NCBI GenBank assembly: GCA_017633675.1
Contig: JAGBOW010000085.1
Coordinates: 1-32,044, forward strand
Direction of reading: 5' to 3'
DNA from: a bacterium
Lineage (GTDB): Bacteria; Cyanobacteriota; Vampirovibrionia; Gastranaerophilales; Gastranaerophilaceae
DNA: 32,044 nucleotides
Positions 1-32,044 of this stretch are shown one piece after another. The position numbers and the translations under genes are program-made. Positions within the stretch are counted from its first letter, which is position 1; the number at the start of each line of letters is the position of its first letter. A model generated the notes under the pieces. The model did no database searches and was not told where the DNA came from. It saw only the letters and a program-made list of their open reading frames with translations.

Positions 1-65
1 AAAAATACATCATTTTGAGGACTGGACAAATCGTGAAAAATATTGTAAAATGTATATGTTAGAAC

Positions 66-100
66 AAAACACATCAAAATATTTATTTTGATGTGTTTTT
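66..100 (+). terminator. Rho-independent terminator of an upstream gene outside or at the window edge
   Basis: A 16-bp perfect inverted repeat (arms 66-81 and 84-99, AACACATCAAAATA paired with TATTTTGATGTGTT) ends in TTTTT. It should stop a plus-strand gene entering from the left. Which frame that gene uses cannot be decided: frame 3 closes with TAG at 60-62 just before the hairpin, and frame 2 runs to TGA at 89-91 inside it. Confidence 0.75.
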
Positions 101-131
101 ATGTTGTATTTTTTAAATTAAACGATACGGC

Positions 132-164
132 CTTATCGCCTTATCGCCCCATCGTCCTATCGCC
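132..164. repeat. Tandem octamer repeat CYTATYGC, four units
   Basis: Four consecutive 8-bp units: CTTATCGC, CTTATCGC, CCCATCGT, CCTATCGC. The preceding AACGATACGG (121-130) also precedes the similar array at 15102. The same octamer family recurs at 231-279, 328-343, 15102-15143, 18770-18801 and 26436-26451, always outside genes. Confidence 0.7.
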
Positions 165-180
165 ATTTAAAATAATAAAA

Positions 181-220
181 ACCCTCCGGCACTTCGTGCC
201 ACCTCCCTTAAAAGGGAGGC
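181..220 (-). repeat. Hairpin repeat with GCCTCCCTT/AAGGGAGG core
   Basis: Read on the minus strand this is GCCTCCC-TTTTAA-GGGAGG, then a second small hairpin (GGCACGAAGTGCC), then GGAGGGT. The element at 25540-25583 has the same order with a different inner hairpin (CGCTTTAGCG). Two copies with a conserved frame and a variable core suggest a dispersed non-coding repeat family. Confidence 0.6.
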
Positions 221-230
221 TTTTAGCTTT

Positions 231-279
231 CTTATGCTCCTATGCTCCTATGCTCTTATCCACCTATAATTCCTATCGC
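231..279. repeat. Tandem octamer repeat, degenerate (CYTATGCT variant)
   Basis: Six 8-bp units in series: CTTATGCT, CCTATGCT, CCTATGCT, CTTATCCA, CCTATAAT, then after one base CCTATCGC. It is a variant of the CYTATYGC family at 132-164. A further pair (CTTAGTGC, CCTATTGC) lies at 328-343. No gene is supported between 101 and 411. Confidence 0.6.
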
Positions 280-374
280 CACTTTAAACCGCCAGACTAA
301 AATCTACCCTACAACTTTCAATTTTCCCTTAGTGCCCTATTGCCTTCAAAAAACGTAAAGATTTATTTAAAACT

Positions 375-403
375 TTGACAAGAATAGGAATATATTGTCT
401 AAT
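375..403 (+). promoter_or_regulatory. Sigma-70 promoter of smc, placed for a near-leaderless transcript
   Basis: TTGACA (375-380), a 17-bp spacer and TCTAAT (398-403). Transcription would begin around 409-411, directly at the smc ATG (412). No Shine-Dalgarno sequence is visible before that ATG, which fits a leaderless message. Confidence 0.65.
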
Positions 404-411
404 TAAGTTGT

Positions 412-3400
412 ATGTACATAAAACAGTTAGAAATAGACAATTTTAAATCATTTGCAAATAAATCCGAAATTCCGTTTTTGAAAGGATTTACGACTGTTGC
501 CGGTCCTAACGGCTCGGGTAAGAGTAATATTATTGACAGTGTATTGTTCGCATTGGGACTCGCAAATGCCGGTGAACTCAGGGCGGAAAACCTTTCGCAT
601 TTTATTTCAACCTACACAAAAAGAAATGATGCGTTTGTAAAAGTTACTTTCGGTGAAGCCGAAAACGGAGAGGATTTGTCTATCGGCCGTAAAATCCGCA
701 AAACCAATCAGGGTTATGCAAGTACGTACTATATAAATGATAGTGTTACGACACTTACAAATATACATGCCATTCTGGAAAAATACAACGTAACTCCGAA
801 CAGCTACAATGTCATGATGCAGGGTGATGTTATGGGAATTACCGGCTGTTCTCCCAAAGAAAGACGTAAAATTATTGACGAAATTGCCGGTATTGCAGAT
901 TATAACAGGAGAATAGAGCAAGCAACGACTGAATTTGAAACAGTTGAGCAGAGAGTCGAAAAATCAACCGTAGTCCTGAACGAAGTTAACACCCGTCTTG
1001 AACAGCTCAAAGAAGAAAGAGAAGTTGCACTTAAATATCAAAAATTACGCGAAGAAAAACAGAGTTTGGAAAGCCAAATTAACAAGGTTCGTTTCTTTGA
1101 TATAAAAAGAAACCTTGAACAGGCTCATACAAACATACTCGAATTTACCAAAAAGAAAAAAGAGGAAGAAGTTAAAAACAAGGATTTAGATGAGAGATTA
1201 GAGCTTATTAAACATAAATATCAAGAGATTTCAGACCTTGTAAAAGAAAAAGGCGAAGCACAACAAATTGAATTAAAGAAGCAGGAAGAAGCCTTAAAAG
1301 GTGAAATTGACAGAAAAACCAATGCCTCAAATTATGCCGATAAGCAAATTCATGACGGTCTGCGCCTAATAGAAAACGCTAAAAACGGAATTGAAAATTT
1401 AAGAGATAAAATTAACAATTCAAATCTTAATATTAAACTCAAAGATGATGAAATTACTCATCTTAAAGAAAATCTGAATGTTAAAGAAGCGGAATTAAAG
1501 AAAATTCTTGAAGATATGACGGGCTTAAATGCTACTGCAGATCAGCATATCGAAAAAAGAAATAATTTGAGAAAACACTTGGAAGAATTGAAAGATGAGG
1601 AAACAAAATTAATTCAGACGAAATTACCGCTTGAAAATGAGCTGAAAAATCTTCAAAAAGAACTTAATGATGCGAAAACAAAACTCTCCGAACTCAAAGA
1701 AATGAAAGCGAATTTTGCAAACAATCAGGACATGAAAAAATCACTTGTAGATCAGCTCCAAAAAGAGATGGGTGATTTCAAGATTATTCAGCAAAATGCT
1801 TTGCACGATTTGGATACGACAAAGAATGAAATTAATGATTTAAATTATAACATTCAAATGGCATACAGAAAGATTTCCGCTATGGAAGCCAAAAAACAGG
1901 CTGTCGAAGATGCAAATTTCGGTCGTGCGGTTGATACGATTATGAATGCTAAATTGAGAGGAGTTCATGCACCTCTTGCACAATTAGGAACGGTAGATAA
2001 AGAGTATGCTGTCGCTATGGAAGTCGCATTTGGCGGAAGAATGGCGCATGTTGTCGTAGATGATGAACATGTCGCATCTGTTGCAATTGAGATGTTAAAA
2101 TCTTCAAATGCAGGCAGGGCAACATTTATCCCTCTTAACAAAATTAAAAAAGCACCGTCAAAACTGCAACTTCCGAAAGACAAAGGAGTTATAGATTACG
2201 CAATAAACCTTGTCGATTTTGATGATGAATATATTGATGCGTTTTTCTATGCCGTAGGGGATACAATTGTCGTTGAGGATATTGAATGTGCAAAAAAACT
2301 TATCGGCAAATACAGAATGGTTACTCTGCAGGGCGAATTGCTGGAAAAATCGGGTTCAATGACAGGCGGAACAAGGTTGAGAACAGGCATGAGTTTCAGT
2401 CAGAATGATGATGATGAACTGAACAAATACAGAGAGCGCCTGAAAGAAATGGAGCAGAAATTAGGTTCTTTAGAAAATAAAAAGACATCATTGGAACAAA
2501 AATTAGATGATGTCAGGGTTAAGTATTCGGATTCCATGAGCGAATATACAAAATCCAAAGTTGAACTCGACAACATGAATACAAATTATGCCAACAGCGA
2601 AAATATTCTGAAAGAAAAAGAAGATTTTATAAGTATTGCAACTCCTAAAGTTGATGAATTAAACAAAAAACTTGACAAACTTGAAGAAAAAAATGTTAAA
2701 ATTTATGATGAAATGACGGTTTGTCAGGAACAGATCAGGGAAGTTGAAAAACTTATTAATGATAAAGACCTGAAAGACCTGAAAGAAAAGACTGAGGGAA
2801 CTGAAAATGAAATAAAACGGCTTCAGCAAAAAATTATGCAGGCTGAAGGGCAAAAGAATGAATTTAACAGAGAAATTTTATTTAACGAAAACGTAATTCA
2901 AACAAAATTGGAAGAAATTTCGTCAATTGAGCGCAAAAATGTTGATTTAGAAGCTGACAAGGAAAGATTTAAACGTGAAATTGAGGATTTGAACAAAAAA
3001 ACGGAAGAACTTAAAGAGCAAATAGGTCAAATCGAAGAAAAATTAGGCAAACTTTTAAAAGAACGTGATGAAATTAACACAGAACTTATTGATCTTGAAA
3101 AACAAAAACACATTAGAATTGCGGACATTGAACGAATTGCGGAGCAGATAGAATCGTTCAAAGCCCGCAGGAGAGAACTTGAACCTCAGCTTGAAACCGC
3201 AACAAAAGAACTTGTTGATGCGGGAGTTGAAATAAATAAACTTGAACCCGTAGAAATTTCAATAGAAGAAATTACATCAAAAATTCAGCGTCTTGAAAAA
3301 CGCATGGAAGAACTTGGGGACGTCAATATGCGCGCCCTGAATACTTATGATGAAGTTCTTACACGCCAGACAGAATTAAAAAAACAGATTGAAACACTTT

Positions 3401-3912
3401 CAAAAGAGCGCAGAGAAATCCTGGAAAGAATGAAGGGATATGAACAACTGAAAAAAGAAACGTTTATGAAAACATACAACCACATAAACGAAAACTTTAA
3501 AGAAGTGTTTCATCAATTGTCTGAGGGTGAGGGAGAACTTGTTTTGGAAAATCCTGATGATCCTTTGTCGGGCGGTCTTGATATGAAAGTCAGTATAAGG
3601 GATAAAAAACACCAGAGATTAGGAAGTTTATCGGGCGGTGAAAAATCATTGACTGCACTTGCTTTTGTATTTGCAATCCAAAGATACATGCCGTCCCCAT
3701 TTTATGCTTTTGACGAAGTTGATGCAAGTCTGGATATAATGAACGTTGAACGTATCGCCCAAATGGTGCAGAGGCAGTCAAAAGATACGCAATTTATAGT
3801 AGTCAGTCACAAGCGGCCTATGATAGAATCAGCAAACAGGACTTTAGGGGTAACTCAAAAAGAAAAAGGTATCACTAAAGTTACGGGTATTAAACTGAGG
3901 GATGAAGAATGA
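412..3912 (+). CDS. smc: Chromosome segregation protein SMC
   Basis: SMC is the ATPase core of bacterial condensin; it dimerises and, with ScpA and ScpB, compacts and resolves newly replicated chromosomes. The 1166 residues match the usual 1150-1200. Seen: Walker A GPNGSGKS (31-38), a long charged coiled coil, a hinge around 505-655 ending near GSMTGGTR, a second coiled coil, the ABC signature LSGGEKS (1073-1079) and Walker B YAFDE with catalytic Glu near 1102. The start MYIKQLEIDNFKSF is the canonical N-terminus, so ATG 412 is secure even though it lacks a ribosome site. It overlaps scpA by 4 nt (ATGA), so the condensin subunits are probably made from one message. Confidence 0.98.
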   Translation: MYIKQLEIDNFKSFANKSEIPFLKGFTTVAGPNGSGKSNIIDSVLFALGLANAGELRAENLSHFISTYTKRNDAFVKVTFGEAENGEDLSIGRKIRKTNQGYASTYYINDSVTTLTNIHAILEKYNVTPNSYNVMMQGDVMGITGCSPKERRKIIDEIAGIADYNRRIEQATTEFETVEQRVEKSTVVLNEVNTRLEQLKEEREVALKYQKLREEKQSLESQINKVRFFDIKRNLEQAHTNILEFTKKKKEEEVKNKDLDERLELIKHKYQEISDLVKEKGEAQQIELKKQEEALKGEIDRKTNASNYADKQIHDGLRLIENAKNGIENLRDKINNSNLNIKLKDDEITHLKENLNVKEAELKKILEDMTGLNATADQHIEKRNNLRKHLEELKDEETKLIQTKLPLENELKNLQKELNDAKTKLSELKEMKANFANNQDMKKSLVDQLQKEMGDFKIIQQNALHDLDTTKNEINDLNYNIQMAYRKISAMEAKKQAVEDANFGRAVDTIMNAKLRGVHAPLAQLGTVDKEYAVAMEVAFGGRMAHVVVDDEHVASVAIEMLKSSNAGRATFIPLNKIKKAPSKLQLPKDKGVIDYAINLVDFDDEYIDAFFYAVGDTIVVEDIECAKKLIGKYRMVTLQGELLEKSGSMTGGTRLRTGMSFSQNDDDELNKYRERLKEMEQKLGSLENKKTSLEQKLDDVRVKYSDSMSEYTKSKVELDNMNTNYANSENILKEKEDFISIATPKVDELNKKLDKLEEKNVKIYDEMTVCQEQIREVEKLINDKDLKDLKEKTEGTENEIKRLQQKIMQAEGQKNEFNREILFNENVIQTKLEEISSIERKNVDLEADKERFKREIEDLNKKTEELKEQIGQIEEKLGKLLKERDEINTELIDLEKQKHIRIADIERIAEQIESFKARRRELEPQLETATKELVDAGVEINKLEPVEISIEEITSKIQRLEKRMEELGDVNMRALNTYDEVLTRQTELKKQIETLSKERREILERMKGYEQLKKETFMKTYNHINENFKEVFHQLSEGEGELVLENPDDPLSGGLDMKVSIRDKKHQRLGSLSGGEKSLTALAFVFAIQRYMPSPFYAFDEVDASLDIMNVERIAQMVQRQSKDTQFIVVSHKRPMIESANRTLGVTQKEKGITKVTGIKLRDEE

Positions 3913-4706
3913 CAACAGCACTGAATTATAATATAGATTTACCCGATTTAGGTTTAGGAAAAAATCAAAAAAGTGAAGGTATCGGAATTTTGGTCGATAT
4001 GGCCAAAGCCGGAAAAATTGATCCTTGGAATATTGATATTGTTGATGTTACGGATAAATACCTCGCACACATGGTTGAAATGAAATCCCAAAATCTTAGG
4101 GTTACAGGGAGGACTTTTCTTTTTGCGGCTATTCTTGTAAAATTGCAATCCAATGTTCTTGAAGGTATTGATATAATGCAGTTTGACCCGCAAGAACCCG
4201 AACCTCAGTTTGATGATGACGGATTTATTGCGGATTATGACGACTATGTACCCACAAACAATGTAATTTCTATTGATGAGGTTTTGCAGAGAAGAACAAG
4301 TGTCAGATTAAATCATAATCGTGTCGTAACTTTGCAGGATTTGATAAGACAATTGCAATTTTACGAAAAATTAGACAGAAATGAAACTTTAAAAAACAGG
4401 CAGGAGAGGGCAAAACGCAGAGTTCAGTCATATTCAAGACTTACATCTGATGATATTGTTAACCTTGCGCAAGAAGAATACATTGAAACATGCGTTGCAA
4501 CTCTGAAAGAAAATTTAATTCAGATTTTTGAAAAGAATGATAAAATTGAATTGAATGAACTTACACTTTTGGGAATGGATAAAATCAGCGCATATATTGC
4601 GTTATTGTTCTTAACTGTTAACACGGATTACAGTCTGGAACAGGAAGAATTTTATTCCGATTTGTATGTGGTAAAGGGCGGTAAAGATGAACACGGAGCA
4701 GCTTAA
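3909..4706 (+). CDS. scpA: Segregation and condensation protein A (kleisin)
   Basis: ScpA is the kleisin that bridges the two SMC heads and recruits ScpB. The 265 residues are normal for the family. Seen: the N-terminal region typical of ScpA (GIGILVDMAKAGKIDPWNIDIVDVT), a second conserved block (FLFAAILVKLQS), an acidic linker around 92-115 (rich in Asp and Glu) and a C-terminal winged-helix part (LNELTLLGMDKISAYIALLFL). The start is coupled to the smc stop through ATGA, and the 3' end overlaps scpB by 20 nt. Confidence 0.96.
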   Translation: MTTALNYNIDLPDLGLGKNQKSEGIGILVDMAKAGKIDPWNIDIVDVTDKYLAHMVEMKSQNLRVTGRTFLFAAILVKLQSNVLEGIDIMQFDPQEPEPQFDDDGFIADYDDYVPTNNVISIDEVLQRRTSVRLNHNRVVTLQDLIRQLQFYEKLDRNETLKNRQERAKRRVQSYSRLTSDDIVNLAQEEYIETCVATLKENLIQIFEKNDKIELNELTLLGMDKISAYIALLFLTVNTDYSLEQEEFYSDLYVVKGGKDEHGAA

Positions 4707-5205
4707 ATCAAGAATTGAGGCGGTTTTGTTTATTACCGCAAGAGCGATTTCATTAGATGAAATTGCAACTATTCTTGGTGAAGAAACCGGAAATGTTGAA
4801 GAAGCGATATTAGAGCTTATTATGGATTATTCCGCAAGAGACGGGGCATTAGAAATTGATGATGAAAACGGTTATATTTTACAGGTAAAAGATGAACACA
4901 TGGATTTGGTGGAACTTCTTTGCCCTGTTGATATAAAACCGGCTGTTTTGAGGACACTTTCCGTTATAGCTTTAAAAGAGCCGATAAGACAAACCGAATT
5001 AAAAGAATTAAGAGGGTCAAACACTTATGAACAGGTTCAGGAACTTGTTGATAAGGGGCTTATTGCTAAGATAAAAGATAAAAACGGAAGAAGTTTTAAT
5101 TTAAAAACCACTCCGAAATTTGCGGAATATTTCAAATTAAAAGGTGATACACGCTCTCTTGCAAAAATTCTGGAAATTGATAAAGGTGTAAAAGATAATG
5201 AATAA
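4687..5205 (+). CDS. scpB: Segregation and condensation protein B
   Basis: ScpB is a tandem winged-helix dimer that binds ScpA in the SMC complex. The 172 residues are slightly shorter than common homologues (about 180-200). Seen: the opening LKSRIEAVLFITARAISLDEIATILG, and the second winged helix with LRTLSVIALKEPIRQTELKELRG followed by LVDKGLIAKI. The start ATG 4687 lies inside scpA and the end overlaps the following protease gene by 8 nt, so four genes form one coupled unit. Confidence 0.95.
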   Translation: MNTEQLKSRIEAVLFITARAISLDEIATILGEETGNVEEAILELIMDYSARDGALEIDDENGYILQVKDEHMDLVELLCPVDIKPAVLRTLSVIALKEPIRQTELKELRGSNTYEQVQELVDKGLIAKIKDKNGRSFNLKTTPKFAEYFKLKGDTRSLAKILEIDKGVKDNE

Positions 5206-6463
5206 AAAATTAATTTTTTGTAGCATTCTGGTTATTATCTGTGCATTGGTTTACAGATTTTTGCCGAATTATTTTTATGTACAGGGCAAACTTAACTTTA
5301 ATCGGAAAAATTACGAAAAAGCATACAATTATTTTACAAAGGCGCATAGTATTTATAAGAATGATAAAGATTACAGATATTATTATGTTCAGACCATGTT
5401 AAAAATGAAACCTACAAAGGAAATCCAGCAGGAATTGTTTAAAATTTCAACGGATTCAAAGGACGATTCCGCACATGCTTCCGCAAAAAGACAGGTTAAC
5501 AGATGGAAATACGGTGTATTGCAAAATATCGGAAATAATTATATAGAGCAAGTTCCGATTGACAAAAAGATAATGCGTTGGTCAAGTTTTCCGATTAAAT
5601 ATACTATTATAAACAGTACGGGCGAAGTTCTCCCTGATTATTACAGAAGAGAGATTTTGAGAGCATTGGGACAATGGCAGAGTTCAACAGGTTTTTTAAA
5701 ATTTGCCGAAACAACCGATAAAAGTAACGCAGATATAATTTATGAAATTAATAAGCTTCCGGATAATGTTTGTGAAGGTAATGCTTGCCGATTTGTTCTT
5801 GGCTTTACAACATCTGATTACAAAGGCAAAATATTAAATAATATGAAAGTTATATTGTATGACAAAGATCCTTTTGGCAGATATTTCCCCGACAAAGACT
5901 TATTTAATACCGTTTTGCATGAAACCGGACACGCATTAGGTATAATGGGACACAGCTATAATGAAGATGACATAATGTATATGTCCGCAGAGCAGGAAAA
6001 TATTTACACAGCTCACAGGAGTTATTTCCAGTATCTTTCATCTAATGATATAAATACAATTACCTTATTATATAAACTTATTCCGGATATAACCGATACT
6101 GATGAAATTGATACCGAAGGACTTGTTTATGCACCTATAATATTGGGCACGGAAGAAGAGATTTCAAACAGGAAAGTTAAAGAGGCAAAAAATTATATAA
6201 AAAATGCACCTGAGTTGGCAGGCGGCTACATTGATTTAGGAATAGCTTATTCCGAGTTAAAAAGAACCGATGAAGCGCTGGAAGCCATGCATAAAGCATA
6301 TTCGCTGTCTAAAACAGATAACGAAAAATATGCATCATTGTATAATTTGGCTTTGATTTATATGAATACCGGTGATACACGTAAAGCAAAGGAATATGCC
6401 TTAAAAGCAAAGCAAATTTCCGATACGGAAGAAATCAGAAAATTAATTTTAAGTATTAAGTAA
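5198..6463 (+). CDS. Membrane-anchored matrixin-like (M10-type) zinc metalloprotease with TPRs
   Basis: A predicted zinc peptidase of 421 residues. Seen: an uncleaved N-terminal membrane anchor (about 4-24, IFCSILVIICALVYRFL), a TPR-like helix pair (about 28-65), a catalytic domain with HETGHALGIMGH (241-252) followed by a Met-turn DIMY (258-261), and two C-terminal TPR units (about 340-415). The third zinc histidine is one position later than in the standard HExxHxxGxxH. The domain most likely faces outside the cytoplasm. It resembles the gene at 25628 in the segment before the catalytic site (KIMRWSSFPIKYTI versus RIMRWTFMPLKVYI). It overlaps scpB by 8 nt; SD-like AAAGGTG is at 5181-5187. 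Substrate unknown; a role in segregation is only suggested by position. Confidence 0.82.
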   Translation: MNKKLIFCSILVIICALVYRFLPNYFYVQGKLNFNRKNYEKAYNYFTKAHSIYKNDKDYRYYYVQTMLKMKPTKEIQQELFKISTDSKDDSAHASAKRQVNRWKYGVLQNIGNNYIEQVPIDKKIMRWSSFPIKYTIINSTGEVLPDYYRREILRALGQWQSSTGFLKFAETTDKSNADIIYEINKLPDNVCEGNACRFVLGFTTSDYKGKILNNMKVILYDKDPFGRYFPDKDLFNTVLHETGHALGIMGHSYNEDDIMYMSAEQENIYTAHRSYFQYLSSNDINTITLLYKLIPDITDTDEIDTEGLVYAPIILGTEEEISNRKVKEAKNYIKNAPELAGGYIDLGIAYSELKRTDEALEAMHKAYSLSKTDNEKYASLYNLALIYMNTGDTRKAKEYALKAKQISDTEEIRKLILSIK

Positions 6464-6555
6464 TAAATATCGTTTACAAAATCTTCATAAATTCTTTTAA
6501 AATAAAAATTTTTGTTGTACACTTGGTTGGTTGATTGAATAAGGGAGAATGGAAA

Positions 6556-7932
6556 ATGTACAACGTAGCCATTATAGGAGCAGGACCGGCAGGAATTTTT
6601 TCGGCTTTGGAAATTATTAAACTTAAGCCAGATTGGAAAGTTATTCTTGTAGAAAAAGGGCAAAAAATTGAGAAAAGAAAATGCATGCTCAGAGAAGGCT
6701 ACGATAAATGTCCGCATTGTGCGAAATGCGGTTTACTTTGCGGCTGGGGCGGGGCAGGAGCTTTTTCTGACGGTAAATTAACCCTTACACCTGATGTGGG
6801 CGGGAATTTAATTGATTACATGGACAGAAAACATGTTGAAGATTTAATCGCTTATTCGGATCGGTTGTATCTGGATTTCGGAGCAACTGATGAACTTTTC
6901 GGAACTGATATGAACACCTTCAGAGAACTTGAAAGACAGGCTTCTCTTGCGGAATTAAAACTTGTACATTCTCCTGTCAGACATTTGGGAACGGAAAGAA
7001 GTCTTGATGTTTTGAAAAACATGCAGGATTATTTAGATGAAAGAATTACAATTTTAAATAACGTAACCGCAAAATCTCTTATTGTTGAATGCGAACAGGT
7101 AAAGGGTATTGTTCTGGATAACGGAGAAACAATATGCGCTCAATATACAATTATTGCACCGGGTAGAGAAGGAGCAGATTGGCTTACTCATGAATTTGCG
7201 GAACACAAAATCGGTATGGTAAATAATGCCGTTGATGTTGGTGTAAGAGTCGAACTTCCCGCACCTGTGTTTGAGCCATTAACGGATAAATTATATGAGT
7301 CAAAATTAATTTATCATTCCCCTACATTCGGTGATGCTGTCAGAACATTCTGTATGAACCCTAACGGTGAAGTTGTACAGGAAAATTATAACGGTATTTC
7401 AACCGTTAACGGTCACAGCTATGCTGAAAAAACTACAAATAACACAAATTTTGCATTGTTAGTCAGCGAAAAATTCACAGAACCGTTTAAAGAACCTATC
7501 CAATACGGTCAGCATATTGCAAGATTGGCAAATATGTTGGGGGGCGGAATTTTAGTCCAGAGATTCGGTGATTTGCTTGACGGAAGAAGATCAACTCCCG
7601 AAAGAATTAAATCAAGCATAATCACACCGACTTTGACCTGTGCAACTCCGGGTGATTTGAGTTTAGTTATCCCTTACAGACAAATGACAAGCATAATTGA
7701 GATGTTGCAGGCATTAGACAAAATTTGTCCGGGAACTGCATCAAGATATACACTTCTTTACGGTATAGAAGTTAAATTCTATTCGGCAAGGGTAAAACTG
7801 ACAAATGAACTTGAAACAGAGGGAGTAAAAAATCTTTTTGCAATAGGTGACGGTGCAGGGGTAACAAGAGGTTTAATTCAGGCTTCTGCGTCAGGTGTTC
7901 ATGTTGCAAGAACGATATGCGAAAGAGGATAA
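6556..7932 (+). CDS. FAD-dependent oxidoreductase (COG2509-type, uncharacterised)
   Basis: A 458-residue flavoprotein of the NAD(P)/FAD-dependent dehydrogenase class. Seen: an N-terminal Rossmann dinucleotide motif IIGAGPAG, a Cys-rich stretch CPHCAKCGLLCGWGG around 50-65 followed by GAFSDGKL, and the C-terminal FAD-contact motif LFAIGDGAGVTRGL. The Cys cluster with GGAGAFSDGKL is typical of the COG2509 family, whose substrate is not established. I choose ATG 6556 because AGGGAG (6542-6547) lies 8 nt upstream; a TTG at 6535 in the same frame would place that site inside the gene. It stands alone between the condensin operon and a divergent regulator. Confidence 0.85.
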   Translation: MYNVAIIGAGPAGIFSALEIIKLKPDWKVILVEKGQKIEKRKCMLREGYDKCPHCAKCGLLCGWGGAGAFSDGKLTLTPDVGGNLIDYMDRKHVEDLIAYSDRLYLDFGATDELFGTDMNTFRELERQASLAELKLVHSPVRHLGTERSLDVLKNMQDYLDERITILNNVTAKSLIVECEQVKGIVLDNGETICAQYTIIAPGREGADWLTHEFAEHKIGMVNNAVDVGVRVELPAPVFEPLTDKLYESKLIYHSPTFGDAVRTFCMNPNGEVVQENYNGISTVNGHSYAEKTTNNTNFALLVSEKFTEPFKEPIQYGQHIARLANMLGGGILVQRFGDLLDGRRSTPERIKSSIITPTLTCATPGDLSLVIPYRQMTSIIEMLQALDKICPGTASRYTLLYGIEVKFYSARVKLTNELETEGVKNLFAIGDGAGVTRGLIQASASGVHVARTICERG

Positions 7933-8017
7933 AAAGTCTGTAATTTTAACTGATTAATGACTTTGTAAATTCAGTTATTTATATGGTATTGCTTATTAGT
8001 TGTGAGCGATTAATATT

Positions 8018-8293
8018 TTATTGTTCAATCAGTAAAAAATCTTTAGGAATTTCTTGTTCAACTCTGCGTATTAACTCTGATAGCGGTATTCCTAATGCCT
8101 CGCATATTGTCCATAAAGAAATTAACTTCGGCTCGTTTATTCCGTTTTCAAGCCTGCTGATTAAAGACATTTGAATATCATATTCATATGCTAAAAGCCT
8201 TTGAGATTTATTTTGTCTTAAACGTTCTTCTCTTAATAATTTTGATAAAGTTTTGAAAATAATCTCTGATTTTTTGGTATTTGCATGTTGCAT
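8018..8293 (-). CDS. XRE-family (Cro/C1-type) transcriptional regulator
   Basis: A 91-residue DNA-binding protein that is essentially one helix-turn-helix domain: LLREERLRQNKSQRLLAYE, then SLISRLENGINEPKLISLW and CEALGIPLSELI. The motif order (scaffold helix, SQ..LA, S.IS..ENG...P, L..ICEALGI) is classic HTH_3. There is no extra effector domain. It is transcribed away from the pseudopilin gene at 8357, and its start codon overlaps the -35 of that gene's promoter, so mutual or autoregulation is plausible (inference). No clear ribosome site precedes its ATG. Confidence 0.88.
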   Translation of the reverse strand: MQHANTKKSEIIFKTLSKLLREERLRQNKSQRLLAYEYDIQMSLISRLENGINEPKLISLWTICEALGIPLSELIRRVEQEIPKDFLLIEQ

Positions 8294-8316
8294 ATATAGA
8301 ATTTTAATGTTATAAT
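8288..8316 (+). promoter_or_regulatory. Promoter of the pseudopilin gene, overlapping the divergent XRE start
   Basis: TTGCAT (8288-8293), a 17-bp spacer and a perfect TATAAT (8311-8316). The -35 hexamer contains the reverse-strand start codon of the XRE gene. Expected transcription start is near 8323, giving a leader of about 34 nt with AAGGGGA (8346-8352) before ATG 8357. Confidence 0.65.
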
Positions 8317-8326
8317 ATAAACAGCA

Positions 8327-8342
8327 CTTCTATACATAGAGG
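8327..8342. promoter_or_regulatory. Possible operator: imperfect palindrome CTTCTAT-AC-ATAGAGG
   Basis: A 16-bp imperfect dyad (6 of 7 arm positions pair) just downstream of the predicted start of the pseudopilin transcript. Its place between the divergent genes fits an operator for the adjacent XRE protein. This rests on position and symmetry only. Confidence 0.3.
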
Positions 8343-8356
8343 CAGAAGGGGAATAT

Positions 8357-8989
8357 ATGAAAAAAGCATTCAATCTTTCGGAAATTTTGATAACATTGGG
8401 AATAATCGGAGTTGTTTCCGCCTTAACTCTGCCGACTGTTATAAAAAATTATCAAAAATATACAACAGTAAATCAATTAAAAAAAGTTTACACAGTTTTA
8501 AATCAGGCATTTAAGATGTCGGAAATTGATAATGACATTTATGAAAATTGGGATAAAGTCGAAGCTATTGGGATAGTTGAGTATTCACAAAAATATTGGC
8601 AGCATTACTTAAAAGTTATAAAGATATGTTCAAACTATACAGATTGCGGATATTCAGAAGCCTTACCTTGGATGAACGCAATAAATTCTGTAAAAACACA
8701 AAAAAGCATTGGTGAAAAGAGTTTTATTATAAATGACGGAACATTAATAACATTTAACACTGCTGGTGATGCAATACATATAGATCTTAATGCAGGAGCT
8801 GGCCCAAACAGGTATGGGAGAGACCTATTCACATTCTACATATATAATAAGGGAGTAATTGCCGCTGGTTCTCATAGTAATCCAAATGACTATTGTAATA
8901 AAACCCGCACAGAAGGTAATAACGGGGAATGGTGTTCCGGCAAAATAGTCAAAGACGGTTGGAAAATAAAAGACGATTATCCGTGGTAA
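8357..8989 (+). CDS. Type IV pilin/type II secretion pseudopilin-like protein
   Basis: A 210-residue protein with a prepilin leader. Seen: short basic leader MKKA, then FNLSEILITLGIIGVVSALTL with Phe at +1 and Glu at +5 of the predicted prepilin peptidase site; residue -1 is Ala, not the usual Gly. The C-terminal domain has the block HIDLNAGAGPNRYGRDLFTF and ends in CSGKIVKDGWKIKDDYPW with several Cys that could pair. These C-terminal blocks look like those of the many small pseudopilins I associate with Gastranaerophilales (recall, not a search). SD AAGGGGA lies at 8346-8352. The stop is one base from the stop of the convergent UspA gene. The peptidase and assembly ATPase are not in this window. 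Confidence 0.82.
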   Translation: MKKAFNLSEILITLGIIGVVSALTLPTVIKNYQKYTTVNQLKKVYTVLNQAFKMSEIDNDIYENWDKVEAIGIVEYSQKYWQHYLKVIKICSNYTDCGYSEALPWMNAINSVKTQKSIGEKSFIINDGTLITFNTAGDAIHIDLNAGAGPNRYGRDLFTFYIYNKGVIAAGSHSNPNDYCNKTRTEGNNGEWCSGKIVKDGWKIKDDYPW

Positions 8990-8990
8990 G

Positions 8991-9854
8991 TTATTTTGTA
9001 CACCTGATAAGCCACACATCACTCATTGTATTTTCCAAAATTCTTTTGCTTTCAGAACCTGTCAGAAACCTGTCCAGTCTTGATTTGTTTCTTGAACCCA
9101 ATACCACCAAATCAATTTTGTTTTTTTGTGTGTAATTAATAATCTCCTGTGCGGGATTTCCTGTCAAAACAGCAGTTCCTGTAACGTCAACATTATATTC
9201 ACTCAAAATATCCTGAATTTCTTTTATAGAACTTGATGCGTATTTATGTTGTTTTCTATAAATATCCTGAAGCCAGTTTTGGTCAATATTTCCGTCCAAA
9301 AACAAAAAACTCGGATCTTCATTAACCATACAAATATAAATTTCTTTATCTTCAAGTTTGAGATGGGGGAGAATTTCTCTGATAATTCCTGCAGAACAAA
9401 TTGTTCCGTCAGTCGTCAAAAGGAGTTTTTGCTTTTTGTTTTCTTCTTTTGCAATATAATCGGAAACTTTACTGCTGTTAATAATTTCCTGTGATACGGA
9501 ACCCAGCCACTTTTGGATACCCTTTTTTCCGTTAGAGCCCATCATTATCAAATCATAATTTTCGTTTTCCCCCTGCTCAAGAATACTTTCTATTGCAGAA
9601 CCGCAATGTTTTATTTTTTTACCGATTTCAAACCCTGAATCTATAACCAGTTTTTCCGCATAATCAAGGACGGTATCGGCAACATTTGCGCACGACATTG
9701 AAAAATTACTCGCTTCCAAAGTAATATCATCAGGCAAAAAACTCCAGTCAATAACGCAAATTATATCTACAACAGCTTCTTTTATCCATTCAGAAGCATT
9801 TTTTACGGCATTATAACTGATTTTTGAGCCGTCGGTACAGAATAGAATTTTCAT
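8991..9854 (-). CDS. Universal stress protein, two tandem UspA domains
   Basis: A 287-residue cytoplasmic protein made of two UspA folds. Domain 1 opens MKILFCTDGSKISYNAV and carries a nucleotide-loop-like MGSNGKKGIQKWLGS; domain 2 opens KLLLTTDGTICSAG and carries LGSRNKSRLDRFLTGSESKRIL. The first loop is close to the ATP-binding pattern G-2x-G-9x-G(S/T) but one residue short; in the second the middle Gly is Asn, so nucleotide binding may be weak there. SD AAAGGAG sits 9 nt before the ATG on the minus strand. Single gene, ending 1 bp from the convergent pseudopilin gene. Confidence 0.9.
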   Translation of the reverse strand: MKILFCTDGSKISYNAVKNASEWIKEAVVDIICVIDWSFLPDDITLEASNFSMSCANVADTVLDYAEKLVIDSGFEIGKKIKHCGSAIESILEQGENENYDLIMMGSNGKKGIQKWLGSVSQEIINSSKVSDYIAKEENKKQKLLLTTDGTICSAGIIREILPHLKLEDKEIYICMVNEDPSFLFLDGNIDQNWLQDIYRKQHKYASSSIKEIQDILSEYNVDVTGTAVLTGNPAQEIINYTQKNKIDLVVLGSRNKSRLDRFLTGSESKRILENTMSDVWLIRCTK

Positions 9855-9873
9855 TGGTTTGAACTCCTTTTTA

Positions 9874-9979
9874 GTGAAACGTGAGAAGTGAAAAGTGAGA
9901 AGTCCTTATCGGCACTTCGTGCAAAATTTATTTTATATATATAAGCATTGTAAACGACATTTCACCTTTCACGTTTCAC
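9874..9979. repeat. MITE-like inverted repeat with about 19-bp ends
   Basis: Left end GTGAAACGTGAGAAGTGAA (9874-9892) and right end TTCACCTTTCACGTTTCAC (9961-9979) pair at 17 of 19 positions. The interior holds a second copy of the motif (GTGAAAAGTGAGAAG), CTTATCGGCACTTCGTGC (a small GCAC/GTGC hairpin also found at 189-200) and AT-rich filler. No coding capacity. It fills much of the gap between the divergent UspA and sigma genes. Confidence 0.5.
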
Positions 9980-10079
9980 TTTAATATATGTTAAGCAAAA
10001 TTACATTATCTGGTAATCTATATTTTTTTCTGATATTATTTGTTTAGAAAAATATTTTTTACAGGAATATGTTATAGCT

Positions 10080-10703
10080 ATGATACCTAAAATCAAAAAT
10101 CTTACATCATCTAAAGTTAATTTAAAGGATTATAAAGACTTGGTAGAAACTATTGCAAAGGTTGAATATCAAAAGTTTTCCAATTCGCATTTAATTGATA
10201 TCCCCGAATTAATTAATATAGGAAATCATACTTTATATATTTTGTTTAAAAATCATTCACCTGAGGAATTTAATAATACTTATTTGTCGACTGCAATAAA
10301 ATGGGCAATAAGAAATGAAGTCCGCAGACGCTACAAATGGTATTCTCTAAAAAACAAACGACAACAAATGCTTGAAGAAGGTGAAGATTTAAGAGAAGAA
10401 GTTTATAAAACGATTCTTTCAATTGACGAAATGCAAGATGCAGAAGTGCCTGCCCAAATTAAATCAGATGACAAAAACCCCGAAGAATCAATTGAACTTA
10501 CCGAACTGAAAGCCGAAATTATTGAATCAATGAAAAAACTTCCGCAAAGAGAAAGAGAATTAATTGAATATAAATTTTTTAAGGATAAAAAATTAAGAGA
10601 AATTGCAGATGAGTTCGATATTTCTCAATCAAGGATTTCCAGAATAATTCAGTCGGGACTTGATAAAATAAAGAAAGATTTAAAAAAACAGGGGATAATT
10701 TAG
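10080..10703 (+). CDS. Sigma-70 family RNA polymerase sigma factor (alternative type)
   Basis: A 207-residue sigma factor with regions 2 and 4. Seen: region 2-like segment FNNTYLSTAIKWAIRNEVRRRYKW (about 75-97), an acidic charged linker, and region 4 with LPQRERELIEYKFFKDKKL then the helix-turn-helix REIADEFDISQSRISRIIQS (about 178-197). The small size excludes the primary sigma; group 3 or 4 is likely. No anti-sigma gene is adjacent. The ribosome site is poor (AGGA near 10063). Its TAG overlaps the GTG of gcvPB by one base, an unusual partner for a sigma factor. Confidence 0.85.
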   Translation: MIPKIKNLTSSKVNLKDYKDLVETIAKVEYQKFSNSHLIDIPELINIGNHTLYILFKNHSPEEFNNTYLSTAIKWAIRNEVRRRYKWYSLKNKRQQMLEEGEDLREEVYKTILSIDEMQDAEVPAQIKSDDKNPEESIELTELKAEIIESMKKLPQRERELIEYKFFKDKKLREIADEFDISQSRISRIIQSGLDKIKKDLKKQGII

Positions 10704-11836
10704 TGAAAACAATATTTGAAAAGAGTAATGGTGTTTCAGGAATTACGTTAACGGATAAAAATGAAACCTTGAATTTTATTGATGAAAAATTTTTGAGGAA
10801 AAGTGAAATCGGACTCCCTCAAGTTGGAGAGTTAACTGCTATGCGCCACTACAAAGAACTGTCCGACAAAAATTTCTGTATTGAAAAAGGGTTTTATCCT
10901 CTGGGTTCCTGCACAATGAAATATAATCCGAAAGTTAATGAACTTTTGGCAGGTTTGGAAAATTATACAAATCTCAATCCTTTAAGTGATGATGAGGACT
11001 GTCAGGGTGCATTGGAGTTAATGTATAAACTTCAGGAAGCATTAAAAAAGATTACGGGAACGGATACTGTTACACTTCAGCCAGCAGCGGGTGCACATGG
11101 TGAATTAACCGGCATGATGGTTATAAAAAAATATTTTGAAGTAAAAGGAGAGAAAAGAAAAAAAGTTATTATTCCGGATTCTGCTCACGGTACCAATCCT
11201 GCCAGCGCGCATTTGTGCGGATTTGAAATTGTTCCCGTAAAATCGAACGAAAAAGGACAGGTTGATATTAAAGCATTGAAAGAACTTATTGATTCTGATG
11301 TCGCTGCAATAATGATGACAAATCCTAACACTTTGGGAATTTTTGAAGAGAATGTTTTGGAAATTTCAAAATTGATGCACGAAAACGGTTCATTATTATA
11401 TTATGACGGCGCAAATTTCAATGCAATTATGGGATATACAAATCCAAAACTTATGGGATTTGATGTTGTTCATATTAATTTGCACAAAACTTTCTCAACT
11501 CCTCACGGAGGCGGAGGACCAGGAGCAGGCCCAGTCGGGGTTGTTGAAAGTTTGAAAGAATTTTTACCCGCACCAATCATTGATTTTGACGGTGAAAAAT
11601 ATTTCAGAAATTACAATTTGAAAAATTCAATCGGCAGTGTAAAAGGGTTTTTCGGTAATTTCGGTGTACTAGTAAGAGCTTATGCATATATTCTAATGAT
11701 GGGCAAAAATTTGAAAGAAGCAAGTGAAAATGCCGTTTTAAATGCAAATTATCTGAAAGAAAAGTTGAAAGGTGCATACCTTTTGCCATTTGACGAACCT
11801 TGTATGCATGAATTTGTATTGTCAGGCGAAAAATAA
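10703..11836 (+). CDS. gcvPB: Glycine dehydrogenase (decarboxylating) subunit 2, truncated by an in-frame TAA
   Basis: This is the N-terminal 377 residues of the PLP-binding half of P-protein, which decarboxylates glycine and passes aminomethyl to H-protein. Seen: EIGLPQVGELTAMRHYKELS, PLGSCTMKYNPK, PAAGAHGELTG, DSAHGTNPASAHLCGFE and the PLP lysine in LHKTFSTPHGGGGPG (Lys262). The frame stops at TAA 11834-11836 right after HEFVLSGEK, where homologues continue. The same frame goes on with [14 protein letters not shown] and the family's C-terminus to 12133, so one base substitution separates this from a normal 475-residue protein. GTG start with GGGG (10691-10694) upstream. gcvPA, gcvH and gcvT are not in the window. 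Confidence 0.92.
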   Translation: MKTIFEKSNGVSGITLTDKNETLNFIDEKFLRKSEIGLPQVGELTAMRHYKELSDKNFCIEKGFYPLGSCTMKYNPKVNELLAGLENYTNLNPLSDDEDCQGALELMYKLQEALKKITGTDTVTLQPAAGAHGELTGMMVIKKYFEVKGEKRKKVIIPDSAHGTNPASAHLCGFEIVPVKSNEKGQVDIKALKELIDSDVAAIMMTNPNTLGIFEENVLEISKLMHENGSLLYYDGANFNAIMGYTNPKLMGFDVVHINLHKTFSTPHGGGGPGAGPVGVVESLKEFLPAPIIDFDGEKYFRNYNLKNSIGSVKGFFGNFGVLVRAYAYILMMGKNLKEASENAVLNANYLKEKLKGAYLLPFDEPCMHEFVLSGEK

Positions 11837-12133
11837 CATAAAGAATCAGGGGTTTCTACACTCAATATCGCAAAAGCACTTATGGACGAAAACACACACC
11901 CGCCAACGGTTTATTTCCCGTTGATTGTTCATGAGGCGATAATGATTGAACCGACAGAATCGGAAACAAAAAAAGTTTTGGACGATTTTGTTAATGTAAT
12001 GCTGAAAATTGCGAATGAAGCAAAAATTAATCCTGAAAAAATATTATCAGCACCGCACACAACACCGGTAAAAAGACTTGACGAAACATTAGCGGCTCGT
12101 CATCCGAATTTAAAATATACAGAGAAACTATGA
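11837..12133 (+). pseudogene. gcvPB: C-terminal remainder of gcvPB after the in-frame stop
   Basis: Ninety-eight codons in the same frame as the upstream gene complete it: [39 protein letters not shown] and [20 protein letters not shown] are conserved C-terminal blocks of P-protein subunit 2. The first ATG (11882) has no ribosome site and lies inside a conserved block, so independent translation is unlikely to give a functional product. The terminal TGA overlaps the ATG of the next gene by 4 nt, so operon architecture is intact and the lesion looks recent or artefactual. Confidence 0.85.
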
Positions 12134-13266
12134 CAAAAGAAAACAGAAAAATAAAAGTAGCATTTCCTCACATGGGAAACGTTTCGATAGCTTGGTCGGC
12201 AGCACTAAAAAAAATAGGAGCAGAACCTTTTATTCCTCCTTACACAAGTAAAAAAACGCTTTCAATCGGAACGAAACATTCACCGGAAGCTATATGTCTG
12301 CCATATAAATTGATTTTAGGGAATTTTATTGAAGCTATTGAAGGCGGAGCCGATTACGTTTCAATGATTACATCTCCCGGATGCTGTCGTTTGGGTGAAT
12401 ACGGAAATTGTATTCATCAAGCTCTGATTGATTTGGGATACGAAGCAAATTATGTTGAGATGCGCCTTTATGACGGAATTAAGGGAATGTACGATTATCT
12501 GAAAAAAGTAAGCGGTAAAAATGACCCGATACTTTTTGCAAGAGCTATAAATATCGGCATCAGAAAAATGTTTTTGTTAGATGATTTGGAAGATGCATTA
12601 TCCTATTACAGAGCAAGAGAAATTCATTTAGGTGATGCGGAAAAACATTATAATAAAGCTTTGCAAATGATTAAAGATGCAGACAATACAAGAACACTGA
12701 AAAAAGTTAAAAAACTTGTATTTGAAGAAATGAAAAAAACCGAGATTGACAAAAACAGAGATGTTTTGCATGTTGATGTAACCGGTGAAATTTATCTTGT
12801 GTGCGATCCGTTTTCTAATCAAAATATCTTAAAAGAACTTGGTAAAATGGGAGTTCAGACAAGAAGAAGTCTTACAATAAGCGGATTTATAAAAGATGCC
12901 ATTATTCCGAAAGTGTTCAGAGGCAGTGAAACACATCTTCAAAGAGCATATAGAATGGCTAAGCCTTATTTAATGCGTGATATCGGGGGGGATTCATTGG
13001 AATGCGTATCTGATGTCGCTTATGCCGATGAAAGAGGGGTTGACGGTATTATTCATATAAGTCCTTTTACCTGTATGCCTGAAATTATGTCGCAAAATAT
13101 TTTCCCTGCAATGAGAGAAAACTGTGATATTCCTATATTACCTTTAATTATGGACGAACAAACCGGAAAAGCCGGATATTTAACAAGACTTGAGGCCTTT
13201 ACTGATTTAATGAGAAGGCGCAAAAGAAAACTTGAAAAAGAAGCTAAGGAAAAATTAAGTGTTTAA
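12130..13266 (+). CDS. 2-hydroxyacyl-CoA dehydratase/CoA-enzyme activase-like protein (DUF2229/COG3580-3581 type)
   Basis: A 378-residue cytoplasmic protein. Seen: [20 protein letters not shown], a Cys-containing block [23 protein letters not shown], then [15 protein letters not shown], and later [19 protein letters not shown] and [18 protein letters not shown]. The spread Cys residues (AICLP, GCC, GNC, FTCMP) resemble those that hold the Fe-S cluster of 2-hydroxyacyl-CoA dehydratase subunits and their activase-related homologues. The exact reaction is unknown; no dehydratase partner or ASKHA-type activase is next to it. It is coupled to gcvPB by ATGA and to the next gene by an 8-nt overlap. 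Confidence 0.75.
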
Positions 13267-14107
13267 AACTTTAAAAGAAGCTGTAAAAATTACAAATTCA
13301 AATATAATTTTAACAATACCGTTAATAGTGTTTGTTAAATTTATTGATTTATATTCTTTATATACAAAACATGCTGTTGATTTTTTACCTAAATTTATTA
13401 TTGTTTTGGTAACGGTTTTATTTGTTTCCGGTATCTTTTGTTCGGTATGGTTTAATATGATAAAAGGTGCCGTAAATAATTCAAAAAAAATCTATGTATT
13501 GGATAATGACAGAACGGGAGCTTCGTTGTCTTTGTTTAAGACAATGCGGGAAGGAATAAATAATCTGTTTTTGCCATTCGTTGGTGTATATTTAATATTT
13601 GGACTTATTCAGATTGTGTTCACCCAAATTGTATATTGGGTTGGGGTGAACTTAATAGGTGTTTTGAGTTCGGAAGAGTTATTAAGTATTCAGGAGATTG
13701 CGTTAACTTCAATTTCAGAAGATAACAGTATGGCTGTATTTTTAGATAAACTTTCTGCAGAACAGATTTTATTTTTTGCTGAATGGAGTTTACTTTTTAT
13801 ATTGTTAACGTGTTTGGTTTTATACCTGATAATGCTTTGGATTCCGGAAGTCGTTTACAATACTCAAAATCCCGTAAAAGCTCTTTTTAAATCAATTGTA
13901 AAATTATTCGGAAATTTTTTGGAAACATTCCGTATGTTTTTGTTTTTGTGGTTTGTGGGATTTGTTTTGTTGTTCCTGAATACATTTTCTATGATAAATC
14001 CGTTTATTTACTTATTTATGAATGTAATTCTCTTTTATTTCTTCTTATTTGTTGCGATTTGCGTATTCCTTTATTACAACAAAAGGTTCTGTAATGATGA
14101 AGAATAA
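13259..14107 (+). CDS. Polytopic membrane protein of unknown function
   Basis: A 282-residue protein with about six hydrophobic segments: roughly 14-34, 42-66, 102-135, 168-195, 222-243 and 246-275, the last two nearly continuous. The loop after segment 2 is basic and polar (KGAVNNSKKIYVLDNDRTG). No catalytic motif recognised; the pattern (two helices, amphipathic region, four helices) recalls glycerophosphoryl-diester-phosphodiesterase-type or DUF975-type membrane domains, but I cannot assign it. GTG start at 13259 with AAGGA about 8 nt upstream, overlapping the preceding gene by 8 nt; it overlaps miaA by 14 nt at its 3' end. Confidence 0.75.
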   Translation: MFKTLKEAVKITNSNIILTIPLIVFVKFIDLYSLYTKHAVDFLPKFIIVLVTVLFVSGIFCSVWFNMIKGAVNNSKKIYVLDNDRTGASLSLFKTMREGINNLFLPFVGVYLIFGLIQIVFTQIVYWVGVNLIGVLSSEELLSIQEIALTSISEDNSMAVFLDKLSAEQILFFAEWSLLFILLTCLVLYLIMLWIPEVVYNTQNPVKALFKSIVKLFGNFLETFRMFLFLWFVGFVLLFLNTFSMINPFIYLFMNVILFYFFLFVAICVFLYYNKRFCNDEE

Positions 14108-14957
14108 AGTTATAGCTGTTGTCGGAGCAACTGCAAGCGGGAAAACCGCTTATGCAACAGATTTGGCAAAAAAGATTGACGGGGAAATCGTTTCCGCAGA
14201 TTCAAGGCTTGTTTACAAAGATATGAATATCGGAACGGCAAAACCGTCAACTGATGAAATGGGGGGAATTCCTCATTATATGATTGATATTGTTGAACCG
14301 ACATTTGATTTTACGGCAGGTTTATATGCAAAACAGGCAAAAAAACATATAAATGAAATTCTAAAAAGAGGAAAAACTCCGATAATTGCGGGAGGTACAG
14401 GGTTGTATTTTAATATTCTGTTTAATAAATATGATATGCCCGAAGTCGAACCTGATTACAAATTGAGAGAAGATTTATCAAAAATATCATTTAATGAAGT
14501 TTATGATATTTTAAAAGAACTGGATAAAGATGCCGTAATTGAGCAGAATGACAAAAAAAAAGCTATCAGATATATCGAAATAATTAAGGGAACGGGACTA
14601 CCGATAAACAAAGCTTGCAGAAAATCCGAATGTGAGTTTGATGTCGAATGGATTGGTTTGAATTTTCCCAGAGAAATTTTGTATGACAGAATTAATAAAC
14701 GAGTTGATATAATGATAGAAAACGGGCTTGTTGAAGAAACAAAAAATTTGATTTCAAAATATGGCAGAGTGCCAAACATAGTGGATACTATCGGATATCG
14801 TGAAATTATTTCTGCACTTGACGGAGAAATGACCATTGATGAGGCGGTTGATAAATTAAAACAGAATTCCCGAAACTATGCAAAACGCCAATTAACATGG
14901 TTTCGCAAAAATACGAAAATAAAGTGGAATTGCTATCCTGAAAAGATGGAAAAGTAA
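14094..14957 (+). CDS. miaA: tRNA dimethylallyltransferase
   Basis: MiaA adds a dimethylallyl group to N6 of A37 in tRNAs that read UNN codons. The 287 residues match the family. Seen: P-loop GATASGKT (11-18), DSRLVYKDMNIGTAKP (substrate contact region), GGIPHYMIDIVEP, GGTGLYFNIL, and the C-terminal VDTIGYREI and YAKRQLTWFRKN. I take ATG 14094 with AAAAGG (14081-14086) 7 nt upstream; an in-frame ATG at 14049 lies deep in the membrane gene and adds residues foreign to MiaA. Last gene of the sigma-gcvPB operon, followed by a hairpin terminator. Confidence 0.96.
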   Translation: MMKNKVIAVVGATASGKTAYATDLAKKIDGEIVSADSRLVYKDMNIGTAKPSTDEMGGIPHYMIDIVEPTFDFTAGLYAKQAKKHINEILKRGKTPIIAGGTGLYFNILFNKYDMPEVEPDYKLREDLSKISFNEVYDILKELDKDAVIEQNDKKKAIRYIEIIKGTGLPINKACRKSECEFDVEWIGLNFPREILYDRINKRVDIMIENGLVEETKNLISKYGRVPNIVDTIGYREIISALDGEMTIDEAVDKLKQNSRNYAKRQLTWFRKNTKIKWNCYPEKMEK

Positions 14958-14963
14958 CTGTAG

Positions 14964-14993
14964 GTCGTGTTGGATATTTTTATCCAACACGAC
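14964..14993 (+). terminator. Hairpin terminator after miaA
   Basis: A perfect 13-bp stem (GTCGTGTTGGATA with TATCCAACACGAC) around a TTTT loop begins 7 nt after the miaA stop. The following tract (ATTTATATTTG) is only moderately T-rich. Confidence 0.7.
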
Positions 14994-15090
14994 ATTTATA
15001 TTTGTCGAAAATCCTGTACATAAAGCAGACTTGGTAAAATTTTATTAAAATTACTTTAACGATAAGACTTATTCGCTTATTCACTTCTTA

Positions 15091-15143
15091 AACGATACGG
15101 TCTTATCGCCTTAACGTCCTATTGCCTTATCGCCTTATATCGC
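15091..15143. repeat. Tandem octamer repeat CYTATYGC before the AsmA-like gene
   Basis: After AACGATACGG come CTTATCGC, CTTAACGT, CCTATTGC, CTTATCGC and a stretched CTTATATCGC, in 8-bp register. The flank and first unit closely copy the array at 121-139. The rest of the 14994-15184 gap holds nothing recognisable apart from the ribosome site GAGGGA (15175-15180). Confidence 0.7.
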
Positions 15144-15184
15144 ATATCTATTTTCATGCTAAGATATCGTTAACGAGGGATATT

Positions 15185-16756
15185 ATGTTGAAAAAATTTT
15201 TGATTACGTTTGGGGTTTTTATATTTGTTTTGTATGCGCTGTTTTTATCTGCGCCTTTGTTACTTACTAATTTGATAAATAATTATGATATTCCGAAAAT
15301 TGTTGAAGATGCCTGCGGGTACAAATTAAAAATCGATAATATTAAACTTATTACTACTCCAAAACTGACGATTGGCGCAAAAATCGGTCATTTGGATTTG
15401 GCACTTCCTACAGGTGAAATTTTCCTGACAGCAGATAATGTCAACGGAAAATTATCCATAATCCCGTTAATCGCAAAAAAAATTGAAATTGACACAATTA
15501 GTGCGGATAATATTAATCTCAACTTAAAAATAAAAAAAGACGGACATTTTTTGATAGAAGATTATATCCCTCAATCAGAACCCGATAAAGCGCAAGAGTC
15601 GATAACTTCGCTCCCTTTGGGCTTAAAATTATCCAATCATCTTCCCGATATAAAAATCAACAATTATAATATTTCATTCATTGATACTTCGGACAAAACT
15701 TATTCAATTTTCGGAAACAAATTCTACATACAGGATTTTATACTGAATAAAAAAGTAAAAATCACCGCAGATGGCAAATTTCAACTCCTCGACAGGGAAC
15801 AATTCAGCTATGATATAAAACTTTTGAACAAAATCATGCCTGATATCGACCTAAACGACCTTGTTTTTGCGCAACAGACGGAAATGTCGGTTCAGCCACC
15901 TCACCCCACCCCTCTCCCATTGGAAGAAGGAGCTGTAAAACAGCCTGTAAATATTATAGACATATTCAACGCAATTTATAAAAACGGCATTACTGCCGAT
16001 TTAATCGCTGATGTCAAGACTTCAGGCACTTTGGAAAACATAAATTTTGACGGAAAAGCAAATATTACAAATATTTCTGTCGGAGTGGACGGAAAACCTT
16101 TACCTCCGAGCAACGCAGACATAAAACTAAGCGGAAACAAAATAAAATTGTATGCAAAACTGTTTACCGCAAAAGATGAAATTACGGAATTCGTAATGAA
16201 TTCCACCACAGGAAAAAATCCCAAAATCGACCTGAATTGTAAATCAAATGCAAAATTTAAAAGTCTAATTGATTTAGCGGACAGTGTTGCAAAAACTTTC
16301 GGGCGAAATGATTTAGACACAATCTCTGCAACAGGCGGAATTGATGCGGATTTTTCAATAAAAACGGATTTGAAAAAACTTGAAACTTCGGGGTATTTGA
16401 AAATCCCTTCTGCCTCATTGAATTACAAACTCTACAACGCAAATATCGAAAAAATCTTTGCGGATATTCGGTTTGCAAATAATTTAATCGACATAAAAGA
16501 TGCTGGTTTTACAGTAATGGGACAACCTTTAACATTAAAAGGTACGGTTTCTCAAGATGCAATTGCGAATATAACGGTAATTGCGGACAAATTACATCTT
16601 AAAGAACTCCTAATCACCATCGGACAGGCAGGATTACTGAAAGATAACGATATAAAAAGCGGTACAATTAACCTTAATGTTCTTTTGAAAGGTAAATTAG
16701 ACAAAATAATTCCGAAAATCAATGTTTCAGTTGATAATTTGAACATAAAAAAATAA
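15185..16756 (+). CDS. AsmA-like envelope protein, N-terminal part (frame ends at an A7 run)
   Basis: The first 523 residues of a very large AsmA-family protein. Such proteins are inner-membrane anchored, span the periplasm and are linked to lipid transport and outer-membrane assembly. Seen: N-terminal membrane anchor (about 3-26, FLITFGVFIFVLYALFL), then the AsmA pattern of alternating beta strands (GYKLKIDNIKL, PKLTIGAKIGHLDLALP, DNVNGKLSIIPLIAKKIEI). Residues 238-250 (PPHPTPLPLEEGA) are encoded by an inserted repeat. ATG 15185 is preceded by GAGGGA at 15175-15180; an in-frame ATG at 15122 would lie in the octamer repeat. The frame closes at TAA 16754-16756 directly after AAAAAAA (16747-16753); dropping one A joins it to the next frame. 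Confidence 0.85.
   Translation: MLKKFLITFGVFIFVLYALFLSAPLLLTNLINNYDIPKIVEDACGYKLKIDNIKLITTPKLTIGAKIGHLDLALPTGEIFLTADNVNGKLSIIPLIAKKIEIDTISADNINLNLKIKKDGHFLIEDYIPQSEPDKAQESITSLPLGLKLSNHLPDIKINNYNISFIDTSDKTYSIFGNKFYIQDFILNKKVKITADGKFQLLDREQFSYDIKLLNKIMPDIDLNDLVFAQQTEMSVQPPHPTPLPLEEGAVKQPVNIIDIFNAIYKNGITADLIADVKTSGTLENINFDGKANITNISVGVDGKPLPPSNADIKLSGNKIKLYAKLFTAKDEITEFVMNSTTGKNPKIDLNCKSNAKFKSLIDLADSVAKTFGRNDLDTISATGGIDADFSIKTDLKKLETSGYLKIPSASLNYKLYNANIEKIFADIRFANNLIDIKDAGFTVMGQPLTLKGTVSQDAIANITVIADKLHLKELLITIGQAGLLKDNDIKSGTINLNVLLKGKLDKIIPKINVSVDNLNIKK
15890..15940 (-). repeat. GC-rich repeat fragment inside the AsmA-like gene
   Basis: On the minus strand this reads CCAATGGGAGAGGGGTGGGG then TGAGGTGG, resembling widespread intergenic elements of the GGGAGAGGGTTGGGGTGAGG type. 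In the gene it is read in frame as PPHPTPLPLEEGA, a peptide unlike the surrounding beta-rich sequence. Confidence 0.55.
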
Positions 16757-16799
16757 ACCATTCAATATTTCCGTTTCAACCCCGAACTTAAAAATATCA

Positions 16800-18659
16800 A
16801 TGAATGATAAAGATATATTGATTAACAATTCAGATATTTTCCTTAACAATTCTAAATTCGGTTTATACGGAAAAATTACTGATTACATAACAAAAAATAT
16901 TAATTTTGATATTAATTTTAACGGAAATTTAATTGCAAACGATATTAAATCCTTTATTCCAAAAGAATTCAGGAGCGAAGTTACGGGAGCGGGTGCAGTT
17001 CCTCTGACCGTAAAAGTTACGGGTAACGACAAAAATCAGGACATAAGTTTCAATATTAAAGGAACTCCGCAAAATCATGTTGCAATACTTTCCGTTAACG
17101 AATTAAAAAACAAAACAACGGAAATAAAAGGCGATATAAAAATCAACGGGGAAAGTCTGACTTTTTCAAATACGGGAATTTTCTCAAACGGTACGCCGAT
17201 TGCATATCTCAAAGGCGGTGTGAAAGATTTATACAAAACCCCAAAATTAAACCTCAACTTTTCGACAGTTAAAAATATTTCTATGGTAATTCCGTTTTTC
17301 AAAAAGTCAGATATGATAATAGGCTTGAATGTCGATATTACGGGAAATGCGCTCAATCCGTATTTAAAAGGAACGGTTACAATTCCTTCCTTAAAAATAC
17401 CTGAAATGCTTACTACATTGGAAGATTTAAGTGTTTCTCTGAACGGACTAATTGCAAGAGGTAAAAGCACTTTGAAAAAACTTACTTCCGGCGGAATTGT
17501 TGCCGAAAATTTAACAACGGACTTTAATCTTACGAATAATATTTTGTATCTGAAAAACTTTTCGGGAGATGCGTTTGAGGGTAAAACAAGCGGAAATATT
17601 TCTTATAACATAGTTAACGGTCATATCGGGGTTGAGATTAAAGGGTCTGATATGAACGCAGAAAAAGCTATTGCGGGAGCTGCGGGAATTAAAAACGCAC
17701 TGTCGGGCAAACTCGGATTTAATGCGAATGTAACTTTGCATGGCGCAACAGACGTTGAAATGATGAAAAATCTAAAAGGCAAAGCGTCTTTTGAAATTAC
17801 AGACGGTGAGCTTGGAAATGTCGGACGTTTTGAAAATTTAATCTTAGCGCAAAACCTGATGTCAAATCCTGTTTTAAAGGCTGGAATACAGTCAATCAGA
17901 GCTTTGCCGACAATAAAAAATACTTCAAAATTCAAGACAATTAACGGTAATTTGACTTTTTCGAACGGGTGGGCAGATTTGACCCCTTTCAAAATGTCGG
18001 GTTCAACCATGTCTTATTATATTACGGGAAAATATAACCTCATAAACGGTACGGCAAATGTTACTGTTTTGGGCAGAATTTCGGCAGAGGTCGTAAAACT
18101 TTTAGGTCCGTTGGGTGAGCTTTCGGCAAGCAAACTGGTATCATTAATACCCGGAATAGGCAGCACTACAGCAAAATTAGTTCAGGCAATTACAACTAAC
18201 CCATACGGAGAAAAGATTTCGGAAATTCCTCCTCTATCTTCTGAAAGTACAAATTATAAAGATTTTAAAGTTCAATTAAACGGAGGGATTGAAAGCACAT
18301 CTTCGGTTAAATCTTTCAAATGGTTATCGGTTTGCGATACTTCTGAAATTGAATCATTGACTGTGAAAGAACAAATTCAACTGACAAAAGATGTCATGAA
18401 AGAAACAAAAGATAAGATTAATCAGGAGGCAAAAGAAGCGGTTCAGCAAAAAATTGATGCTATAAACAAACAATTTGCCGACAAAAGGCAGGAAGCTCAA
18501 CAGGCTAATGAAGAATTAAAAAACTCTGTTGAAGGTTTAAAAAATCTTTTCAAAACACCGAAACAAAATCCTCAGCCTCAAACCGCTGAACCTGAAGTAA
18601 AACAACTAACAGAGCCACAATCCTTAACGGGAGAAAATTCCGAAACCGGTCAAAATTAA
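16800..18659 (+). CDS. AsmA-like envelope protein, C-terminal part (same gene as 15185-16756)
   Basis: 619 residues from the first ATG. The frame is open from 16749, and its codons upstream of this ATG (KPFNISVSTPNLKIS) continue the strand pattern of the N-terminal part, so this is the rest of one protein of about 1157 residues. Seen: repeated AsmA-type strands, an AsmA C-terminal-like domain around 290-440 (LSGKLGFNANVTLHG, LKGKASFEITDGELG, MSGSTMSYYITGKYN), then LGPLGELSASKLVSLIPG, and a charged C-terminal coiled coil (about 530-600) with a Pro/Gln tail. ATG 16800 has no ribosome site, which supports frameshift over a separate gene. Confidence 0.82.
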   Translation: MNDKDILINNSDIFLNNSKFGLYGKITDYITKNINFDINFNGNLIANDIKSFIPKEFRSEVTGAGAVPLTVKVTGNDKNQDISFNIKGTPQNHVAILSVNELKNKTTEIKGDIKINGESLTFSNTGIFSNGTPIAYLKGGVKDLYKTPKLNLNFSTVKNISMVIPFFKKSDMIIGLNVDITGNALNPYLKGTVTIPSLKIPEMLTTLEDLSVSLNGLIARGKSTLKKLTSGGIVAENLTTDFNLTNNILYLKNFSGDAFEGKTSGNISYNIVNGHIGVEIKGSDMNAEKAIAGAAGIKNALSGKLGFNANVTLHGATDVEMMKNLKGKASFEITDGELGNVGRFENLILAQNLMSNPVLKAGIQSIRALPTIKNTSKFKTINGNLTFSNGWADLTPFKMSGSTMSYYITGKYNLINGTANVTVLGRISAEVVKLLGPLGELSASKLVSLIPGIGSTTAKLVQAITTNPYGEKISEIPPLSSESTNYKDFKVQLNGGIESTSSVKSFKWLSVCDTSEIESLTVKEQIQLTKDVMKETKDKINQEAKEAVQQKIDAINKQFADKRQEAQQANEELKNSVEGLKNLFKTPKQNPQPQTAEPEVKQLTEPQSLTGENSETGQN

Positions 18660-18769
18660 TCATTTTTTTTAATTGGAGTGTGAATCGGACAGTATTTCAG
18701 AATAACGGTAAAGAAGCTTTAAAATATTTAAAATGAAAAATTTTACGGGAAATACCTTACAGATAAGGG

Positions 18770-18801
18770 CTTATCGCCCTATAGCCATGTCGTCTTATTG
18801 C
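18770..18801. repeat. Tandem octamer repeat between the AsmA-like and SLH genes
   Basis: Four units in register: CTTATCGC, CCTATAGC, CATGTCGT, CTTATTGC. The first unit lies in a small hairpin AGGGC-TTATC-GCCCT (18766-18780). The gap 18660-18818 holds nothing else I can recognise. Confidence 0.65.
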
Positions 18802-18818
18802 CTTTTTAAATTTAATAC

Positions 18819-18847
18819 TTTACAAAAATTTTTTCACGGAGTATAAT
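18819..18847 (+). promoter_or_regulatory. Sigma-70 promoter of the SLH gene
   Basis: TTTACA (18819-18824), a 17-bp spacer and perfect TATAAT (18842-18847). Transcription should start near 18853-18855, downstream of the first in-frame ATG (18849); that ATG therefore cannot be the main start. Confidence 0.75.
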
Positions 18848-18890
18848 CATGGACGAAAAAGGTTTACTGGTAAATATGAGGAATTTAAAA

Positions 18891-20162
18891 ATGAGAAAAC
18901 TTATTTCAGCGGGAGCAATTGCTGTATGCTTGTTAGCATTCACATCAATCCCATCATTGGCTGCAAAATCTATCGCTGATGTCAGCGAAGGTTACTGGGC
19001 AGCTCCGGAAATCGTCAGTGTAGTAAATGACGGTGTTATGTCTTTGTCAGGTAACAAATTTAATCCTGAAGACAATATGACAAGAGTAGAGTTTGTTACG
19101 GCTTTATTGAAAGTTTTATCAAACGAAAACCTGAATGTTAACATCAGAAATCAGTTCTCTGATGTTACGGAAGAAACACCCGGATACGCAAACATTTTGC
19201 GTTCTCAACAACTTGGTTTGGTTTACGGGTATCCGGACGGAACTTTCCAACCGGAAAGAGTTTTATTGAGAGATGAAGCTCAATCAGTTATCAGCCACAT
19301 TACAAAAGACATGGTTGCCGACAAATCAATCTTGAAGAACTTCTCGGATGCATCTTCAATCCCGGCATGGGCTACCAATGTTTACGCAAAAACTATCAAC
19401 TATGGTATTTATGTAAACTATCCTAATGCTAACGAATTAAGACCGACTGAAAACTTGTCAAGAGCAGAAGCTGCTGTTCTTTTAGCAAGATTGAAATCAA
19501 AATTGAGCCTTGTTAAAACTCAATATGTTGGCGGTGCTACTACTACAGAACACTTAAATGTAAAGAAAAATGCACCTTCTAATGAAGTTTATGTAAACAA
19601 CATTCAAAACGTAATTGCTGAAGGTAATGTTTTGGTTGTAGCTTTTGATGAAAAATTCAAATCAGAAGAACATCAGGCAGGTGATATCGTTACATTCTAC
19701 AACAAAGAAGATATCGTTACTGAAGAAGGAACTCTTGTAATTCCTGCAGGTACTAAATTTGTTGCACAAATCAACGAAATTCAAGACCAAAAATGGTTTA
19801 ACAAAAATGCAAGAGTATATCCTCAATTATGCAAAATCGTTTTACCTAACGGCAAACAATTAGCATTCAATGCTAAACCGTTCACTAAAGACTATTCTTT
19901 AAAAGAAGGTCCTTGGATGACAGCAGGTAAATTAGCATTATGCACAGTTTCAGGTGGTGCAGTCGGTACAGGTGCCGGTGTCGGTTTCGGATTTATTCCT
20001 GATCCTGACAGAATCGGTACAGGTATTGCTATCGGTGCTCCTGTAGGTGCTGCTGTAGGTTTGGCTACAGGTTTGATTACACCGGGTCTTAAATACCACG
20101 CAAAACAAGGTGAAGAAATTTACGTTATTTTGTTAGATAACGCAGCAGTTACTAAACAATAG
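18891..20162 (+). CDS. Secreted SLH-domain envelope protein with C-terminal glycine-zipper segment
   Basis: A 423-residue exported protein. Seen: signal peptide MRKLISAGAIAVCLLAFTSI ending PSLAA (about 1-25), three SLH repeats beginning near 27 (SIADVSEGYWAAPEI), 88 (QFSDVTEETPG; GYPDGTFQPE) and 150 (NFSDASSIPAWA), then a beta-rich domain (about 215-345, KNAPSNEVYVNNIQNVIAEG; VPAGTKFVAQI-like strands) and a glycine-rich hydrophobic stretch around 354-398 (GTGIAIGAPVGAAVGLATG). SLH domains attach proteins to peptidoglycan-linked polymers. ATG 18891 has GAGGA (18878-18882) 8 nt upstream and yields a clean signal peptide; ATG 18849 and 18876 are rejected because of the promoter and spacing. A strong terminator follows, so it is a single-gene unit and probably well expressed. 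It is not a cyanobacterial SLH porin: no beta-barrel domain is present. Confidence 0.88.
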   Translation: MRKLISAGAIAVCLLAFTSIPSLAAKSIADVSEGYWAAPEIVSVVNDGVMSLSGNKFNPEDNMTRVEFVTALLKVLSNENLNVNIRNQFSDVTEETPGYANILRSQQLGLVYGYPDGTFQPERVLLRDEAQSVISHITKDMVADKSILKNFSDASSIPAWATNVYAKTINYGIYVNYPNANELRPTENLSRAEAAVLLARLKSKLSLVKTQYVGGATTTEHLNVKKNAPSNEVYVNNIQNVIAEGNVLVVAFDEKFKSEEHQAGDIVTFYNKEDIVTEEGTLVIPAGTKFVAQINEIQDQKWFNKNARVYPQLCKIVLPNGKQLAFNAKPFTKDYSLKEGPWMTAGKLALCTVSGGAVGTGAGVGFGFIPDPDRIGTGIAIGAPVGAAVGLATGLITPGLKYHAKQGEEIYVILLDNAAVTKQ

Positions 20163-20180
20163 TTAAAACCTTTTTAATTA

Positions 20181-20220
20181 AAAAATAGTCCGAATAAAAT
20201 TATTCGGACTATTTTTTTTT
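20181..20220 (+). terminator. Strong Rho-independent terminator after the SLH gene
   Basis: A 17-bp perfect inverted repeat (arms 20181-20197 and 20200-20216, core ATAGTCCGAATAA/TTATTCGGACTAT) ends in a run of nine T. A-rich on the left, so it may work in both directions. Confidence 0.92.
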
Positions 20221-20324
20221 GCATAATAAATATTACAAATTCTTAACAATTATTTAAATTCAAGCAATTTTTCTAATAAAAAAATCTTTATATAAATATA
20301 CGGGGAAAATATTAAGGGGAATCA

Positions 20325-21800
20325 ATGACTACTTATCCAAGTATTTATGCAAATAAATATGGTGATTATTACACCTTGGGCGCATTTGCAGCAGGTGCTG
20401 GAAATGCTCAGGATAGTGATATAGGCTCTCAACTTGCTGTCGGTGCAATTTTGGGAGGATTACCACTTGTAAAAGGTACAGTCTGGGACGGCCCGAAATG
20501 GTTGTATGATAATTGGGGACATTACGGTAAAACATGGGAAAGCATGAAAGATGCCCATAAAGCTCAAAAAGATATTGCAAAAACTTTTAAAAAAGCTGTT
20601 ACCGTAAGTGATAAATGGTGGGGTAGTGCTTATAACTGGACATTGCGCAGTGCAAGATTGCAGGAATATCAAGGCTGGCAAGCAAAACCGATTCAAGCAA
20701 GAATAAATTGTGATAAAGCTCGTTATAAAGAGTTATTGAAAGATAATCCGGCAAAAGCAAGATTATATAGAATGACTTATAGAAAATCTAACAGATTAAT
20801 TGATGAAGCATACAAACCTGTTAGAGAAATACTTGAAAAAACAAAAACATTGCAAGGCGCAGAATTACGAACAGCGTTAAAAGAACTTGAATATGCAGGA
20901 TATCATGCCGAATTGAAAGTTCTTCAGGGTAGAAAAGCCGAAACAATAAAATCAGTTGGTAAATATGCAAAAGCTTGGAATTTTGTTAAACAAAAATCAG
21001 GTTATAACAAACTAAACAGAGGTTTGTTGAAAGGCATGACTTACGGTATAGACGATACCGGAAAAGTTATTGCAGGAAAAGGTGATAAAATCGGTGCAAA
21101 AGCATTGAGAACAGTTAGCAAAGGTGCAAAAGGCGGAGGTCTTTTGACTGCCGGTATCGAAATGGCTTTTGAAACACCTGAAATTATTGAAACATACAGT
21201 AAATTAGGCGCAGCAAAAGGTACAAAACAACTTGGAAAATCCGCAGCTACAGCAACAGCATCGGCAGTCGGCTGGGTTGTCGGAGCAAAAGTCGGAGGTA
21301 TTGCAGGTGCAAAAATCGGCGGAATAATCGGTTCATTCTTCGGACCCGGACCGGGAACTGCAATCGGAGCGGCAATCGGCGGTATAATAGGTGTCGGATG
21401 CGGTATTTTAGGAAGCTGGTTATGTCATAAGGGTATGAAATCGCTTATGGGCAAATCCGAACTTGAAAAGGCAAAAGATGAACAAGCTCTTGCATTAGCA
21501 AAAAAAGCAAGTGAATCCGATGAAGGTAAACAGGAATTACTGGAGGCGACAAAAGCACAAGCAGATGCTCAAGGCGGAGTAAGTGATCAAAAAATTATTG
21601 ATACTTATACAAAATTACTTAATGAACGACAAACATCACTTACTCAAGCTCAAACTTCTGATTTAACAGCACAAACATCAGACTCTATTCAGGTTGATGA
21701 TAAAAAATCAGCATTACTTCAACAGTTAGAAAATTTTAACGTATACACTTCACAATATCAGGCATCAAATCCGTTTAATAATCAAAGTATATTCTCTTAA
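20325..21800 (+). CDS. Glycine-zipper protein of unknown function
   Basis: A 491-residue protein I do not recognise. Seen: an N-terminal Gly/Ala segment (YTLGAFAAGAGNAQDSDIG; LAVGAILGGLPLVKG), a basic, Trp/Tyr-rich helical middle (about 50-290, for example WWGSAYNWTLRSARLQEYQ), a long glycine zipper around 313-367 (VGAKVGGIAGAKIGGIIGSF; GTAIGAAIGGIIGVG) able to form a membrane hairpin, and a Gln/Ala/Asp-rich tail (about 375-491). No Sec signal peptide. AGGGGA precedes ATG 20325 by about 5 nt. The architecture (zipper hairpin plus long helical domain) recalls pore-forming or secreted effector proteins, but that is speculation. Flanked by terminators on both sides, so a single-gene unit next to the SLH gene, which also ends in a glycine zipper. 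Confidence 0.8.
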   Translation: MTTYPSIYANKYGDYYTLGAFAAGAGNAQDSDIGSQLAVGAILGGLPLVKGTVWDGPKWLYDNWGHYGKTWESMKDAHKAQKDIAKTFKKAVTVSDKWWGSAYNWTLRSARLQEYQGWQAKPIQARINCDKARYKELLKDNPAKARLYRMTYRKSNRLIDEAYKPVREILEKTKTLQGAELRTALKELEYAGYHAELKVLQGRKAETIKSVGKYAKAWNFVKQKSGYNKLNRGLLKGMTYGIDDTGKVIAGKGDKIGAKALRTVSKGAKGGGLLTAGIEMAFETPEIIETYSKLGAAKGTKQLGKSAATATASAVGWVVGAKVGGIAGAKIGGIIGSFFGPGPGTAIGAAIGGIIGVGCGILGSWLCHKGMKSLMGKSELEKAKDEQALALAKKASESDEGKQELLEATKAQADAQGGVSDQKIIDTYTKLLNERQTSLTQAQTSDLTAQTSDSIQVDDKKSALLQQLENFNVYTSQYQASNPFNNQSIFS

Positions 21801-21814
21801 TATCCTCATAAATT

Positions 21815-21838
21815 AAAGCTCCCTATTGGGAGCTTTTT
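21815..21838 (+). terminator. Terminator after the glycine-zipper gene
   Basis: Nine-bp stem AAAGCTCCC/GGGAGCTTT (21815-21823 and 21828-21836), loop TATT, followed by TT and more T. The convergent small gene ends 2 nt to the right, so the hairpin may serve both strands. Confidence 0.85.
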
Positions 21839-21839
21839 C

Positions 21840-22013
21840 TTATACAGGTGTAATATTGAAATCTCTTTCGGATTTAAATGTTGAAGATTCAAGAACATTC
21901 TTAATAAATCGTTCAATCTTAATTTCCATTGAAGAAATTTCGTCTTTTAAAGCCTGATAGCTTTCTTCTTTCACATCTTGTAATGCCTTCTCAAAAATCT
22001 CATCATGATACAT
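21840..22013 (-). CDS. Small charged helical protein, 57 residues, unknown
   Basis: A short minus-strand gene. The ATG (complement of 22011-22013) is preceded by AAGGAGA with an 8-nt spacer, a near-ideal ribosome site. The product begins MYHDEIFEKALQDVKEESYQ, continues ALKDEISSMEIKIERFIKNV and ends ITPV. Heptad-like spacing of hydrophobic residues suggests a coiled coil or a small helical adaptor. No signal peptide, no membrane segment, no Cys. It is divergent from the uridine-kinase-like gene and convergent with the glycine-zipper gene. Function unknown; conservation in relatives would settle that it is real. Confidence 0.7.
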   Translation of the reverse strand: MYHDEIFEKALQDVKEESYQALKDEISSMEIKIERFIKNVLESSTFKSERDFNITPV

Positions 22014-22173
22014 TAAACAAATCTCCTTAAATTAAAATTGTAATACTTCACATATTCCCAAAACGGCATTTTTTAAACAGAACTTTAATAAAAATAATAA
22101 TATTGTTACATTTTTTATCATTTCTACAAAATAAAAAAATTTTAATGTAGAATATTAGGATATTGGAGATAGA

Positions 22174-23010
22174 ATGGTTACCGATTTTCTGACAAGTTAT
22201 GATTATTATTCAAGCAGACGTGATATGGAACTGATTTCTGCAATAGTTGATGCCCTCAAAAAGATACTGGAAGAAGATAAGTTGCAAACACAACCTCTGT
22301 TTTTAAAAACGTCCGAAAATCTTATTCTAAATATTGCAAGGAAAGTTGTTCAGGAAAAGAAAAAGACGTTTTTAATAGGGATTACAGGTGAAAGCGCATC
22401 AGGAAAAACGGTTTTTGTTGATAATACAATTCATGCCTGTGTAAAGAAAGAGAATCAAGGAATTTATACAGTAATCAGATGTGATGATTATTATAAAGAT
22501 ACCTCAAAAGAACTTCAGGAAGCAGGAAGCTATGAAGAATTATTTAAAACAGGTTTCAGCTTTGATACACCTGATGTAATTGATTTGGATTTGATGAAGT
22601 ATCATTTGACAGAATTAAAGCAGGGCAGAGAAGTTCGCTCTCCGAAATATGATTTTGTTACTTGTGTATCCGATCCGAACGGGGATTTAAAAAAGCCTGC
22701 AAAAGTTATTTTGACGGAAGGTTTGTATGTTTTAAACGAAAGTGTCAGAGATGTCATGGACGTTAAAGTATATGTCTATACACCTTTGGAAGTTATAAAA
22801 GAACGCTGGTATAAGAGAGCCGCTTTACGGGGAAAAACAGGTGCTGCCGCTGATATGCAGTTCGCTGATGTAAACAAAACCGCTCAGCAATATATAAGAC
22901 CTGCTTATCAAATATCAGATGCAGTAATTAACGGAATGGTTTCTCAAAAATATATTCAGGAAATTACGGATAAAATTCTTCAAACATTAAGAGAAATTGT
23001 AGTTTACTAG
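22174..23010 (+). CDS. Uridine kinase / phosphoribulokinase-family P-loop kinase
   Basis: A 278-residue kinase of the uridine kinase-PRK superfamily, which in its classical members phosphorylates uridine or cytidine for pyrimidine salvage. Seen: Walker A GESASGKT (72-79), VIRCDDYYKD (substrate-binding Asp-Asp-Tyr-Tyr), FSFDTPDVIDLDLMKYHLTE, SPKYDFVT, VILTEGLYVL (Walker B region) and an Arg-rich lid near KERWYKRAALRGKTG. It carries about 65 extra residues before the kinase core compared with E. coli-type Udk (about 210), with a mostly helical look, so the substrate may differ from uridine. GGAG lies about 7 nt before ATG 22174. Single gene. Confidence 0.82.
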   Translation: MVTDFLTSYDYYSSRRDMELISAIVDALKKILEEDKLQTQPLFLKTSENLILNIARKVVQEKKKTFLIGITGESASGKTVFVDNTIHACVKKENQGIYTVIRCDDYYKDTSKELQEAGSYEELFKTGFSFDTPDVIDLDLMKYHLTELKQGREVRSPKYDFVTCVSDPNGDLKKPAKVILTEGLYVLNESVRDVMDVKVYVYTPLEVIKERWYKRAALRGKTGAAADMQFADVNKTAQQYIRPAYQISDAVINGMVSQKYIQEITDKILQTLREIVVY

Positions 23011-23107
23011 CAAAATTTTTGTTTAAAGTTTTTGTTATCTCCACATCAAATCAATCTTCAAGGGTAACTCAAATTTTAATATCTGTTCTTGAAAAAATCG
23101 TAATATA

Positions 23108-23127
23108 AAAGAGCCTTTCGGCTCTTT
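23108..23127. terminator. Bidirectional terminator between convergent genes
   Basis: Eight-bp stem AAAGAGCC/GGCTCTTT with loop TTTC. On the minus strand it is followed by TTATATTA. The stop codon of the minus-strand Cys-rich gene (23126-23128) overlaps its right arm. Confidence 0.8.
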
Positions 23128-23494
23128 ATTTCCCACAAGAGGTACATCTCGGCTGTATCGGCTGAATGTAAATCATATCGTTACAGCTTGTGCATTTGTT
23201 TTGGTGGAATGTCTTTTTACATGACGGACAGTTCTTTATCTTTACTTTTGAACATTCGTTGCAAGCTGTCCTTTTTACTTTGCACTTGTTACAGTTTTTA
23301 AATCCTGTGAACGGATTTAAGCTGAAACTTGTCCTGTTCTCACCGATTCCCAAATATGGCAGAGGGTTAAGGTAAGATACAAAAGACATTGTTTTTGACT
23401 GATTACAACATTCCCAAGTCGCCGCAAATGAGGTTTGTGCAGAGAATGCCAATGCACCAATTATGGCCAGTGTAACAAATAAATCTTTTTTCAT
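23126..23494 (-). CDS. Secreted Cys-rich protein with five CxxC pairs
   Basis: A 122-residue exported protein I cannot assign to a family. Seen: Sec signal peptide (KKDLFVTLAIIGALAFSAQT, ending SFA-A near 24), a Cys-Cys pair in TWECCNQ (29-30), a hydrophobic/aromatic middle (SYLNPLPYLGIGENRTSF) and a C-terminal array of CxxC knuckles: CNKC, CNEC, CPSC, CTSC, CTSC, spaced by basic stretches. Twelve Cys in all. The pattern is that of zinc ribbons, which normally work in the cytoplasm; here it would be in the periplasm or outside, where the Cys could bind metal or form disulfides. SD AAGGAG is 8 nt before the ATG. A dyad at 23531-23553 lies upstream of its start. Confidence 0.8.
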   Translation of the reverse strand: MKKDLFVTLAIIGALAFSAQTSFAATWECCNQSKTMSFVSYLNPLPYLGIGENRTSFSLNPFTGFKNCNKCKVKRTACNECSKVKIKNCPSCKKTFHQNKCTSCNDMIYIQPIQPRCTSCGK

Positions 23495-23530
23495 ACAAAA
23501 ATCTCCTTTTCCATTTTTATTTTAAACTTT

Positions 23531-23553
23531 TTGTATACATTTACTATATACAA
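23531..23553. promoter_or_regulatory. Dyad TTGTATA-N9-TATACAA upstream of the Cys-rich gene
   Basis: Two perfect 7-bp arms (23531-23537, 23547-23553) separated by 9 bp lie about 40 nt upstream of the start. An overlapping shorter dyad TATAC-AAGT-GTATA lies beside it. The symmetry suggests a repressor site; no clear -35/-10 pair was resolved. Confidence 0.35.
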
Positions 23554-23598
23554 GTGTATAATGGAGATTATTCTTTCAACTTAATCCGAAAGGTTATA

Positions 23599-24534
23599 TT
23601 ATTCGTATAAAAAACATTTTACTTTGTGAAATGATCCGATTTCTTCGGGGATACAGGTTTTGCATTTATCCATAACTCTCGGACATCTTGTGTGGAATTT
23701 GCAACCTTGAGGCAAATCTGACGGGGACGGTAAATCCCCCTTCAATGTCAGACCTTTTCTTTTCTTTTCAAAATCGGGTACTGCACTCAATAATGCCCTT
23801 GTATAAGGATGCAGAGGATTTGCGAAAATATCTTCCGTTTTGCCTGTTTCAACAATTTCACCAAGATACATTACTGCAGTTCTGTCGGCAAGATATTTAA
23901 TTACGCTCATATCATGCGTAATTAAAAGGATTGTTAAATTAAATTTTTCTTTTAATTCTTTTAAAAGATTTATAACTTGTGCCTGAATACTAACATCTAA
24001 CGCACTTACGGGTTCATCTGCCAAAATAAATTCAGGTTCAAGCATCAAAGCTCTTGCAATTGCAATCCTTTGTCTTTGACCGCCCGAAAATTCGTGCGGA
24101 TAAAGGTTTAACGAACTCTCATTTAATCCGACAAGAGATATTTTTTCTTTAACTTTTTTGAGAATTTGATCTTTTGTTAAATCAGTGTTAATTTCAAGCG
24201 GTTCTTTCAAAATATCAATAATTTTCATTTTAGGGTTTAAGCTTGCATACGGATTTTGGAAAACCATCTGAGCAAATTTTCTGAAATCTTTGTTATTTTG
24301 ACTCTTACAATCCGAAAAACTTATACAGCCTGATTTTATTGGTTCAAGTTTTAGAATTGCTTTTGCAAGTGTAGATTTTCCGCAACCTGATTCTCCTGCA
24401 AGCGCAAGGATTTCACCCTTTTTTATCTCAAGAGAAACTCCGTTTACGGCATGAATAACCTGTTTCTTACCAAAAGCCCCGATATCAGAACAATATTCAA
24501 CAAAGAGATTTTTTATTGTAATTAAATTTTCCAT
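23599..24534 (-). CDS. Oligopeptide/dipeptide ABC transporter ATP-binding protein (OppF/DppF type)
   Basis: A 311-residue cytoplasmic ATPase that would power a peptide (or nickel) importer. Seen: Walker A GESGCGKST (47-55), Q-loop MVFQNPYASLNPKM, signature EFSGGQRQRIAIARALMLEP, Walker B FILADEPVSALDVSIQAQV, H-loop LLITHDMSV, and the C-terminal extension typical of the Opp/Dpp branch (GCKFHTRCPRVMDKC). The -TRCP- Cys block is diagnostic of that branch. No permease, OppD or binding-protein gene is adjacent; it follows recR by 47 nt on the same strand, so it seems to be an operon passenger with partners elsewhere. Confidence 0.92.
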   Translation of the reverse strand: MENLITIKNLFVEYCSDIGAFGKKQVIHAVNGVSLEIKKGEILALAGESGCGKSTLAKAILKLEPIKSGCISFSDCKSQNNKDFRKFAQMVFQNPYASLNPKMKIIDILKEPLEINTDLTKDQILKKVKEKISLVGLNESSLNLYPHEFSGGQRQRIAIARALMLEPEFILADEPVSALDVSIQAQVINLLKELKEKFNLTILLITHDMSVIKYLADRTAVMYLGEIVETGKTEDIFANPLHPYTRALLSAVPDFEKKRKGLTLKGDLPSPSDLPQGCKFHTRCPRVMDKCKTCIPEEIGSFHKVKCFLYE

Positions 24535-24581
24535 AAAAAGATTTTAATTGATTAAAATAATTATTGCAATTAGCTTACCTG

Positions 24582-25178
24582 TTACAATTCCCGTCTGCCT
24601 TCTATAGCTTTCGCAATCGTAATTTCGTCGGCATATTCAAGATCTGCACCTACAGGAAGTCCGAATGCTATACGGGAAATCTTTATTCCGAACGGTTTTA
24701 TAAGTTTTGTCAGATAAAGACTTGTCGCTTCACCTTCTACAGACGGGCTGAGTGCCAATATAACCTCTTTTACTTTGTCATCAGTAAGGCGGTTTAATAG
24801 TTCTTTTACTCTTATATCATCAGCTCCAATCCCGTCCATTGGGGAAATTAATCCTTGCAAAACATGATAAAGCCCTTTGTATTCGTTTGTTCTTTCGACT
24901 GCGATTAAATCTTTTGTTTCCGCAACAATACAAATAGTCGATTTATCTCTGTGAGAGGACGAACAAATTTCACACGGGCTTGTTGATGACAAATTGAAAC
25001 AAATTTCACAAGTCTTTGTATTATTTTTGGCATCAATCATGCTCTGCGCAAATTTTTCCACTTCATTTATCGGCATTCTCAATAAATAAAATGCCATTCT
25101 CTGCGCAGATTTAGGTCCGACGGACGGAAATTTCTGAAAATGTTCGATTAACGAAGCTATCGATTTGGGATAAATCAT
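24582..25178 (-). CDS. recR: Recombination mediator RecR
   Basis: RecR works with RecO and RecF to load RecA on gapped DNA. The 198 residues match the family. Seen: N-terminal helix-hairpin-helix (LIEHFQKFPSVGPKSAQRMAF is split around 11-31), a four-Cys zinc finger (Cys57, Cys60, Cys69, Cys72), the Toprim core (TICIVAETKDLIAVERTNEY; GLISPMDGIG) and the C-terminal SRIAFGLPVGADLEYAD. The start codon overlaps the ybaB stop (TAATG), so the two are translationally coupled. Confidence 0.97.
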   Translation of the reverse strand: MIYPKSIASLIEHFQKFPSVGPKSAQRMAFYLLRMPINEVEKFAQSMIDAKNNTKTCEICFNLSSTSPCEICSSSHRDKSTICIVAETKDLIAVERTNEYKGLYHVLQGLISPMDGIGADDIRVKELLNRLTDDKVKEVILALSPSVEGEATSLYLTKLIKPFGIKISRIAFGLPVGADLEYADEITIAKAIEGRREL

Positions 25179-25513
25179 TAGAAATTAAGTCCCGGAATAT
25201 TGATACCGCCTGTAATGGCTTTCATTCTTGAGCTTGATTCTTCCGAAGCTTTTTCACTTGCATTGTTAATTGCTGTTGTAATTAAATCTTCAAGCATTTC
25301 TAAAGTATCAGTATCAACTGATGACGGGTTTTCGGAGTTAATAGCCTCAGGTTTCAATTTAATTGATTTAAATTTTCCTTGACCGTCAAAGTTAACAAGA
25401 ACTGCACCGTTTCCTGCTTCACCTGTAACCGTCAAGTTTTCAAGCTCTTTTTGTGCATCTTTAACTTTTTGCTGTAAATTTTGAGCCTGTTTCATCATTT
25501 GCATAATATTCAT
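25178..25513 (-). CDS. ybaB: YbaB/EbfC family nucleoid-associated protein
   Basis: A 111-residue DNA-binding protein commonly encoded just before recR. Seen: the opening MNIMQMMKQAQNLQQKVKDA, LENLTVTGEAGNGAVLVNFD (the conserved G.G...V...G block), LEMLEDLITTAINNA, and a C-terminal Gly/Ile-rich tail (GGINIPGL). SD AAGGAGA lies about 7 nt before the ATG. It leads the minus-strand ybaB-recR-oppF operon. Confidence 0.95.
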   Translation of the reverse strand: MNIMQMMKQAQNLQQKVKDAQKELENLTVTGEAGNGAVLVNFDGQGKFKSIKLKPEAINSENPSSVDTDTLEMLEDLITTAINNASEKASEESSSRMKAITGGINIPGLNF

Positions 25514-25539
25514 AATCTTCTCTCCTTAGTCTGTATTTT

Positions 25540-25583
25540 GCCTCCCTTGTTAAAGGGAGGGGAACGCTTTAGCGGTGGAGGGA
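25540..25583 (+). repeat. Hairpin repeat with GCCTCCCTT/AAGGGAGG core
   Basis: GCCTCCCTT-GTTA-AAGGGAGG followed by GGAACGCTTTAGCGG and TGGAGGG. The outer parts match the minus-strand reading of 181-220 while the inner hairpin differs. It separates ybaB from the divergent matrixin gene. Confidence 0.6.
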
Positions 25584-25615
25584 TTTATTCCCTGTTTTTT
25601 CTTCCGATTTTATTA

Positions 25616-25621
25616 TATAAT
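25616..25621 (+). promoter_or_regulatory. -10 box placed for a leaderless matrixin transcript
   Basis: A perfect TATAAT ends 6 nt before ATG 25628, so a transcript would start at or next to the start codon. No SD precedes that ATG. The -35 is weak (TGTTTT at 25593-25598 with a 17-bp spacer). Confidence 0.4.
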
Positions 25622-25627
25622 AAAATC

Positions 25628-26425
25628 ATGCAAAAGTACACTTATGTTGCGGAATCTTTAAAAAACGGCAGGATAATGAGGTGGACATTTATGCCGTTGA
25701 AGGTTTATATTGCGCCGATGAACTTTTATTCAAAACAGGGTCAGGATATGAGATACAGGTCATACGTAATTCGTGCGCTAAAAGAATGGGAAACCTCAAC
25801 AAAGGGTAAAATAAGATTTAAAGTTGTAAATACGCTTTTGGAATCTAATGTAAATGTTGACTGGAAAAGGGTTGAGAGAAAAGCATTAGGGCATTGCTAC
25901 TTCAATTATGACGCATCAAACAGGTTATATGGTGCGGAAGTGGCAATAGGCCTGACGGAAGGATTAGTACATGCCGATTATATGGATGAAAATGAGGTTT
26001 ATCACACCATTTTGCATGAAATCGGTCATGCCGTAGGTTTGGGACACAGCCATAACCCGAAAGATATAATGTATACACCGCATCAAAAAGGGGTAAATAA
26101 AATTTCAGAAGGTGACAGTTTAACAATTAATTGGCTATATACTTTACCGCAAGGCGCAACGACAAAAGATGTTGCCTCAAAATATCAAATTTCAGGCGCA
26201 GATATTGATGAGATTATCGCAAAATTTATAAACAAAAAAACACCGACTGAATTTGAACAGGTAAAAGCGTCAATAAAGAAACCCAAGCGGGATTTACAGG
26301 AAGAACAAGATGCTATTGCAAATTTAAGAGGTATCACATGTCTTTGCAAAATGTGCATATTTCCGAAGAAATGCAAAAATTCTTTAAAAATAATAAGCCG
26401 AACAGATAAATGTAATTCTCCTTAG
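25628..26425 (+). CDS. Second matrixin-like (M10-type) zinc metalloprotease, no export signal
   Basis: A 265-residue predicted zinc peptidase. Seen: RIMRWTFMPLKVYIAPM near the N-terminus, the zinc motif HEIGHAVGLGH (130-140, standard HExxHxxGxxH) and Met-turn KDIMYTP (Met148). A helical charged region follows. From ATG 25628 there is no signal peptide or membrane helix; extending upstream to ATG 25481 would translate the intergenic repeat, so I reject that. It looks like a paralogue of the gene at 5198 without anchor and TPRs. The last 28 or so residues (CLCKMCIFPKKCKNS...) are Cys-rich and unlike the rest; a different frame there looks more natural (see 26338-26409). Substrate and location unknown. 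Confidence 0.82.
   Translation: MQKYTYVAESLKNGRIMRWTFMPLKVYIAPMNFYSKQGQDMRYRSYVIRALKEWETSTKGKIRFKVVNTLLESNVNVDWKRVERKALGHCYFNYDASNRLYGAEVAIGLTEGLVHADYMDENEVYHTILHEIGHAVGLGHSHNPKDIMYTPHQKGVNKISEGDSLTINWLYTLPQGATTKDVASKYQISGADIDEIIAKFINKKTPTEFEQVKASIKKPKRDLQEEQDAIANLRGITCLCKMCIFPKKCKNSLKIISRTDKCNSP
26338..26409 (+). CDS. Possible 23-codon overlapping ORF, or the true C-terminus of the matrixin after a frameshift
   Basis: ATG 26338 is preceded by AGAGG with a 6-nt spacer. The frame reads MSLQNVHISEEMQKFF then KNNKPNR and stops at 26407-26409. Its ordinary composition contrasts with the Cys-rich tail of the overlapping matrixin frame. Either a very small coupled gene or the shifted end of the matrixin. 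Confidence 0.3.
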   Translation: MSLQNVHISEEMQKFFKNNKPNR

Positions 26426-26435
26426 AGCATCTTTC

Positions 26436-26451
26436 ATTATCGTCTTATTGC
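26436..26451. repeat. Tandem octamer pair of the CYTATYGC family
   Basis: ATTATCGT followed in register by CTTATTGC, then CTTTAATA. It lies just upstream of the accD promoter and is the shortest recognisable member of the family. Confidence 0.45.
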
Positions 26452-26467
26452 CTTTAATAAAACAAAT

Positions 26468-26495
26468 TTGCCATTAAATTTTTTGGTTGTATAAT
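26468..26495 (+). promoter_or_regulatory. Sigma-70 promoter of the accD operon
   Basis: TTGCCA (26468-26473), a 16-bp spacer and perfect TATAAT (26490-26495). Expected start near 26502, giving a leader of about 33 nt with AGGGA (26523-26527) before ATG 26535. Confidence 0.7.
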
Positions 26496-26534
26496 CAATA
26501 TGTATTAAAAGGAAATATAAATAGGGATATAAAT

Positions 26535-27404
26535 ATGACAGTTCAAGATTGGTTTGAAAAACGTAAACAGGCTCAAATTCAAAGACGTGAACTTGAGAGG
26601 AAAATTGAAGTTGATATGGATCCCGATTTGTGGGTGAAATGCGTCCATTGTGATGCGCAACTTCTCAAAGAAGATTTGGAAAAAAATAATATGGTTTGCC
26701 CCGTATGTGATTACCATTTTAGAATAAATGCAAGAAGGCGCATACAACAGCTTTTTGATGAAAATTCGTTTGAGGAGCTTTTTCAGGAAATTCTTCCGTC
26801 AGACCCGTTGGAATTTTCGGATACGGAAACTTATAAATCAAGGTTAGAAAAAGCTAAAGAAAAAACAGGGCTTGATGATGCCGTTATTACGGGTATTGCA
26901 TCAATTGAAGGGAACAGAGTCGCAACAGCCGTAATGGATTTTGATTTCATGGGCGGTTCAATGGGTAGTGTTGTCGGTGAAAAAGTTACCAGAATTATAG
27001 AAAAAGCAATAGAAGAAAGACTTCCCGTTCTGGCAATCACTTCATCAGGCGGTGCAAGAATGCAGGAGAGTGCTTTAAGTCTTATGCAGATGGCAAAAAC
27101 ATCATGTGCAGTGTCAAAACTTGATGACGAAGGTTTATTATATATAAATCTTTTGACAGAACCGACATTTGGCGGTGTTACGGCAAGTTTCGGTATGCTT
27201 GGAGATGTAATCATTGCAGAACAGGGCGCAAGGATAGGTTTTGCCGGCAGACGCGTAATTGAACAGACAATCAGACAGAAACTTCCTTCAGACTTCCAGA
27301 CTGCCGAATATTTATTAAAATACGGACAAGTTGATGTGGTATCCCCAAGAAAAGATTTAAGGAATACTCTTGCTAAAATCTTAGAAATGCACAAAGAGGT
27401 GTGA
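26535..27404 (+). CDS. accD: Acetyl-CoA carboxylase carboxyltransferase subunit beta
   Basis: AccD and AccA form the carboxyltransferase that moves CO2 from biotin to acetyl-CoA, giving malonyl-CoA. The 289 residues fit (E. coli 304). Seen: the N-terminal zinc finger (Cys36, Cys39, Cys55, Cys58), then DAVITGIASIEGNRVATAVM, MGGSMGSVVGEK, SSGGARMQESALSLMQMAK and EPTFGGVTASFGMLGD. I use ATG 26535 (MTVQDWFEKRK) with AGGGA upstream; an in-frame ATG at 26487 overlaps the -10 box. The accD stop is one base before the accA ATG. Confidence 0.97.
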   Translation: MTVQDWFEKRKQAQIQRRELERKIEVDMDPDLWVKCVHCDAQLLKEDLEKNNMVCPVCDYHFRINARRRIQQLFDENSFEELFQEILPSDPLEFSDTETYKSRLEKAKEKTGLDDAVITGIASIEGNRVATAVMDFDFMGGSMGSVVGEKVTRIIEKAIEERLPVLAITSSGGARMQESALSLMQMAKTSCAVSKLDDEGLLYINLLTEPTFGGVTASFGMLGDVIIAEQGARIGFAGRRVIEQTIRQKLPSDFQTAEYLLKYGQVDVVSPRKDLRNTLAKILEMHKEV

Positions 27405-27405
27405 A

Positions 27406-28371
27406 ATGACAGCAATATTAGATTTTGAAAAACCAATAATGGAAATACAGGAAAAAATCGAAGAATTAAAAAAAATAAGTTTGGAGTCAGGCATGGATCT
27501 AGATAAAGAAATTGAAACATTTGAACAACAAGCCGAAGATTACAGAAAAGAATTGTATTCTAATCTTAAACCTTCTCAAAAACTGCAGCTTGCAAGACAT
27601 CCTGAAAGACCGAATTTTTTGGATTATGTAAATAATATTTGCGAAGATTTTATTGAATTTCATGGCGACAGAGAGGGTATGGACGACAGAGCCATAATCG
27701 GCGGTATTGCAAAAATTGACGGTAAACCCGTTATGATTATCGGTACTATGAAAGGAAAATCTACAAAAGAAAACCTTGAATATAACTTTGGTATGCCTCA
27801 GCCTCAAGGCTACAGAAAAGCGTTGAGATTGTTTAAACATGCAAACAAATTTAACATGCCGATTATAACTCTTATTGATACTCCGGGTGCATATCCGGGT
27901 ATCAGTGCGGAAGAAACAAATCAAGGCGGAGCTATTGCCACAAACCTCAGAGATATGGCGAAACTGGAAGTTCCCGTAATAGCTATTGTTACGGGTGAAG
28001 GCTGTTCCGGTGGAGCTTTGGGTTTAGCCGTTGCAAACAAAGTTTTCTTGCTTGAACATGCTTATTATACGGTGATTTCACCTGAAGGTTGCGCTTCAAT
28101 TTTGTGGAGAGATGCGACAAAAGCCTCTGAAGCTGCAGATGCACTCAAAATTACCGCGAAAGATTTGATTAAGTTTGACGTAATTGACGGTGAAATAAAA
28201 GAGCCGACAGGCGGTGCGCATACAAATTACGAAGAAATTTCTTCAAATATGAAAAAAACTATTTTGGAAAGTCTTGAGGAACTTTCAAAACTTTCAAAAA
28301 CCGAATTAAAAAAACAAAGATATGAAAAATTCCGCAAAATGGGTATGTTTTTAGAGGGAAAAAATGCCTAA
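27406..28371 (+). CDS. accA: Acetyl-CoA carboxylase carboxyltransferase subunit alpha
   Basis: Partner of AccD in malonyl-CoA formation, the first committed step of fatty-acid synthesis. The 321 residues match the family. Seen: the N-terminal helical region (ILDFEKPIMEIQEKIEELKK), ARHPERPNFLDYV, FHGDREGMDDRAIIGGIAK, the conserved FGMPQPQGYRKALRL, LIDTPGAYPGISAEETNQGG, and GEGCSGGALGLAVANKV. SD GAGG (27396-27399). It overlaps prmA by 8 nt. Confidence 0.98.
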   Translation: MTAILDFEKPIMEIQEKIEELKKISLESGMDLDKEIETFEQQAEDYRKELYSNLKPSQKLQLARHPERPNFLDYVNNICEDFIEFHGDREGMDDRAIIGGIAKIDGKPVMIIGTMKGKSTKENLEYNFGMPQPQGYRKALRLFKHANKFNMPIITLIDTPGAYPGISAEETNQGGAIATNLRDMAKLEVPVIAIVTGEGCSGGALGLAVANKVFLLEHAYYTVISPEGCASILWRDATKASEAADALKITAKDLIKFDVIDGEIKEPTGGAHTNYEEISSNMKKTILESLEELSKLSKTELKKQRYEKFRKMGMFLEGKNA

Positions 28372-29278
28372 TGCAGATTATTTTGAACTTCAAATAAAAA
28401 TTAATCCCGAAATTGAAGATATCATGTCGGATTTTTTCTTTGAAAATTTTCCTTGCGAGGGGGTTGTTTTATCTGAAGAAACATATAAAGATTTGGAAAT
28501 GGTTTCCACAACCGAAGGAACTTTGAAAGTATTTCTCAGTCATTCTGAGCGAAGCGAAGAATCTGTCATAAGGAAAATATTAACAACTCAACGAGAACTT
28601 TTAAAATCCCGCGGTCTGACAGATGATGATTTAGGAAGCTGGGAATATATTATTACCACAAAAAAATGCGAAGATTGGTCAAAAAAGTGGAAAGAAAAAT
28701 GGGATATTACAAGGGTTTCCGATAAAATCGTGATTGTTCCGGACTGGCTTGAATATGAGGATAAAGGGGGCGAAATTGTAATCAGATTAGAGCCGGGGTG
28801 CGCTTTTGGGACGGGAACGCATCAGACAACACAACTTTGTATGAAAGCTATTGAAAAATACATGCCCAAAGGGGCAAAAATGGCTGATATAGGTATGGGC
28901 TCAGGTATACTGGCTATTTGTGCGAAAAAATTCGGCGCAAGTTATGTTTACGGATGTGATAATGACGAAACGGTAATTGATGTGGCAAAAGAAAACGCAT
29001 TAAAAAACAGTGTGGAATGTAAGTTTGAACTAAACACCGCCGACAAAATTACCGAGAAATTTGATTTTGTGTGTGCAAATATTCTCCATAACGTTTTGGC
29101 TGAAATCATGGGCGATTTAAAAAACATCATGAATAAAGACGCAATCATGGTTTTGTCAGGAATTTTGGACGAAAAGAAACCCGTTGTGTTAGATGCAATA
29201 AAAAAATGGAATTTGGAACTAATTGAAGAAGCCCACCAAGAACAGTGGGTTGCGTTAATAGTGAAAAGGATAGATTAA
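28364..29278 (+). CDS. prmA: Ribosomal protein L11 methyltransferase, with an in-frame repeat insertion
   Basis: PrmA uses S-adenosylmethionine to methylate ribosomal protein L11. The 304 residues fit the family. Seen: the N-terminal substrate-recognition domain, the linker motif RLEPGCAFGTGTHQTTQLC, the SAM motif ADIGMGSGILAICAKKFGA, the acidic YGCDNDE and the catalytic-region VCANILHNVL. Residues 59-67 (SHSERSEES) do not belong to the family; they are encoded by a copy of a dispersed repeat (28538-28564) placed in a loop of the N-terminal domain, without breaking the frame. SD AGAGGG lies 6 nt before ATG 28364. The stop overlaps the next ATG (TAATG). Confidence 0.95.
   Translation: MPNADYFELQIKINPEIEDIMSDFFFENFPCEGVVLSEETYKDLEMVSTTEGTLKVFLSHSERSEESVIRKILTTQRELLKSRGLTDDDLGSWEYIITTKKCEDWSKKWKEKWDITRVSDKIVIVPDWLEYEDKGGEIVIRLEPGCAFGTGTHQTTQLCMKAIEKYMPKGAKMADIGMGSGILAICAKKFGASYVYGCDNDETVIDVAKENALKNSVECKFELNTADKITEKFDFVCANILHNVLAEIMGDLKNIMNKDAIMVLSGILDEKKPVVLDAIKKWNLELIEEAHQEQWVALIVKRID
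28538..28564 (+). repeat. GTCATTCTGAGCGAAGCGAA-type repeat inside prmA
   Basis: AGTCATTCTGAGCGAAGCGA followed by AGAATCT. This sequence class (translated HSERSEES) is familiar as a short dispersed element in many bacterial genomes. Here it lies inside a gene and keeps the frame (27 nt). Confidence 0.65.
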
Positions 29279-29769
29279 TGGAAGAAATTAGCAATCTTAT
29301 TCCTTTATTAATAAGTCTTCCCGTAATTTTAATCGGAATTTTTTTATTTACTTTTTTGTTTAATTTTATTTTGAGTTTTAAAATAAAAAAAATATTTCCT
29401 GAAAGATTTTCAAAACTCAAAAAGAATTTTGAGAAACCCATAAAAAAAATAGGATTAATTTTAATCAGATTTGGAAATGAAAGCGTATATGGAGATAGTG
29501 AGCCTCATTCAATACCTGCAAAATTATATATTTATAATGATATGGTTATTGCTGAATGCGCTGGCTGGGCAGCTGTAATAAATGATTATAAACTTTTATC
29601 TATCAAAGAAAATAAAACTTATGAAATAATTATGAATAAACAAATTGAACATGTTAGAGAGGATTTAATGATTTATGTACCTAAAAAATACAATTTACAA
29701 TTTATATTTTCGTCTAAAAAAGATTTAATATTTATAAAGAAATATTTGGAGGAAAGAAATAATGTCTAA
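29278..29769 (+). CDS. Small membrane protein of unknown function
   Basis: A 163-residue protein with one long or two closely spaced N-terminal membrane segments (about 6-33, LIPLLISLPVILIGIFLF then TFLFNFIL), a basic stretch (KIKKIFPERFSKLKKNFEKP) and a C-terminal soluble domain of alternating strands (LYIYNDMVIAECAGWAAVI; KTYEIIMNKQI; LMIYVPKKYNLQFIF) ending in a helix (LIFIKKYLEERNN). The strand-helix order is like a PH-type domain, but this is only a visual guess. ATG 29278 overlaps the prmA stop (TAATG) and has AAAAGGA upstream; a GTG at 29245 would overlap prmA more deeply. It overlaps kdsB by 8 nt. Confidence 0.75.
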   Translation: MEEISNLIPLLISLPVILIGIFLFTFLFNFILSFKIKKIFPERFSKLKKNFEKPIKKIGLILIRFGNESVYGDSEPHSIPAKLYIYNDMVIAECAGWAAVINDYKLLSIKENKTYEIIMNKQIEHVREDLMIYVPKKYNLQFIFSSKKDLIFIKKYLEERNNV

Positions 29770-30493
29770 AACAGCAATTATAATACCTGCACGTTACGGT
29801 TCATCCAGATTAGAGGGAAAACCGCTTATAAAAGTCGAAGGGAAACCTATTATTCAATGGGTTTATGAAAAAGCTCAGCAAAGTGAATTGGCGGATATCA
29901 TAATCGTTGCGACTGATGATGAAAGAATTTTTAACTGTGTCAAAGAATTCGGCGGAAATGTTGAAATGACATCAACGGAGCATAAGTGCGGGTCTGATAG
30001 GATTAAAGAAGTTGTCATGCGACATCCTGAAATATCTTATATAGTGAATCTACAAGGGGATGAACCGTTAATTAAACCCGAAAGCATTGACGAGGTCGCA
30101 AGAAACGTCAAAGAGGACGAAAACGCCGATATTTCAACGCTTATTAGAAAAATTACATCGGAAGAAGCAGAAAATCCGAACTTGGTGAAATGTGTTAAAG
30201 ATAATAACGGTTTTGCGCTTTATTTTTCACGCTCAAAAATTCCGTTTGAAAGAAATGTTGGTAAAGCGGATTTTTACGGGCATTTGGGAATATATGGCTA
30301 TAAAAGGGAAGCCCTTATCAAAATGACCGAACTTCCGCAAACAACTTATGAAATGGCGGAAAGTCTGGAACAATTAAGGGCACTGCAAAACGGCCTGAAA
30401 ATAATAACTTCCGTAGTAGATTTTGTTCCGGTAGGTATTGATACTGCCGAAGATGTAGAAAAGTTTAAAAAAATTGTTTCTAAAAAACTCTGA
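29762..30493 (+). CDS. kdsB: 3-deoxy-manno-octulosonate cytidylyltransferase (CMP-Kdo synthetase)
   Basis: KdsB activates Kdo as CMP-Kdo for the inner core of lipopolysaccharide, so the organism is a diderm. The 243 residues match. Seen: the nucleotide-binding N-terminus IIIPARYGSSRLEGKPL, VATDDERIFNCVKEFGG, the NLQGDEPLIKPE block, YFSRSKIPFERN, and GHLGIYGYKREAL and GIDTAEDVEKF near the end. GGAGG (29748-29752) lies 9 nt before ATG 29762. Last gene of the accD-accA-prmA unit. Confidence 0.97.
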   Translation: MSKTAIIIPARYGSSRLEGKPLIKVEGKPIIQWVYEKAQQSELADIIIVATDDERIFNCVKEFGGNVEMTSTEHKCGSDRIKEVVMRHPEISYIVNLQGDEPLIKPESIDEVARNVKEDENADISTLIRKITSEEAENPNLVKCVKDNNGFALYFSRSKIPFERNVGKADFYGHLGIYGYKREALIKMTELPQTTYEMAESLEQLRALQNGLKIITSVVDFVPVGIDTAEDVEKFKKIVSKKL

Positions 30494-30519
30494 AATTATT
30501 CAAAAAAGTACTTGCAAAT

Positions 30520-30562
30520 TTTTCTTTAATGCTTTAAGATGATTATACAATATTAAAGAAAA
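30520..30562. promoter_or_regulatory. Inverted repeat upstream of the rpaB-like gene
   Basis: An 11-bp perfect inverted repeat, TTTTCTTTAAT (30520-30530) and ATTAAAGAAAA (30552-30562), separated by 21 bp. A weak promoter, TTGCAA (30512-30517), 17-bp spacer, TAAGAT (30535-30540), overlaps it; a second perfect TATAAT is at 30598-30603. It could be a kdsB terminator or a control site for the regulator gene. Confidence 0.35.
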
Positions 30563-30621
30563 TTTATAAAAATAAATATTTTGTAATATAGTTAGGATAT
30601 AATTTAGTAAAGGAAATGATA

Positions 30622-31365
30622 ATGATTGAAGAAATGGGTAATGAAACAGAGGATCGTCAAAGAATACTTTTAGCAGATGATGAAGCCAGTATCAGACGTA
30701 TTTTGGAAACCAGATTAAAAATGGTAGGTTACGACGTTTACACTGCTCAAGACGGTGAAGAGGCCGTAAATTCATTTAATAAATATAATCCTGATTTGGT
30801 TGTTTTGGATATTATGATGCCAAAAATGGATGGTTATGGCGTAACAAGAGAAATAAGAAGAACATCAGATGTGCCGATTATTATATTAACAGCTTTGGGT
30901 GATGTTTCTGAAAGAATTACAGGCTTGGAACTGGGTGCTGATGATTATGTTATTAAACCGTTTTCTCCAAAAGAGTTGGAAGCGCGTGTTAAGGCGGTTC
31001 TAAGACGTACAAATAACAGAGAAGCTGTTACCCCGTCAGGAAAAGTTGCTAAAAATGTTATCACAACAGGTAATATAAAAATTGATACAGCACGTCGTCA
31101 GGTTTACAGAAAGAATGAAAGAATCAGATTGACAGGCATGGAATTCAGTTTGCTTGAACTTTTGGTAAACAATTCCGGTCAGGCATTCTCAAGAAATGAA
31201 ATATTGCAGCATGTTTGGGCATATCCGCCCGATCACAGGATTGATACTCGTGTAGTAGATGTACATATCTCCAGATTACGTTCTAAATTGGAAACCGATC
31301 CGGCTAACCCTGAATTAATATTGACGGCTCGGGGAATCGGTTATATGTTTCAAAGAATTAGCTAA
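30622..31365 (+). CDS. rpaB: OmpR-family response regulator, RpaB (ycf27)-like
   Basis: A 247-residue DNA-binding response regulator. Seen: receiver domain with acidic pair Asp19-Asp20, phosphoacceptor Asp63 (VVLDIMMPKMDGYG), Thr90 and Lys112 (VIKPFSPKELEARV), then a winged-helix output domain with RLTGMEFSLLELLVNNSG, RNEILQHVWAYPPDHRIDTR and RLRSKLETDP. The blocks EASIRRILETRL and TALGDVSERITGLELGADDY are strongly like cyanobacterial RpaB, which controls stress and photosystem genes and is phosphorylated by NblS. The cognate kinase is not in the window. Start ATG 30622 is favoured because AAAGGA (30609-30614) is 7 nt upstream; ATG 30616 would leave only one base. Confidence 0.9.
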   Translation: MIEEMGNETEDRQRILLADDEASIRRILETRLKMVGYDVYTAQDGEEAVNSFNKYNPDLVVLDIMMPKMDGYGVTREIRRTSDVPIIILTALGDVSERITGLELGADDYVIKPFSPKELEARVKAVLRRTNNREAVTPSGKVAKNVITTGNIKIDTARRQVYRKNERIRLTGMEFSLLELLVNNSGQAFSRNEILQHVWAYPPDHRIDTRVVDVHISRLRSKLETDPANPELILTARGIGYMFQRIS

Positions 31366-31381
31366 TGTAAAAGCATTTTTT

Positions 31382-31409
31382 ATCCGTCTTTACAAGGCGG
31401 ATTTTTTTT
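31382..31409 (+). terminator. Terminator after the rpaB-like gene
   Basis: Stem ATCCGTCTT/AAGGCGGAT (31382-31390 and 31394-31402, one G-T wobble), loop TAC, then eight T. Confidence 0.92.
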
Positions 31410-31423
31410 AACAGAATAATAAC

Positions 31424-31454
31424 TGGACAAAAAATATTTATATGTTAGTATAAT
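31424..31454 (+). promoter_or_regulatory. Promoter of tRNA-His
   Basis: Perfect TATAAT at 31449-31454, with TGGACA (31424-31429) as a loosely spaced -35 (19 bp). Start expected around 31460, a few bases before the mature tRNA. Confidence 0.5.
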
Positions 31455-31463
31455 TTTGTAGAT

Positions 31464-31540
31464 GGCGGGTTTCGTCAAGTGGTTAAGACCACGGATTGTG
31501 GTTCCGTTATGCGTGGGTTCGAATCCCACAACCCGCCCCA
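31464..31540 (+). tRNA. tRNA-His (GTG)
   Basis: The molecule folds as a complete tRNA. The acceptor stem is GCGGGTT/AACCCGC, the anticodon stem ACGGA/TCCGT encloses the loop TTGTGGT with anticodon GTG, and the T arm is GTGGG-TTCGAAT-CCCAC. The extra 5' G (31464) faces discriminator C73, the histidine identity element, and the 3' CCA is encoded in the DNA. A weak hairpin with a T tract follows 12 nt later. Confidence 0.96.
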
Positions 31541-31551
31541 TTTATCGAATT

Positions 31552-31571
31552 AGCACCTTCGGATGCTTTTT
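31552..31571 (+). terminator. Terminator after tRNA-His
   Basis: AGCACC-TTC-GGATGCT followed by TTTTT. The stem has a single bulged A on the right arm. Short but correctly placed. Confidence 0.6.
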
Positions 31572-31652
31572 CATTAGGAACGATAAGGGTTTTCAGGGTT
31601 CGAACCTTTGAGAATTATCTTTTAACAGGACATTTGGTCGGAAGGAAATTTT

Positions 31653-31680
31653 GTCACTGCGAGCGAAAGCGTGGCAGTCC
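31653..31680. repeat. Dispersed repeat GTCACTGCGAGCG-type element
   Basis: GTCACTGCGAGCGAAAGCGT followed by GGCAGTCC. The ends pair (ACTGC with GCAGT) around a GCGAAAGC core. It is of the same class as the element inside prmA (GAGCGAAGCGAA). Around it (31572-31804) I see no gene, only a GGTTCGAACC palindrome at 31598-31607. Confidence 0.55.
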
Positions 31681-31804
31681 AGCCAATTATAGCGATTTTA
31701 TATGGTCGGAAGTTGGTTGATTTAAAAAGTCCGAAATGTCCGATTTTTGTAACAATAATGTCCTCTCATTTGCACTTTTTGTCCTTATATTTACATTTAA
31801 AATG

Positions 31805-32044
31805 TTAACTTATTGTGACATTCAATTTTTGCAGAGTTAAATTTTTTACTTGCTCATAAAAATCATTTGGTAAAGATCTTTTATCACGAGCAATACATCC
31901 GCAATTAAAAGGACCTGTTTCATTTGTGTATTGTTTTGCCCTTCTGCAAGCCGGAGATTTTATCCAACATTCTTTTAAATTTTGATAATTGCGAATATCA
32001 TTTGTGCATAAAGTGTCAGATTCTACACGTCCGGGACACCAATT
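31805..32044 (-). CDS. C-terminal 79 codons of an unknown Cys-containing protein, cut by the window edge
   Basis: An open minus-strand frame enters from the right edge and stops at 31805-31807. It reads NWCPGRVESDTLCTNDIRNY at the edge, then LKECWIKSPACRRAKQY, GPFNCGCIARDKRSLP and ends LNVTIS. Six Cys in about 80 residues, with a C-G-C near the middle, suggest metal binding or disulfides. The codon pattern looks coding, and the absence of stops over 79 codons in AT-rich DNA supports a gene. The family is not recognised and the start lies outside the window. Confidence 0.6.
   Translation of the reverse strand, partial: NWCPGRVESDTLCTNDIRNYQNLKECWIKSPACRRAKQYTNETGPFNCGCIARDKRSLPNDFYEQVKNLTLQKLNVTIS

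Follow-up and report, generated by a model that had tools for sequence, protein, structure and literature searches.

In strict anaerobes, extracytoplasmic disulfides are generally expected to be few. Disulfide cross-linking is mentioned for the chlamydial envelope in one account (PMC6752827), and a VKOR-DsbA fusion of 'Clostridium sp. CAG:768', said in its report to resemble the Synechococcus enzyme, is described there as complementing E. coli dsbA dsbB (PMC12453122). The SLH domains of diderm Terrabacteria are described as binding the cell wall and as able to tether the outer membrane, the example given being OmpM (PMC10628300), and Melainabacteria are reported to carry genes for a Gram-negative envelope (PMC4040986). 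Here we analyze a stretch of 32,044 nucleotides (the window) from a 1.9 Mb genome, which carries a gene for a small exported cysteine-rich protein, CYS, whose usual upstream neighbor codes for SLH-GZ, a protein that combines SLH domains with a TrbI-like glycine-zipper (GZ) domain at its C-terminus. CYS is a real, conserved family of the Gastranaerophilales, non-photosynthetic gut cyanobacteria of the class that we take to be Melainabacteria (Vampirovibrionia).

The CYS gene and its protein

A sequence-only reading of this DNA had placed an exported protein with 12 cysteines, ten of them as CxxC in the last 55 residues, at 23126-23560. That interval corresponds to the CYS gene and its promoter region, and the signal peptide and cysteine arrangement were confirmed on the following open reading frame:

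23126..23494, minus strand: coding sequence of CYS, 122 aa (ATG at 23494, stop TAA at 23126-23128)
23423..23494, minus strand: signal peptide, residues 1-24, with an A-x-A type cleavage site (by a crude rule, not SignalP)
23282..23326, minus strand: near-invariant core FSLNPFTGFKNCNKC, residues 57-71 (from the motif and column counts)
23135..23293, minus strand: five CxxC pairs, C68/71, C78/81, C89/92, C101/104 and C117/120 (from the sequence)
23503..23508, minus strand: Shine-Dalgarno-like AAGGAG, 8 nt 5' of the ATG (read from the sequence)
23107..23125, minus strand: terminator-like hairpin and T run after the stop, AGAGCC-GAAA-GGCTCT-TTT (read from the sequence)

The signal peptide, called on a basic start, a hydrophobic window and A-x-A, ends SFA/A and leaves a mature protein of about 98 residues, in which all ten paired cysteines lie between C68 and C120. 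When we shuffled the mature sequence 100,000 times, the mean was 1.34 CxxC and five were reached in 0.3% of the shuffles. No histidine comes directly after any of the five CxxC (CxxCH, 0/5), so the pairs are not haem c sites.

Searches with the protein gave little. For the window protein, Pfam had no family to offer at E≤1, hence no thioredoxin-fold match, and no CpxP/Spy profile match was found for it; a PDB sequence search with the CYS profile yielded chance-level matches (best E 0.17). AlphaFold, run on CYS with 21 sequences, gave a pLDDT of 45.3 and a single helix, the signal peptide, but no fold, so disulfide bonding is unreadable from the model. No publication evidently about the CYS family was found in the literature, judged mostly from listings. 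The protein provides a marker, and a hypothesis of function, for a family outside the coverage of the Pfam and NCBIfam models.

Spread and conservation of CYS

A search with the window protein found CYS in 32 of 33 same-genus genomes and, among 25 others from the taxonomic family, in 6. The exception within the genus is G016, whose contig stops 227 bp past the matched end of the SLH-GZ gene. A profile built from 21 sequences (A1) matched 92 of the 382 genomes of the class, and because all 92 belong to one taxonomic family, CYS is a family-restricted gene. Nearly all genomes with CYS have one copy of it, G026 carrying a second, marginal match that contains stops.

Collapsing identical proteins reduced 93 CYS sequences to 51 distinct members (L052-L061 were excluded as repeats). 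Three real orthologues (L025, L087 and L089) were lost to a regular expression in the orthologue and upstream set, to which L094, L095 and L109 likewise contributed no sequence. The first two of these belong to rejected matches: that in G269, among the 92, looks spurious (a 389-aa ORF, L094), and the lone order-level match, in G069, likewise reads as spurious, a 403-aa ORF that appears transposase-like (L095).

The core pattern LNPF[TK]GF[KR][NQS]C is present in 50 of the 51 distinct members. We looked for orthologues without a signal peptide, and the crude rule assigned one to 51 of 51, start codons having been chosen to favor M(K/VK/NK) starts. The mature cysteine count is even in 42 of the 51 and odd in 9. 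Across the five pair positions of the 30 closest members, both cysteines are present in 140 cells, neither in 7 and a single one in 3, so the pairs behave mostly as units. Both the export and the weight that the sequence-only reading had given to the pairs are therefore supported across the family. Pairs 1-3 are nearly always present in these 30 members, pairs 4 and 5 are lost singly, and the last pair is CxxC in some members and CxC in others. The most divergent members retain only the signal peptide, the core and an altered cysteine tail; LNPxPY stretches N-terminal to the core, which resemble partial core repeats, are missing from them.

Gene neighborhood and the SLH-GZ protein

Two further features describe the surroundings of CYS in the window:

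18849..20162, plus strand: SLH-GZ, SLH domains and, at the C-terminus, a TrbI-like glycine-zipper domain; usual upstream neighbor of CYS (from profiles and synteny)
20325..23494, no strand assigned: block of a glycine-zipper gene, a uridine-kinase-like gene and CYS, inverted relative to relatives (from comparison with L234 and L236)

In all 21 relatives' loci, CYS lies directly 3' of SLH-GZ on the same strand, 158-202 bp past its matched end, and a uridine-kinase-like gene converges on CYS from the opposite side; pyruvate kinase neighbors the locus in 17 of the 21. Of 17 CYS loci that are more divergent, 13 also keep the SLH-GZ neighbor, the others being L092, L097, L103 and L108. In the window, CYS lies 3 kb from SLH-GZ because the three-gene block is inverted; the close relatives L234 and L236 share, on the other side of that block, two genes that we take to be miaA and an AsmA-like gene. 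Terminator-like palindromes stand between SLH-GZ and CYS in many relatives, which suggests that the two are transcribed separately.

The SLH repeats of the window's SLH-GZ are recognized by Pfam (PF00395, 6e-19). Its GZ domain has no TrbI match of its own, although 15 of 24 members of the GZ family match TrbI, presumably a VirB10-like family, at E≤0.1 (best 4.1e-7). With 18 sequences, AlphaFold folded the SLH part and not the GZ part (pLDDT in the 20s-50s), and a PDB sequence search with the GZ profile gave chance-level matches (best E 0.5). GZ orthologues beside CYS can be without any cysteine (L096, L105), so a disulfide between CYS and GZ is not required. TrbI-like GZ proteins that lack SLH and have gained many cysteines were also seen (L147:4274-5107 and L211:2842-3633, with 10 and 12 cysteines in their domains).

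Elsewhere in the window, an in-frame TAA at 11834-11836 splits a glycine dehydrogenase-like gene, presumably gcvPB, into ORFs 10703-11836 and 11882-12133, which are in the same frame with the sequence reading on between them; it may be either an assembly error or a broken gene. A large ORF that we take to be AsmA-like is apparently split over two frames (15122-16756 and 16800-18659). A Matrixin-like protease is encoded at 25481-26425 (PF00413, 9.4e-12), and a second zincin-like ORF was recognized by eye at 5198-6463 (HETGHALG).

Other exported cysteine-rich genes at the SLH-GZ locus

SLH-GZ was searched for in 28 genomes, comprising 19 family genomes without a CYS match and 9 more distant ones, and 30 loci were viewed. 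One of them (G038) holds a diverged CYS, overlooked by the profile, and another (G036) an exported protein of 173 aa and 18 cysteines with no detectable relation to CYS. In G046, two exported proteins, one of 112 aa with 24 cysteines and one of 135 aa with 28, are encoded beside a GZ protein without SLH, at a locus that still adjoins pyruvate kinase; G396 has kept pyruvate kinase and the two cysteine-rich genes, with no GZ match. A second sample of 18 GZ loci, picked regardless of cysteines, added one adjacent case, G356 (188 aa, 20 cysteines), and, in G378, a homologue at a distance of 1.5 kb; sub-threshold CpxP matches were obtained for the G378 protein (L200, 1.1e-5) and its G356 homologue (L204, 0.0056).

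In G036, G046 and G356, SLH-GZ or GZ is thus followed within 600 bp by exported cysteine-rich genes with no discernible relation to CYS, against a background, by the same rule, of one exported cysteine-rich ORF in 400 kb (14 stretches of G007 and 6 of G291). That single background ORF is L221:5960-6199 (79 aa, 8 cysteines). Most other SLH-GZ or GZ loci have no cysteine-rich neighbor (for example G034, G043, G047 and G068), and a protein of the G046/G042 type is carried by 3 of the 288 genomes from the taxonomic family.

The tandem exported proteins of G042, G046 and G396 are 20-28% cysteine and share a CxWWKxW/F motif (L148:3824-4153 and 4603-4977; L146:4172-5149). To the eye, the window core (FSLNPFTGFKNC) resembles the CxWWKFWxNKNCC motif found in the G046/G042 proteins, and L103 (FSWNIFKGFKNC) points the same way. 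A profile-profile comparison aligned the signal peptides only, so we do not accept the likeness as demonstrated homology.

These loci could be instances of a lineage-specific envelope module, in which an SLH-TrbI-like wall protein is paired with an exchangeable cysteine-rich exported protein (up to 27% cysteine, L148) that VKOR-DsbA would oxidize in an anaerobic habitat, a generalization that we regard as doubtful. On this view unrelated cysteine-rich proteins would swap at one locus, and selection would act on a matrix of cross-linked or metal-loaded cysteines rather than on a particular sequence.

Envelope redox and a proposed role for CYS

VKOR was found in 38 of the 39 genomes searched, the exception being G012, which has CYS. 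The copy in the window's genome is a fusion with a DsbA domain (VKOR 3.7e-20, DSBA 1e-15), which would, judging from its family, be located in the envelope. The presence of this enzyme makes disulfide bonding at least as likely as zinc binding in CYS.

The signal peptide (by rule), the conservation, the neighborhood and the VKOR-DsbA gene are thus shown; an oxidation state, a partner and an envelope role for CYS we infer. Our tentative reading, to which we give somewhat less than an even chance, is that CYS is a disulfide-bonded periplasmic or envelope partner of SLH-GZ, oxidized by VKOR-DsbA, with the FSLNPFTGF core as its contact. CYS would be exported by Sec and its signal peptide cleaved, after which the VKOR-DsbA fusion would oxidize the CxxC pairs in the periplasm. 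The tail, now disulfide-bonded, may then present the near-invariant FSLNPFTGF motif to a partner, probably the neighboring SLH-GZ protein, which would bind the cell wall via its SLH domains while its TrbI-like glycine-zipper domain reaches towards or into the outer membrane. The signal peptides, the mostly even cysteine counts, the paired losses, the VKOR-DsbA enzyme, the synteny with SLH-GZ, the cysteine-rich substitutes at the locus and the TrbI-like GZ domain of 15 of 24 members all favor this reading; it is weakened by the odd cysteine count in 9 of 51 members, by GZ orthologues beside CYS that have no cysteine, by the lack of a fold in the AlphaFold model of CYS, by the many SLH-GZ genes without a cysteine-rich neighbor, by G012 with no VKOR match and by the window's own GZ domain with no TrbI match.

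The main rival is an extracytoplasmic metal binder, whose CxxC pairs would hold Zn(II) or another soft metal, either metallothionein-like or as knuckles, for periplasmic storage or delivery; we consider it possible, on the unlikely side. In its favor, the repeated CxxC are flanked by Lys/Arg, and extracellular CxxC proteins, the Giardia VSPs, are reported in one study to bind zinc, sub-stoichiometrically (PMC2996952). Some orthologues also give zinc-finger or zinc-ribbon matches: among 21 members, zf-C2H2_5 was matched in 6 (best E 0.0036) and HVO_2753 at 0.0073 in Pfam, and PRK14890 Zn-ribbon at 0.0013 for one orthologue in NCBIfam. All of these are sub-threshold, no zinc ribbon or knuckle profile being matched above its curated cut-off by the window protein or by the 21 members (Pfam E≥0.0036), and with nothing at E≤1 for the window protein the label 'zinc knuckle' given to it by the sequence-only reading is not established. 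Ten pair cysteines are, moreover, no multiple of four, single pairs are lost, and a four-Cys site would not survive such a loss without His or water as a substitute, the last pair shifts between CxxC and CxC, and the genome encodes an oxidizing enzyme.

Two other roles appear improbable. CYS might be a redox-active thiol protein, engaged in electron or disulfide exchange and not structural, as CxxC is the thioredoxin-type motif and the pairs behave as units; neither a thioredoxin-fold match in Pfam for the window protein nor a predicted fold (the AlphaFold model has a pLDDT of 45 only) bears this out. Slimmer still is the chance of a secreted antibacterial or host-directed peptide: the protein is small, cysteine-rich, exported and cationic (net charge is positive in 49 of 51 mature proteins), but the gene is inherited vertically, almost always as a single copy, and keeps its synteny across genera, its core is invariant, and no immunity or dedicated transporter partner stands beside it in the relatives' loci viewed.

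A conserved exported protein rich in cysteine, linked by gene position to an SLH wall protein in cells with VKOR-DsbA, would open envelope disulfide chemistry (or periplasmic metal capture) in little-cultured gut cyanobacteria to direct tests with recombinant protein.

The region upstream of CYS

Two overlapping features precede the gene in the window:

23531..23553, no strand assigned: dyad TTGTATA-N9-TATACAA, particular to the window copy (exact match in the sequence)
23519..23548, minus strand: conserved promoter-like element TATAGTAAA-N9-AAAGTTTAAAAT (from upstream regions of relatives)

The dyad noted by the sequence-only reading is exact at 23531-23553, but its proposed significance as a sign of regulated expression is not supported: it is absent from the upstream regions of 50 other orthologues (0/50 at ≤2 mismatches), where the closest match has at least 3 mismatches of 14. 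Its size alone is not unusual either, given 69 perfect 7-bp dyads of gap 3-12 in the window (mean 46, range 27-64, in 20 shuffles). The palindrome is not conserved, and it is probably not a regulatory switch.

What is conserved upstream of CYS is the promoter-like element TATAGTAAA-N9-10-AAAGTTTAAAAT, which the dyad overlaps in the window copy only. Within the last 150 bp, AGTTTA[AG]AAT occurs in 26 of 51 CYS upstream regions (shuffle mean 0.27, maximum 2, in 200 shuffles); the count for TATnGTA[AT]A is 24 of 51 (shuffle mean 1.8, maximum 6), and that for both boxes in order 15 of 51 (shuffle mean 0.01, maximum 1). Eight loci without an M(K/VK) start by rule were excluded from one upstream comparison. 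Most of the window's TATAGTAAA box falls within the dyad, so that the palindrome represents a local variant of the promoter-like region. The long pattern was found in 10 of 32 same-genus genomes, once each and always 5' of CYS, and when the pattern was loosened, 6 genomes yielded 5 matches, of which 4 lay at CYS, and the control yielded 1; no regulon was detected at this stringency (long pattern in 32 genomes, looser pattern in 6). The least probable of the alternatives would have the dyad serve a metal- or redox-responsive regulator of CYS as operator. The dyad's exactness and its overlap with the promoter-like element speak for this; its absence from the 50 other upstream regions and the many dyads of like geometry in the window speak against it.

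A short hairpin lies 3' of the promoter-like box in many relatives, with arm sequences that vary. When 31 leaders of 40-75 nt were scored one by one (the window's leader, being too short, was excluded), the mean was 12.5, compared with 8.9 (sd 0.6, maximum 10.7) in 300 shuffles. These hairpins have 28 distinct 5' arms, and a consensus fold of the leader alignment contained no pairs. This suggests a kept 5' stem-loop in the CYS mRNA of relatives rather than a kept operator.

Comparison with described systems

CYS shares with the small zinc ribbon and zinc-knuckle proteins (HVO_2753-like PF07754, Zn_ribbon_3 PF13248) the repeated CxxC, the Lys/Arg-rich composition and the short length. Unlike them, it is exported and without a match at E≤1, and its pairs vary in number and are lost singly. 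With CpxP/Spy periplasmic chaperones, the likeness consists of the sub-threshold matches of the cysteine-rich L200 (G378) and of L204 at the SLH-GZ locus of G356; no match found relates the window CYS to L200. Chlamydial OmcA/OmcB are, like CYS, exported cysteine-rich proteins of a diderm envelope, whereas CYS has no Pfam match and belongs to a different lineage. The VSPs and high-cysteine membrane proteins (HCMPs) of Giardia are, in the description given, also exported and contain many CxxC, or CxC in HCMPs (PMC2996952), but they are eukaryotic, membrane-anchored, variable families, and the likeness is one of description, with no homology implied. SLH-GZ, for its part, has SLH repeats in common with the OmpM-type outer-membrane tethers, in which SLH is described as joined to an outer-membrane barrel (PMC10628300); in SLH-GZ, a TrbI-like glycine-zipper domain takes the place of the barrel shown for OmpM.
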